DNA of 48,132 nucleotides from Singulisphaera sp. (GTDB lineage Bacteria; Planctomycetota; Planctomycetia; Isosphaerales; Isosphaeraceae). Positions 1 to 48,132 of the stretch are shown here, one piece after another (position 1 is the first letter of the stretch; every line of letters starts with the position of its first letter). The notes beneath the pieces were generated by a model that saw only the letters and a program-made list of their open reading frames with translations, had not been told where the DNA came from and searched no databases. A program made the translations under genes and the position numbers. The stretch lies in contig DAIDJG010000603.1 in the NCBI GenBank assembly GCA_027451445.1, forward strand, positions 1 to 48,132. The letters are read 5' to 3'.

Positions 1-2
1 CC

Positions 3-1031
3 GCGCTCGGACCGGCGCTGCGCGATGGGGATGCGCGGGCGTTGGCTGTGCTCCAGCAAAGGCTAACGCCGAAGCCCGATGCGGCACTCTCCCCAATCCG
101 CGAGGACGAGGGGGCGAACTGGGTCAACACGCTGGACGGTCTGCGCGCGGGGTTCCTGCGATTCAGCGGCTTTGGCCGTGCCACAGCGCTCGCTGTCTCG
201 GGGAAAGTCCTTCAACGGCTCGCCGTTGATCCTGCTCCGAGTGTCTGGTCGCGCGTGCTGCAACCCTCTCACGACCTGTTCATCGCCGGTCTGGCCGACC
301 CCGACCTCGACGTGCGCGTTTCGGCTCTGACCGAGATCGGCCGCATCTGGGGCTGGTTTCCGGGCCGATCGCTGACGAAGTTGGAGGAGAACACGATCGT
401 CGAGTGGAAGAACGGCCTGATCGCTCCGGTCGTGCGCCGGCTCGGCGACCGTGAGGCGAAGTCGCGTATTGCTGCGATCGTGTGTCTGGGCCAACTGCCC
501 GTCGATGCGGCGGCGCCCGCGGTGGCGTATCTCGAAGACAAAGACAGTCCCGTCGTGCGTCAGCAAGTCTTGATTTCGTTCGCGCAGCGCAGCGGGCTGC
601 TCAGCGAGGACGCGATCGCCAAGCATCTGTACGACGCCGATCCCGCCGTCTGCGAGACCGCTGAGACCGTGCTCAAAATCCGCGGACTGGAGCAAGAACA
701 GATCAGTCTGGCCCGACTGATCAATCACCCGAAGCCGGGCATGCGCGTGTCGGTCATCCCGTTGCTCAAGAACCGGTCGGACATCGACCCGGTGGTGTGG
801 CTGCTCCAACTCTCCCACGACACGGAAGAGTCGGTCCGCACGGCGGCCGTGGAGGCCCTGGAAGCCGCGAATACCGCGGAGGCGCGGAGTCGCCTCGTCG
901 AGATGTCCCGGACCGACAAGTCCGCGTCGGTTCGCGCCGTCGCGTGCAAAGTCCTCGGGCTCGATCCGGCCGCGACGGCCTCGCTACCGCCTCTGCCGGG
1001 GTCGCAGAGTCTCATGCCGAAAGCCAACTGA
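3..1031 (+). CDS. HEAT-repeat protein, 3' part
   Basis: The reading frame is open from the first base of the window, so the gene begins upstream and the first in-frame TTG at 42 is probably internal. About 342 residues are visible. They are built of helical pairs of the HEAT/PBS-lyase type, with recurring patterns such as DPDLDVRVSALTEIG, DSPVVRQQVLISF and ESVRTAAVEALEAAN, spaced roughly 30-40 residues apart. Such repeats form a solenoid used for protein-protein contacts; no catalytic motif is visible. The C-terminus is a short Pro/Ser-rich tail. A strong intrinsic terminator follows 35 bases after the stop, so this is the last gene of its transcript. The repeat class is clear, the function is unknown, and the missing N-terminus could carry another domain. 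Confidence 0.75.
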   Translation, partial: ALGPALRDGDARALAVLQQRLTPKPDAALSPIREDEGANWVNTLDGLRAGFLRFSGFGRATALAVSGKVLQRLAVDPAPSVWSRVLQPSHDLFIAGLADPDLDVRVSALTEIGRIWGWFPGRSLTKLEENTIVEWKNGLIAPVVRRLGDREAKSRIAAIVCLGQLPVDAAAPAVAYLEDKDSPVVRQQVLISFAQRSGLLSEDAIAKHLYDADPAVCETAETVLKIRGLEQEQISLARLINHPKPGMRVSVIPLLKNRSDIDPVVWLLQLSHDTEESVRTAAVEALEAANTAEARSRLVEMSRTDKSASVRAVACKVLGLDPAATASLPPLPGSQSLMPKAN

Positions 1032-1065
1032 CCAGCGAGGTTCTGACAATTCGCGATGTGCCGAA

Positions 1066-1099
1066 GGCAAATGGCAGAGACGTCTGCCGTTTGCCTTTT
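1066..1099 (+). terminator. Intrinsic terminator after HEAT gene
   Basis: A 13-bp stem (GGCAAATGGCAGA with TCTGCCGTTTGCC, one G-T wobble) closes a 4-base loop and is followed by TTTT and a further T-rich stretch. The T run lies only on the plus-strand side, so it terminates the HEAT gene and not the convergent MFS gene. Confidence 0.85.
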
Positions 1100-1131
1100 C
1101 GCGTTGTTTTCGGAGGATCACCCACGCCGCC

Positions 1132-2535
1132 TCAATGGAGCGGCCCCTGCTCCAGCGCTGGGTCTCCTCCACGAGACCGGGCGCGGTCCTGGTCCTCGGC
1201 CAGGTGGCGGGAACCGACGAGGAAGAAGACGGCACCCACGGCCAGGATCGGGACCACGGAAAGCATGCCCATCGTTAGATTCGTGCTGCCGACGGGGTTG
1301 GCCCCGATCACATGGAAGAGGTGTCCGAGTGGTGAGTGGTCGATGCTCGCCCTGCCGCAAAAGTCGCTCACAGCGCCGATGAGGATCGGCGACGGTATGT
1401 CGCCGAACAGGTGGATCAGAAAGATGCTGAGGGCGTAGCCCGCGGCTCGCTGGTTGGCCGGCACCACGTTGGCGGTAACTGTGTTGCAGGGACCGAGCAC
1501 GGCCGCCAGCATGACCATGCCGACAAAAAGCAAGCCGAGCGAGCTGGCCCGGTGGGGGTCAAGCAGGCCGAGCGAGCCGAACGGCACGGAGATCAAAACG
1601 GCGGCGAAGGCCATGAGCAGGTACGCACGCCGCGTGTAGCGTAGGAGGAAGTCCGCGAGTGCCGTCCCCACCAGGATACCGAGCAGGCCTGCCACGGCCG
1701 TGAGCCCGCCGATCCAGCTTCCCGCCTGGGCGGAGGTCATCCGGTGCACCCGCTGATAGAACGTCGCGCCCCAGACAGCATAGGCTCCTGTCGCGAAAGT
1801 CACGGCCGCCATCCCGGCCGTGTTGTAGAGAAAGGTCGGGTTGTGGAACAGGCTGAGATAGTCGCGGAATCGAGGACGGTTCGGCGGATCCGTGGTCCCG
1901 GTCCCTTCGGAGGCCCCTCGGCCGGGGTCGTGGATCAAAAGGCCGGCGACCGCAGCGGCCAGGCCGGGCAAGCCCACGACCCAAAAGGCCGCACGCCAAT
2001 GCCAGGCTTGCGCAACCCAACCCCCTATCCCGTATCCAAGCGCTCCCCCAAGCGGAAGAGCCAGGAAGTAAAGCCCCATGACCCGGCCCCGGTGCTTGGG
2101 CTCGAACAGATCGGCGAGCAAGGCCGGCGCGATCACCCCGTAGCTTGCCTCACCGACGCCGAGCAGGGCCCGCCAGAAAAACATCGAGGCAAACCCGGTC
2201 GAGAACGCCGTACCGACGGTGGCGACGCTCCAGAGACCCACCCCGAACGACAAAAGGCCACGACGGTGGTAGCGGTCGCCCAGCCAGCCGACGAGCGGAG
2301 AAATCAGCGTATAGACGATCATGAACGATGCGCTCAGGACGCCGAAGCCGCGATCGCTGATCGTGAGATCGTGCTGGATGTGCGTCCCGACGGCGAAGAA
2401 GGAGTAGCGGTCGACGTAGTTCAGCAAGTTCATGCTGAAAAGCACGATCAAGGCAAAGTACTTGCCTCCGAGCACAGGTAAGTGGCGTGGTGGGGATGAG
2501 GGTACGACCGCCGGATTGGGCGTGGGGGACTGCAT
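1132..2535 (-). CDS. MFS transporter (Spinster-like)
   Basis: About 467 residues with some 12 hydrophobic segments. TM1 holds NYVDRYSFFAVG, close to the NYMDR start typical of Spinster-like and related MFS proteins. The loop after TM2 has GWLGDRYHRRGLLSFG, the MFS signature A-type motif (GxLaDrxGRR), and TM4-5 contain FFWRALLGVGEASYG. It should be an inner-membrane secondary transporter; the substrate cannot be read from sequence. The ATG at 2535 is chosen over the in-frame TTG at 2556, because it is followed by a normal short cytoplasmic N-terminus and GCGAGG lies about 13 bases upstream. It stands alone, convergent to the HEAT gene and divergent from infC. The family is secure and the solute unknown. 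Confidence 0.85.
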   Translation of the reverse strand: MQSPTPNPAVVPSSPPRHLPVLGGKYFALIVLFSMNLLNYVDRYSFFAVGTHIQHDLTISDRGFGVLSASFMIVYTLISPLVGWLGDRYHRRGLLSFGVGLWSVATVGTAFSTGFASMFFWRALLGVGEASYGVIAPALLADLFEPKHRGRVMGLYFLALPLGGALGYGIGGWVAQAWHWRAAFWVVGLPGLAAAVAGLLIHDPGRGASEGTGTTDPPNRPRFRDYLSLFHNPTFLYNTAGMAAVTFATGAYAVWGATFYQRVHRMTSAQAGSWIGGLTAVAGLLGILVGTALADFLLRYTRRAYLLMAFAAVLISVPFGSLGLLDPHRASSLGLLFVGMVMLAAVLGPCNTVTANVVPANQRAAGYALSIFLIHLFGDIPSPILIGAVSDFCGRASIDHSPLGHLFHVIGANPVGSTNLTMGMLSVVPILAVGAVFFLVGSRHLAEDQDRARSRGGDPALEQGPLH

Positions 2536-2977
2536 GATGCGCTGAACGCCTCGCAAGTTCTTTGGCTCTCGAGCTTCTTCAGGTTATAACCGCCAGCGTC
2601 GTGTCAGGCGAGACCGAGAGAGTTCGGTCTCGGTCGACTCCGTCGTAGCACGGTGCTCCGCGTCACAGGAACGGATGGCCTGGTCGCGGGTTTCGCCTCG
2701 GTCGTGGGAAAAGAGGCGTCGACACGCAGGGGGGAATTCCACCGGTAGAGGTTTGTTTGCACATTACAGGCCATCCGGATCCGGCGCGAAGATGCCTCAG
2801 GTTCTCTTGACAGGTTGGACGATGCGAAGTAATCGTAAAGATTGCCTCGCCGCGCGTTTCGGCGACCTGCCATGGGGGCAGGGGTCGTTCGTATGAGGAG
2901 GGCGAGCTCCCTTCGCGAGGAGCGGCCCACCTTCTGTTGCTGGAGGCACCACAACCCACGTCCCCGGGGAGGACGCT
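2536..2977. other. Intergenic region, MFS gene to infC
   Basis: No convincing gene is seen in these about 440 bases; the small ORFs present match no family and have poor codon structure. It must hold the divergent promoters of the MFS gene and infC. A perfect 8-bp inverted repeat, GACCGAGA (2612-2619) and TCTCGGTC (2628-2635), forms a hairpin with no T tract, so it may be an operator or leader structure. A long leader before infC would fit autoregulation, but no known leader motif was recognised. Confidence 0.5.
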
Positions 2978-2989
2978 ATCGGACCTATT
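2966..2989 (+). promoter_or_regulatory. infC ribosome binding site and non-ATG start
   Basis: GGGGAGGA at 2966-2973 is a strong Shine-Dalgarno sequence. The infC frame is open back to a TGA at 2894 but has no ATG, GTG or TTG before the GTG at 3032, which lies inside the conserved N-terminal helix of IF-3. The only plausible starts are ATC at 2978 (5 bases after GGAGG) and ATT at 2987 (14 bases after). Rare start codons in infC are known to allow IF-3 to repress its own translation. Confidence 0.8.
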
Positions 2990-3490
2990 GATCGGAATCA
3001 GCGAGTTAACGAACAGATCCGCATTTCTCCTGTGCGAGTCATCAATGCCGAAGGCGTGATGCTCGGCGTCATGCCGACCGGCAAGGCCATGGAGGCGGCC
3101 CGCGAAGCGGGACTCGACCTGGTCGAGGTCGCTCCCAACGAGCGTCCACCGGTCTGCAAGATCATGGACTTCGGCAAGTACAAGTACTCGCAGAAGAAAA
3201 AGGCGTCAAAACAGAAACAGCACCAGGTCCAGGTCAAGGAGATCCGCGTCCGGCCGAAGACCGGCGACCACGACATCGAGGTCAAGGTCAAGCGGGCGCG
3301 CGAGTTCCTGGAACATAAAGACAAGGTGCTGGTGAACGTCCTCTTCCGCGGTCGCGAGTTGGCGCACATCGACGAAGGCCGAAAGGTCATGGACGAGGTG
3401 CTCCAGGCGCTCGAGGACGTGGCCAAAGTGGAGAAGAACCCCTCCATGGAGGGGAAGCGCATGACGGCCATCGTCGCACCTCGCGTCTGA
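2978..3490 (+). CDS. infC: Translation initiation factor IF-3
   Basis: IF-3 binds the 30S subunit, blocks premature 50S joining and checks start-codon/initiator-tRNA pairing. The product of about 170 residues shows the N-domain ([14 protein letters not shown], then [20 protein letters not shown]), the basic linker with [15 protein letters not shown], and the C-domain ([30 protein letters not shown]). Residues before the GTG at 3032 ([11 protein letters not shown]) are family-conserved, so translation must start upstream, at ATC 2978 or ATT 2987. ATC is preferred for its spacing to GGGGAGGA. The gene heads the usual infC-rpmI-rplT-pheS order. A terminator just downstream separates it from rpmI. 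The product is certain; the exact start is not. Confidence 0.97.
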
Positions 3491-3573
3491 GTTGGGTGCG
3501 CGCGTTGGCGATCGCATCCAGGACGCCGCGCGGCGGCAACCGGCCTACGATCTTCGACCTTCCCCACCCGCAG

Positions 3574-3611
3574 CCTCCCCGCGCTGCGGCCGGGGAGGGT
3601 ATTTCTTTTTT
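3574..3611 (+). terminator. Intrinsic terminator between infC and rpmI
   Basis: CCTCCCCG (3574-3581) pairs with CGGGGAGG (3591-3598) and is followed by TATTTCTTTTTT. This is a classic Rho-independent terminator. Its place inside a normally co-transcribed ribosomal operon means either that infC is made on its own transcript or that read-through is regulated here. Confidence 0.85.
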
Positions 3612-3627
3612 CTGATCGCTTTTGGAA

Positions 3628-3657
3628 TTGGCGAACGAGCCCCTCGTTTGCTACAGT
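3628..3657 (+). promoter_or_regulatory. Candidate sigma-70 promoter for rpmI-rplT-pheS
   Basis: TTGGCG (3628-3633) and TACAGT (3652-3657) are 18 bases apart and lie just after the infC terminator, where a new promoter would be needed. The match is moderate and planctomycete promoter consensus is poorly defined, so this is a prediction only. Confidence 0.35.
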
Positions 3658-3859
3658 GTTCCGCTCGGATGGTTTTCGACCTCGCTTTGGGCCTTCGCGA
3701 CGCCGATCATTCCCGAGCATCGCAGCGCTGCGGACTGAGGCTGACCGGCCGAAACGCGTTGGGGTGGGCTGAGACCGCCCTGTGACGTTCGGTGCCTTCG
3801 TCCCAATCCAGTAGGCCCAGGTTTCCCCATTAACAAACCGCGCCGCGGAATGAGTCGTC
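3658..3859 (+). other. Leader region upstream of rpmI
   Basis: About 200 bases without a gene, between the candidate promoter and the rpmI ATG. In other bacteria, ribosomal protein L20 binds a leader or intergenic RNA of this operon to repress L35 and L20. The length and position would suit such a leader, but I could not identify the conserved L20-binding fold by eye. It is GC-rich with several short complementary segments. Confidence 0.3.
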
Positions 3860-4150
3860 ATGCCCAAACTGAAAACGCACAAAGGCATTAAGAAGCGGTT
3901 CAAGGTGTCGGCCACGGGCAAGGTGAGCCACAAGCGTTGCGGCTCGTCGCACTTGATGAGCCACAAGAGCGGCAAGCAAGTGCGCCGGCTCCGCAAGAAG
4001 TCGACGCTGAAGATCTCGGCCGAGGCGCATCGTCTGCGCCGGGCCGTTCACCAACGCGAAGGTTCGCAACCGCAGTCGATCGAGGCGGGCAAGTTGGTGG
4101 CCCTCGCCGAGCTGAAGGCGGAAGCCGCCGGCGATGCACCGACGTCCTGA
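3860..4150 (+). CDS. rpmI: Ribosomal protein bL35
   Basis: A 50S subunit protein. MPKLKTHKGIKKRFKVSATG is the L35 N-terminal signature, followed by the HKRCGSSHLMSHKSGKQVRR region typical of the family. At 96 residues it is about 30 longer than the usual 64-66: the extra C-terminal part, from roughly residue 66 on, is Ala/Glu-rich and not part of the standard fold. The start is ATG with GGAATGAG a few bases upstream. It is followed by rplT after 114 bases, the standard gene order. Identity is certain; the function of the tail is unknown. Confidence 0.96.
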   Translation: MPKLKTHKGIKKRFKVSATGKVSHKRCGSSHLMSHKSGKQVRRLRKKSTLKISAEAHRLRRAVHQREGSQPQSIEAGKLVALAELKAEAAGDAPTS

Positions 4151-4264
4151 ACGCAGACAAGAATGACGGAGCGGTTGGTGACACGTCGCCGGACCGCGTT
4201 TCGGGGCGGCCGGTGAGGCCGGCTGCTCTTTTCCCACACGATTTGCCGGTACTGAGAGTCCACG

Positions 4265-4663
4265 ATGCGTGCACCTAAAGGCGCGGCCCGCAATAAGGCA
4301 AAGAAGCGACTGTTCCGGGCCGTCGAAGGATTTGTAGGCGGACGGCGCCGGCTGCTCCGCATGGCCAAGGAGACCCTGCTCCGGGCGGGTGTCTTCGCGT
4401 TCCGCGACCGCCGGGCCAAGAAGCGCAGCTTCCGCCGGCTGTTCATCACTCGCGTGAGCGCGGCCGTCGAGATGCGGGGCCTGCGTTATAGCCGTTTCAT
4501 TCACGGTCTGCGCTTGACCCGAATCGGCCTCGACCGCAAGAGCCTCTCCGAGGTGGCGATTCACGACCCCGAGACCTTCGACGCGATCGTGGCTCGAGTT
4601 CGCGAAGCTCTCGACCAGCATGACGCTGCCGTACGCCAGCGCCAGGCGACCCGCACGGCGTGA
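4265..4663 (+). CDS. rplT: Ribosomal protein bL20
   Basis: An rRNA-binding 50S assembly protein, and the likely autoregulator of this operon by analogy with other bacteria. The 132-residue product has a very basic N-terminal arm (RNKAKKRLFRAVEGFVGGRR) and the globular part with FRDRRAKKRSFRRLFITR and GLRYSRFIHGLRLTRIGLDR, ending in the family motif RKSLSEVAIHDPETFDAIV. It is slightly longer than the usual 117-120 because of a short C-terminal extension. The 114-base gap after rpmI contains a small GGCC-rich hairpin (around 4206-4224). pheS begins 18 bases after the stop, so the two are probably co-transcribed. Confidence 0.97.
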   Translation: MRAPKGAARNKAKKRLFRAVEGFVGGRRRLLRMAKETLLRAGVFAFRDRRAKKRSFRRLFITRVSAAVEMRGLRYSRFIHGLRLTRIGLDRKSLSEVAIHDPETFDAIVARVREALDQHDAAVRQRQATRTA

Positions 4664-4681
4664 CCCGGTGACGAGCACCCG

Positions 4682-5692
4682 ATGAGTGCGAACGATTCTC
4701 TCGACGCTGCCCAGGCGGATCTCGAGGCACTTGAAGCCTCGGCCCTCTCAGCGTTTCAAGGCGCTCGCGACCCGCAAGCGGTCGAGGCGGCTCGTATCGA
4801 GTTTCTGGGCCAGAAGCAGGGTCGAATCAAAACCGCGCAGGAACGCCTGCGCGGCCTGGACCCTGCGGCCAAGAAGGTCTACGGCCAGCGCTTCAATACG
4901 GTCAAGAAGACGCTCGAAGACGCCTGCGACGCCGCCAAGGCGCGCGTGGAGCGTCCCGCGGCCGCCGTTGCGGAAGGTCTCGACATCACGCTGCCGGGAC
5001 TTCGTCCGCGCCTCGGCCACCGGCATCCGTTGACGCAGACGGCCGAGGAATTGGTCGACCTGTTCGGCCGGTTTGGCTTTTCCGTCGCCCGAGGGCCGGA
5101 GGTCGAGGACATCTTCCACAACTTCGAGGCGCTGAACATCCCCGCCTCGCATCCGGCCCGCGATCCCCTCGACAACTTCTACCTTTCCAATGGGACGATG
5201 CTGCGGAGCCAGACGAGCACCGTCCAGATCCGCGTCATGGAGAATCAGCCGCCCCCGGTACGCGTCATCGCGATCGGGCGGGTGTATCGGCCGGACACGG
5301 TGGACGCGACCCACTCGTTCATGTTCCATCAGATCGAGGGGCTGATGGTCGATCGAGGGGTGACGATGGCCGATCTCAAGACGGTCCTCCGGCTCTTCGC
5401 CCAGAGTTACCTGGGCCGCGACGTGAAGATCCGTTTCCGGCCGTCGTTCTTTCCCTTCACGGAGCCGAGCGTCGAAGTCGATATGCTCTGGCACGGCGGC
5501 GACCGTTGGGTTGAAATGGGGGGCGCGGGGATGGTTGATCCCAACGTCTTCCGCGCCGTGGGATATGACCCCGAAGAGGTGACCGGTTTCGCGTTCGGGC
5601 TGGGAATCGAACGGCTTTGCATGCGGCGGCACGCGATCGACGATATCCGGCTGCTCTATCAGAACGACACACGGTTCCTGGGGCAGTTTTGA
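4682..5692 (+). CDS. pheS: Phenylalanine-tRNA ligase alpha subunit
   Basis: This is the catalytic subunit of the alpha2-beta2 enzyme that charges tRNA-Phe. The 336-residue product has the N-terminal coiled coil (about residues 1-90), then the class II core. Motif 1 region: [17 protein letters not shown]. Motif 2: [17 protein letters not shown] with an upstream [20 protein letters not shown]. Motif 3: [18 protein letters not shown]. The length is normal. It lies 18 bases after rplT. Unlike most bacteria it is not followed directly by pheT, which is 3.3 kb downstream behind three other genes and a terminator. Confidence 0.97.
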
Positions 5693-5785
5693 GCGGCGGC
5701 ATAGCGTCGAGGAGCTTGGCCCCACGGACGCGAGCGCGAAGTCCAAGAGCCGACTGTTCCCGAGCCCCCAGTTGAGGCCCTCCCC

Positions 5786-6022
5786 ATGCCGACCGACTTG
5801 AGCCGGGTGATCGTGACGACCGGAACGACCGCGCACACAGCGTCGGTCCACCATCGCGACTATCCCGAGATCCGCGCCGAGGGAGAAACCGCGGTGGTCG
5901 CGGCCTCGCATTTGGTCAACCAACTCACACGCGCCCTCGACTCAGCGCTGACGAAATGGCGCCGCGAGACGATCGAGCAGGCCATCGCCGACGTAAAGGC
6001 GTTTGTGGAAAGCGGGTCGTGA
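5786..6022 (+). CDS. Small conserved-looking protein, unknown
   Basis: A 78-residue ORF whose stop overlaps the GTG start of the next gene by four bases (GTGA), which supports real translation and coupling. The sequence has an N-terminal beta-like part (RVIVTTGTTAHTASVHHRDY) followed by YPEIRAEGETAVVAASHLV and a long helix ending in KAFVESGS. The middle part faintly recalls the HicB-type pattern of a beta strand, EGET/EGDT and a helix, but this is weak. No catalytic residues, signal peptide or membrane segment are seen. Function unknown. Confidence 0.65.
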   Translation: MPTDLSRVIVTTGTTAHTASVHHRDYPEIRAEGETAVVAASHLVNQLTRALDSALTKWRRETIEQAIADVKAFVESGS

Positions 6023-7545
6023 GCGCATCGGAAGCCGGCGCGCCGAGTGTCAAGGAATCCGCGCCGAGCCTGGTGCGCGCGCTGGGCTTGCTCGACGCCA
6101 CCATGATCGTCATGGGCTCGATGATCGGCTCGGGCATCTTCATCACTTCGGCCGAGTCGTCGCGGCTCGTCGGCGCCCCGGGGTGGTTGCTCGTGGCGTG
6201 GACTCTGTCCGGCGTGATGACGATCACCGGCGCACTCTGTTGCGGCGAGCTCGCCGCGATGATGCCGAAGGCCGGCGGGCAGTACGTCTTCCTGCGCGAG
6301 GCCTACGGCCGGCCCGTGGGGTTCCTGTTCGGTTGGGCGACGTTCCTCGTCGTGCAAACGGGAACGATAGCGGCGGTCGCTGTGGCCTTCGCGAAGTTCC
6401 TGGGCGTCCTCTTCCCGATTGTCGCGGCCGACAACTATCTCGTTTGGCCTCGATCGGTGGCCTTCGGTCACTACGCGGTCAGTCTCTCCACACAGCAACT
6501 TACCGCGATCGCCCTGATCGTGTTTCTCACGGCGGCGAACACGAGGGGTTTGCGGACCGGTACGCTGATCCAGAACGTGTTCACCTTCACGAAAACCGCC
6601 GCGCTCATCGGGCTGATCGTCGTGGGCCTGACGGTTGGGGTCGACAGGCAAAGCGCCGCGTGGACGGCATCATGGTGGAACCCCTGGTCCAACGGCTGGG
6701 ACCCCGCCCCCTTCGCGAATGGGCTGCCGCTGTTCGGCGGCGTCGCTCTGGCGATGCTGCTGGGCAAGGCGATGATCGGACCGCTCTTTTCGCAGTCGGC
6801 GTGGAATAACGTGACGTTCATCGGTGGAGAGACGAACGACCCGGGCCGTACGCTCCCCCGCGCCTTGATCTTCGGCTGTGGCAGTGTCCTCGGGCTGTAT
6901 CTCCTCGCGAATGTCGCCTATGTGGTTTCGCTGACACTTCCCGAGATTCAGAACGCGCCCGTCGATCGCGTCGGCACGAAGCTCATGGAGAAAGTGTTCG
7001 GCCACACTGGCACCCTCGTGATGGCCGTGGCGATCCTGATCTCGACGTTCGGTTGTGTAAACGGACTGGCCCTGGCGGGTGCGCGTGTCTGTTATGCACT
7101 CGCGCGCGATGGGCTCTTCTTCGCGCGCGCTGGGACAACCAACCGCCAACACGTCCCTGCTGTCGCACTCTGGGCCCAGGGAATCTGGGCCGCTCTCCTG
7201 ACGCTCCCAGTGACGAAGAGCCTGGACGCCTCCGGAAACGTGAAGTTCGGCAACCTTTACGGCGACCTGCTCGAATACATTATCCCCGTTGATGTGACGT
7301 TCTACACATTGATGGTTGGCGCTGTGGTCCTGCTGCGTCGGAAGTATCCCGATCTCGAGCGGCCGTACCGGACGTGGGGCTACCCGCTCCCGGCGATGAT
7401 CTACATGGGGCTCGCGATTCTGCTCGTTCTCGACTTCATTATTCTGAATCCCAAGACGTCTGGGATCGGCTATCTGATCGTGCTGACCGGGATTCCCGTC
7501 TACTGCGTTTGGTCCAGGCCCCCCAAGGGGGAGCCGGGATTGTAG
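6019..7545 (+). CDS. APC-family amino-acid permease
   Basis: An inner-membrane transporter of the amino acid-polyamine-organocation superfamily, about 508 residues with about 12 membrane segments. TM1 contains the family's broken-helix motif in GSMIGSGIFITSAE, and TM2-3 hold LCCGELAAMMPKAGGQYVFL, typical of LAT/basic amino-acid branch proteins. The GTG at 6019 is chosen because it overlaps the upstream stop and because the frame upstream of it encodes an arginine-rich shadow of the preceding gene. Likely substrates are amino acids or polyamines, by exchange or proton symport; the specificity is not readable. It lies inside the pheS-pheT interval, possibly co-transcribed with the 78-residue gene. 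Confidence 0.88.
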   Translation: MSASEAGAPSVKESAPSLVRALGLLDATMIVMGSMIGSGIFITSAESSRLVGAPGWLLVAWTLSGVMTITGALCCGELAAMMPKAGGQYVFLREAYGRPVGFLFGWATFLVVQTGTIAAVAVAFAKFLGVLFPIVAADNYLVWPRSVAFGHYAVSLSTQQLTAIALIVFLTAANTRGLRTGTLIQNVFTFTKTAALIGLIVVGLTVGVDRQSAAWTASWWNPWSNGWDPAPFANGLPLFGGVALAMLLGKAMIGPLFSQSAWNNVTFIGGETNDPGRTLPRALIFGCGSVLGLYLLANVAYVVSLTLPEIQNAPVDRVGTKLMEKVFGHTGTLVMAVAILISTFGCVNGLALAGARVCYALARDGLFFARAGTTNRQHVPAVALWAQGIWAALLTLPVTKSLDASGNVKFGNLYGDLLEYIIPVDVTFYTLMVGAVVLLRRKYPDLERPYRTWGYPLPAMIYMGLAILLVLDFIILNPKTSGIGYLIVLTGIPVYCVWSRPPKGEPGL

Positions 7546-7644
7546 TCAAATCGGTTTCCGATCCATTTGCGAATGCGAATCCAGACAGTAAAGTGAGCGC
7601 GGCTCAAAAACGCTCTGTCGTTCATCCTCCCTTGGGACAGCATC

Positions 7645-8967
7645 ATGATCCAGCACAGTCGAATCGTGGGCGCGATTGGCTTGACGCTCTTGATGTGCTC
7701 TGGCCCGTTTGCGGTCGCGGGACTCGAAGATTACGTCAAACTTGACGACGGTGCCTTCCGGTGGGAATCCACCGCCGTCCAGTCGGTCGGCAGCGGCGCC
7801 ATTCATCGTCTCAAGCTGACCTCGCAAGTGTGGCAAAACATTCGCTGGCAACACCAGCTTGATGTGTATGAGACGCCCGAAATCAAACATAAGGACGTCG
7901 TGCTCCTCTTCATCACCGGCGGTAGCACCGAGAGCAAGCCCAAGCCCGAGAACGACGCGATGGGCTTCGCCCTGACGACCGCCTGCGGTGCCCGGGTCGC
8001 CGTCCTGTCCCAGGTTCCCAACCAGCCGCTGCTTGATGGCAAGACCGAGGATACGCTGATCGCCGAGACGTTCGTGCGCTACCTCGAAACCAAGGACGAC
8101 ACCTGGCCGCTCCTCTTCCCGATGGTCAAAAGCGCGGTGCGCGCCATGGACGCCGTGAAGGCCTGGGCAGACAAGAACGAGCGGCCGGCGATCACTCGTT
8201 TTATCGTGTCGGGTGCGTCCAAACGCGGCTGGACCACCTGGTTGACCGGCGCTGTCGACCCCCGGGTGATCGCGATCGCGCCGATGGTGATCGACACGCT
8301 CAACATGAAAGCCCAGCGCGCGCATTCGCTCGAAGTCTGGGGCAAGTTCAGCGAACAGATCAACGACTACACGAGCCGGGGCCTAACCGAGAAGTTTGAC
8401 GATCCTGAAGGCGCGCGATTGTGGAGAATGGTCGATCCCCACGCCTATCGCGAGAAGCTGACCCTACCCAAGCTCATGATCAACGGATCAAACGATCGGT
8501 ACTGGACGCTCGACGCGCTCAATATCTACTGGGACGACCTGTACGGCCCGAAGCATGTGGTCTACCTCCCCAACGCGGGACATAACCTCGCCGTCAATCG
8601 CCACTACGCCGTGAATGGAGTGGGTGCGCTGTTCCGTCATGCCGTCGCGAACAAGACACTCCCCACACCGTCGTGGAAACATTCCGATGACGCCGATGGC
8701 CGATTGGTCCTCAAGATCACCTCGCCGGTGCCGGCCAAGTCGGCCCAACTCTGGGTCGCGGAATCGGAGACCCGAGACTTTCGAGATTCGGTCTGGAAGC
8801 CGCAACCCTTAAACGTCGAGGATCGCGAGATCCTGGGCCGCACCGGACGCCCGGAGAAAGGGTTTGTGGCCCTCTTCGGAGACATCGAATACGAAATCGA
8901 CGGTCTGCCGTTCCACCTCTCGACCCAGGTTCGCCAGACCGCCGCGAAACCGGCGCTTCCTCAATAG
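7645..8967 (+). CDS. PhoPQ-activated pathogenicity-related family protein
   Basis: A 440-residue secreted protein. Residues 1-25 form a signal peptide ending near AVAGLEDY. The rest fits the PhoPQ-related (PqaA-like) alpha/beta-hydrolase-like family: VVLLFITGGS in the first core strand, FIVSGASKRGWTTWLTGAVD around the presumed nucleophile serine (G-A-S-K), PMVIDTLNM, then KLMINGSNDRYWTLDALNIY and LPNAGHNLAVNRH with the late Asp and His. The biochemical role of the family is poorly known; periplasmic hydrolase is an inference from the fold. It is followed by a strong terminator before pheT. Confidence 0.85.
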   Translation: MIQHSRIVGAIGLTLLMCSGPFAVAGLEDYVKLDDGAFRWESTAVQSVGSGAIHRLKLTSQVWQNIRWQHQLDVYETPEIKHKDVVLLFITGGSTESKPKPENDAMGFALTTACGARVAVLSQVPNQPLLDGKTEDTLIAETFVRYLETKDDTWPLLFPMVKSAVRAMDAVKAWADKNERPAITRFIVSGASKRGWTTWLTGAVDPRVIAIAPMVIDTLNMKAQRAHSLEVWGKFSEQINDYTSRGLTEKFDDPEGARLWRMVDPHAYREKLTLPKLMINGSNDRYWTLDALNIYWDDLYGPKHVVYLPNAGHNLAVNRHYAVNGVGALFRHAVANKTLPTPSWKHSDDADGRLVLKITSPVPAKSAQLWVAESETRDFRDSVWKPQPLNVEDREILGRTGRPEKGFVALFGDIEYEIDGLPFHLSTQVRQTAAKPALPQ

Positions 8968-8975
8968 TTCATGTG

Positions 8976-8999
8976 GGCCGGCGACGCGCCGGCCATTTT
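8976..8999 (+). terminator. Intrinsic terminator before pheT
   Basis: GGCCGGCG (8976-8983) and CGCCGGCC (8987-8994) form a perfect 8-bp stem with a 3-base loop, followed by ATTTT. It lies only 32 bases upstream of the pheT start, so it ends the preceding transcript or acts as an attenuator for pheT. Confidence 0.75.
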
Positions 9000-9031
9000 C
9001 TGACAATACGACGACGGATACCAGGCTCTCC

Positions 9032-11053
9032 ATGATCGTAAGCTGGAACTGGCTCACCCAATACGTCCGGCTCGACATGCCGGTGGAAGCACTGACCGAA
9101 CGTTTGGCCCTTACGGGTCTCAACCACGAATCCACGAGCGAGGTCGGCGGCGATCTGGCCATCGACCTCGAAGTCACGAGCAACCGCTCTGACTGCCTCG
9201 GCCATCTGGGCGTGGCGCGCGAGATTTCGGTCCTGTTCGACAAGTCCCTGCGCATTCCCGACCCCCAACCCGCGACGTCGGGTGCCCAGGTCGAGACCTT
9301 GACGGGAGTTCGGATCGAGGCCACAGACCTGTGCTCACGCTTCACCGCACGGGTGATCACCGGGGCGAAGGTGAAAGAGAGTCCCTGGTGGCTTCGGAAG
9401 CGTCTCGAAACGCTCGGCGTGCGGCCGATCAGCAACGTCGTTGACGTGACCAACTACGTCATGTTCGAGTGTGGTCAGCCGCTGCACGCCTACGACCTTG
9501 ACCGACTTGCTGGACGGCGGCTCGTGGTCCGCAAAGCGGCGCGCGGGGAGACGCTCAAGGCGATCAATCAAAAGGTCTACGAGCTGTCGCCCGAGATGCT
9601 CGTCATCGCTGACGCCGAACGGCCGGTCGGTCTGGCCGGGGTGATGGGTGGGTTCGACACGGAGATCGGTGAAACGTCGCGGAACGTCTTGATCGAGGCG
9701 GCCCAGTTCGATCCCATGACGGTCCGCCGGACTGCGCGAGCGCTGAACTTACACAGCCCGTCGAGCTATCGCTTCGAGCGTGGATTCGACCCTGAGATCA
9801 CCGAGTGGGCGAGCCGTCGTTGCGCCGAGCTGATTCTGGAGACGGCGGACGGCACGCTGCACCCTGGCGTGATCGACGACGGCGCTCCGAGAGCCCAGCG
9901 CGCGACGATCACGCTTCGGCTGGACCAGATTCCGCGCGTGCTCGGAATCGCGATCGACCGGGGGACGGTGATCCGCATCCTTCATGCGCTCGGGTTGGAC
10001 CCTCAAGGCGAGGCGGATAACTCGCTCACCTTCCGCCCCCCGACCTGGCGAGGCGATCTGGAGCGAGAGATCGACCTGATCGAAGAGGTCGCGCGGATTC
10101 ATGGCTATGAGCACATCCCCGAAAACCGCGCCGTACCGCTGGCGAGTGCACCGAGGGGGCGTCGTGAGCGAGTTGAAAATGAGGTACGCCACGTTCTGAC
10201 GGCCTCCGGATTCGACGAAGCTTACACGTTCAGTCTGGTCAGCGAGGAATTGAGCGTCCCGCTCTCGTCGGCCGGCGCGCTGCCACCGATCCGGGTCGAG
10301 CATTCCAGCCGGAAGCGTGAAAACGCGCTGCGTCAAAGCCTGGTTCCCAGCCTTCTGGCAATCCGCCGGCACAACGAAGCGCACGGGAATGCCGATGCAG
10401 ATTTGTTCGAAATCGCCAACGTTTATCAGCCTCGACCCGACCAGATGCTCCCCAACGAGCCTACCTGCCTGGGCCTCGTCAGCGGCCGTGACTTTTTGGG
10501 GATGAAGGGCGTGGTCGAAGCACTGCTGGAGCGCTTACATCTGGACGCGACGTTCGAGGCCAGGCAGCCTGCGCAGTCCGTCGCGCTCTTTGCCGAGGGC
10601 CGGTGCGCGGAACTGTTCCTGCAAGGCCGTCCGCTCGGGTTTGTGGGTGAAGTGGATCGCACGCAACTCGACGCTTACGAGTTGCGCGCGGCATGCTCCG
10701 CCGCGGAACTCTCGTTTGATCTTCTGCGGGAACGGGCCGAGCTGGTGCCTCAGAATCATACACTCCCCCCCTTCCCTGCGGTCATTCGCGACCTGTCGCT
10801 CGTCGTGGCCCGCGCGCTTCCTTGGGCCGACCTTGCGGGCGCCGTCAGGCATGCCGCGGGTTCCACCCTGGAATCGATCGCCTACCTCGACACCTTCCGC
10901 GGAGGCAATCTTCCCGGCGACATGCAGAGTGTTCACTTTAACTTGCGATTCCGGCACCCTGAGCGAACCCTGACGGGTGACGAAGTGGAGCTGGCCGTCA
11001 AGAACGTCGTTGACACGTGTGTTTCGCAATTTGGCGCGACCCTGCGCGCATGA
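9032..11053 (+). CDS. pheT: Phenylalanine-tRNA ligase beta subunit, short form
   Basis: Partner of PheS; it carries the tRNA-binding and editing parts. The product is 673 residues, against about 790-800 in most bacteria. It starts MIVSWNWLTQYVRLDMPVEA and at about residue 40 passes directly into IDLEVTSNRSDCLGHLGVAR. The roughly 110-residue OB-fold (EMAP-like) tRNA-binding insertion is therefore absent. The B3/B4 editing domain (NVVDVTNYVMFECGQPLHAY, GVMGGFDTEI), the B5 domain (region of RPPTWRGDLEREIDLIEEVA), the catalytic-like domain and the C-terminal ferredoxin-fold anticodon-binding domain (PPFPAVIRDLSLVV) are all present. The ATG at 9032 matches the family start. The short form is internally intact. 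Confidence 0.95.
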   Translation: MIVSWNWLTQYVRLDMPVEALTERLALTGLNHESTSEVGGDLAIDLEVTSNRSDCLGHLGVAREISVLFDKSLRIPDPQPATSGAQVETLTGVRIEATDLCSRFTARVITGAKVKESPWWLRKRLETLGVRPISNVVDVTNYVMFECGQPLHAYDLDRLAGRRLVVRKAARGETLKAINQKVYELSPEMLVIADAERPVGLAGVMGGFDTEIGETSRNVLIEAAQFDPMTVRRTARALNLHSPSSYRFERGFDPEITEWASRRCAELILETADGTLHPGVIDDGAPRAQRATITLRLDQIPRVLGIAIDRGTVIRILHALGLDPQGEADNSLTFRPPTWRGDLEREIDLIEEVARIHGYEHIPENRAVPLASAPRGRRERVENEVRHVLTASGFDEAYTFSLVSEELSVPLSSAGALPPIRVEHSSRKRENALRQSLVPSLLAIRRHNEAHGNADADLFEIANVYQPRPDQMLPNEPTCLGLVSGRDFLGMKGVVEALLERLHLDATFEARQPAQSVALFAEGRCAELFLQGRPLGFVGEVDRTQLDAYELRAACSAAELSFDLLRERAELVPQNHTLPPFPAVIRDLSLVVARALPWADLAGAVRHAAGSTLESIAYLDTFRGGNLPGDMQSVHFNLRFRHPERTLTGDEVELAVKNVVDTCVSQFGATLRA

Positions 11054-11057
11054 CACA

Positions 11058-11093
11058 GGGCGGGCCTCCTCCCAACCGGGAGAAAGCCCGCCC
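11058..11093. terminator. Hairpin between convergent pheT and DUF1328 genes
   Basis: GGGCGGGC (11058-11065) pairs with GCCCGCCC (11086-11093) five bases after the pheT stop; an inner CTCCC...GGGAG pairing extends the stem. There is no T tract, so terminator function is likely but not certain. It could serve both converging genes. Confidence 0.5.
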
Positions 11094-11136
11094 CACGTTC
11101 GCGATCGAATCGTTGGCCAGTCACCAGGACCGGCCC

Positions 11137-11313
11137 CTAGACAGTGGGTCCGCCGATCACCCTCTGCCCCACGATCAGGGCCACAACAAAGAGGATGACG
11201 AACACAACCGCGAAGAACTTGGCAATGTCAGCAGCCGTTGAACTCAGGCCATAGAACCCGAGAGCGCCCGCGATCAGGGCAATGATCGCAAACGCGAGTG
11301 CCCAGCGTAACAT
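11137..11313 (-). CDS. DUF1328 small membrane protein
   Basis: A 58-residue protein starting MLRWALAFAIIALIAGALGF and ending GGPTV, with two hydrophobic segments separated by a short loop (YGLSSTAADIAK). This is the pattern of the DUF1328/YtjA family. A clear GGAAGGAG lies 8 bases before the ATG. DUF1328 proteins are small inner-membrane proteins of unknown role, often near general-stress genes such as CsbD and DUF883, as here. The gene is too short for most ORF cut-offs but the family match and ribosome-binding site are good. Confidence 0.85.
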   Translation of the reverse strand: MLRWALAFAIIALIAGALGFYGLSSTAADIAKFFAVVFVILFVVALIVGQRVIGGPTV

Positions 11314-11402
11314 AACGGAGACTCCTTCCGATTTTCGCGGTGAACGACAATGCCACCGCGTGAGGTGAGGAACGGTAAAGACGTCGGATCGGGCCGCTCG
11401 GT

Positions 11403-11825
11403 CTAACGCGACCGGAGGGCGAGTCCGACGATCAAGCCGGCAACCAGGCCGATTCCGAACGCCGCGGCCACCGACTGAGTCGGGTTGCTGCGGACCATGT
11501 CCTCGGCCCGGTCGTAACGTTCACGCGCCTGGTCGGCGAGTTGACTGTAGTGTTCGCGGAGCCGGTCCCCCGCCATGTGGGCATATCCGCTCATGGATTC
11601 CGCCGCTTGCGAGATTGCGGACGAACCGCGCGAGGTCAAGTCCATGAGGAACCGCTCGATGGCCTCCCGGCCTTCACCGGTCTTTTGCTGAATACGGCCG
11701 ATGAGCTGGTCGACGTTCCCCCCCTGGATTTGAAGGTCGTCGTCGCTCAGTTGTCCCCATTTTTCCTTGACCCGGCCACGGATCTGATTCCATTCGCCTT
11801 GCAGCACTTGAGCGTTGATCGCCAT
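11403..11825 (-). CDS. CsbD-like / DUF883-like fusion protein
   Basis: A 140-residue protein in two parts. Residues 1-60 match the CsbD general-stress family (LQGEWNQIRGRVKEKWGQLS followed by DDDLQIQGG and QLIGRIQQKTGE). Residues 70-140 are an amphipathic helix (MSGYAHMAGDRLREHYSQLA...RYDRAEDMVRSNP) leading into a glycine-zipper membrane segment (AAAFGIGLVAGLIVGLALRS) like that of ElaB/YqjD (DUF883). The ATG at 11825 has AGGAGAG 8 bases upstream; the longer frame from 11945 lacks this. The domain pair suggests a stress-induced, membrane-anchored protein. The function of both families is largely unknown. Confidence 0.85.
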   Translation of the reverse strand: MAINAQVLQGEWNQIRGRVKEKWGQLSDDDLQIQGGNVDQLIGRIQQKTGEGREAIERFLMDLTSRGSSAISQAAESMSGYAHMAGDRLREHYSQLADQARERYDRAEDMVRSNPTQSVAAAFGIGLVAGLIVGLALRSR

Positions 11826-11993
11826 CGGTGACTCTCTCCTAGGTGCGGGCCTATTCGCCGGCTCCACGGCCGGCGCTCTGCTATGGTTTTTTTCAAGTTC
11901 GCAATCGCGGTGCCAATCGGACACTTCCGCAGGTTTTGAAGTCATCGCACTCTGGATTCAAACGTTCCGATCACGCACCGCGATTGCGGTCGA

Positions 11994-12206
11994 TTACGGC
12001 TTCTCGACCTTCTCACCAGACGAATTCGGTGGCGGATTGTCGCCGCTTGACTTGATCTCTTTCGTGACCGTGGTTTCGGTCTTGCCGCCCGGAGTCTTGT
12101 CGATCTCCTTGGTTTCCTGTTTCGCCTCGTCGCTGCAGCCAACCAGGCTGATTGTCGGCAGGGAAAGGAGACCCACGATCAAAGCTGACGATAGAAGCGT
12201 CCTCAT
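11994..12206 (-). CDS. Small lipoprotein
   Basis: A 70-residue product starting MRTLLSSALIVGLLSLPTIS, with the lipobox LVGC right after, so a mature N-terminal cysteine lipoprotein of about 49 residues is predicted. The mature part is hydrophilic and rich in Lys, Glu, Thr and Pro (DEAKQETKEIDKTPGGKTET), without a known domain, and probably disordered. The frame also extends upstream to 12254, but the ATG at 12206 gives a proper signal peptide. It lies in the DUF1328/CsbD/DUF883 group, which suggests a cell-envelope stress context. Function unknown. Confidence 0.7.
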   Translation of the reverse strand: MRTLLSSALIVGLLSLPTISLVGCSDEAKQETKEIDKTPGGKTETTVTKEIKSSGDNPPPNSSGEKVEKP

Positions 12207-12509
12207 CGCGCAAAGCTCCAAACGATACAAACGGCGGCGCTCGTCCTGCCCCACACTGGGGCTGCTTCACACCGCCAGGCCGGTTCACAACCTGGCAAGC
12301 CTCGTGCCAGAGGCGTATCGAAAGGATCAAGACTTTCTTGGAAGTTCCTCCATGGGAAACCTGCCGGCGCAGCCTGAGAATCGACATGCCCGGGATTAGC
12401 GGCTGGGGATCAGTGGCACGTCCCTTGCACGACTTGATCCTTGTTCAGGACCGAATCGTCTAGCTGTGATGGAACGATCGCCCACTGATAACAACGAGGA
12501 GGCGTCACG
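12207..12509. other. Divergent promoter region in stress-gene group
   Basis: No gene is seen in these 303 bases, which separate the lipoprotein (minus) from the DUF883-like gene (plus). Two hairpins lie on the lipoprotein side: GCCCCA/TGGGGC (12248-12262) and GCCAGG/CCTGGC (12274-12296). They may belong to the lipoprotein leader. No clear sigma-70 or ECF promoter could be assigned. Confidence 0.4.
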
Positions 12510-12977
12510 ATGCCTACGAATCGACGTGAAGAATTGCGAGAAAGGCGGATGGAACGGCAGAATGGAGGTTCAAATCCTGAATCGTCGATGAGTCAGAACC
12601 TGCGAGAAGGCTGGGAAACCGCCGGGCGCCGGATGCATGAGGGCTACGACTCAGCCCGCCACGAGATGGAGCGGCGCTATCGCGAGGCCGAAGGCGTGAT
12701 GGCACGCAACCCCGCACCCTCGGTCCTCATCGCCCTCGGCGCTGGCTTCGGTCTTGGATTGGTGATCACAACGATGCTGAACCACTCCGAGGAGTCATGG
12801 AGCGACTGGTCCGAGCGGCGGACGAACGATGGCATGCGTATGGCTCGTCGTTCGATGGGGCAAGCTCAGGATGCGATGAACCATCTCCCGGGTGCGTTCC
12901 ACAGTCTGGCGGACTCGATCCGCAATCTCCCCTCGGCCATCGCGAGTCATCTTCCGAGCGCGATGATGCGCCGTTGA
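12510..12977 (+). CDS. DUF883-like membrane-anchored stress protein
   Basis: A 155-residue product with GAGGAGG upstream at good spacing. Residues 1-65 are highly charged and helical, with NLREGWETAGRRMHEGYDSA and a similar RHEMERRYREAEGVMARNP. Then comes a glycine-rich membrane segment (PSVLIALGAGFGLGLVITTM), followed by a C-terminal amphipathic part. The ARNPAPSVLIALGAGFGLG piece parallels the RSNPTQSVAAAFGIGLVAG piece of the CsbD fusion at 11403-11825, so the two proteins share the same ElaB/YqjD-like anchor module. In E. coli such proteins bind membrane and ribosomes in stationary phase; that role here is an inference. Confidence 0.8.
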   Translation: MPTNRREELRERRMERQNGGSNPESSMSQNLREGWETAGRRMHEGYDSARHEMERRYREAEGVMARNPAPSVLIALGAGFGLGLVITTMLNHSEESWSDWSERRTNDGMRMARRSMGQAQDAMNHLPGAFHSLADSIRNLPSAIASHLPSAMMRR

Positions 12978-13065
12978 GAGTAGCGATATTCGAACGGAAT
13001 CTCCTCCCCCGACGCCCGGCCGTCTCGCGTCATCAGCGCTCACGAGGCGAGCCGGGCCTTCTTCG

Positions 13066-14265
13066 CTAGTAGACAGGCTGGCTCGGATCGACGTCCTTGA
13101 TCCAGGCGAGGATGCCTCCCGTCAGATTGCGCAGGTTTGAGAAGCCCTCGGCTTCGAGGAGCTTGATGGCCTTGGCGCTGCGCATACCACTCTTGCAATG
13201 GACCACCATCGGCACGCCCCGCTTCAACTCACGGAGACGCTGGGGCAACTCGGGGAGTGGGATTACCACCGACCCGGCGATCCGACAGATTGCGATCTCC
13301 TCGGGATTGCGTACGTCGAGAATCAGCGGAGCATCGCCCCGATCGAGCAGCTCCTTGAGCTCGAGCGGCGTGATCGTGCCATTGGAGGCCGCCGCCATGG
13401 CTTCCGTCGTTGCTTCCTCCCCTCGGACGCCGCAGAACTCCTGATAATCGATCAGTGCGTGGATCGTTGGGTTGGGCCCGCAGATCGGACACCTGGGATT
13501 CTTGCGGACCTTCATCTCGCGGAAGCTCATATCGAGCGCGTCATAAAGCAACAGACGTCCGATCAGCGGTCTCCCTTTGCCGAGGATCAGTTTGACGGCC
13601 TCGGTCGCCTGGACCACCCCGATCAATCCCGGCAAGATGCCCAGAACGCCTCCCTCCGCACAGCTTGGCACGAGTCCCGGGGGAGGCGGTTCAGGATACA
13701 GGCAGCGGTAGCACGGTCCGCTGGGCGGAAAAAACACCGACGCCTGGCCATCGAACCGGAAAATCGACCCGTAGACGTTCGGTTTGCCCAGAAGCACGCA
13801 CGCATCGTTCACGAGATAACGCGTGGGGAAGTTGTCCGTACCGTCCACGATCACGTCGTAGGGCGCGCAGATCGCCATGGCGTTGCCGCTGTCCAGTGCG
13901 TGTTCATGGCGCACGACGTTCAGGTCGGGATTGATCGCCCGGAGCTTTTCTTCCGCACTCGTGATCTTGGGCCGGCCAACGTCCGAGGTGAAGTGAATGA
14001 TTTGACGCTGGAGGTTTGAGACGTCGACGACGTCGAAATCGACCAGTCCGATCGTGCCGACGCCCGCCGCCGCCAGGTAGAGCGTCAACGGCGAGCCGAG
14101 CCCGCCTGTGCCGATACAGAGCACCTTCGCCGCCTTGAGACGCTTCTGCCCCTCCATCGCCACTTCGGGCATGATCAGGTGGCGCGCGTAGCGCTGGACT
14201 TCGGGCGGTGAAAGTGGGGCCGAGGCGGCGCGGTCACCGAGGAGATCGAATGTGGGTGTGTTCAT
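13066..14265 (-). CDS. moeB: Sulfur-carrier adenylyltransferase/sulfurtransferase (MoeB-rhodanese)
   Basis: A 399-residue E1-like enzyme. The N-terminal half has the MoeB/ThiF fold: YARHLIMPEVAMEGQKRLK, the ATP-binding IGTGGLGSPLTLYLAAAGVG, DFDVVDVSNLQRQ, DGTDNFPTRYLVNDAC, a zinc site formed by CYRC and CPIC, and the crossover-loop cysteine in VPSCAEGGVLG. The C-terminal 110 residues are a rhodanese domain with active-site VVHCKSGMRS. It adenylates the C-terminal Gly-Gly of a sulfur carrier (MoaD, ThiS or CysO type) and can pass sulfur to it. Start ATG 14265 fits the family; the upstream in-frame extension is the shadow of hepT. It begins 4 bases after hepT ends, so it is likely co-transcribed with the TA pair. 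Confidence 0.92.
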   Translation of the reverse strand: MNTPTFDLLGDRAASAPLSPPEVQRYARHLIMPEVAMEGQKRLKAAKVLCIGTGGLGSPLTLYLAAAGVGTIGLVDFDVVDVSNLQRQIIHFTSDVGRPKITSAEEKLRAINPDLNVVRHEHALDSGNAMAICAPYDVIVDGTDNFPTRYLVNDACVLLGKPNVYGSIFRFDGQASVFFPPSGPCYRCLYPEPPPPGLVPSCAEGGVLGILPGLIGVVQATEAVKLILGKGRPLIGRLLLYDALDMSFREMKVRKNPRCPICGPNPTIHALIDYQEFCGVRGEEATTEAMAAASNGTITPLELKELLDRGDAPLILDVRNPEEIAICRIAGSVVIPLPELPQRLRELKRGVPMVVHCKSGMRSAKAIKLLEAEGFSNLRNLTGGILAWIKDVDPSQPVY

Positions 14266-14269
14266 GGAT

Positions 14270-14614
14270 TTAGGCTGTGGGCTCTTGAGGAAGCAAGGGT
14301 TCGAGTTGCGCGAGGAGTTCCGGCACATACCGGGTCGCGGCTTCCCAAACGATCGCATCATCGATCCGATCGTAGCCGTGAATCAAGCGATCGCGCATAC
14401 CGGAAATCGCGCGCCAAGGCACTTCAGGGTGGGTGTCCCGGAACGAAGTGGTCAACCGCTTTGCGGCTTCGCCGATGACCAGTATCTGAAACAGGATCGC
14501 GGAGCGAAGTAAAGGATCGTTCTCCAGCGCGGTGCTGTCCTTTGCGCCCACGAACTGGCGAATGAGACGGCAAGCGAGCACGATATCGAGGAGCGTTGCG
14601 GGGTCACGATTCAT
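14270..14614 (-). CDS. hepT: HepT-type HEPN ribonuclease toxin
   Basis: A 114-residue all-helical protein of the HepT (DUF86) family. The catalytic HEPN motif R-x4-H-x-Y is present at R74, H79 and Y81 ([11 protein letters not shown]). [11 protein letters not shown] and [16 protein letters not shown] are family-typical. The ATG at 14614 overlaps the end of mntA by 11 bases. Known HepT toxins cleave RNA, commonly tRNA, and are silenced by AMPylation from their partner MntA. All key residues are intact, so the toxin is probably functional. Confidence 0.9.
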
Positions 14615-14918
14615 AGAGCACCCGCGCGGACTCGAGGATCGCGTTGCGTATGAGCCAGTTCGGGTTCCTCTCCACCGATTTCCGGGAGATGAGGTCGATT
14701 TTACGACCGAACAGAACCGTAAGGTCGTCTTCAAACGCCTGAAATCGCGTCATCCACGGTCCGGCGTCCCCGTCAAGAAACTCGACGAGGAGGTCGATGT
14801 CACTTGATTCACCGAAGTCGTCTGTCAACACTGACCCAAAGACCGACAGTTCACGCACGCCGTGCTTCCGGCATAATGCCGCGATCGCTTCGGTCGGAAG
14901 CTCGTGTAGGACTGCCAC
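14604..14918 (-). CDS. mntA: MntA-type nucleotidyltransferase antitoxin
   Basis: A 104-residue minimal nucleotidyltransferase. The signature GSX10DXD is seen as [20 protein letters not shown], with G28, S29 and the metal-binding D40 and D42. MntA proteins neutralise HepT by adding AMP to a tyrosine near the HEPN active site. It is upstream of and overlapping hepT, the normal order. The pair is followed with almost no gap by moeB, which is unusual for a TA module. Confidence 0.9.
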
Positions 14919-15092
14919 GAGGTGCGCCCTCCATCAGAAGGTACCCAGGGCTCGGAGTGACCCTTCACCCCTATCCTACCTGAGAAAGCCAGGAACCACG
15001 AGCACCTGTTTCCAGACCGTGACAAGCAACGGATTCACGAGCGCGGGCACGGCAAGGCGCTCGTGGTATGCGTCATTCGGTCCGACGCCGCG

Positions 15093-16343
15093 TCAGGGCT
15101 GATACCGCCCGATCAGGAGGCTCGCGTTGTGTCCGCCGAAGCCGAAGCTGTTGGACATCACGCGGTCGACACGGGTCTCGCGGGCGACGTTGGGGATATA
15201 GTCGAGGTCGCACCCCTCACCGGGGTTTTCGAGATTGATCGTGGGAGGCAACACGCCGCGCTCGATGGCGAGGGCCGAGATAACCAGCTCGACGCCACCG
15301 GAGGCACCCAGCAAGTGCCCCAGCTCGCTCTTGGTGCTGGAAATCTGAAGTTTCTTCGCGTGCGGTCCGAACACAAGCTTCATGGCCTTCGTCTCGGCCA
15401 GATCGCCGAGTCCGGTGCTTGTGCCGTGGGCGTTGATATAGTCGATCGAGTCAGCGCCGAGGCCGGCGTCGTCCAGACAGAGCTGCATCGCGCGGGCCGC
15501 CCCCCGTCCTTCCTCGTCCGGAGCGGTGATATGGGAGCCGTCGGCCGACATGCCGTAACCCAGCATTTCGGCGTAGATCCGGGCGCCTCGCTTGCGAGCG
15601 AGCGATTCTTCCTCCAGGATCAGGATCCCGGCTCCCTCGGACAGGACGAAGCCGTCGCGGTCGCGATCGAACGGTCGGCTGGCGCGGGTGGGATCCTCGT
15701 TGCGGGTGGAGAGGGCACGCATCGAGGCGAATCCGCCCAGACCCATGTGCGTGATCGCGGCCTCGCTACCTCCGGTGACCATCACATCGGCCATGCCGTT
15801 CTGGATGACCTTGAAGGCGTCGCCAATGGCATTGGCCGCCGACGCACACGCCGTCGCGATCGCCGAGTTCGGTCCGCGCAGGCCCCACCGGATGGAGACC
15901 TGGCCGCTGGCCGCATTGACCATCAGCTTGGGGATTGTGAAGGGGCTGATCCGCGACGGTCCCTTCTGCATCATCACGGAGTGCTGCGCTTCAAATTCAT
16001 TCAGACCGCCGATGCCCGAGCCAATGATCACACCGCACATGTGTGAAGGGAGCGACTCGAAGTTGATCCCCGAGTCGGCGACGGCCGACATGCTGGCGGC
16101 CATGGCGAACTGTGCAAAGCGGTCGAGGTGCCGCGCTTCTTTCACCCCGAACCGGGCCGCGGGATCCCAGCCGTGCACCTGGCCGCCGAAGTGGACCTTG
16201 AACTCGGTCGTGTCGAACAGCGTGAGCGGTGCGACTCCGCTCCGGCCCGCGCAAAGCGCTGACCAGAACTCTTCCAACTGATCACCAAGGGCCGTGACCA
16301 CCCCCATACCGGTGATGACGACCCGGCGCGGCGTTCCGATCAT
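15093..16343 (-). CDS. fabF: 3-oxoacyl-ACP synthase II
   Basis: Condensing enzyme that extends acyl-ACP with malonyl-ACP in fatty-acid synthesis. The 416 residues contain the Cys-His-His triad: C166 in ATACASAANA, His in INAHGTSTGLGD and His in SELGHLLGASGG; NSFGFGGHNASL is at the C-terminus. Length and motifs are normal for KAS II. Its ATG comes one base after the acpP stop, so the two are translationally coupled. The last gene of the plsX-fabD-fabG-acpP-fabF operon. Confidence 0.97.
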   Translation of the reverse strand: MIGTPRRVVITGMGVVTALGDQLEEFWSALCAGRSGVAPLTLFDTTEFKVHFGGQVHGWDPAARFGVKEARHLDRFAQFAMAASMSAVADSGINFESLPSHMCGVIIGSGIGGLNEFEAQHSVMMQKGPSRISPFTIPKLMVNAASGQVSIRWGLRGPNSAIATACASAANAIGDAFKVIQNGMADVMVTGGSEAAITHMGLGGFASMRALSTRNEDPTRASRPFDRDRDGFVLSEGAGILILEEESLARKRGARIYAEMLGYGMSADGSHITAPDEEGRGAARAMQLCLDDAGLGADSIDYINAHGTSTGLGDLAETKAMKLVFGPHAKKLQISSTKSELGHLLGASGGVELVISALAIERGVLPPTINLENPGEGCDLDYIPNVARETRVDRVMSNSFGFGGHNASLLIGRYQP

Positions 16344-16344
16344 G

Positions 16345-16578
16345 TTACTTCGTATGTTCCTGAATATAGTCGATGGCCTGCCCCACGGTCTGGATCTTCT
16401 CAGCCTCCTCGTCGGGGATCGTGATGTCGAACTCTTCTTCGAATTCCATGACCAGCTCGACGGTGTCGAGCGAGTCGGCTCCGAGGTCGTTGACGAACGA
16501 GGTTTCCCTGGTCACCTGGTCTTTGGCGACACCCATCTGCTCACTCACGATTTCGATCACACGTTCTTCCACAGACAC
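16345..16578 (-). CDS. acpP: Acyl carrier protein
   Basis: A 77-residue acidic carrier of acyl intermediates. The phosphopantetheine serine lies in [20 protein letters not shown]. The start is the GTG at 16578: AGGAGG ends 7 bases before it, while the in-frame TTG two codons upstream would sit directly against the Shine-Dalgarno. The C-terminus [15 protein letters not shown] is typical. It lies between fabG and fabF, as in many bacteria, but with a long 300-base gap after fabG that carries hairpins. Confidence 0.96.
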
Positions 16579-16618
16579 GGGCAAACCTCCTGGTCTTCGA
16601 TTTCCCTTTCGGTCGGGA

Positions 16619-16681
16619 CGTTCTCTGGCAACCTGGACGCCACCGTTCGGTTCCAGAGAACGAGCCGCCCTTGGGGGCGGA
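16619..16681 (-). promoter_or_regulatory. Hairpins in the fabG-acpP gap
   Basis: The gap 16579-16879 (about 300 bases) has no gene. It holds a perfect 10-bp inverted repeat, CGTTCTCTGG (16619-16628) and CCAGAGAACG (16653-16662), and beside it a short CCGCCC...GGGCGG hairpin (about 16666-16681). They lie 40-100 bases upstream of acpP. No T tract is seen. They could be a processing site, a partial terminator or the leader of a separate acpP promoter that sets the high ACP level; this is inference. Confidence 0.5.
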
Positions 16682-16879
16682 AATCACCGATGAAAAAGAC
16701 CCGCAACCCGCGTCCGCGGCCTTGACGCCACCGACTCCGGATTGTGGATCTCGCAATCTGTCCCTTGGTTTGGGCTGCCCCCGCTTCGCGAGAAGGGGAC
16801 ATTGCCGCAAAACGACCTAACTTATCAATCTCGGCTCGCGTTGTCCACGGGTTCTCGACCCAACTCGGCGTGCCTCAAC

Positions 16880-17653
16880 TCACGCCGTCATCCCGCCATC
16901 CACCGCAATTACCTGGCCCGTGATGTAGCTCGCGCCGGGACCGGAGAGGTAACACACCAGGTCTGCAATGTCTTCCGGCGCTCCGAGCCGTCGGACGGGA
17001 ACCCGCTCCTTGACCTCAGCCTTGATCTTGTCTGGGAGCACATCGGTCATGTCGGTCGTGATGAACCCGGGTGCCACGACGTTGACGGTGATGTTCCGAG
17101 ATGCCAGTTCCCGCGCGATCGTGCGGCTGAAACCGATCACTCCGGCCTTGCTCGCTGAGTAGTTCGCCTGACCTGGGTTTCCCATCAGGCCCGAGACGCT
17201 GCTGATATTGATGATCCGACCATAGCGCCCTCGCATCATGATGGCGCCCACGGCCCTGGAGAACAGGAATGTTCCCTTCAAGTTCGTATCAATGACCTCG
17301 TCCCAGGCGGCGTCCTCCATGCGGAGCATGAGACCATCGCGTGTGAGGCCGGCATTATTCACCAGGACGTGGATCTTGGGGAATTTCGCTTCCACCTCGT
17401 CCACCACGCGCTGAACGTCCGCAGGATTGGCAACGTTGGCGGCCCATCCCTCGGCAGTGCCCCCGGCGTCACGGATCGCCTGCAGCGTTCCCTCCAGGGC
17501 GGGAAGCGTGCGGGCGATCCCAGCGACCGTCGCGCCACAAGCTGCAAGTCGGATTGCGATCGCACGTCCAATACCGCGCGATGCGCCCGTGACGAGCGCA
17601 ACCTGACCGGTCAAATCCACACGGCATCCCGGGGCCGGTGCTCCCTCAGCCAT
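16880..17653 (-). CDS. fabG: 3-oxoacyl-ACP reductase
   Basis: NADPH-dependent reductase of the fatty-acid cycle, 257 residues, short-chain dehydrogenase fold. The Rossmann motif is TGASRGIGRAIA, NNAG follows at LVNNAGLTRDGLM, and the catalytic Ser and Tyr-x3-Lys are in INISSVSGLMG and NYSASKAG. The C-terminal GQVIAVDGGMTA is standard. The ATG at 17653 is chosen; GAAGGA lies about 11 bases upstream, and the earlier in-frame ATG at 17665 would abut it. In the fab operon, between fabD and acpP. Confidence 0.95.
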   Translation of the reverse strand: MAEGAPAPGCRVDLTGQVALVTGASRGIGRAIAIRLAACGATVAGIARTLPALEGTLQAIRDAGGTAEGWAANVANPADVQRVVDEVEAKFPKIHVLVNNAGLTRDGLMLRMEDAAWDEVIDTNLKGTFLFSRAVGAIMMRGRYGRIINISSVSGLMGNPGQANYSASKAGVIGFSRTIARELASRNITVNVVAPGFITTDMTDVLPDKIKAEVKERVPVRRLGAPEDIADLVCYLSGPGASYITGQVIAVDGGMTA

Positions 17654-17820
17654 CGTACGCAACATCCTTCGGCAAGAAGATTAAGAGCGAATCCTTCGGT
17701 CGATTGGTCGCCCGCGATACGGGTTGGGAACGTTATAATTGCCCCCAACCCCGCCGATCAACCCCAATTTCCATCCAACCCATGCTCCTTTCCACCGCAA
17801 GTCCGGTCCCCGGACGAGTT

Positions 17821-18756
17821 TCAGCGTGCCGCGACGCTCGTGCAAGGCGTCTTTCGGTCGATCCGCTTGAGCAAGCCGGTCAGCACTCGGCCGGGACCGA
17901 TCTCATAGAAGGTATTGAATCCATCGGCGAGCATTCGGCGCATCGAGTCCTCCCAGCGCACCCCCTGGAGCACCTGGGCGACCAGAATGCGGCGCAGTTC
18001 GTCCGGCTCGGAGTGGGGCGCGGCGTCGACATTCGAATAGACAGGAATGCGTGGCGACGTAAGGGGCGCGGCGGCAAGGACCTCCGCGAGCTGATCATCA
18101 GCCGGCTTCATCAATTCGGAATGAAATGCGCCGGCGACGGCCAACGGGATGACTCTCGACGCACCAAGTTCGGTGGCTACTCCTTCGAGATGCTCGAGCG
18201 CTGCCTTTTCTCCGGAGACGACAATGTTGCCAGGACCGAGCAGGTTCGCCTTCCAGGCTCGGCCGTGAGGCAAGAGCCGCCGGCAGAGTTCGTCAACGGT
18301 TGGTTCATCGAGCCCAACAACGCTCGACATGCCACTCGCGGTTGCAACCGCGGCCGCCTGCATCGCCTGACCCCGGCGCCGAACGATCTTCAATCCGGTT
18401 TCGAAGTCGAGAGCACCCGCGAAGACGAGCGCCGTGTATTCGCCCAGGCTCAATCCCGCTGCGCCCGCACAGGCCGCGACGACCTCGGGCTCCCTGGCCT
18501 TCAAGTCTTCGAGAGCCGCCAGACTCGCGACGAAGATCGCCGGCTGGCTGACATCCGTAGCCGCAAGGGCTTCGGCGGGCCCTTCGAAGCAGAGCGTGCG
18601 CAGGTCGAAGCCGAGGATCTCGTTGGCTCGGTCGAATAATGCGCGGGCGGCGGGCAATTCCTCATCCAGCGCACGACCCATACCAGGGATCTGCGCCCCC
18701 TGCCCTGGAAAGAGGAAAGCGATCTTGGGAGCGTTGGAACCGTCTGAAGCAGACAT
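17821..18756 (-). CDS. fabD: Malonyl-CoA:ACP transacylase
   Basis: Loads malonyl groups onto ACP. The 311-residue protein has FLFPGQGAQIPGMGRAL near the N-terminus, the nucleophile serine in AGLSLGEYTALVFAG (GxSxG) and the catalytic His in AVAGAFHSELMKPA, with NIVVSGE in the small domain. The ATG at 18756 gives the usual N-terminus MSASDGSNAPKIAFLF; an upstream in-frame TTG overlaps plsX and is less likely. It lies 36 bases after plsX and 167 bases before fabG in one operon. Confidence 0.96.
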   Translation of the reverse strand: MSASDGSNAPKIAFLFPGQGAQIPGMGRALDEELPAARALFDRANEILGFDLRTLCFEGPAEALAATDVSQPAIFVASLAALEDLKAREPEVVAACAGAAGLSLGEYTALVFAGALDFETGLKIVRRRGQAMQAAAVATASGMSSVVGLDEPTVDELCRRLLPHGRAWKANLLGPGNIVVSGEKAALEHLEGVATELGASRVIPLAVAGAFHSELMKPADDQLAEVLAAAPLTSPRIPVYSNVDAAPHSEPDELRRILVAQVLQGVRWEDSMRRMLADGFNTFYEIGPGRVLTGLLKRIDRKTPCTSVAAR

Positions 18757-18792
18757 GGAGATTAATCTTGCTGTTAATAACGAGGGAAGCAA

Positions 18793-19818
18793 TTAGCCGT
18801 TTGTGGTTGGCCCTGCAGCCAGGGCTTCGATGATTTGCGTGTTAAGCTTCTCGTCGGCCATCGTCCCGGCGACTCGAACCGCATTGCGGATCGCTCGCTC
18901 TTTCGATGAACCGTGGCAAATGATGCAAGCGCCTCGGATACCGAGCAACGGCCCGCCGCCGAACTCCTGATACTCGAACCGGGTCTTCAACCCCTTCAAG
19001 GATGCGGCAATCTTGCGGCCGTCGTCCGCGGAAAGCTCGGGAATCAGATGGGCGAGTTCTTGCTTGAGTGTCGCGAAGAGGAATTCGACCGCCCCTTCGC
19101 CCGCCTTGAGCAGCACGTTGCCCACGAATCCTTCGCAGACGATCACGCGGACGTGTCCTTCGTAGATATCTCGGCCTTCGACGTTGCCGACAAAGCGATG
19201 TGCGAGGGGACTGTTCTGGTAGAGCGCCCGGGTTGCTTTGGTGAGGTCGGTCCCTTTATCTTCCTCTGTCCCCACGTTCATGATGCCGATTTTCGGCTCC
19301 GTCACGCCGAGGATCGTCTCCGCGTAGATGGAACCCATCACTCCATATTGATAGAGATCCTCGGCCTTGGCGTTCATGTTGGCGCCGACGTCGATGATGA
19401 CAATCGGGCCCTGGTGCGAGGGGAAAATCGCGGCGATGCCGGGCCGGCGCACGCCGGGCAGGAACATCTTGGCGTTGAACAGGGCCGAGGCCACCATCGC
19501 ACCGGTGTTCCCTGCCGAGACCACCGCTTTCACCTCGCCGGTGGCCACGAGACCCCAGCAACGGGAAATCGAGTTATCCCGCTTCTTGCGGAGCGCTTCC
19601 ACCGGCTTTTCGTCCATGCCGACCACCTGGCTGGCATGCACGATCGGCAACCGGTCGCGCGGGGCATCCGGGGCCTTGGCAAGCTCGGCCTCGATCTGGG
19701 CCTGGTCACCGACGAGCACAACCGTGATTCCCGGCTCATCGCGCACGGCCTCCACGGCGCCGGCGATAATCGGCCCGGGGGCGTGATCCCCTCCCATCGC
19801 GTCCAGGGCAATCCGCAT
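18793..19818 (-). CDS. plsX: Phosphate acyltransferase PlsX
   Basis: Makes acyl-phosphate from acyl-ACP, the first step of phospholipid synthesis in PlsX/PlsY bacteria. The 341-residue product starts MRIALDAMGGDHAPGPIIAG, the family N-terminus, and contains SAGNTGAMVASALF, RPGIAAIFPSHQGP, IIDVGANMNAKAEDLYQYG and CEGFVGNVLLKAGEGA. GGAGAG lies 8 bases before the ATG at 19818. It is the first gene of the fab operon. The usual upstream neighbour rpmF (L32) was looked for and not seen, nor is fabH between plsX and fabD. Confidence 0.95.
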   Translation of the reverse strand: MRIALDAMGGDHAPGPIIAGAVEAVRDEPGITVVLVGDQAQIEAELAKAPDAPRDRLPIVHASQVVGMDEKPVEALRKKRDNSISRCWGLVATGEVKAVVSAGNTGAMVASALFNAKMFLPGVRRPGIAAIFPSHQGPIVIIDVGANMNAKAEDLYQYGVMGSIYAETILGVTEPKIGIMNVGTEEDKGTDLTKATRALYQNSPLAHRFVGNVEGRDIYEGHVRVIVCEGFVGNVLLKAGEGAVEFLFATLKQELAHLIPELSADDGRKIAASLKGLKTRFEYQEFGGGPLLGIRGACIICHGSSKERAIRNAVRVAGTMADEKLNTQIIEALAAGPTTNG

Positions 19819-20357
19819 GGAGACGCTCTCCAACTCGGGCGACAGCAGGGTAGAAAGCAATTCAGACGAGTTCGGGATGCCGAGAAGCGGGGCACCCGAC
19901 CCGACTTCCCGCATCCCGTAACGTGCAACACTGACGTTGAAGTTGATCGACTTCCGTGACGGCACCGAAGACCGGACAGCGTCCTATCCCAATCTCTCTC
20001 CCCAACCCCGTCACACCGGGTGTTCTGACGTCGTCTTCCGGCGCGCGGATCATCCTATGAGATCCGGAATGAGGCTGTCAAGCATTCGATCGAAGGAGCC
20101 GAGCCGTTTGCTCTCAAACAGCAGAGTGTGGCGTTGCCGACAGAGTCGGGGGCTGTAAGGCGCTATTGAGACGGTTTCACGATGCTAGACGTCCCATGGC
20201 AAGTATGCCGATGCCGGCGCGGAATGTGAGACGGCGGCGTGCGCGATCAATGCGTCGGCACACAGCCGCCGTCCGTCCGTCATCGGAGTGAACTACACTC
20301 GTGATCCGTTGCTGTCAATTCGATCGACCGTCCAGCATGACGGTTCTTGGCGCACTC
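19819..20357. other. Intergenic region upstream of plsX
   Basis: About 540 bases without a recognisable gene on either strand. I looked specifically for rpmF, which often precedes plsX, and did not find its CPxC zinc motif. The region must hold the plsX-operon promoter (minus strand); no clear consensus boxes were identified. Confidence 0.5.
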
Positions 20358-21983
20358 TCAACCGTGCCCATGTCCGTGTCCATGTCCGTGCCCGTTCCCG
20401 CCGCCGTGTCCGTTCCCGCCGCCGTGTCCGTTCCCGTTTCCGCCCTGGTTTTGATTGCCCCCGTCTCCGCCTTGGTTTCCTTGGCTGCCCTGGCCGCCTT
20501 GGTTCACGGTGTTTTGGGCCACGAGGAACTGAGTCGTGCCCGTGGCATCGACGAACGATTCGGGCGACAATGCCAGGTCGTCGATCACCGTGTTCGTCGA
20601 GATCGTGTTAGTTTCCAGGCCCCTGAGGAAGAAGGCGTCACCCGATGCATCGGGCGCCCGATTCAAGACAAGGAGGTAACTCTGATTGATGAAATCTTGA
20701 TCGGATTCGGGAGAGTAGAGCAGATCGGAGATCACGATGTCGCGGTTGACTCCTGCGTTCAGGAGGTTGGTGAAATAAGCCTGTCCCGCGGCGTCGGGCG
20801 CGCGTCCGAGGATCGCCTGGTAGGCTGCGGTGATGAATCCGGCATTGTCCGGGTGATCCGCGCTGAATTCGGCGGAATCCAACAGCGCTTGCTCAATCAT
20901 GCGCGGAGTTGCACCGGCCTGGAGCCAACCCGTGAACGTGGCCAGACCCGACGGATCGGGAGCGCGGCCAAGCACGGTCTGATAGAGTTGCGTGATCACC
21001 TTCGTGTCGTACTCCGACGAGGTTTGCAGGATCGTGATGACCTGGGCGGGAGTCATCCCGTTCTGCATCGCGTTCACGAAGACGTTTTCGTCGTTCTGGT
21101 TCGCCTCGCGGCCGACAATGACGAGGAACGCATCGTCGACGAACTCTTGATCGACCACCGTTTGATCGTTGGTGTCTTCATTCCCTTGCCCCATGTCGTG
21201 GGGGACGACCACGTTCGTGAAATTCGACACCAGCGGGGACGAGGCGCTGTTCTGAGCGCTCACGTTGATCGTGTACACGCGGCCGGCCTTGTCCTGTCCG
21301 AGCCGGCTCGATTCGAGTGACACCTGGAATTGATAGGTGTATGTGAACGTGCCGTTCGGGTTTGCAATAGGTGCGCTCAGTGTGGTCGTACCCGTGAGGA
21401 TCGGTGCGCCCGGGTTTTCCGAATCATCGACGTTATAGGAGATCGTTGAGGGGGAATTCGCGGTTCCGGGCATGGCCGTGCTCGTCACCGTTCCCGAAAC
21501 CGTGACTGTCACATCCTTGTGATTCGGCGGCCAGAGAACGTTCGGGGTCGCGGAGACGGTGAGCGTCGTCGCCGGCTGGGCGATCGCGCCGGGTCCGATC
21601 TCGATAACCAGGCTATTCAGCGCCTCCACGTTGCCCGCCGGGTCGATCGAGAAGTACTTCACGTCGTATGTGCCGTCGGCATTCAACGTGATGGTGTTCC
21701 CTTTCGTGAAGGTGAACCCGTTGTCGGTACTGAACTCGGTCGTCAGGTTGTTCGACGCAAAGTTGGGGTCGGTCGCTGACAGGTTGACCGTCACGGTCGA
21801 TCCGCTGGCGGCCTCATAGGTTGGGACGGCGGCACCTGTGACTTGTGCGGCGCCGCTCACCATCGCCGACGTCATGGGTGGTGAGGCATTCGAGAGCAAC
21901 CGCCGCTCTTCCAGATCCATCACTCCCAGCGCGCACTGTCTACGCCGCCGGTTTCCCGGCACTCGAAGCATGGTACGGAACAT
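20358..21983 (-). CDS. Secreted DUF4214-repeat protein with Gly/His tail
   Basis: About 541 residues. The N-terminus (MFRTMLRVPGNRRRRQ, then DLEERRLLSNA) carries the LE-x-R-x-LLS motif seen at the start of many exported planctomycete proteins. Residues 40-250 look like beta-sandwich/Ig-type repeats (STDNGFTFTKGNTITLNADG, NVLWPPNHKDVTVTVSGT). Residues 270-470 hold about four DUF4214 repeats with the LGRAPDxxG core (VLGRAPDPSGLATF, ILGRAPDAAGQAYF, VLNRAPDASGDAFF). The tail is low-complexity Gly, Asn, Gln and then alternating Gly-His to the last residue, a possible metal-binding end. The ATG at 21983 with GGGGGAGAAG upstream is preferred over an upstream TTG. Probably surface-associated; no enzyme motif seen. 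Confidence 0.82.
   Translation of the reverse strand: MFRTMLRVPGNRRRRQCALGVMDLEERRLLSNASPPMTSAMVSGAAQVTGAAVPTYEAASGSTVTVNLSATDPNFASNNLTTEFSTDNGFTFTKGNTITLNADGTYDVKYFSIDPAGNVEALNSLVIEIGPGAIAQPATTLTVSATPNVLWPPNHKDVTVTVSGTVTSTAMPGTANSPSTISYNVDDSENPGAPILTGTTTLSAPIANPNGTFTYTYQFQVSLESSRLGQDKAGRVYTINVSAQNSASSPLVSNFTNVVVPHDMGQGNEDTNDQTVVDQEFVDDAFLVIVGREANQNDENVFVNAMQNGMTPAQVITILQTSSEYDTKVITQLYQTVLGRAPDPSGLATFTGWLQAGATPRMIEQALLDSAEFSADHPDNAGFITAAYQAILGRAPDAAGQAYFTNLLNAGVNRDIVISDLLYSPESDQDFINQSYLLVLNRAPDASGDAFFLRGLETNTISTNTVIDDLALSPESFVDATGTTQFLVAQNTVNQGGQGSQGNQGGDGGNQNQGGNGNGHGGGNGHGGGNGHGHGHGHGHG
20361..20440. repeat. Short tandem repeats coding the Gly/Asn/His tail
   Basis: Imperfect tandem units, GTGTCCATGTCC-like hexamers and two copies of the 18-base unit GTTCCCGCCGCCGTGTCC, at the 3' end of the DUF4214 gene. 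They code for GNGHGGGNGHGGGNGHGHGH-type sequence and are expected to vary in copy number by slippage. Confidence 0.7.
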
Positions 21984-22315
21984 CTTCTCCCCCCTCTCGA
22001 AGCCGAAGGATCTCCTTAGACGAATCGATGTGTGCTGATCCAAAGATTCGCGGATTACTAGGAGTGTGCATGCAATCGCCGTGCCTAACGATTGACACTT
22101 TCAGCGCTTTGCGAGGTGGCGGAACTCTTGCACGATGATGCACTTCGGACCACCGTCGCGTGCGGCGAGCGAACGCTCACGGATTGACGCCTTGATCGCT
22201 GTCCGGTCTGGTCGGCGCGAGGATCCGCCCAGTCCGAGTCCCGAGCAGGCTGGTGCGCGCGGGCATTGTACGCGATCGCGCTTCGTACGGCTAAGAGGGT
22301 CGACAATGCCGAGCC
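21984..22315. other. Intergenic region between phnZ-like and DUF4214 genes
   Basis: 332 bases between two minus-strand genes, with no ORF that looks real. It should contain the promoter of the DUF4214 gene. Nothing more specific is seen. Confidence 0.4.
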
Positions 22316-22879
22316 TTAGGAGATGCTCACGACTCGCTCCAACCAGGGGACATAGTCCTCGATCCCCGGCACTTCGAGCTCAGCGACTTTAGCCGAATCA
22401 TCACATCGTCTCAAAGTGACGGCCGCGTCCACATGGGGGGAACTGCGAAATCGTGCGACTTCCTCAGGCGACATCGGTCCACCCTGGAGCCGGAGACTTA
22501 CCTTCGAGGGTTCGCTAAGGGCTTCGTAGTAGCCGGTTTCCGTCGCGCACAAGAAGCGCTTGGCGTCGACGTGGAGACGCGCGGGCTCGACCACTGCGGG
22601 GCCGAACCGGGCGGCAAGCCACCGTCCGGCGAGCTCCTCGTGCCGATCATCAACGCCGTGGTCGGGAGCGTCGTCGGGCAAATCGTGTAAAAGGTGGCCC
22701 ACATCATGAAGCAGAGCGGCGACCACGAGTTCCGGGCTTCCACCAGCCTGCTGCGCAAAATACGCGGCCTGGAGCGCGTGAGTGCGCTGGGATACGCACT
22801 CGCCGCCATAGGCCGAGTCGCCACGTTCGGCGAAGAGTGAAAGGATCTCGTCCACGACGGGGTTTCGCGTTTGGCTCAT
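22316..22879 (-). CDS. phnZ: PhnZ-like HD-domain mixed-valent diiron oxygenase
   Basis: A 187-residue HD-domain protein of the PhnZ family, which in the known case cleaves 2-amino-1-hydroxyethylphosphonate to glycine and phosphate with O2. The residues known for PhnZ line up at nearly identical positions: Y24 and E27 in AYGGE, iron ligands H34, H58 and D59 (LLHDVGH), H80 (DDRH), H103 (RLHVDAKR) and a late Asp at 160/161 (RRCDD). ALQAAYFAQQAG and LRLQGGPMSPEE also match the family. Start ATG 22879; an in-frame GTG at 22906 is an alternative. It is divergent from a DUF5690 transporter and ADH gene. The exact substrate is inferred. Confidence 0.88.
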   Translation of the reverse strand: MSQTRNPVVDEILSLFAERGDSAYGGECVSQRTHALQAAYFAQQAGGSPELVVAALLHDVGHLLHDLPDDAPDHGVDDRHEELAGRWLAARFGPAVVEPARLHVDAKRFLCATETGYYEALSEPSKVSLRLQGGPMSPEEVARFRSSPHVDAAVTLRRCDDSAKVAELEVPGIEDYVPWLERVVSIS

Positions 22880-22933
22880 TTTTGTCCCGCCACATCCTTT
22901 CTTCACGCCCGCCTGTTAGAGTCGTGGTTTCCG
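22880..22933. promoter_or_regulatory. Short divergent control region of phosphonate-type module
   Basis: Only about 54 bases separate the phnZ-like start from the opposite transporter start at 22934 (84 if that gene starts at 22964). Both promoters must overlap each other or the coding ends, which implies joint control. No consensus boxes or operator were identified by eye. Confidence 0.4.
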
Positions 22934-24262
22934 ATGGCAACCCGAATGCGCCCACATTCTTCCATGACCCAAGCGACTCGACAACCAGAAGCCCCACGCT
23001 TGCCCCGATCCCCCTGGGCGCTTTCGCTCTGGGCGGTCACGGCGGCGTTCGGTACGTACTTTTGCACTTATGCGTTTCGCAAGCCCTGGACGGCCGCCAC
23101 CTTTGCCGACGGGAGCGTTTGGGGTGTTGCCGAGAAGAGCGTGCTGGTGACCGCTCAGATCCTGGGCTACATGGCCGCGAAGTTTGCCGGCGTCCGCGTG
23201 ATTGCCGAGATGCCCCCGGAGCGGCGGGCCGCCGGTATCCTGGGCCTCTGCGCAGGGGCTGAGCTTGCGCTCGTGCTGTTCGGAGGCGTCCCGTCGCCTT
23301 TGCACGTCGCCGCCTTGTTCCTCAATGGGCTGGCCCTGGGGATGGTTTTCGGCCTGGTGCTCGGGTTCCTCGAGGGACGTCGGCAGACGGAGGCGCTCAC
23401 CGCGGGGCTCTGCGCGAGCTTCATCCTGGCTGATGGCGTCTGCAAGTCGGCCGGCACCTGGCTGATGAAAGAGGGCATCTCGGAACGATGGATGCCATCG
23501 GCGGCGGGTTTGCTGTTCGTGCCGCCAATGTTACTCTTCGTTTGGATGCTGACGCGCATCCCGCCCCCTGACTCTCGCGACATCGCCCAGCGCAGCAAGC
23601 GTTTACCGATGGATCGGACCGATCGCGCTGAGATGCTCCTTCGACACGGGGGTGGCATTCTCGCAATCGTGGCCGCGTATCTGTTGGTCTCCGTCGCGCG
23701 CGGGATTCGGGCTGACTTCGCCCCCGAGATCTGGAACGCTCTGGCCATTAGTGCCACGCCCGCCACCTTCGCGAATTCCGAGGTCTTCGTCGCTCTCGGT
23801 GTTCTCGTCGTCAATGGGATGAGCATTTTGATTCTCGACAACCACAAAGCTTTCTTCATATCGCTTGGAGTTGGTCTTTCCGGCTGCGTCTTGATGATCG
23901 CTGCCCTGGCTGGCCGGCAGTTGGGCGTTATCGCTCCGTTCCCGTTCATGGTGTTGCTCGGCCTGGGGCTGTACCTGCCTTACGTCGCCGTGCACACCAC
24001 GGTCTTCGAGCGCTTGATCGCGATGACCCGTGATCGGGGAAACCTCGGCTTCCTGCTCTACGTCGCCGACGCCGTCGGCTACATGGCGTACGCGGCGCTG
24101 GTGCTCGTCAAGGGGTGGTTACCTGTGCAGGCCGATCCCTTATCGTTTTTCATGAACTCGTGGTGGGTCATCGGGATCTTGACGATCCTCAGCCTGGTTG
24201 CGGCCTGGTCCTACTTCGCCGCACGCTCGCCGCAGTCGCTGGTCGATGGGGTTGAATCATGA
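22934..24262 (+). CDS. DUF5690 / MFS-like membrane transporter
   Basis: About 442 residues with some 12 membrane segments (for example WALSLWAVTAAFGTYFCTYA, LNGLALGMVFGLVLGFLEGR, FPFMVLLGLGLYLPYVAVHT). FRKPWTAATF after TM1 and FLEGRRQTEALTAGLCASF are typical of the DUF5690 family, an MFS-related group. Candidate starts are ATG 22934 and ATG 22964; the second gives a shorter cytoplasmic N-terminus. The stop overlaps the start of the ADH gene (ATGA), so the two are coupled. By context it may import or export a phosphonate or its product; that is inference from the PhnZ-like and ADH neighbours. Confidence 0.8.
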   Translation: MATRMRPHSSMTQATRQPEAPRLPRSPWALSLWAVTAAFGTYFCTYAFRKPWTAATFADGSVWGVAEKSVLVTAQILGYMAAKFAGVRVIAEMPPERRAAGILGLCAGAELALVLFGGVPSPLHVAALFLNGLALGMVFGLVLGFLEGRRQTEALTAGLCASFILADGVCKSAGTWLMKEGISERWMPSAAGLLFVPPMLLFVWMLTRIPPPDSRDIAQRSKRLPMDRTDRAEMLLRHGGGILAIVAAYLLVSVARGIRADFAPEIWNALAISATPATFANSEVFVALGVLVVNGMSILILDNHKAFFISLGVGLSGCVLMIAALAGRQLGVIAPFPFMVLLGLGLYLPYVAVHTTVFERLIAMTRDRGNLGFLLYVADAVGYMAYAALVLVKGWLPVQADPLSFFMNSWWVIGILTILSLVAAWSYFAARSPQSLVDGVES

Positions 24263-25338
24263 CGGCACGAGCCGCAGTCTTCCGGGGTGTGGGCCTGCCG
24301 TTTGACCTGGTGGAGTTCCCCTTGCCGCGTCCTCGCGGCATGCAGATCCTCGTCGAGGTGATCGCCTGCACGCTCTGCGGGAGCGACCTTCATAGCATAC
24401 ACGGCCGACGTGCGGTGCCGACGCCGTCGGTGTTGGGCCATGAGATCCTGGGCCGGGTCGTCGCGTTCGGGCCGGAAGCGGCTCGTGTCGATCAAGCGGG
24501 TCAGCCCTTGGCGCTGGGCGATCGTGTGACGTGGTCACTGGTGGCGAGTTGTGGAGAGTGTTTCTATTGCTGTCGCGACCTGCCCCAGAAGTGCGAGCGC
24601 GGCTTCAAATACGGCCACGAGGCGCTTCAACCCGGCCGGGAGCTCTCGGGAGGCCTGGCCGATCATTGTTTGCTCGTCGCGGGTACGGCGATCTTCCGCG
24701 TCCCCGACGAGGTGCCGGACGAAGTTGCGTGTCCCGCAAGCTGTGCGACCGCGACGGTGGCCGCGGCGATCGAAGCGGGCGATAAGGTGGCTGATCGGGC
24801 GGTCTTGGTGCTCGGTGCCGGAATGCTCGGCATGACAGCGGCCGCGTGGTGCCGGGCACTCTGGGCCAAGGACGTGATCGTTTGCGATCACGACGCCGAA
24901 CGCCTCGCCACGGCCGCCGCCGAGTTTGGCGCAACGGCGACCTGCGCCCCGTCCGGCCTGGCTGACGTCGTTCGCGAGCGGACTGGGGGCCGAGGCGTTG
25001 ATCTGGCGCTGGAGCTATCAGGCGCTCCGGAATCGGTCACCGCGGCCCTACCGCTGCTCAGAACGGGCGGAACACTGGTTCTGGTCGGGTCGGTCTTTCC
25101 CAGCGCACCGATCGCGGTCGTACCCGAACGACTCGTCCGCGGGTGCGTCACCATGCGTGGAGTCCACAACTACGCCCCCTGGCACCTGGCGCTGGGACTG
25201 GAGTTCCTCGCGGGGCATCCGGAATTCCCGTTCGGTCGTCTGGTTGCCCCGTGGCGACCGCTCGCCGACCTGAACGCGTTGGTCGCTTCAGGGCCGCCGG
25301 TGGGGAGCTTGCGAATTGGAATCAGGCCGGTGGTTTGA
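24259..25338 (+). CDS. Zinc-type alcohol dehydrogenase, phosphonate-associated group
   Basis: A 359-residue medium-chain dehydrogenase. Catalytic zinc ligands are Cys in CTLCGSDLHSIHG and the GHE in LGHEILGRVVAFG; the structural zinc site is CGECFYCCRDLPQKC; the NAD-binding motif is VLGAGMLGMTAA with a following DHDAERL acidic strand end. The sequence style fits the group described as putative phosphonate-catabolism-associated alcohol dehydrogenases. Its start overlaps the DUF5690 stop by 4 bases. It probably oxidises a hydroxy- or aminoalcohol intermediate of the pathway; the substrate is not known. No phnY, phnW or phnX is present in this window. Confidence 0.85.
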   Translation: MTARAAVFRGVGLPFDLVEFPLPRPRGMQILVEVIACTLCGSDLHSIHGRRAVPTPSVLGHEILGRVVAFGPEAARVDQAGQPLALGDRVTWSLVASCGECFYCCRDLPQKCERGFKYGHEALQPGRELSGGLADHCLLVAGTAIFRVPDEVPDEVACPASCATATVAAAIEAGDKVADRAVLVLGAGMLGMTAAAWCRALWAKDVIVCDHDAERLATAAAEFGATATCAPSGLADVVRERTGGRGVDLALELSGAPESVTAALPLLRTGGTLVLVGSVFPSAPIAVVPERLVRGCVTMRGVHNYAPWHLALGLEFLAGHPEFPFGRLVAPWRPLADLNALVASGPPVGSLRIGIRPVV

Positions 25339-25361
25339 GCGACTGGGAGGCGGGATGTCGT

Positions 25362-28300
25362 TCAGGGCTTCGGCAGCCGTGCCCCGTTGATCCAGTCGAG
25401 CAGAGCCTGGTATTCACGCGTCCCCTTCTCAAACCGAACACCGCCCGCGTGTGCTTTTTTCGAGGGATCGTTCTGGGCTTCGGCCTCTTCGGCGGCTTCC
25501 CACGTCGGTTTGTTCAACAGGAGGCTGGCGGAGGGGTTCGGCAGGTTGACAACTCGCAGCGCCGCGAGGAAATTCGCACGAACGGCCTGCGGCGACCATC
25601 GTCCGTCGGCGCCGGGGGAGACCATACGGAGGATCGTGTGCGAGCGGTGACACCCCACGCAGTTCTGCCCGTCTTCACCGGACTCGTTGAAGATCGGGAG
25701 CACCCTTGCCTCAAAGTACGCAAGATCAAGTCCTTCCGCGGCGCTCTTCCCGCCGCTGGAGCGTCCGCGTGTTTTGAGCAATGCCGTCGCGATCTCCTTA
25801 TGCCGCAAATTGCTCGACTTCGTAAGCTCCCGCAGGCCTTCTTCGACGGCCGGGTTATTCACCAGGGCGGGGCGTGCCTGGATCACCTGAAGCGTCTTTT
25901 CGCGGACGCCGCCCTGCTCTTCGTCGAGCGATCCCGCGATCACCCCAATTAGCCGCAAGTCGGCGGCCAGCGATTGGTTTCCGCCGACCAGACCCAAGAG
26001 TGCGATCCGGTGCGCGGGTGTGGCGTCGTCGAGCGCCTTGCGCACCGGGGCGTTAGCGATTTTCGATTGGGGTGCCAGCGCGAGGGCCAACGCCGCCGCG
26101 CGCGTATCAGGATCGTGGTCCGCGAGCGCTCTGGTGATTGAATCGCGGACGTCACGGCTTTGCTGCAACCCCGCGAAAGCCGCCAGCGCGCGAAACGCCG
26201 CGGCGCGCACCACGGCCGAAGAATGATCGAGGCGCCGGTGCACCGCCTCGGAGAATGTTGCGTCATCAGCGACAGGACCAGTGCGACCCACCACCGCAAG
26301 CGCTGTCGCGATGGCCTCAGGGGGACCGTTCTCGAGCAATCGAGTCAGCGTCTCCCGGACGGCGGGATCGACCTTCCCGCGCTCGACTTTCAAGGGGAAC
26401 TCCTTGGCCATCGCTCCGGCCGCGTCGCGCACGGCAGCATCGGCATCGCCCTGCATCGTCATGACGGCCAGGCTCAACGACGCGCTGCGATCGTTTCGGT
26501 CTGCGACCAAAGCTTGCAGAGCGAGACGGCGGATCGTCGGGTCAGGGTCGGACATCTGGCGGGTAAGGGCCGCTGAGAGTTTGCCGACCATGTCGTCGTA
26601 CACGAGCATCGGCTCAGTGTCATTGCCGATCCGTCCAGGGCGATCGGGGAACTCGCTCAACGCTCGGAGGATGCCCTCGCGTTGCAGAGCGTTGCTCGAG
26701 TCGAGTGCCTTGATGTACTTTTCGGCCAGTCGGTTGACGGTTGCGTGCTGCGCGGCGGTGGCGCGGTCGCGCCGATCCTGGGTCGCGAGCGCGGGAACCC
26801 AGTTGGTGTAAAGATAGCGGATGTTCTCATCACCGATGATGTAGAGCGCTTCGATGACGTTGCGCCGGACCCAGGGATGAGTCGGCACAGCGAGCTTGGC
26901 GATGAGCTGGTCCTCGATCCGGTTTCGCAGCCCAATGTCGTCACGCCAGTACCACCACCGCCACAACCCCTTGACGGCTTGCATTTGGACGACCGGATCG
27001 GAATCGTCGAGGCGTGTCAAAAGCTGGACGGCCAGCGTGAGTTCCTTGGACAGGTCGCGGAAATGGGCCGCGAAGATGCGCGTCGCCCCGCGCCGAGTGC
27101 GATCGTCGCATTTCCCCAGCAGAGGCTTCCGAATCCCTTCCCTGAAGTCGACCTGGAAGCTGGTGGAGTTTTGATCGCGCGCGTTGAGCCTGTTCCCATA
27201 AGTCCGTAATGCGAGCGCCGCAGCGCGTTGGACAACTTTGCTCTCATCTCCCAGTCGACGGTACAGCGCAGCGCTTTCCTGGTGCCACGAACGGCTGACC
27301 CGCTCCAACGCGCGGCACGCCGCGTAGCGCACGATCGGTCGTGGATCGTCGAGCAGCGCGAACAATTGCCTGGACAGCGGGCCTTCGGGAGCCGCGGATT
27401 CGTTGCCCCAGACCCGTTCCAGGTCGTCGAGCAGATGAGACGTCGAGTCGGTGCGCAACGTTTCCGGATGTGGTCCGAGCGGATCGTTCCAGTGTCTGGC
27501 GGTGTCCGGACCCGGGTAGAGTCGCGAGAGGGCCATCAGGGCCCACTGGGTCTCGCGGAACGGGGTGCGGAACTGCTCGTAGGGGCTCACATCGAACCAG
27601 CCGCCGAACTCCTTCTGGTTGACCAAAAGCGCCGCGGCCCCCTTGAGCAACGCGGGGTGATCCGAGGGCAGCCCGGCAAGCGATAATGCATAGAGACTTT
27701 CACCCGTTTGCATCTCGGTCTGTGCATAGTCCGGATCGAACTTGACCGACCAGTGGCCGTTGGGCCGCTGGAGCGAGAGCAATTGCCGGACGTTGGCTTC
27801 GACCTTCTCGGCGTTCGCCTCTTTGCCGATCAGACAGAGCCCGATCGTCTGCGCAGCGAGGTCGCGCGTGTTGGACAGTGTGCCCATCGGAAGCAGGCGC
27901 GCGACGCGGTCGCGGGTCTCGGCATAACGAGGATCCTTGGTGCGGCGAAACATCTCGTCGAGCTGTCGCCAACTGTCGGTCGCGACCTTGTAGCGACTGA
28001 CGGGGTTATTGCCGTTCGATTCGTCGGGTGGGATTGTGTCGCGGCTGTCATAGTAGAGCTTGAGGAATTCGGCGATGCCGGCGTGGGTGTTGTCGCGCGG
28101 TGTGCCGTGGGTGTCGATCAGGTTCTCGAAGTCCATCAGCATCGTCGAGAGCCGGCCCATCACGTTGGCCGGCGCGGGGATCATTCGTGCCCACAGAGCG
28201 CCAGGGTGGCCGTGGAACGGGACGGGATTGTTGGCCAGCCGATCGGTCAGGAACTCGAGTGCGAAGGGCTGCGCGACCTTGTACCCATACCGTACGGCCG

Positions 28301-29339
28301 TGAGGGCCGATTGGGTGGTGAAGTGCGTCGGGTGACAGGCGATGCACGTCGACGTTTCGTGGTGGGGATTGGCCACGCGATCCATCGGGTGCCCCTTGCG
28401 CGGGGTGTTGGCGTGCCAACTGTCGCCGGCGAGGAGCTGGAAGTCCATCGCGGACCGTACCGCCCGGTGCGCTGCGTTGGCGATCTTGGATGCGTCGCCC
28501 GCCTCGTCCGTCTCGAGATAGGGTGGTACGTCAAACAGCTTCGTTCGGAGCTGGTAGTCGGGCTGGCAAGCGTCGACGAGGACGTAATAAGTCCCCTTCG
28601 TCAGGACTCTCGTCGTGAACTTATTCGCGCCGGGACGAGGCGGACGCTCGCGTTGGAGGCTCTGGGGATCGATTCCGTGCGTGTACTCGACGGGCGTCCC
28701 GTCCTTCAACCGGTAAATACGGACATCGGGCGGCACGTCGCGATCGACGAAATCGAGAGCGAAGTATGCGAGCTTCGGCGTTTCGCCCTCGAAGTCGAAT
28801 CGGAACCAGTCCACGCCTGCGGATTGCTCTGCCTCAGTCGGCTTCGCGCCGAGCGGTAGATAAGGCCGGTCGTCCGCGAGCCCGTAGATGGTCTGGCCGA
28901 GCGTCAGTGGGTTTGCCTCCTCGGGCCGGTCGTTCGGTTCGGTCTCGAACGCCGCACCGTCCTTTTCGGTCTCACCCAGTCCGACGACGCGGATGGCGAA
29001 GGAGACCGGGATCGCGCCGGCCTTTTCGGCGTGCAGTGTAATTCGTGCGACGGTGTCCCTGGGCTGGCGGATGGTCCAGAGGACGTCGGGGTCGCCGACG
29101 TGGAGGTTCTTCCGCAGCCTGGCCGCGCCGAGCTGCACGGTTGCAGTGTATGGCCATCCTGGTGGGAGTGTGCCCGGTTGCTTGAGAGTGACAAGAACCG
29201 ACAGGTTTCTCGCCTCTCGCGGCGCGGCGACCTCGACTTCGGCCGGCTTGTCCGACTCGAGCGTTCCTTCGACGATTGGTGATTCCGCCCCGCTTGCTCC
29301 GATGGCCGTCGCAAGGCAAAGGACGAAGTTGAAGTGCAT
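25362..29339 (-). CDS. Large secreted di-heme HEAT-repeat protein
   Basis: A 1325-residue exported protein. MHFNFVLCLATAIGASGAES is the signal peptide; GAGAGG precedes the ATG at 29339. Then come beta-rich regions with an ETEPNDRPEEANPL pre-peptidase-C-like motif ending at KGTYYVLVDACQPDYQL. A CIACH heme motif is at residues 332-336. A helical toroid-like region (LSLQRPNGHWSV, ETQWALMALSRLYP) resembles squalene-cyclase/prenyltransferase folds. About 500 residues of HEAT repeats follow (PIVRYAACRALERV, PTIRRLALQALVAD, AVVRAAAFRALAAF). A C-terminal cytochrome-c module has CVGCH at 1227-1231. This resembles planctomycete cytochrome-c proteins thought to act in periplasmic electron transfer or polymer breakdown; the actual role is unknown. 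Confidence 0.85.
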   Translation of the reverse strand: MHFNFVLCLATAIGASGAESPIVEGTLESDKPAEVEVAAPREARNLSVLVTLKQPGTLPPGWPYTATVQLGAARLRKNLHVGDPDVLWTIRQPRDTVARITLHAEKAGAIPVSFAIRVVGLGETEKDGAAFETEPNDRPEEANPLTLGQTIYGLADDRPYLPLGAKPTEAEQSAGVDWFRFDFEGETPKLAYFALDFVDRDVPPDVRIYRLKDGTPVEYTHGIDPQSLQRERPPRPGANKFTTRVLTKGTYYVLVDACQPDYQLRTKLFDVPPYLETDEAGDASKIANAAHRAVRSAMDFQLLAGDSWHANTPRKGHPMDRVANPHHETSTCIACHPTHFTTQSALTAVRYGYKVAQPFALEFLTDRLANNPVPFHGHPGALWARMIPAPANVMGRLSTMLMDFENLIDTHGTPRDNTHAGIAEFLKLYYDSRDTIPPDESNGNNPVSRYKVATDSWRQLDEMFRRTKDPRYAETRDRVARLLPMGTLSNTRDLAAQTIGLCLIGKEANAEKVEANVRQLLSLQRPNGHWSVKFDPDYAQTEMQTGESLYALSLAGLPSDHPALLKGAAALLVNQKEFGGWFDVSPYEQFRTPFRETQWALMALSRLYPGPDTARHWNDPLGPHPETLRTDSTSHLLDDLERVWGNESAAPEGPLSRQLFALLDDPRPIVRYAACRALERVSRSWHQESAALYRRLGDESKVVQRAAALALRTYGNRLNARDQNSTSFQVDFREGIRKPLLGKCDDRTRRGATRIFAAHFRDLSKELTLAVQLLTRLDDSDPVVQMQAVKGLWRWWYWRDDIGLRNRIEDQLIAKLAVPTHPWVRRNVIEALYIIGDENIRYLYTNWVPALATQDRRDRATAAQHATVNRLAEKYIKALDSSNALQREGILRALSEFPDRPGRIGNDTEPMLVYDDMVGKLSAALTRQMSDPDPTIRRLALQALVADRNDRSASLSLAVMTMQGDADAAVRDAAGAMAKEFPLKVERGKVDPAVRETLTRLLENGPPEAIATALAVVGRTGPVADDATFSEAVHRRLDHSSAVVRAAAFRALAAFAGLQQSRDVRDSITRALADHDPDTRAAALALALAPQSKIANAPVRKALDDATPAHRIALLGLVGGNQSLAADLRLIGVIAGSLDEEQGGVREKTLQVIQARPALVNNPAVEEGLRELTKSSNLRHKEIATALLKTRGRSSGGKSAAEGLDLAYFEARVLPIFNESGEDGQNCVGCHRSHTILRMVSPGADGRWSPQAVRANFLAALRVVNLPNPSASLLLNKPTWEAAEEAEAQNDPSKKAHAGGVRFEKGTREYQALLDWINGARLPKP

Positions 29340-29464
29340 GGCGGTTCGCCTCTCAGCAGTTGCATTCGGTCTCGACACCGTCCCACGATGATAGCATGAG
29401 ACGCGTCTTGAGTTCGTGGAAAAAGCTCGCTCTCACGACGTGCGGATTCTCATCGTGCGCCGCA

Positions 29465-30541
<1,077 letters not shown>

Positions 30542-30566
30542 GTGTACGATCCTCCGACTGAACGAA

Positions 30567-30688
30567 AGAGAGTTTATCCGCAGATGTCGCAGATGAACGC
30601 ATATAAATAACGAATAGAAGTTTGGAGATTTATATTAGATTGCCGATTCTTAATCTGCGTCCATCTGCGACATCTGCGGATAGACTCT
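30567..30688. repeat. Inverted-repeat element between cysW and cysA
   Basis: Arms of about 37 bases at 30567-30603 (containing TATCCGCAGATGTCGCAGAT) and 30652-30688 (containing ATCTGCGACATCTGCGGATA) are inverted copies around an AT-rich core of about 48 bases. The same arms recur at 35155-35193 and 35445-35483. There is no coding capacity. The element sits inside the cys operon between cysW and cysA and would form a long RNA hairpin there. Confidence 0.85.
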
Positions 30689-30725
30689 GAGGTTTTGTGC
30701 GCCGAGCTTATCGGCGGATTCGCAC

Positions 30726-31586
30726 TCAATCTGACTGTTCGTGTGCCTCGACGCGTTTCCGCAGCGTTTCCATGCCGATGAGCAGGACAAATGAGACGCC
30801 GGCCAGGAGTACGCTGGCGGCGTAGGCGCCTTCATTATTGAAGCTTTCGATGCTGTCGTGGATATAGAGCGTCGCGGTTTGGGTGCGGCCGAGGATGTTG
30901 CCTGAGACGACGAGCAATGCACCGAACTCACCGAGCGACCGCGCGACGGTGAGCGTCACGCCGTACGCCAGGCCCCAGCGGATGGACGGCAGCGTGACCC
31001 TGCAAAACGTCCGCCAGCGACCCGCTCCCAGTGTGTAGGCGACCTCCTCCTGATCCACGCCGAACTCGCGCAGGACCGGCACGACTTCCCGGACCACGAA
31101 GGGCAGCGTCACGAACGTCGTCGCCAGCAGCATGCCGGGCCAAGAATAGACGACTCGGAGGCCGGTGCGCTCGAGCCACGTTCCGAGCCATCCCTGGGGA
31201 CCGAAGAGGATCACGAGCATCAGCCCGGCAATGATAGGCGAAACCGCGAACGGCAGGTCCACGAGGCCGTCAACGAGCGTCTTGCCCCAGAACTTGTGGC
31301 GGACCAGCACAATCGCGAACGCGAGGCCGAACACCGTGTTGACCACCGTCGCCAGCGCGGTGATCCAGAGTGTCAGCCCGAATGCCCGCTGAGCGTCGGG
31401 CGAAGCGATCGCCGCCGCGAACGGCGCGAATCCGGTTGCAAATGTCGCCCGCACCAGCGCAAGCGTGGGCACCAAAACCAACATGGCGAACCAGGCGAGC
31501 ACGGCTCCCGTGAGAAGCCAGCGTCCCGCGTGTCCCCTGCGTCTGCCCCTTCGGGCCTCGATTCTTTCGATGGATGGGTCAACCAT
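30726..31586 (-). CDS. cysW: Sulfate ABC transporter permease CysW
   Basis: A 286-residue inner-membrane permease with about six membrane segments. LVDLPFAVSPIIAGLMLVIL is the hallmark of the CysW group, and the EAA loop is VAYTLGAGRWRTFCRVTLPS, which docks on CysA. GEFGALLVVSGNILGRTQT is also family-typical. The ATG overlaps the cysT stop by 8 bases, so they are coupled. It forms the channel with CysT. Confidence 0.93.
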   Translation of the reverse strand: MVDPSIERIEARRGRRRGHAGRWLLTGAVLAWFAMLVLVPTLALVRATFATGFAPFAAAIASPDAQRAFGLTLWITALATVVNTVFGLAFAIVLVRHKFWGKTLVDGLVDLPFAVSPIIAGLMLVILFGPQGWLGTWLERTGLRVVYSWPGMLLATTFVTLPFVVREVVPVLREFGVDQEEVAYTLGAGRWRTFCRVTLPSIRWGLAYGVTLTVARSLGEFGALLVVSGNILGRTQTATLYIHDSIESFNNEGAYAASVLLAGVSFVLLIGMETLRKRVEAHEQSD

Positions 31587-32448
31587 GCCTCTGACCCCCT
31601 TGCCGCTGAAGGAGGTTCAGGGCGATCAAGATGCCGAGCGACGCGGTCAACAGCACGATCGATACGACCATTGCGCCATGGCGGTTGCCGCTTTCGATTT
31701 CGCCGAAGATGTACATCGGGCCGGTCTTCGTGTCCAACGGGCGGTTCCCCGCCACCATGATCACGCTGCCGAACTCCCCCAAGGCGCGGCTGAACGAGAG
31801 CGCTGTGCCGGTGAGGATCGCCGGCCGTAGGGTCGGCATCGTGATCCGCCGGAACGTCGTGAAAGCTCCTGCCCCGAGCGTCGCGGCGGCTTCTTCCTCC
31901 GCGCGGTCCATTTCCAAAAGCACGGGCTGCACGCTTCGGATAACGAACGGATACGTCACGAACAACAGGGCGAGCACAATTCCCGGCTTCTGGTAGATCA
32001 CCTCGAAACCGACCTTGCCGAGCAAGACGCCAAGCACGCTCGACGGGCCGTAGAGCGCAACGAGCATCAGGCCGGTAACGACGGTTGGCACCGCGAAGGG
32101 CAGGTCGATCAACGCATTCATGATCCCCTTGCCGGGGAAGGGGTAGCGGACGAGCACCCATGCCGTTGCTGTTCCGGTCACAGCGTTGATCAGTACCATC
32201 ACGGCGGCGGTCGCGAACGTCAGCTTGAGCGCATGCGACGCAAACGGGTTCGTTACTGCCTTCCAGAATGCCGAGACACCGGGTGTGACGGCTTCGTAGC
32301 TCAGGGCCATGAGCGGTAGTACCACCATCACGCCAAGGTACGACAGCGTCGCGCCTCGCAGCAGCACCCCGCCCGGTGCTGGCTTCGCGCGTTTCGGCGC
32401 CGGGGACGTTCGGCTCGGTTCGGCCGGACGGGACTCGATCACCGTCAT
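31579..32448 (-). CDS. cysT: Sulfate ABC transporter permease CysT
   Basis: A 289-residue permease, partner of CysW. MNALIDLPFAVPTVVTGLML is the CysT-type conserved stretch, followed by the EAA loop AAATLGAGAFTTFRRITMPT and LGEFGSVIMVAGNRPLDTKT. The N-terminal 25 residues are Pro/Lys-rich and cytoplasmic. GGAGAG precedes the ATG, which overlaps the sbp stop by 4 bases (ATGA). Name also written cysU. Confidence 0.93.
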   Translation of the reverse strand: MTVIESRPAEPSRTSPAPKRAKPAPGGVLLRGATLSYLGVMVVLPLMALSYEAVTPGVSAFWKAVTNPFASHALKLTFATAAVMVLINAVTGTATAWVLVRYPFPGKGIMNALIDLPFAVPTVVTGLMLVALYGPSSVLGVLLGKVGFEVIYQKPGIVLALLFVTYPFVIRSVQPVLLEMDRAEEEAAATLGAGAFTTFRRITMPTLRPAILTGTALSFSRALGEFGSVIMVAGNRPLDTKTGPMYIFGEIESGNRHGAMVVSIVLLTASLGILIALNLLQRQGGQRHG

Positions 32449-33539
32449 CGCTGGCTCTCCTTCGATCGGCCGGTGAAGAGCTGATCCCAGACTCCGCCGG
32501 TGTCATACACGTCCGTGTTGATCTTGGACCATCCGCCGAGATCCTTCATCGTGAACAGCCGCGGGGGGAGCGGAGGGCGCCGAGGATCGCGGTCGAGGCT
32601 CGGGTTGATATTGCGGAAGCCGAACTCGGAGAGGATGCCTTGAGCCTCCTCAGTGCGGAGAAACGCGAGGAACGCCTCGGCCACGGCCCGGTTCTTGTGA
32701 CGCTCCACCGACGCGTCGACGATTGTCGCCGGCCCTTCGATCAGAAGAGTCGCGGGGGGAATGATGTACGGCGCGTCTTGGTGCGTGCGCCTGCGCTGGA
32801 GTAGCAATTCGTTCTCGTAGGTGACCACCGCGTCGCCGGTCCCGCGTTCGAAGGTGGCCATGCTCTGGCGTCCCGAAGCGTCCATGTTCACGACGTTTGC
32901 CTGCACCTTCGCGAGCAGCTCGCTCCCCGCTTTGGGATTACGATGCGGCCTCGCCGTGAGCAGCCCCGCGCCATAAATCGCATTGATGTTCCAGCGCGCT
33001 CCGCCGGAGGTCTTCGGGTCGGGATAAAGCACAGCGACATCCTTGTACGCGAGATCGTCCCAGTCCCTGATCCCCTTGGGATTCCCTGGCCGAACACCGA
33101 TCACCACCAGACTACGCGTGATCATCCCCCCGCCCGGCGACGCCTTCCAATCCTTGCGCACCATTCCCGCCTTCACAAGTCGATCGATGTCCCCTTCCAG
33201 CGAAAGCGCGGCGATATCCGCATCGAACCCTGAGGCGATCGCCCGACTCTGTGCACCCGATCCGTTGTACGATTCCTCGAACTCGACCGTCCGGCCCATC
33301 TCCTTCTTCCAGTGCGCCGCAAAGGCCGGCAGGACGCCGTCATGAAAGGCTTCACGCAAGACGGAGTAGGCACCAATTGTGAGGCGATCCGTCGACACGG
33401 CGGCTTGCGAGGGTGCGCAACCGGCGATGAGGAGGGGGAGCAGTAGGTAACACGCGAAGTGCCGCCGCAGAACCTCATAACTCCCCCCCTTGGGAAGGGG
33501 GGGAAGGGGGGGTGGGCAGTGGCCGTCCGCTGACTGCAA
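32445..33539 (-). CDS. sbp: Sulfate-binding lipoprotein of ABC transporter, start damaged or unusual
   Basis: The periplasmic sulfate receptor. The mature part has the sulfate-binding family features: FEESYNGSGAQSRAIASGFD, ADIAALSLEGDIDRL, ARWNINAIYGAGLL, VVTYENELLLQ and GFRNINPSLDRD. A perfect lipoprotein signal (FACYLLLPLLIAGC) begins near 33467, but no ATG, GTG or TTG lies just before it in frame. Options are TTG 33539 (used here; inside an inverted-repeat element), CTG 33470, or a one-base frameshift. The ATG at 33478, right after the element's GGGGGGAG, is one base out of frame, and a single extra G would give MRVLRRHFACYLLL. Product identity is firm; the start is not. Confidence 0.85.
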   Translation of the reverse strand: MQSADGHCPPPLPPLPKGGSYEVLRRHFACYLLLPLLIAGCAPSQAAVSTDRLTIGAYSVLREAFHDGVLPAFAAHWKKEMGRTVEFEESYNGSGAQSRAIASGFDADIAALSLEGDIDRLVKAGMVRKDWKASPGGGMITRSLVVIGVRPGNPKGIRDWDDLAYKDVAVLYPDPKTSGGARWNINAIYGAGLLTARPHRNPKAGSELLAKVQANVVNMDASGRQSMATFERGTGDAVVTYENELLLQRRRTHQDAPYIIPPATLLIEGPATIVDASVERHKNRAVAEAFLAFLRTEEAQGILSEFGFRNINPSLDRDPRRPPLPPRLFTMKDLGGWSKINTDVYDTGGVWDQLFTGRSKESQR

Positions 33540-33654
33540 CTCAGCCTGACGCCGCTCACCGGAGCTTAACGGCTGAGGGTCGCGGGAGCAGCCGACCGCG
33601 ACCGCTGTCTGCTCACCCCCCCTACCCCACCTTCCCAAGGGGGGGAGTAATATG
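33476..33654. repeat. G-rich inverted-repeat element at the start of sbp
   Basis: Two arms of about 45 bases, 33476-33520 and 33609-33654, are inverted copies: each reads CATA, ACTCCCCCCCTTGGGAAGG, then a G-rich run ending TG(G/A)GCAG, with few mismatches. The core is about 90 bases without coding features. It lies between rrf2 and sbp and touches the sbp start. No transposase is present, so it looks like a miniature inverted-repeat element; no clear target duplication was found. Confidence 0.8.
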
Positions 33655-33714
33655 TTCGCGCTTCGCGACCGGGAGATTGGCCGATCGTCGTCCGCAGCCT
33701 GGACGTAAGCCGCT

Positions 33715-34164
33715 CTAGATCGTCCAATCCCGCACATATCCACCCTTGCGTTCCTGGTTCTCTTTGATCAAGTCCGCGAATGTCGTTTTGTCGACCACGT
33801 CGGAGATCGCCTGCCGCACCCGTCCCCAGAAGCCGAAGAAGCTGCACTCGCCGTGAAACGCACACTCCTTGGGCCGCGACTGGCTGACGCAATCGACCGG
33901 TGCGATCGGCCCGTCGACGTATCGCATGATCTCGCCGATCGTGATCTGGTCGGCCGGCTTGGCCAGCCGATATCCCCCCTCCGCCCCGCGCCGGCTCTGA
34001 ACGAATCCGCCTCCCTTGAGCTGCCCGAGAATCACTTCCAGAAACCGGATCGGAATCAGCTCCTTCTGGGCGATGTCGGCGATCTTCATCGGCTCCGGCG
34101 TGGTGTGCTCCGCCAGGGCATAAATGGCCCGGATTGCGTAGTAACACTTCGACGACACACTCAT
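33715..34164 (-). CDS. Rrf2-family transcriptional regulator
   Basis: A 149-residue winged-helix regulator. MSVSSKCYYAIRAIYALAEH and the recognition region LEVILGQLKGGGFVQSRRGA with EGGYRLAKPADQITIGEIMR are Rrf2 hallmarks. Three cysteines lie in DCVSQSRPKECAFHGEC (C-x9-C-x5-C), similar in place to the Fe-S ligands of IscR and NsrR but with different spacing, so an iron-sulfur or redox sensor is possible. AGGAAG lies 8 bases before the ATG. It is the first gene upstream of the sulfate-uptake operon on the same strand, which suggests it controls sulfate import, like CymR-type regulators; this is inference from position. Confidence 0.9.
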   Translation of the reverse strand: MSVSSKCYYAIRAIYALAEHTTPEPMKIADIAQKELIPIRFLEVILGQLKGGGFVQSRRGAEGGYRLAKPADQITIGEIMRYVDGPIAPVDCVSQSRPKECAFHGECSFFGFWGRVRQAISDVVDKTTFADLIKENQERKGGYVRDWTI

Positions 34165-34346
34165 CGGCGTTTCTTCCTGAGCAAGTTCGAGGAATCATGC
34201 CTATTTCGACTAGAAAAGTCAAGATGGCTTGGGAACGCGAGGTCACCCTGTCCTTTGGGAAGGAATCCGCATTGCGAGCGGGGGCGGCGATGGCATACCC
34301 TTGATTGGCGTTGTCGCAACCCCCGGAACTGAGAGAACCACAACGG

Positions 34347-35132
34347 ATGGACGCGAAGCAAGGGCTTGCCGCGGAGCTGGAGTTCGTGAAAGGGTTAGCG
34401 GCCGAGGCCGCCCGCGTAGCGCTCGAGCGCGCGGCACGGGTGAGGCCGCAGGAGAAGGCGAACCTCACTTACGTGACGGATCTCGACCACGACCTCGAGC
34501 AACTGATCCGCGACCGCCTCTCGCACCAGTATCCGAACGACCAGCTCACCGGCGAGGAATACGCCGCGTCGGGCGGCGGTGGACCCAGGCGCTGGTCGAT
34601 CGACCCGATCGACGGCACGGGAAACCTCGTACACAGCCTTCCCCTCTGGGCGGTGAGCATTGGCCTCCTCGACGCCGGCGAGCCGGTGCTCGGCGTGATC
34701 GTGATTCCGCCGTTGAACGAGACCTACTGGGCCGTCAAAGGCGGCGGCGCCTGGCGCGACGGCGTTCGCCTCGAGGTCCAGGATGCGGAGACCATCCACA
34801 ACCAGGACAACATTTGCGTGGGCACCAACGCACTCCGTGCCCTCGACCCGCGCACCATTCCCGGCCGGATCCGCGACCTGGGAACCGCTTGCTGCGAACA
34901 GGTCTTCGTCGCCTCGAACCGCCTCCGCGCCTGCACCTTCCTCGGCGAAGCCCTCCACGACGTCGCCGCCGGCACGGTCATTGCCGCCGAGGCCGGCTGC
35001 CAGTTCGGCACGATCGACGGCGCCGTCCTCAGCCCGACCGAGATGGTTGCCAGCGCACCGATCAAACGCCCGACGTTCGTCGCCCCGCCGCTCCGCCTAC
35101 GGGCCTTGATGAATCAGGCGAGAATGCTTTAA
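34347..35132 (+). CDS. Inositol monophosphatase family protein
   Basis: A 261-residue Mg-dependent phosphatase of the IMPase/FIG superfamily. Metal site motifs are present: LTGEEYAA (the E-E pair), WSIDPIDGTGNLVHSLPLWA (DPxDGT) and HDVAAGTVIAAEAGC (the WDxAAG-type Asp, here after His). SIGLLDAGEPVLGVIVIPPL is the usual core strand pair. It may act on inositol phosphate, histidinol phosphate, or PAP/fructose bisphosphate; a PAP phosphatase (CysQ-like) would fit the divergent sulfate genes but the sequence does not decide this. ATG 34347 is used; it is divergent from rrf2. Confidence 0.88.
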   Translation: MDAKQGLAAELEFVKGLAAEAARVALERAARVRPQEKANLTYVTDLDHDLEQLIRDRLSHQYPNDQLTGEEYAASGGGGPRRWSIDPIDGTGNLVHSLPLWAVSIGLLDAGEPVLGVIVIPPLNETYWAVKGGGAWRDGVRLEVQDAETIHNQDNICVGTNALRALDPRTIPGRIRDLGTACCEQVFVASNRLRACTFLGEALHDVAAGTVIAAEAGCQFGTIDGAVLSPTEMVASAPIKRPTFVAPPLRLRALMNQARML

Positions 35133-35154
35133 GGTCATTGGTCCGAGGAATCGA

Positions 35155-35483
35155 AGAGTTCTATCCGCAGATGTCGCAGATGGACGCAGATGAAGACTTA
35201 GAGTCTGTCCCGGAAGTGGAGCGGAGCCGGAAAAGGGGGACTGGCTCCGAGTCTTCGAGGTGCCTGTCCCCCTTTTCTGGCGGAGCGGGCGGAGCGGGCG
35301 TGGAAATGGGGACAGGCACCGTCCGAAGACGGCCGGAGCCAGTCCCCATTTTCCACGCTCCCGGGACTTGTGGGACAGACTCTTAGATCCTCAGATCATT
35401 CTTTGGTTTACACTCCCTACATTGATCGCTATTTCTCTGGAATTGATCTGCGTTAATCTGCGACATCTGCGGATAGGACTCTT
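35155..35483. repeat. Second copy of the TATCCGCAG inverted-repeat element, interrupted
   Basis: Arms at 35155-35193 and 35445-35483 match the arms at 30567-30688 and are again inverted to each other (TATCCGCAGATGTCGCAGAT and its complement). Here the core is longer because a second element (35201-35382) has inserted into it. No gene lies in the 392-base gap 35133-35524; it is wholly explained by these repeats. Confidence 0.85.
35201..35382. mobile_element. Nested MITE-like element with GAGTCTGTCCC termini
   Basis: 182 bases bounded by perfect 11-bp terminal inverted repeats, GAGTCTGTCCC (35201-35211) and GGGACAGACTC (35372-35382), and flanked on both sides by TTA (35198-35200 and 35383-35385), a likely target duplication. 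Internally it is almost one long palindrome: GGGGACTGGCTCCGAGTC near 35237 faces GGAGCCAGTCCCC near 35334, with GTGCCTGTCCCC and GGGGACAGGCACC between. There is no transposase, so it would have been moved in trans; the termini and AT-containing target recall IS630/Tc1-type elements. Confidence 0.8.
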
Positions 35484-35524
35484 TCTCGGCTCGATCGGGC
35501 TTCAATCCCGCCGTTGAGACATTC

Positions 35525-36013
35525 ATGCAGCGTATGATTGCCAGGTTGCCTGAGTCCGTAAACGAGCTTTGCCTCCTCAGGCTGGGTCTCCAGTTGCGTC
35601 GTCTCTCCGGGCTGCCGTACGCTCGGCGTCTGAAGCGTGCGTTGGATGAATCGGTCCGGGAAGCGTCAGGGCAGGGATTACTGCTTTCCGAGTCGTTCAA
35701 GCTTGCGTGGAACCATTTTGGACTGCTTCAATACTGGCGTAGCTTCGAGGAACTTGAAGCCTGGTCACGCCGACCACCGCATTCCGAGTGGTGGCGCGAG
35801 GCGGTGGAGCGGATGCGGACGAAGGGGGACTTTGGAATCTACCACGAGACGTTCCTCGTCCCTCGCGAACGAATCGAGTCGATCTATTTGAACTGCGTGC
35901 CCGCGGGTCTCGCGACCTTCGGCTCATCCGGCGAACCGACCGGCCCGAATACCACCAGCCGGGGCCGTCTCGGCCTGGGTTTGAAGACGCGCGACGGGGT
36001 GACGAGTGACTGA
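35525..36013 (+). CDS. DUF4188-family protein
   Basis: A 162-residue protein. AWNHFGLLQYWRSFEELEAW, HSEWWREAVERMRTKGDFGI and YHETFLVPRERIESIYLNC are the conserved stretches of the DUF4188 family, related to small dimeric alpha/beta-barrel monooxygenase-like proteins and haem-dependent aldoxime dehydratases. Catalytic function here is unknown. The last ORF part after residue 130 is Gly/Arg-rich. The start of the next gene (GTG 36006) overlaps its stop by 8 bases, which suggests an operon of the two. The upstream region is filled by repeat elements, so its promoter may lie within them. Confidence 0.8.
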   Translation: MQRMIARLPESVNELCLLRLGLQLRRLSGLPYARRLKRALDESVREASGQGLLLSESFKLAWNHFGLLQYWRSFEELEAWSRRPPHSEWWREAVERMRTKGDFGIYHETFLVPRERIESIYLNCVPAGLATFGSSGEPTGPNTTSRGRLGLGLKTRDGVTSD

Positions 36014-36446
36014 CGACGGATACCACATGATGGGCCACTGGGGCGTCAAGAGCTACGAACACGATGATGCAGCCGAAGCCCTCGACGCGGCTTTCGACCG
36101 GGTCCACGGCGCGACGTATGAAGAACTGATGGACGACGACTGTCCGTTGACGCTAGAGCAAGTTCAGGAACGTCTCGCCAATCCCGCAACGCTCGCCGCC
36201 GCGATTGAGGTGCTTCGAGAGACGATCGGCCAACCTTTCGATGCCTGGGACGAAGTCGAGCGTCTCACGTTCGCCGGCATCGTCGTTCGCCACGCTGAGC
36301 TCAACGTCCCGATCCCCGACGATGTGCGCATCCAAGCGATCGATTGCCTGGAGCACGAGGAGATCGACTGGGATGAGGCGACTCTCCGGCGCTTGCGAAA
36401 AGAGAAGGAGCTCAAGCTCATCAAGTCCCTGTTCCAGCCCACGTAG
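36006..36446 (+). CDS. Hypothetical protein, DUF4259-like N-terminus
   Basis: A 146-residue acidic protein. MMGHWGVKSYEHDDAAEALD resembles the GxWGxxxxxxDDA start of DUF4259-type proteins; the rest is helical with DEVERLTFAGIVVRHAELNV and ends in a Lys-rich helix (RKEKELKLIKSLFQ). GTG 36006 overlaps the upstream stop; ATG 36027 is an alternative start. No enzyme motif, signal peptide or membrane segment. The family assignment is tentative, and function is unknown. Confidence 0.65.
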   Translation: MTDDGYHMMGHWGVKSYEHDDAAEALDAAFDRVHGATYEELMDDDCPLTLEQVQERLANPATLAAAIEVLRETIGQPFDAWDEVERLTFAGIVVRHAELNVPIPDDVRIQAIDCLEHEEIDWDEATLRRLRKEKELKLIKSLFQPT

Positions 36447-36734
36447 GCTGGTTGAAAGGCCCATTCCATTCCAGATCACGGACCGTTCTCGGAGTCCGCA
36501 GACTTCGGAGTGCGAGGGCTCACGCCAGTGTGCAGGATCGAATGCGCTGGTACGCCACGGCGCGGCTGAAACTCGTGACTTCACCTCGGTTGGGTAACGC
36601 GTAGACAAACGGAATTGGGCTCGGATCGGCACACAAACCTAGCTGTCCGAACGGATTGTGTGCGGAATTCCAGTCCGACCGCCGATGATGCTTTTATCAC
36701 GTATAAGGGCCGTTCGCGATTCATGGAGGTTCGC

Positions 36735-39700
36735 ATGCGGTTCGCGATCATGTTCACGGCACTCTTCGTGCTTGGGCTCGAAGTCCACGCTGCCTCCCCC
36801 CCTGCCACGCCCGCCGATCCCTGGGTCGGAGCGGAGGTCGTCATTCTATCTCGGAACGTCCCGGTCAAAGTGGACGACCGGGTCGTGGGCACTTCGCGAA
36901 CGAGCCGCCTGTACCGAGTCGAGCGAGTGCAAGGTGACTGGTACTGGGTCGTCGCCAAAGATCTGCGTGGATGGGTCCAGCGGAGGAAAGTCCTGTCATG
37001 GGAACAAGCAATCCGCTATTTCGATTCCATGATACGTTCTAACCCCGCTGCGCCTTGGGCCTATTGCGGCCGAGCCGATATGTGGAACCTCAAACAGCAC
37101 TGGGACCGCGTAATCGCCGATTGCACGGCGGCCATCCGACTCGATTCCAGAGAGAGCGCCGCGTACTCACTTCGAGCCTCAGCCTGGAAGGGGCGGTCGA
37201 ACCTTGAAAACGCCCTCGCCGATTGCAACGCGGCCCTCAGCCTCGACCCGACGGACACCGCAGTGTGGAATCTCCGCGGAAGAATCCGAGCCGAACGCGA
37301 GGAATTCGATCAGGCCATTGCCGACTACAACGAAGCCGTCCGGCTCGATCCCCACAACGCGTACGCGTACGCCGGCCGCGGCGCGGTTTGGGCATGCATG
37401 CGAAACGGCGACCGTGCCCTCGCCGACCTGGACCAAGCACTCAGGCTAGCGCCCGAATTCCCGGAGGCGTTGTCTGATCGAGGCTTGCTCCGACTCGTCC
37501 AAGGTGACGATGATCGTGCTTTCGCGGACGTCGAACTCGCGATCGATCTTGATCCTCGGAGCGCCCATGCGTATCGGATTCGCGGTGATATCCTTCGCCG
37601 CCGGGAACAGTTCGATGCAGCGCTGAAGGACTACAGGGAATCGCTGCGTCTTGATCCCAATTGCGCGAGCGCGTACGTGGGTCGCGCTCGCGTCAGGCTT
37701 GAACGCGGGGACTGTTACCGCGCTTACACCGATTGCAACGAAGCCATTCGTCTCGGCTCGCAAGACGCGGATTGCTTCCTCTTCCGCGCGCAGGCGCGAT
37801 TGGGAATTCATGACTTCGACGGAGCGCTCGATGATTGTGCGGAGGCCATCCGCCTGGATCCGAAAGATCCCTTGGCATACGGACTCCGAGGCGGGATCTG
37901 GAATAAGAAAAACGACCTCGATCGGGCCCTCGCCGACTTTGTCGAGGCCATTCGTTTGAATCCGCAAGACGCGTTGGGATACGCATTGCGGGGCTCAGTG
38001 TGGGGTGAGAAAGGCGATTACACTCAGGCCCTCGCCGACCTTGCGGAGGCCATCCGCCTGGATCCCAAGGACGCGCTCGCGTATGGGTGCCGTGCTTGGG
38101 TCTGGGCCACCGCTGCTGACCCCGCGTATCGAGACGGCGCCAAGGCACTAGCATCGGTACGACATTCGTTCGAGCTTGAACCCGACGAGTTCCCCGAAAA
38201 ACTGGACATTCTCGCTGCCGCTCAGGCTGAATCCGGTGACTTCGACACCGCGGTTCAATCGGAGACAAAGGCCCTGGATCTGCTCGCGAAAGATGATCCG
38301 GAGCGGGCTGAGTACGAGGCGCGCCTCAAGCTTTACCAAACCAAACAGCCGTACCGCGACGCACCGGGGGCGGGTGCTCACACTGGGTCCTCCCCAGTCG
38401 GCGCAGCCGATCGCTGGATCGGGGTGGAAGTCGTCATTCTTTCGCCCAAGGTTTCGCTCAAAGTTGGCAGCCAAGTTGTGGGCACATCCAAGGGGTGGCG
38501 ACTGTACCGCGTTGAGCATGTGCAGGGCGACTGGTTCTGGGTCGTCGCCAAAGATCAGCGCGGGTGGGTCCGGTCGCGGGATGTCCTGACTTTCGACCAC
38601 GCACTCAAGTTGATCGATTCCGCGATCCGGTCCGAGCCGGGTGCATCATGGGCACACCGGGAACGAGGCAGCCTCTTCTTTGTCAAGGGAGAGTGCGACC
38701 GCGCCATCGCCGACTACACCGAGTCGATTCGTCTTGACCCTAGAAACGCTGGAGCATTCTACGACCGAGCCCTTGCCTGGAACGATGCACACGACTCCGC
38801 GAAAGCCCTCGATGATTGTAACGCGGCGCTTGCGCTCAATCCGATGCTCGCCAGCGCGTGGGCCTTCCGCGGCGATCTTCAGGCAGAACGCGGGGAAAAC
38901 GCGACAGCGATAGCCGACCAGACCGAAGCCATTCGGCTTGAACCGCAAAGAGCGGACGGTTACCTCGCCCGCGGTCGGACCTGGCTGGCTCTTAAGGATT
39001 ACGATCGTGCGCTGGCTGACCTGAACCAAGGGCTGGCGTTGGCGCCGAACGACCTCTGGGGGTTGTATCGTCGGAGCCTCGCTTGGAGAGCGCGAAACAA
39101 CTACGATCGTGCTCTCGCCGATGTTCAGCGAGTGTTGCAACTCGATTGTCGAAATGCGAGCGCTTATTCAGCGCGAGGAATGATCCGTCTTGCGCTGGAA
39201 CACTATGACCTAGCGCTGCCCGACTTTAACGAATCCCTTCAGCTCGATCCTGGGAGCGCTTTCGCATATAGCTGTCGCTCATGTGTCTGGATCGAGAAAC
39301 AGGAATGGGACCGCGCGGTCGACGATTGTTCGGAAGCGATCCGGTTGGACCCGAGGGAGCCGACATCGTACTTCAATCGCGCCTTCTGCTGGATCAAAAA
39401 GGGAGATTACGACCGCGCGCTCAATGATGCTTCGGAGGCGATTCGCCTCGATCCACGGAATCCGAAATCGTATCGCCGCCGCGCGGAATGCTGGGAAAAC
39501 AAAAAAGACTACCGCCGCGCCCTCGACGACTATTCGCAGTCGATCCGCGTTGATCCCAAATCCGCATCGGGCTACGCGTGCCGCGCATGGATCTGGGCCA
39601 CGGCCCCGGACTCGACGTGTCGCGACGGTCGGAAGGCACTCGAGTCCGCGCTTCGAGCGTGTGAGCTCGAGCAAGGCAAATGCGCCGACTGCACGGACAT

Positions 39701-39917
39701 CCTCGCCGCCCCCCAGGCCGAAACGGGCGACTTTGACGCCGCGGTCCAGTCCGAGACGAAGGCGCTGAATCTCCTCGCTAAAGATGATAAACTGCGGCCC
39801 GAGTACGAGGCACGTCTCAAGCTCTACCAGACCAAACAGCCGTACCGCGACGCACCAGTCCCCCTGCGAACGTCACGGGCCCCAACTCCCGCAGAGCGAG
39901 AAAGAGGAGGACTTTGA
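36735..39917 (+). CDS. Secreted TPR protein with duplicated SH3-like/TPR module
   Basis: A 1060-residue protein with a signal peptide (MRFAIMFTALFVLGLEVHAA); GGAGG lies 5 bases before ATG 36735. It consists of two similar halves of about 530 residues. Each starts with an SH3-like domain (WVGAEVVILSRNVPVKVDD...VQGDWYWVVAKD in the first half; WIGVEVVILSPKVSLKVGS...VQGDWFWVVAKD from about residue 560). Each continues with about ten TPRs of the D(R/Y)ALADxxEAIRLDPxxAxAY type and ends EYEARLKLYQTKQPYRDAP. TPRs form a peptide-binding superhelix, so an envelope scaffold role is likely. The partner is unknown. Confidence 0.85.
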   Translation: MRFAIMFTALFVLGLEVHAASPPATPADPWVGAEVVILSRNVPVKVDDRVVGTSRTSRLYRVERVQGDWYWVVAKDLRGWVQRRKVLSWEQAIRYFDSMIRSNPAAPWAYCGRADMWNLKQHWDRVIADCTAAIRLDSRESAAYSLRASAWKGRSNLENALADCNAALSLDPTDTAVWNLRGRIRAEREEFDQAIADYNEAVRLDPHNAYAYAGRGAVWACMRNGDRALADLDQALRLAPEFPEALSDRGLLRLVQGDDDRAFADVELAIDLDPRSAHAYRIRGDILRRREQFDAALKDYRESLRLDPNCASAYVGRARVRLERGDCYRAYTDCNEAIRLGSQDADCFLFRAQARLGIHDFDGALDDCAEAIRLDPKDPLAYGLRGGIWNKKNDLDRALADFVEAIRLNPQDALGYALRGSVWGEKGDYTQALADLAEAIRLDPKDALAYGCRAWVWATAADPAYRDGAKALASVRHSFELEPDEFPEKLDILAAAQAESGDFDTAVQSETKALDLLAKDDPERAEYEARLKLYQTKQPYRDAPGAGAHTGSSPVGAADRWIGVEVVILSPKVSLKVGSQVVGTSKGWRLYRVEHVQGDWFWVVAKDQRGWVRSRDVLTFDHALKLIDSAIRSEPGASWAHRERGSLFFVKGECDRAIADYTESIRLDPRNAGAFYDRALAWNDAHDSAKALDDCNAALALNPMLASAWAFRGDLQAERGENATAIADQTEAIRLEPQRADGYLARGRTWLALKDYDRALADLNQGLALAPNDLWGLYRRSLAWRARNNYDRALADVQRVLQLDCRNASAYSARGMIRLALEHYDLALPDFNESLQLDPGSAFAYSCRSCVWIEKQEWDRAVDDCSEAIRLDPREPTSYFNRAFCWIKKGDYDRALNDASEAIRLDPRNPKSYRRRAECWENKKDYRRALDDYSQSIRVDPKSASGYACRAWIWATAPDSTCRDGRKALESALRACELEQGKCADCTDILAAPQAETGDFDAAVQSETKALNLLAKDDKLRPEYEARLKLYQTKQPYRDAPVPLRTSRAPTPAERERGGL

Positions 39918-39920
39918 TCG

Positions 39921-40379
39921 ATGGCTGCACGTAGGACCCTCGCGTTTTCCAGCGTCGACCAGGTAATGCCCGACGTGGACCGCCTTTTGAACGGTCACAA
40001 GACCGCCGGAAACTGGTCTCTCGGGCAGATTTGTAGCCATTTGACCGGCACCTTTCAGAGCTCGATCGAGGGTTTCCCCATCAAAATGCCCTGGCTGATG
40101 CGCGCGACGATCGGCAAGGTCGTGAAGAAGAAAATCCTGGCGAGCGGGAAGATGGACGAAGGGATCAAGATCCCCGAGCGCTTCCTGCCCAAACCCGGTC
40201 TCGACGACCGCGCCGAAGCGGAAGCACTCCGCGCTGCGCTCCGTCTCTACGCCGCGCACACCGGCCCCGTCGCCAACCACCCCATGTTCGGTCCGATGTC
40301 CCGCACGGAGTGGGACCGCCTTCATTGCATCCACTGCGCCCACCACCTCAGCTTTGCCCATCCCAACGGGGTGTCGTGA
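39921..40379 (+). CDS. DUF1569 (DinB-like) protein
   Basis: A 152-residue four-helix-bundle protein of the DUF1569 family, part of the DinB/YfiT-like superfamily. Family marks are NWSLGQICSHLTGTFQSSIE, FPIKMPWLMR, NHPMFGPMSRTEWDRLHCIH and CAHHLSFAHP; the His residues could bind a metal as in DinB-like enzymes. AGAGGAGGA precedes the ATG. It begins 4 bases after the TPR gene stop, so it is co-transcribed with it. Biochemical function unknown. Confidence 0.85.
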   Translation: MAARRTLAFSSVDQVMPDVDRLLNGHKTAGNWSLGQICSHLTGTFQSSIEGFPIKMPWLMRATIGKVVKKKILASGKMDEGIKIPERFLPKPGLDDRAEAEALRAALRLYAAHTGPVANHPMFGPMSRTEWDRLHCIHCAHHLSFAHPNGVS

Positions 40380-40575
40380 ATCCGATCGGTGACGATGCCC
40401 GCTCGCACGTCATCGCGACGATTCTCGAAGACTCATTCGAAGCACGAGCGAGGGCATGCGATGCTGATCTCTCGCCTGTGCTTCGTCTTGGTGTTGGGAC
40501 GCCGCTTCTATGCGAATTCAGCACTCGCCTGTTGCGACCGTTCATTCCCGGCCCGCATCCTGGGAAAGAATGGTA

Positions 40576-41055
40576 TTATCGATCGAGTTGCTCATCCCAC
40601 ATCGCATCGGTGAACCCGGTCCCGGCTTTTGGTTTCGCCGGCGATGCCGGCTTCCAGGTGATTGCCTCGCTCGTGTCGAGGGTCGCCACCTCGACCGCCC
40701 ACAGCCCCACCGGGTATGAAACGCCTTCGAAGATGAAGCTGACATCGGTCGTCTTGACCGACTTCACGACCCCATTCGTCATCGCGGACGTGATCCGACT
40801 CGGAAGGTCCTCGACGCCAAGAGGGTCCGGGTAGCGGTGATTCAAACTGAAGAAGTTCGCGAACTGTATCAACTCAGCCAAGCGATGAAAGTCCCACGTC
40901 GCGATGCGGCCCTCGTATAAGCCGAGCCGCTCGACGTGCTGCTTTCCCTCATACACCGCGCACCCGTCCGACCAGAACGTGACCCGGTCGACAGGGCAGG
41001 TTCCAAAACACGGCGTGCGCTGGAGGCTGATCAATGTGATACCCGCGTTCTCCAT
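40576..41055 (-). CDS. DUF6438-domain protein
   Basis: A 159-residue protein. ITLISLQRTPCFGTCPVDRV, VTFWSDGCAVYEGKQHVERL and the following GRIATWDFHRLAELIQFANF are the typical start of the DUF6438 domain (RxxCFGxCPxY...DGxVxYxG). The two conserved cysteines are present. The ATG at 41055 is used; the frame continues upstream without a better start. There is no signal peptide. It is divergent from the M48 peptidase gene. Function unknown. Confidence 0.78.
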   Translation of the reverse strand: MENAGITLISLQRTPCFGTCPVDRVTFWSDGCAVYEGKQHVERLGLYEGRIATWDFHRLAELIQFANFFSLNHRYPDPLGVEDLPSRITSAMTNGVVKSVKTTDVSFIFEGVSYPVGLWAVEVATLDTSEAITWKPASPAKPKAGTGFTDAMWDEQLDR

Positions 41056-41345
41056 CGGTGATTGCTCCGGAGCTAACGAGCGATTCAGCCTCCGTTTTCT
41101 GGTTCTGGTTCGCAATTGTAGCCGAGCCCTGCAGGTCCCAGCCAACCGCGGTCAGTATTTCGACGTCGAAGCACGGTCGAAGTTCGCCGCGAAAGATCGT
41201 AACAGCGAATCCGTCGATTCGCCGGTTCCATTCTTCATGTCGCTACGTGATGCTACGATCCATTGTGCGGTTAACCCGGATTCGGTACGCTATCCAAACG
41301 TCCTGGCGGACTGCGCTGCGTGATATCGCACGAGAGATTTCCCCC

Positions 41346-43901
41346 ATGCCTATCTCAGTCGAATGCCCGTCGTGCCGGGTGGCGTTCCGGGTGAAGGACG
41401 AGGCCGCGGGTAAGCGCGGGCTGTGCCCACAGTGTAAGACGAAAATCCTCGTGCCGGCCGCTCTGCCTTCAGCGCCGGAGGAAATCGGTCTGGTACCGAT
41501 TGACGACGAGCCGAAAGCAGCGGCAAAAGCGACTCTCGTTCCGATCGCGCCGGGGAAGAACAAGGCGATCGAGGAAGACGACAGCGCCGGCTATGCGCTC
41601 GCGGGTGGCGTTGCAAAAAAGGCGAGAGGCGTGCAGGTACGCAAGGGGGCGCTGCCGGCTGCATTTGCAGGAGCTGAAGGCGTCAAACACGCCGCGGCGC
41701 CGACGGCAAAGACGCGTACACCTCGAGAAATTCTTGCCGCTTTCCGGGGCGAGATCGAGCCCGTGCGGCCGTCGGCCATGTACGTCCTTTGGAGCCTGAT
41801 CGTTGCGCTCTTCATGCTCCTCCTGCCAATCGTTTACATCGGCTTGATTGGGTTGATTGTGTACGGTCTCTACTACCATGCGGTAAATCACTTTACGATA
41901 TTCGAGCACGCCGGCCGAGGGTCGCGAGTGGCGATGCTCGTCTACGTCACGCCGTTGATCGGCGGAGTGATGATGGTGGCGTTCCTGCTCAAGCCCCTCT
42001 TCGCCCGCGCGGGAACCGCGGCGAAGGAGCGCGAGCTCGACCCGGAGGTTGAACCGCTTCTGTTTGCGTTCATCGACGGCATTTGCGCGACGGTTGGCGC
42101 TCCCACACCGGCGCGTGTCGTGGTCAACACCGAGGTCAATGCCGCCGCTGGCTACACAGGCGGCGCGTTTTCGATCTTCAACCGCGAGCCCGTATTGACG
42201 ATTGGTCTGGGGATGGTCGCCGGCCTGTCGCTCAAACAATTCGCGGGTGTCCTGGCCCACGAGCTTGGCCACATTTCCCAGGGGACCGGGCAGCGGCTGT
42301 CGGTCATTATCGGGTCGATCAACCTCTGGTTTGCGCGCGTCGTCTACGAGCGCGACGAGTGGGACCAAACCCTTCTGAACTGGACGAACAGCGGCAGCGG
42401 CTATTCGCTCATCGGCGGCATCGCGCGCCTGGCGGTCTGGCTCACGCGCCGAGTCCTCTGGGTCCTACTCTGCATCGGTCGGTTTGTTAGCATGACCTTC
42501 CTCCGCCAGCGCGAAAACGACGCTGACCGCTACGAAGCGCGCATGGTCGGCGCCCGCACGTTCGCACAGACATGCTGGCGCCTTCGCGAGATGAACCTTG
42601 CGTCACAGTTCGCCATGTCCGATCTCCAGTCGAGCTGGCATCAGCGGCGCTTGCCCGACAATTATCCCAAGCTCATCCTCGCCAATGTCCCCCAGATCCC
42701 CAAAGATGTGCTGGCTGAGTATCGCAAGGCGATGGGCGAGGCCAAGACCGGCCTGTTCGACACGCACCCCTCCGACTTCGATCGGATCACCCACGCCAAG
42801 GTTGAGGAGCCCGGCGAAGGGATCTTCAACCTTGACGGTCCCGCCACCGACGTCTTCCGCAGCTTCGACTCGCTCGCCCGCGCTTTGACGTTCGATTTCT
42901 ACCGCGCCATTCTCGGCCGCGAGATCAGCAAGGAGCAGCTCTTTTCCGTCGGCGAGCTGGTGGAGTCGCAGGCCGTCGCACAGGAGGGGTACGCGACCGC
43001 CGACCGGTTCTTCCTCAACGCCCGGAACATCAGCCACAAGCTGCCGTTCCCCTGGGATTATCCCCAGCCCGCGGCCAACCCTAAAGACGCCAAGGCGGTG
43101 CTCCTGCGAACCCGCAACGAGCTGCAATCGACCCGCGATCGATACCGCGACAGTGCCAAGCGCTTCGAGGAGGCGCGGAGCCGTCTGGAGCAGGTGGAAA
43201 CGGCCATCGTGCTGCTGAAGACCGGGGTCAAGTTCAAGGCCGGTTCGTTTGGACTTCAGGCCGCGAATCTCCGTACGGCGGAGGCAGCGCGCGACGAGGC
43301 TGCAACCGATCTGCGCGAGTTGGAAGAGACCTTCGGAAGCTTCCCAGCAGCGGCCACGCGGCGGATCTTGCAAGCCCTCGCAGTCCTGCAGGTCGAGACG
43401 GTTGCCGACCACGTCTCTCACGGTCATGATCGCCGTGAGGAGGCGCGCACGCTCTACCCCTGCGTGGCGCACCTCGGTGCCAATGTCATCCCTGAGATCA
43501 ACGCCCTGGTGCGCACCCGCGCCGTGCTGGGCGCGACACTCGAGATCTACTCTCAGGGCAGAAACCAGGAGGACGCCGGCTGTACCAACGCCGTACTCCG
43601 CGCGTCCGCGGCGCTCCGCGATCGTCTCGAGGAGTTTCGTTGGAAGGTCGGCGACACGATCTACTACCCCTTTGAGCACGCCAGCGAGGACATCACGCTC
43701 GCTCGCTTCGCCCTACCACCAATTCTGCCCGAGAAGAACGACCCAGGCGCCCTCCTTCAGATCAGCGCTGACGCTATGAACAAGCTCCTGACGCTCTACC
43801 ATCGTGCCCTCGGCCGGCTCGCCGTGACCGCCGAGGAAGTCGAGCGCGTGCTTGGCTTCGAGCCAATCGCGGTGGAGGATTCGGAAGAGCACAAGGTGTG
43901 A
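41346..43901 (+). CDS. M48-family membrane metallopeptidase with MJ0042-type zinc finger
   Basis: An 851-residue protein. Residues 1-35 form a zinc-ribbon (CPSCRVAFRVKDEAAGKRGL then CPQC), the MJ0042-like finger frequent in planctomycetes. A linker of about 100 residues follows, then two membrane segments (LWSLIVALFMLLLPIVYIGL and YVTPLIGGVMMVAFLL). The M48 domain has the zinc motif H305-ELGH-309 and a later ENDADRYEA carrying the third ligand, and another membrane segment near WLTRRVLWVLLCIGRF. The C-terminal 380 residues include a coiled coil (TRNELQSTRDRYRDSAKRFE) and a domain not seen in HtpX. It probably degrades misfolded membrane proteins. Start ATG 41346; the frame upstream is not coding-like. 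Confidence 0.88.
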   Translation: MPISVECPSCRVAFRVKDEAAGKRGLCPQCKTKILVPAALPSAPEEIGLVPIDDEPKAAAKATLVPIAPGKNKAIEEDDSAGYALAGGVAKKARGVQVRKGALPAAFAGAEGVKHAAAPTAKTRTPREILAAFRGEIEPVRPSAMYVLWSLIVALFMLLLPIVYIGLIGLIVYGLYYHAVNHFTIFEHAGRGSRVAMLVYVTPLIGGVMMVAFLLKPLFARAGTAAKERELDPEVEPLLFAFIDGICATVGAPTPARVVVNTEVNAAAGYTGGAFSIFNREPVLTIGLGMVAGLSLKQFAGVLAHELGHISQGTGQRLSVIIGSINLWFARVVYERDEWDQTLLNWTNSGSGYSLIGGIARLAVWLTRRVLWVLLCIGRFVSMTFLRQRENDADRYEARMVGARTFAQTCWRLREMNLASQFAMSDLQSSWHQRRLPDNYPKLILANVPQIPKDVLAEYRKAMGEAKTGLFDTHPSDFDRITHAKVEEPGEGIFNLDGPATDVFRSFDSLARALTFDFYRAILGREISKEQLFSVGELVESQAVAQEGYATADRFFLNARNISHKLPFPWDYPQPAANPKDAKAVLLRTRNELQSTRDRYRDSAKRFEEARSRLEQVETAIVLLKTGVKFKAGSFGLQAANLRTAEAARDEAATDLRELEETFGSFPAAATRRILQALAVLQVETVADHVSHGHDRREEARTLYPCVAHLGANVIPEINALVRTRAVLGATLEIYSQGRNQEDAGCTNAVLRASAALRDRLEEFRWKVGDTIYYPFEHASEDITLARFALPPILPEKNDPGALLQISADAMNKLLTLYHRALGRLAVTAEEVERVLGFEPIAVEDSEEHKV

Positions 43902-43997
43902 GGAATTGCGAAGCGCAGATCTGCACTCTCCGAATGAGCGTGATTCTGAAGCCAACGGCGACTACGCAGAGAATTGGACGCGAGCTGAGGACCGCCT

Positions 43998-44231
43998 TTA
44001 CTCCACGGTCGATTCCGTTTCAAGCTGGCTTTCGAGTACCTCGATATACGCAGGGCTCGGTTTCTTACGAACGAGAACTCGGTAAACCCTCGCGCCATTG
44101 GGACCGAGCGGACCGCGAAACTCGACGATCGGCGCAGGTCCGTAACCGGAATTGCGAATGCGAACGATCGTACCGATCTCCAGAGGTTCTTGCAGGTTTT
44201 GCAACGTCACAACCGTATCCCCTATTACCAA
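43998..44231 (-). CDS. Small beta-barrel-like protein coupled to HEPN gene
   Basis: A 77-residue ORF. The likely start is the TTG at 44231, which overlaps the HEPN gene's stop (TTGGTAA), so translation would be coupled. The sequence IGDTVVTLQNLQEPLEIGTI and VRIRNSGYGPAPIVEFRGPL has the alternating pattern of a small SH3/KOW-like barrel, resembling DUF4926-type proteins; it ends in an acidic tail (EVLESQLETESTVE). No catalytic residues. It could be the partner or antitoxin of the HEPN protein by position; this is inference. Confidence 0.55.
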   Translation of the reverse strand: MVIGDTVVTLQNLQEPLEIGTIVRIRNSGYGPAPIVEFRGPLGPNGARVYRVLVRKKPSPAYIEVLESQLETESTVE

Positions 44232-44842
44232 GGCACGGCACCGAGGATGCGCGTAAGCTCTTGCTTCATGATATCGTCCAGGGAGATTGCAAGTCCATTG
44301 CATGAGGCACGCCATGCCTGAACATCGGCGAGGGTGAGTACGGAAGGTACACCGACCGGTGGCGGAGTTGCCTTTTGATGAGCCACGTGGTTTCGCCAGA
44401 AGTTCAAGTGTCCGAGATGAGTGATCCGTTGAGGGTTCCCCGGCGCGGCCGCGCCGAGGTCAAGGAAGAAACCGAACCGCTCGAAATCCTTCCGGATGCA
44501 CTCGAGAGTCGGGTTCCCAGTGTTGAGTGCCAGTCCTGCGGCAAACTGTGCCTGGATTGTCGTCTGCATTGTGGCTGTGGCTGTCGCGGCGCAAAGCTGG
44601 CCGCATTCCGTGTACAGATCCCGACAGAAACCTTGAAAGTGCCCGCTAACGAGCATGACGTAGCCTTGTAGGCTCTCGTAGGCGAGTTGAGGCACGACGG
44701 GTAGCGAGGCTGAGACACTAGCCGGCCCGGTTGTCGCGGGTGCGGCTTGAGGAGGCGCGAAGAGCGCAACGCAGTGCGCGTCAAAATGCCCCAATCGAGG
44801 CATTCGATCAGAGTGCCAGTGGGTCAACGCGGCGGAGGGCAT
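44225..44842 (-). CDS. HEPN-domain protein (putative RNase)
   Basis: A 205-residue helical protein. LAYESLQGYVMLVSGHFQGF begins a helix bundle and HLNFWRNHVAHQKATPPPVG contains the HEPN catalytic motif R-N-x3-H (R150, N151, H155). This is like RiboL-PSP-HEPN and related abortive-infection RNases. The N-terminal 45 residues are poorly conserved in style and the true start may be the ATG at 44803; neither candidate has a strong Shine-Dalgarno. The stop overlaps the small downstream gene. RNase activity is inferred from the motif only. Together the two genes look like a TA or defence pair. Confidence 0.7.
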   Translation of the reverse strand: MPSAALTHWHSDRMPRLGHFDAHCVALFAPPQAAPATTGPASVSASLPVVPQLAYESLQGYVMLVSGHFQGFCRDLYTECGQLCAATATATMQTTIQAQFAAGLALNTGNPTLECIRKDFERFGFFLDLGAAAPGNPQRITHLGHLNFWRNHVAHQKATPPPVGVPSVLTLADVQAWRASCNGLAISLDDIMKQELTRILGAVPW

Positions 44843-45157
44843 GGCGATGCTCGGTGTTATTGAAAAGACCGTCGGCCGAGATTATTTGCAGAACGTTGCT
44901 GTCCGTCCACAGGTCTCGTGGGCTTTAGTCGTCTGTGCGACTCTTGGCTCTCTCGTCCGTGGACCGAAAACTGACTGACTCGGACCGTATTTGGGTCGTG
45001 AGCCGAACGGCGCTGCGCGACCCCGAATGAGACGGCTCAGTGAGTGCCCCCTACCGACTTGCGCTCCGCTGGTTTACCCTCAAGTCCTCTGGAGCCTGGC
45101 GGCTCATCGCATGTCGCCGCATGGAATTCGGTCGTGTTCGTTTCGAGGAGGCGTCCG
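44843..45157. other. Intergenic region, HEPN gene to GH2 gene
   Basis: About 315 bases between divergent genes. No convincing ORF, repeat or terminator is seen. It should hold the promoters of the HEPN pair and the GH2 gene. GAGGAGG near 45146 is the GH2 ribosome binding site. Confidence 0.4.
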
Positions 45158-48132
45158 ATGCTTCGACGCACTTTGCTCACGTTTGCCGCCATTGCGATCT
45201 CGAGTGCGACGGCGAGCGCTGCCGACGAGGCATCCGCGATCCCGAAGCCGGAGTATCCTCGGCCTGACGCGGCCAGGCAGCAATGGTTGAATCTGAATGG
45301 ACCCTGGCAATTCCGGTTCGACCCGAAGGACGAGGGTCAAGCGGGGGGCTGGTCGTCGGCCTCGGCTTCGGGGTTCGACCAGACGATCACGGTGCCGTTT
45401 CCCTGGGAGAGTGAACTCTCGGGGATCCAAAAGCCTGACTACAAAGGCGTCGCCTGGTATCGGCGTTCGTTCCGCGTGCCCGACTCCTTCCCCAAAGGGG
45501 ATCACGTGTGGCTTCGCTTCGGCGCGGTCGATTGGCGGGCGGACGTGTGGGTCAACGGCACACACGTCGGGGCTCACGAAGGAGGATATTCCCCGTTCGA
45601 GATCGACATCACGGAGGCTTTGAAGAAGGAAGAGCCGAACATCCTGACCGTGCGCGTTTTCGATCCGACAGACCCGAGCGTACCCACGGGAAAGCAGGTT
45701 GGCTGGTACACGCACACGTCGGGGCTCTGGCAGACCGTCTGGCTCGAAGCGAAGCCCAAAGCGCATATCGGCCGGTTCACGGTCAAGACGACGCTCGAAC
45801 CCGCCGCGGCCCACTTTGAGATCGGGCTCCACGGACTTCCGCGGGGAAACTCGACCGTCACGATCAAGTCGGGCGACGAAACCGTAACGATGACTCAGGC
45901 GACGGTCGAGGCGTCGGGGGCGAATGTTGTCGAGTGCTGTGCGCCGGACGCACCGGAGGCGAATGTCGCGAAGCTCGACGTACCCGTCAAACTGCCGAGA
46001 TACTGGTCGCCCGAAGATCCGTACCTCTACGACGTCACGATCGAGCTCCAAACGCCCGACGGCAAGACCGACACCGTGGCGTCGTACTTCGGGCTGCGGA
46101 CGATCGCGCGGGGGAAGTATGGAGACGCGCCTTACGAGCGAATCCTCCTGAACGGGAAGCCCATTTACTTGCGTGCGGCGCTCGACCAGTCGTTCAATCC
46201 CAAAGGGATCTACACGGCGCCCGATGACGAGTTCATGAAGCGCGATATCGTGCTGGCAAAAACGATGGGCCTGAACGGTCTGCGCATCCACATCAAGCCC
46301 GACGAGCCGCGACGGCTCTACTGGGCCGACAAGCTCGGCATGCTGATCCTCGAAGATATGCCCAACACCTGGGAGCAAAATGCCCGGGCCCGGAGCGCCT
46401 GGGAGAAGACGATGCGTGAAGTCGTCCTGCGCGATCGGAACCATCCCGCGATCATCGCGTGGGTCGCGTTCAACGAGACCTGGGGCCTCGGTAGCGTGGC
46501 TGACTACAAAGCGAGCCGAGATACGCAGAACTGGGTCAGCAAGATGGTCGACACGATCCGCACGCTCGACCCGACCCGGCTTGTCGAGGACAACTCGCCG
46601 TGCAACTACGATCACGTGACCAACACCGACCTCAATAGCTGGCACTTCTATATCGACAACCATAAAGGGGCCAGGGAGCACATCGCCGACGTCGTTGCGC
46701 AGACGAAGCCGGGCAGCGAATTCAACTATTGCCCGGGACAGAAGCAGACGACCGCCCCCCTGATCAACTCCGAATACGGCGGTGTGTCGGCGGGTAGCGG
46801 CGATCGCGATATCTCGTGGTCCTTCCGCGACTTGACCACCTTGCTCCGCCGGCAGCCGAAAATCCAGGGATATGTTTATACGGAGCTGACCGACATCGAG
46901 TGGGAGCACAACGGGTTTGCGAACTACGACCGTACGCCCAAGGAGTTCGGTTACGACTGGTTCCTCCCCGACATGCGCCCGAGCGAACTGAACGCGGCCG
47001 ACTTTGTCGGCTACGACACGCCACCCTGCATCGTGGCGAAGCCGGGAGAGTCGGTGACGGTACCTGTTTTCGTGAGCCATTTCTCGGATCACGAAGGGCC
47101 GATCGCGTTCCGTTGGTGGGTCGCGGGCTTCGATGATCGGGGTGATCTGCTGAGCGTCTCGATGCCGAAGTCAAGGCCGGCGGAGTGGACGAAGTACGAT
47201 GTGCGTGAGCTCGAGCCGGTGGTCTTCAAAGCCCCCGACCGCCCGTTCGTCGGGGCGCTCATGATCACCATTCGAGACGATCAAAATCGGCGGATCGCGG
47301 GCAACTACGTGAATATCGTCGTGAAGCCGGAGAAACCGCTCCCGCGCGTCCAGCGCAGGAACGAACACGAGGTGCTCATTCGGTTCACACCCGAAGACTT
47401 CGCCCGCCAGCGCTGGTCGACGCCGGCCGCCGCGCCTCCGGGCAAGGCGTATGGTCGGGGCAAGGGATTCTTCGAATATCGGTTGAAGATTCCCGAATCG
47501 GTCGTGAAGGCCAAGCCCGAGTCGTACTTCTTCAGGATGGAGATCGCCTCGAAGGCCGGCCGCGAGCGGGTCGATTGGGCGAGCCGGCAGAACGCGCAGG
47601 ATAACCCTCAAACCGACGTACGCAAATGGCCCTCGACGCTCGCGGTCTCTCTCAACGGCAAGGAAGTCGATCGCGAGATGCTCGAAGACGACCCAGCCGA
47701 TGCGCGCGGGGTGCTCTCGCACCTGGCGAGGGTCGAACATGGCAGCTTCGGCGAGTTGATTGAAGGCGAGGGTCCGCTTCCTCAGGAAGCGAAGGATGCT
47801 CTCGCGGCGGGCAAGCCCCTGGTGTTGAGGCTATCCGTCCCCGCTGATGCAGTGGCCGCGGGCGGGCTTTGCCTTTTCGGCTTCGAGACGGGACAGTTTC
47901 CCTTCGATCCCAGCATCGCGATCATCACCGAGAACGACCTTCCGGCCGACCTTGGCGTGTCGCCCGACGCTCCCGCCGCGGTCGAGCAACTCGCCTACCG
48001 GCGCATCCCCCTTTTGAGTGCGGGGGACTCCCAACGAGCCGCGTCTACATGGGCCTACTCGATCACCAAACCGGCGGATTCCTGGACCGACCCCGATTTC
48101 GACGACAAATCCTGGAAGCGCGGTGAGGCGGG
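45158..48132 (+). CDS. Secreted glycoside hydrolase family 2 enzyme, 5' part
   Basis: The frame is open from ATG 45158 to the window edge (991 codons), so the 3' end is missing. GAGGAGG precedes the ATG. Residues 1-25 are a signal peptide (LLTFAAIAISSATASAADEA). Then comes the GH2 jelly-roll domain (QWLNLNGPWQFRFDPKDEG, VAWYRRSFRVPDSF, GAVDWRADVWVNGTHVGAHE), the Ig-like domain, and the TIM barrel with NGKPIYLRAALDQSF, the acid/base E440 in WVAFNETWGLG and the nucleophile E539 in INSEYGG. After the barrel come about 300 residues of extra beta domains, ending in a second galactose-binding-like motif (SWTDPDFDDKSWKRG). A beta-galactosidase, mannosidase or glucuronidase role is possible; specificity cannot be read. 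Confidence 0.9.
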   Translation, partial: MLRRTLLTFAAIAISSATASAADEASAIPKPEYPRPDAARQQWLNLNGPWQFRFDPKDEGQAGGWSSASASGFDQTITVPFPWESELSGIQKPDYKGVAWYRRSFRVPDSFPKGDHVWLRFGAVDWRADVWVNGTHVGAHEGGYSPFEIDITEALKKEEPNILTVRVFDPTDPSVPTGKQVGWYTHTSGLWQTVWLEAKPKAHIGRFTVKTTLEPAAAHFEIGLHGLPRGNSTVTIKSGDETVTMTQATVEASGANVVECCAPDAPEANVAKLDVPVKLPRYWSPEDPYLYDVTIELQTPDGKTDTVASYFGLRTIARGKYGDAPYERILLNGKPIYLRAALDQSFNPKGIYTAPDDEFMKRDIVLAKTMGLNGLRIHIKPDEPRRLYWADKLGMLILEDMPNTWEQNARARSAWEKTMREVVLRDRNHPAIIAWVAFNETWGLGSVADYKASRDTQNWVSKMVDTIRTLDPTRLVEDNSPCNYDHVTNTDLNSWHFYIDNHKGAREHIADVVAQTKPGSEFNYCPGQKQTTAPLINSEYGGVSAGSGDRDISWSFRDLTTLLRRQPKIQGYVYTELTDIEWEHNGFANYDRTPKEFGYDWFLPDMRPSELNAADFVGYDTPPCIVAKPGESVTVPVFVSHFSDHEGPIAFRWWVAGFDDRGDLLSVSMPKSRPAEWTKYDVRELEPVVFKAPDRPFVGALMITIRDDQNRRIAGNYVNIVVKPEKPLPRVQRRNEHEVLIRFTPEDFARQRWSTPAAAPPGKAYGRGKGFFEYRLKIPESVVKAKPESYFFRMEIASKAGRERVDWASRQNAQDNPQTDVRKWPSTLAVSLNGKEVDREMLEDDPADARGVLSHLARVEHGSFGELIEGEGPLPQEAKDALAAGKPLVLRLSVPADAVAAGGLCLFGFETGQFPFDPSIAIITENDLPADLGVSPDAPAAVEQLAYRRIPLLSAGDSQRAASTWAYSITKPADSWTDPDFDDKSWKRGEA

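Follow-up and report, generated by a model that had tools for sequence, protein, structure and literature searches.

Background

The nearest described counterpart of the locus analyzed here is the hpnW-phnX-phnSTU operon of Achromobacter, which carries PhnHD without a PhnY partner and for which HAEP was proposed by modelling as the substrate (PMC11203657). Like the genome studied here, Achromobacter has a TIGR03276 HD oxygenase that forms a functional set with PhnX and a TIGR03364 FAD enzyme, with neither a clustered PhnW nor a PhnY partner. The Achromobacter importer, however, is the ABC system PhnSTU rather than a DUF5690 protein, no HpnZ alcohol dehydrogenase (ADH) has been described there, and a LysR regulator is adjacent; here, the set is split over two contigs. 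Clusters of Phn-HD, HpnW, and PhnX are already published; what is new in the present analysis is the assignment of the transporter and the dependency between HpnZ and PhnX.

Two further groups of systems are related. The pairs PhnY/PhnZ, GmPhnY/GmPhnZ, and TmpA/TmpB (PMC10574752) share with our locus the HD diiron fold, the metal ligands, and the YxxE substrate loop of the oxygenase. They differ in that no partner hydroxylase was found here in an assembly that is 96% complete, in that PhnX is encoded in the genome, and in that the oxygenase of the window falls under the equivalog cut-offs of both TmpB and GmPhnZ1. In phnWX clusters with PbfA, PbfB/C/D, or PbfF (PMC8154272, PMC10590968, and PMC12366243), accessory enzymes feed compounds resembling aminoethylphosphonate (AEP) into phosphonoacetaldehyde and PhnX, as we propose here; PbfC and PbfD, for example, turn N-methyl-AEP into phosphonoacetaldehyde (PMC10590968). 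Homologues of phnZ were found in phnWX and phnWAY clusters, and R-HAEP, described as a natural compound, is poorly processed by PhnW-PhnX (PMC8154272). In our case, by contrast, PhnW stayed under its cut-off, the accessory enzymes are HpnZ (a zinc ADH) and HpnW, and R-HAEP is assigned, as a prediction, to Phn-HD.

Organization of the locus and related gene clusters

The window, the whole stretch of DNA analyzed, comprises 48,132 nucleotides from Singulisphaera sp. (GCA_027451445.1, DAIDJG010000603.1:1-48132). It corresponds to contig C603 in an assembly of 10.9 Mb that consists of 622 contigs and is 96.4% complete, and a gene absent from an assembly of this kind (~96% complete) may be missing from the assembly only. 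The preliminary description of the window had placed a PhnZ-like oxygenase gene divergently from genes for a transporter and a dehydrogenase; the coordinates, the divergent spacer, and the ATGA overlap that couples the DUF5690 and HpnZ genes were all borne out (Table 1). A promoter scan of the spacer detected no sigma-70-like match inside it. DUF5690, Phn-HD, and HpnZ each occur as a single copy in the genome.

Table 1. Features of the three-gene locus and the HpnW-PhnX pair of the same genome
Feature	Position	Strand	Length	Assignment and score
Phn-HD gene	22316-22879	(-)	187 aa counted from ATG	PhnZ/TmpB-type HD-domain mixed-valent diiron oxygenase
Divergent intergenic spacer	22880-22933		54 bp exactly	
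DUF5690 gene	22934-24262	(+)	442 aa	Predicted MFS transporter, organophosphate:phosphate antiporter (OPA) type
HpnZ-type gene	24259-25338	(+)	359 aa	Zinc ADH, TIGR03366
HpnW gene	contig C320, immediately upstream of PhnX	same strand as PhnX		TIGR03364 FAD oxidoreductase, PbfB/C/D type; 420 bits (cut-off 285.1)
PhnX gene	contig C320			331 bits (cut-off 220)

Neither PhnY, C-P lyase, PhnW, nor PhnX was recognized beside the module, as had been noted previously, but this holds for the neighbourhood and not for the genome, in which PhnX is encoded on another contig. The idea of a self-contained module without PhnX was not supported, because HpnW and PhnX are encoded side by side elsewhere in the genome and because relatives have all five genes in one cluster. 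No match to PhnJ or C-P lyase was obtained in the genome, with the E. coli control detected, and no protein exceeded the PhnW cut-off of 400.8 bits (best score, 141.5 bits).

In related planctomycetes, the gene after Phn-HD encodes the TIGR03364 FAD enzyme, HpnW. Three loci have the collinear order DUF5690-HpnZ-PhnHD-HpnW-PhnX, and in four others Phn-HD-HpnW-PhnX is divergent from DUF5690-HpnZ, each time within one cluster. The same three genes as in the window, with HpnW-PhnX not adjacent, were found in L115; they are likewise combined in L119, and they stand together in another orientation in a Bacteroidota and a Verrucomicrobiota record. At three loci of one genus (g3), the order was HpnW-MFS-PhnZ-PhnX-PhnW-HpnZ, with a GlpT-type MFS protein in place of DUF5690. 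These three families adjoin one another in numerous other genomes and occur together within the phylum, so their arrangement in the window is not due to chance, and the oxygenase, transporter, and phosphonate-associated ADH form a real unit, as the preliminary description had supposed. We estimate a probability of roughly 0.6 that the genome holds a five-gene set for scavenging phosphonates (DUF5690, HpnZ, Phn-HD, HpnW, and PhnX), working according to the scheme proposed below, and that the window carries the half devoted to uptake and C-P oxygenation.

Distribution and predicted role of HpnZ

Among 294 planctomycete genomes, Phn-HD, DUF5690, HpnZ above the cut-off, HpnW, and PhnX were present in 23, 23, 14, 19, and 21 genomes, respectively. 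All 14 genomes with above-cut-off HpnZ contained PhnX (p=3.9e-19), and the overlap was also complete when genomes were collapsed to genera (10/10, p=5.3e-13), although these p-values overstate independence because the genomes are related and ancestry beyond the genus is ignored. Phn-HD was present in 12 of the 14 HpnZ genomes and HpnW in 11, and Phn-HD and PhnX occurred together in 15 genomes; two genomes with HpnZ-like proteins below the cut-off lacked PhnX. The co-occurrence of PhnZ, DUF5690, and the ADH, which the preliminary description had suggested as a check, was seen, but the ADH tracked PhnX (14/14) and not the oxygenase (12/14). This dependence on PhnX suggested that the ADH most likely serves a second branch via phosphonoacetaldehyde rather than the oxygenase step.

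The HpnZ protein scored 400.2 bits against TIGR03366 (cut-off 328.1). Its invariant features are C40, H61, E62, a KYGH motif, and an HNY motif, and the sequence VIVCDHD, where strand two of the nucleotide fold ends in an aspartate, suggested that the enzyme is NAD-dependent. TIGR03366 carries the name HpnZ as a "proposed" phosphonate ADH only. HpnZ matches beside TmpA at two loci (L142 and L183) were discounted, since the proteins concerned are ordinary zinc ADHs with weak scores (143-145 bits).

From its distribution and neighbours, HpnZ probably makes phosphonoacetaldehyde for PhnX. Because HpnZ is nested in PhnX genomes, the simplest reaction would be the oxidation of 2-hydroxyethylphosphonate (HEP) to phosphonoacetaldehyde, and we regard HEP as a plausible substrate at slightly less than even odds; S-HAEP, or the acetaldehyde product of PhnX, could be used instead. 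The same conversion of HEP was considered for the unrelated enzyme PbfF and judged less likely (PMC12366243).

The two alternative substrates correspond to two different roles. An ADH serving the oxygenase would interconvert S- and R-HAEP via a keto intermediate, or oxidize S-HAEP, thereby opening both enantiomers to an R-specific Phn-HD. Such a role would agree with the clusters and genomes that Phn-HD and HpnZ share, with the second-best family match of HpnZ, threonine 3-dehydrogenase, which oxidizes secondary alcohols, and with the precedent of PbfF, a dehydrogenase that works as an NAD-dependent HAEP racemase for PbfA (PMC12366243). PbfF, however, belongs to another fold family (pfam02826) and is unrelated to HpnZ, and two genomes (G257 and G186) have HpnZ and PhnX without Phn-HD; in G257, HpnZ lies between DUF5690 and HpnW-PhnX. 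We consider service to the oxygenase unlikely. Lower still is the probability that the ADH removes the acetaldehyde released by PhnX, reducing it to ethanol or a similar product, instead of feeding PhnX. Clean-up would give the same strict nesting of HpnZ in PhnX genomes, yet HpnZ is missing from 7 of the 21 PhnX genomes, it adjoins DUF5690 in 9 of the 10 genomes having both, and betaproteobacterial HpnZ-like proteins adjoin PhnA and PhnW, where the product is acetate.

Predicted substrate of the Phn-HD oxygenase

All the active-site residues listed in the preliminary description were found at the numbers given there (Y24, E27, H34, H58, D59, H80, H103, and D160), and these constitute intact H..HD..H..H..D diiron ligands and the YxxE loop; H62 and K107 were present in addition. 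Phn-HD scored 217.6 bits against TIGR03276, above the curated cut-off of 214.6, and only 174.7 and 166.9 bits against the equivalogs for TmpB, the OH-TMAEP oxygenase (NF049941), and GmPhnZ1, the hydroxymethylphosphonate dioxygenase (NF052439), respectively, both far under the cut-off of 300. The only strong relatives with solved structures in a PDB search were TmpB (6npa, 7e-38) and PhnZ (4mlm, 1.9e-27). An identity as a myo-inositol oxygenase-like protein was rejected, as no such oxygenase appeared in the PDB search at E<=1. In the phylogenetic tree, the clade containing the Phn-HD of the window was weakly supported (81/78), and the TmpB clade was separate (100/99).

Phn-HD is predicted from its sequence to turn a 1-hydroxyphosphonate into a carboxylate and phosphate. 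Because the substrate-binding residues are common to PhnZ, TmpB, and GmPhnZ-type enzymes, sequence alone does not fix which hydroxyphosphonate is used. The loop glutamate of PhnZ and TmpB contacts the substrate amino group (PMC8177086), and conservation of this residue as Glu27 favours an aminated substrate such as R-HAEP; on these grounds, HAEP is rather probably the substrate. The earlier suggestion that the oxygenase acts on an already hydroxylated phosphonate gained support, since the search of the genome revealed no partner hydroxylase.

Pairing of Phn-HD with an unrecognized hydroxylase encoded elsewhere, in the manner of PhnY/PhnZ or TmpA/TmpB, would require such a protein in the genome. 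A search for phnY outside the window did reveal three PhyH-family proteins, but none matched any model of PhnY or of a phosphonate hydroxylase, and with a profile of hydroxylases encoded next to PhnZ their scores did not exceed 21 bits, compared with 323-434 bits for the members of that profile; a hidden PhnY-type hydroxylase was rejected on this basis. The best TmpA match in the genome was 56.6, against a cut-off of 400. Furthermore, of 97 PhnZ-type loci, 22 had a PhyH/TmpA hydroxylase within 6 kb, 21 had PhnX/PhnA, and only 2 had both, indicating that oxygenases beside hydroxylases and those beside phosphonoacetaldehyde enzymes form nearly separate neighbourhood sets. Such pairing therefore appears improbable, a little more so than acetaldehyde clean-up by the ADH. 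An ordinary HD phosphohydrolase with no link to phosphonates is highly improbable, for although the generic HD domain (PF01966) also matches Phn-HD, the protein carries a further two histidines as iron ligands together with the YxxE loop, scores above the cut-off for TIGR03276, has only PhnZ and TmpB as PDB relatives, and has consistent phosphonate neighbours.

Structure prediction of the putative DUF5690 transporter

The DUF5690 protein matched PF18943 with 431.5 bits (cut-off 25), and only 3 of 38 members of the family were matched by MFS_1. Because a sequence search of the PDB gave no match that would link it to solved structures, we used structure prediction. An AlphaFold2 model built with 38 relatives had a pLDDT of 90.3. 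With this model, the first 11 Foldseek matches were all human SLC37A4/G6PT, and in VIA-align SLC37A4 (9w1r) ranked first with a Z of 34.2 over 362 aligned residues at 17% identity, many MFS proteins reaching a Z of about 30. In a full-length hhalign profile alignment with the GlpT-type MFS protein of genus g3 (L080), which reached an E of 3e-4 and a probability of only 40%, the invariant R49 and R256 of DUF5690 aligned with arginines matching two arginines of GlpT, R45 and R269, the two that bind the substrate phosphate.

DUF5690 thus resembles the OPA-family MFS proteins (GlpT and SLC37A4/G6PT) in its 12-helix MFS fold, in its best structural matches, and in having two invariant arginines that may correspond to the substrate arginines, but it is very divergent (10-17% identity in structural alignment) and constitutes its own Pfam family. 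It is best read, from the model, as a divergent transporter of organophosph(on)ates with an OPA-type fold nearest to G6PT, and the fold, the conserved arginines, and the gene context together make a role as a phosphonate or organophosphate importer likely. The family is not exclusive to phosphonates, as PhnX was missing from 9 of the 23 DUF5690 genomes among the 294.

Proposed pathway and implications

In the proposed scheme, DUF5690 would import small phosphonates, as its fold, arginines, and context suggest, and this one importer would supply two separate branches that cleave the C-P bond. In the first, Phn-HD would use its diiron site and O2 to convert ready-made (R)-1-hydroxy-2-aminoethylphosphonate (R-HAEP) from the environment into glycine plus phosphate, without prior action of a hydroxylase. 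In the second, HpnW would convert N-methyl-AEP, and perhaps AEP, to phosphonoacetaldehyde, as published for PbfC and PbfD. HpnZ may form the same intermediate from a hydroxylated C2 phosphonate, most simply HEP, and PhnX would then split phosphonoacetaldehyde into acetaldehyde and phosphate. The PhnX reaction is already known.

In the literature searched, there was neither a mention of DUF5690 nor a paper naming TIGR03366, and no catabolic HEP dehydrogenase feeding PhnX was found. That HpnZ is a new dehydrogenase of this kind and DUF5690 a new family of phosphonate importers is a tentative proposal, which we consider somewhat less probable than the use of HEP by the ADH taken by itself. If this proposal is true, bacteria could release phosphate from HEP by a route that avoids C-P lyase and hence forms no ethylene. 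HEP is a frequent constituent of marine dissolved organic matter (PMC9381506 and PMC5649143), and its oxidation by HpnZ would give this marine phosphonate a hydrolytic, ethylene-free route. For the families themselves, DUF5690 gains a testable function and the role of TIGR03366 is narrowed. A further suggestion of the scheme is that hydroxyphosphonates are taken up ready-made by planctomycetes, a point relevant to which phosphonates actually occur in the habitats of these bacteria.

Genes flanking the three-gene set

An ABC importer is encoded downstream of the Phn-HD, DUF5690 and HpnZ-type dehydrogenase genes. Because its ATPase matched the 2-aminoethylphosphonate ABC models with scores below their cut-offs, the importer was rejected as a phosphonate importer by these models. 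A protein of 1341 aa, similar in size to the HEAT-repeat protein of the window, adjoined the three-gene set of a relative, locus L115, on the Phn-HD side.

Features of the window and of loci (L) of other bacteria
Feature	Location	Context
Sulfate/thiosulfate-type ABC importer (CysA/W/T/P-like), ordinary	window 29465-33743	downstream of three-gene set
HEAT-repeat protein, 1338 aa, CxxCH-type haem motifs	window 25362-29378	convergent with ADH
GmPhnY-type methylphosphonate hydroxylase	L077:8283-10456	adjoining PhnZ
GmPhnY-type methylphosphonate hydroxylase	L078:8677-9456	adjoining PhnZ
PhnA-HpnZ-like-PhnW-PhnZ cluster	L139:7744-8838	betaproteobacterial
PhnA-HpnZ-like-PhnW-PhnZ cluster	L144:7765-8859	betaproteobacterial

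Related gene sets in other bacteria

In L077, a DUF5690 gene adjoined the GmPhnY-type hydroxylase and PhnZ genes, indicating that DUF5690 also occurs with the methylphosphonate pathway. At five loci (L120, L122, L123, L130, and L188), mostly Bacteroidota records and, for L130, a Comamonas record, a TIGR03351 "PhnX-like" hydrolase, a putative phosphonatase variant, replaced PhnX beside DUF5690, Phn-HD, and HpnW.

For the PhnA clusters of L139 and L144, the surroundings within 6 kb yielded no phosphonoacetaldehyde dehydrogenase. These clusters encode an HpnZ-like protein that has lost the structural-zinc cysteines and might have an altered role; that of L144 scored 289 bits, below the HpnZ cut-off.

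PhnZ-type proteins with an altered Glu27

In the phylogenetic tree, a clade with branch support of 89/95 united nine alpha- and betaproteobacterial proteins of the PhnZ type (L125, L128, L131, L132, L133, L139, L144, L153, and L159). Their metal ligands were all conserved, and the amine-contacting Glu27 was replaced by Ser, Thr, or His. The substrate of this clade may be a hydroxyphosphonate without an amino group.

Follow-up and report, generated by a model that had tools for sequence, protein, structure and literature searches.

Two neighboring genes on the minus strand of a 48,132-nucleotide contig of Singulisphaera sp. (this whole stretch is hereafter referred to as the window) encode a HEPN protein and a small SH3-like barrel protein and, to judge from the comparative data, probably represent a real, conserved and new toxin–antitoxin family of a known general kind. 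The reading that we favor, with moderate rather than high confidence, is that they constitute a toxin–antitoxin operon in which the barrel would bind and block the HEPN protein; RNase activity, dimerization, binding, neutralization and trigger are properties that we infer from conservation and analogy. According to the proposed mechanism, the HEPN protein would probably act as an RNase homodimer, with the R-N-x3-H motifs of the two subunits facing each other in the cleft between them, and the co-translated barrel would bind to it and either block the cleft or otherwise keep the protein inactive, an action modeled on the occlusion of the dimer cleft of the RNase VapD by VapX. Should the barrel be lost, degraded or displaced following phage infection, plasmid loss or stress, the free HEPN protein would cut cellular RNA and growth would stop.

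The putative RNase toxin gene (44225..44842, minus strand) is identified by its open reading frame of 205 codons starting with ATG, by its similarity to Pfam PF18735 and by its motif. Its product contains an R150-N151-x3-H155 motif (in the context LNFWRNHVAH), a helix with the sequence FQGFCRDLYTE and a C-terminal PW. The motif, already pointed out in the first-pass annotation at residues 150–155, is present, its three residues being invariant in an alignment of 19 relatives, and is also kept in four further proteins. The match to the RiboL-PSP-HEPN family PF18735 (E 1.8e-5, 25.2 bits) lies just under the curated cut-off of 28.4 bits, whereas that of a paired relative, L020, lies above it (37.7 bits); L037 and L039 score 21.4 and 20.8 bits, respectively. 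Thus, on profile scores, the protein is placed near this family. The predicted structure is helical and of high confidence (pLDDT 93.1), and both the alignment and the model display the R-x4-6-H motif on a helical bundle that characterizes the HEPN superfamily. The solved structures nearest to the model are mostly HEPN proteins (7ae6, Z 8.5; 6m6u, Z 8.1), although Z values of 8.1–8.5 are common for helical bundles and a designed filament protein ranks between these two; a match to HepS of Salmonella Gifsy-1 (9oij, Z 6.5) is also found.

The downstream gene, the putative antitoxin, had originally been described as a 77-residue reading frame whose TTG start overlaps the HEPN stop. The overlap exists (TTGGTAA, 44225..44231, minus strand) and the TTG-started frame does comprise 77 codons (43998–44231, minus strand), but TTG is probably not the start; translation more likely begins at the GTG at 44210, yielding a 70-residue protein (43998..44210, minus strand). 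This GTG is preferred because it aligns with the ATG of L021, a paralogue in the same genome, because it is preceded at a distance of 8 nt by AGGGG, a possible ribosome-binding site in the intergenic sequence (44219..44223, minus strand), and because it is located 14 nt past the HEPN stop, a spacing usual among relatives, in most of which the gap measures 7–29 nt. A simple codon-based gene caller picked the same start. TTG nevertheless keeps some likelihood, since the ATG of one barrel gene, that of a relative on a viral contig, overlaps the stop codon of its HEPN gene. A chance reading frame was rejected in view of conservation and dN/dS.

The small protein finds no match in Pfam, NCBIfam, PADLOC or PHROGs. 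Its AlphaFold model is a small five-strand barrel (pLDDT 83.1) and agrees with the SH3/KOW-like nature attributed to it earlier; in structural comparison it comes closest to the C-terminal KOW domains of NusG, with a middling Z of 7.9 and many SH3-like folds close behind, and the sequence profile gives weak matches to ribosomal protein uL24 and, at E 0.011, to a designed SH3. With Foldseek, neither the HEPN nor the barrel model found a match reaching E 0.001.

If the pair is meaningful, the two genes should be found together elsewhere, and the co-occurrence proposed at the outset as a check is borne out. A preliminary PF18735 search of the source genome and 14 controls gave no match in any of them and is therefore uninformative as to absence. 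In a first search of 148 relatives the HEPN gene was found in 17 genomes, with the barrel reading frame right after each, broken copies included; when this set was searched again with profiles, 25 of 28 barrels, counted by eye, immediately followed a HEPN match. Extension to 397 genomes of the class yielded 61 HEPN rows in 39 genomes, corresponding to 57 genes, and a barrel is located directly downstream of 53 of them at a distance of 12–118 nt; adjacent, co-directional small genes conserved together in this way are a hallmark of type II toxin–antitoxin systems. The four remaining genes are that of G133, a member of a different PF18735 clade, two fragments and that of G502:C1178, which was not accepted as a HEPN gene devoid of a barrel since it lies at a contig end.

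Among 392 genomes of the phylum, eight contain a HEPN match; G316 has the pair, and the matches in G191, G290 and G420 are weak, two of them representing different HEPN proteins that lack a barrel. Beyond the phylum, this gene order recurs in two Nocardia records, on a Mycobacteroides abscessus plasmid and in one viral contig, and the barrels of these match the planctomycete-type profile with an E of 6e-9; a Mesorhizobium candidate was rejected, being a PF18735 HEPN without a barrel. This distribution indicates, at the level of sequence conservation, that the HEPN–barrel pair is real and old. In one contig (G309:C3) the N-terminal part of a HEPN protein and the C-terminal part followed by the barrel are found approximately 1 Mb apart, at ~295 kb and ~1358 kb (L030 and L034); the same sequence is present at both break points, so that the split probably arose by rearrangement through an inserted repeat.

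The two genes also appear to have been inherited together. The distance matrices of HEPN and barrel proteins are correlated (r 0.62 for 19 pairs, a value reached in 0 of 10,000 shuffles). Taken separately, the larger clade, with 14 members, gives r 0.68 (0 of 10,000) and the window's own clade of five r 0.64 (509 of 10,000). The window barrel differs from its paralogue L021 by a dN of 0.22 and a dS of 2.25, the latter near saturation, and dN is well below dS wherever dS can be computed; by this measure both genes are under purifying selection. A tree of the HEPN proteins sets 23 paired ones apart (support 100/99, on long branches and with a bootstrap that is not fully settled) from four unpaired PF18735-like proteins (L082, L031, L032 and L040), and the Nocardia–Mycobacteroides–viral group is nested among the paired ones. 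All four are HEPN proteins of PF18735 type, or related to it, and lack a barrel; L082 has the same C-terminal G-x-x-PW ending as the paired clade. The nearest relative of the window HEPN comes from another family, a finding that points to horizontal transfer. In one other genome of the genus a neighboring glycosidase gene is present (75% DNA identity), and the segment carrying an M48 peptidase gene and the pair has no DNA match in this same genome.

Is the barrel an antitoxin or rather an RNA-binding helper, the two possibilities left side by side in the first-pass annotation? The pattern of gene loss, which is one-sided, favors the former. The class scan identified 41 apparently intact HEPN genes, 39 of which could be judged (that of G133 and the contig-end gene of G502 being left out), and all 39 are accompanied by a barrel, so that, as in type II systems, the putative toxin gene, when intact and testable, is never seen without its putative antitoxin. 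The 69 barrel rows correspond to 68 genes, one reading frame (G598:C476) holding two barrels; 39 of these genes follow an intact HEPN gene, and for the other 29 the HEPN gene is broken, deleted or absent. The latter include 14 barrels preceded by a HEPN gene that is truncated or disrupted by stops or a frameshift, as well as 15 without a HEPN visible to the profile, four of which are preceded by a short remnant (G033, G616:C106, G554 and G648), none being seen in front of the other 11.

Considering that the barrel represents 25% of the coding length, zero barrel losses among 18 or 29 losses would have a probability of 0.005 or 0.0002, respectively, figures that are too optimistic in that independence does not hold for every loss; if only the 148 genomes searched first are considered, the excess of HEPN loss is weak. 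In reading these counts it must be kept in mind that several HEPN genes scored as broken carry just one stop or frameshift in a draft assembly, which may reflect a sequencing error, and that related genomes are not independent. The barrel of G586:C923, with a partial profile match, was not accepted as truncated, being a full though divergent reading frame.

A site kept whole or in part in several genomes of one family, with the order oxidoreductase, HEPN, barrel and HpcH aldolase, amounts to a natural experiment, insofar as in three genomes (G648, G630 and G508) the barrel has been kept and the HEPN gene is missing. In G648 the barrel is still preceded at close range by a HEPN remnant that ends in KPW-stop, as intact copies do, and this barrel, compared with that of a member of the same genus that still has the HEPN gene, has a dN of 0.098 and a dS of 1.52. 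Solitary barrels being under selection, the barrel could also have a function of its own. A further solitary barrel, with no HEPN upstream (L152, G642:C365), carries the first of the two types of C-terminal domain described below.

One-sided loss fits a toxin with its antitoxin, as in the case of VapD and its SH3-barrel antitoxin VapX. It must be weighed against a second reading, which we consider possible but rather doubtful, namely that a KOW/NusG-like or RNA-binding barrel directs the HEPN protein to its target, be it the ribosome, RNA polymerase or a particular RNA; activity would then require both proteins, and the C-terminal extensions would choose the target or sense the trigger. The invariable presence of a barrel beside an intact HEPN gene would be equally expected of a helper that the HEPN protein needs; moreover, the folds nearest to the barrel are those of ribosomal proteins and of the KOW domain at the C-terminus of NusG, and the barrel often bears an extension, either a conserved C-terminal domain of one of two kinds or, by fusion, a P-loop NTPase. 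A helper, however, is not predicted to outlive its HEPN, yet 29 of the 68 barrel genes lack an intact partner, and SH3-like barrels are so common a fold that a Z below 8 carries little weight. The antitoxin role is accordingly preferred over that of a helper.

As to known systems, the claim that the partner is not of the usual HepT/MntA type holds: HEPN/MNT (type VII) is likewise a two-gene module with a HEPN RNase toxin of similar fold (7ae6, 6m6u), but its antitoxin is reported to be a nucleotidyltransferase that AMPylates the HEPN protein, whereas the partner here is a barrel of 70–77 residues with an SH3-like model and without a Pfam match. The window does contain, as previously stated, a separate candidate HEPN/MNT pair, recognized by motif only: HepT-like (RDRLIHGY) and MntA-like motifs in minus-strand reading frames near 14395 and 14837 (14.4–14.8 kb).

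PF18735 is the HEPN family to which the present proteins come closest. The available part of a 2013 HEPN survey (Anantharaman et al., PMC3710099) presents RiboL-PSP-HEPN proteins as fused to endoRNase L-PSP or encoded in an operon with ParB and contains no mention of a barrel partner; the small barrel therefore sets the present pairs apart from the surveyed ones, while the four barrel-less proteins named above fall in another clade.

The closest functional parallel is offered by VapXD and VapYD, in which an RNase toxin is matched with a small antitoxin of the same fold class as the present barrel: VapX and VapY are described as SH3-like antitoxins, with VapX occluding the VapD dimer cleft, in the excerpted text of PMC11980593. 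VapD, on the other hand, is a ferredoxin-like Cas2 relative and the putative toxin here a HEPN protein. The barrels are compared by fold class only; VapX is not among the PDB matches listed for the barrel in the sequence-profile and structure searches.

Further known systems include RnlA/RnlB, LsoA/LsoB and AbiF, whose partner is a non-coding RNA. RiboL-PSP-HEPN proteins are not known to have an inhibitor, and none was found in the literature searched; likewise, no description of a HEPN–barrel pair was found in the open-licence literature, KOW, SH3 and beta-barrel are not mentioned by Makarova 2009 (PMC2701414), and the terms sought are absent from PMC12165695. PADLOC-DB has no family for the window pair and gave no significant match for seven further proteins. 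The barrel partner is thus probably a new antitoxin-type family, represented in none of the family libraries or publications searched. RiboL-PSP-HEPN proteins are common, and a barrel antitoxin, if genuine, would provide this family with a control mechanism and would mean that SH3-like barrels have been recruited more than once against dimeric RNases; the system, consisting of two small genes, is testable at once.

A role in defense, also suggested at first, stands only in part. The genes surrounding the chromosomal copies do not form defense islands: among 137 of the 152 nearest neighbor proteins (those of up to 900 residues) Pfam matches are mostly to core metabolism and PADLOC matches are few, the many PD-T4-6 rows each matching one protein only, probably a kinase. 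Defense islands were therefore rejected for these copies. No neighbor family recurs in more than five of 28 loci, for which reason the pair is seen as a free two-gene cassette. What speaks for defense is mobile carriage: the pair of the viral contig is located directly after an integrase and three pairs are on replicons of the plasmid collection, so that an anti-phage or addiction role may be considered. The viral contigs contain one locus only, found twice, and gave no match with barrel alignment A5; GenBank phage records gave no match to the pair; the plasmid search retrieved the two Nocardia records with barrel L037 and none with barrel L020.

Mobile carriage would also suit abortive infection as opposed to addiction, the HEPN protein remaining inactive as long as no component of a phage has been detected, with the barrel as sensor or off-switch, by analogy with Ith and Tha. 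The excerpted text of PMC11087260 reports that Tha, of Staphylococcus prophages, uses an R-N-x3-H motif (RNSIMH) and is inhibited by Ith, a small protein whose gene lies close to that of the integrase in the prophage, and PMC10952713, in the part available, lists PF18735 HEPN domains in PD-T4-2, PD-T4-5, PD-T7-3 and ApeA. Tha (301 residues) and Ith (66 residues) are, however, encoded on opposite strands, unlike the co-directional pair described here, and no homology was found, hhalign giving E values of 0.21 for Tha-1, 0.85 for Ith-1 and 0.45 for Ith-2. With this lack of sequence relation, the mostly housekeeping neighbors with few defense-model matches and the absence of matches in GenBank phages, we regard abortive infection as unlikely.

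The same neighborhoods might suggest an ordinary RNA-processing pair with a housekeeping role, the copies lying among core genes and one site being common to several genomes of a family. Such a role is highly improbable in view of the patchy presence (39 of 397 genomes), the occurrence of as many as six HEPN copies in one genome, the HEPN tree at odds with kinship, the frequent pseudogenes and the plasmid and viral carriage. The toxin–antitoxin operon thus remains the preferred reading, and within it the architecture of the partner allows a further, tentative extension: a modular toxin–antitoxin or abortive-infection family in which a constant barrel would hold the HEPN protein while swappable C-terminal parts sense different triggers and release the toxin. 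If so, a single effector would serve many alarms. The window partner is a bare barrel, and other barrels are followed by a conserved C-terminal domain, of which there are two distinct types with six and five examples, respectively, a third type being found in the Mycobacteroides barrel; the added parts have no significant match in Pfam, NCBIfam or PADLOC. Two unusual arrangements were also observed: in G025:C575 (L091, 7771–10089) the barrel frame continues into a protein of ~700 residues that resembles P-loop NTPases but has weak AAA matches only, with an ATG at the junction, and in G598:C476 (L164, minus strand) a single reading frame after an intact HEPN gene (3753–4331) comprises two tandem barrels.
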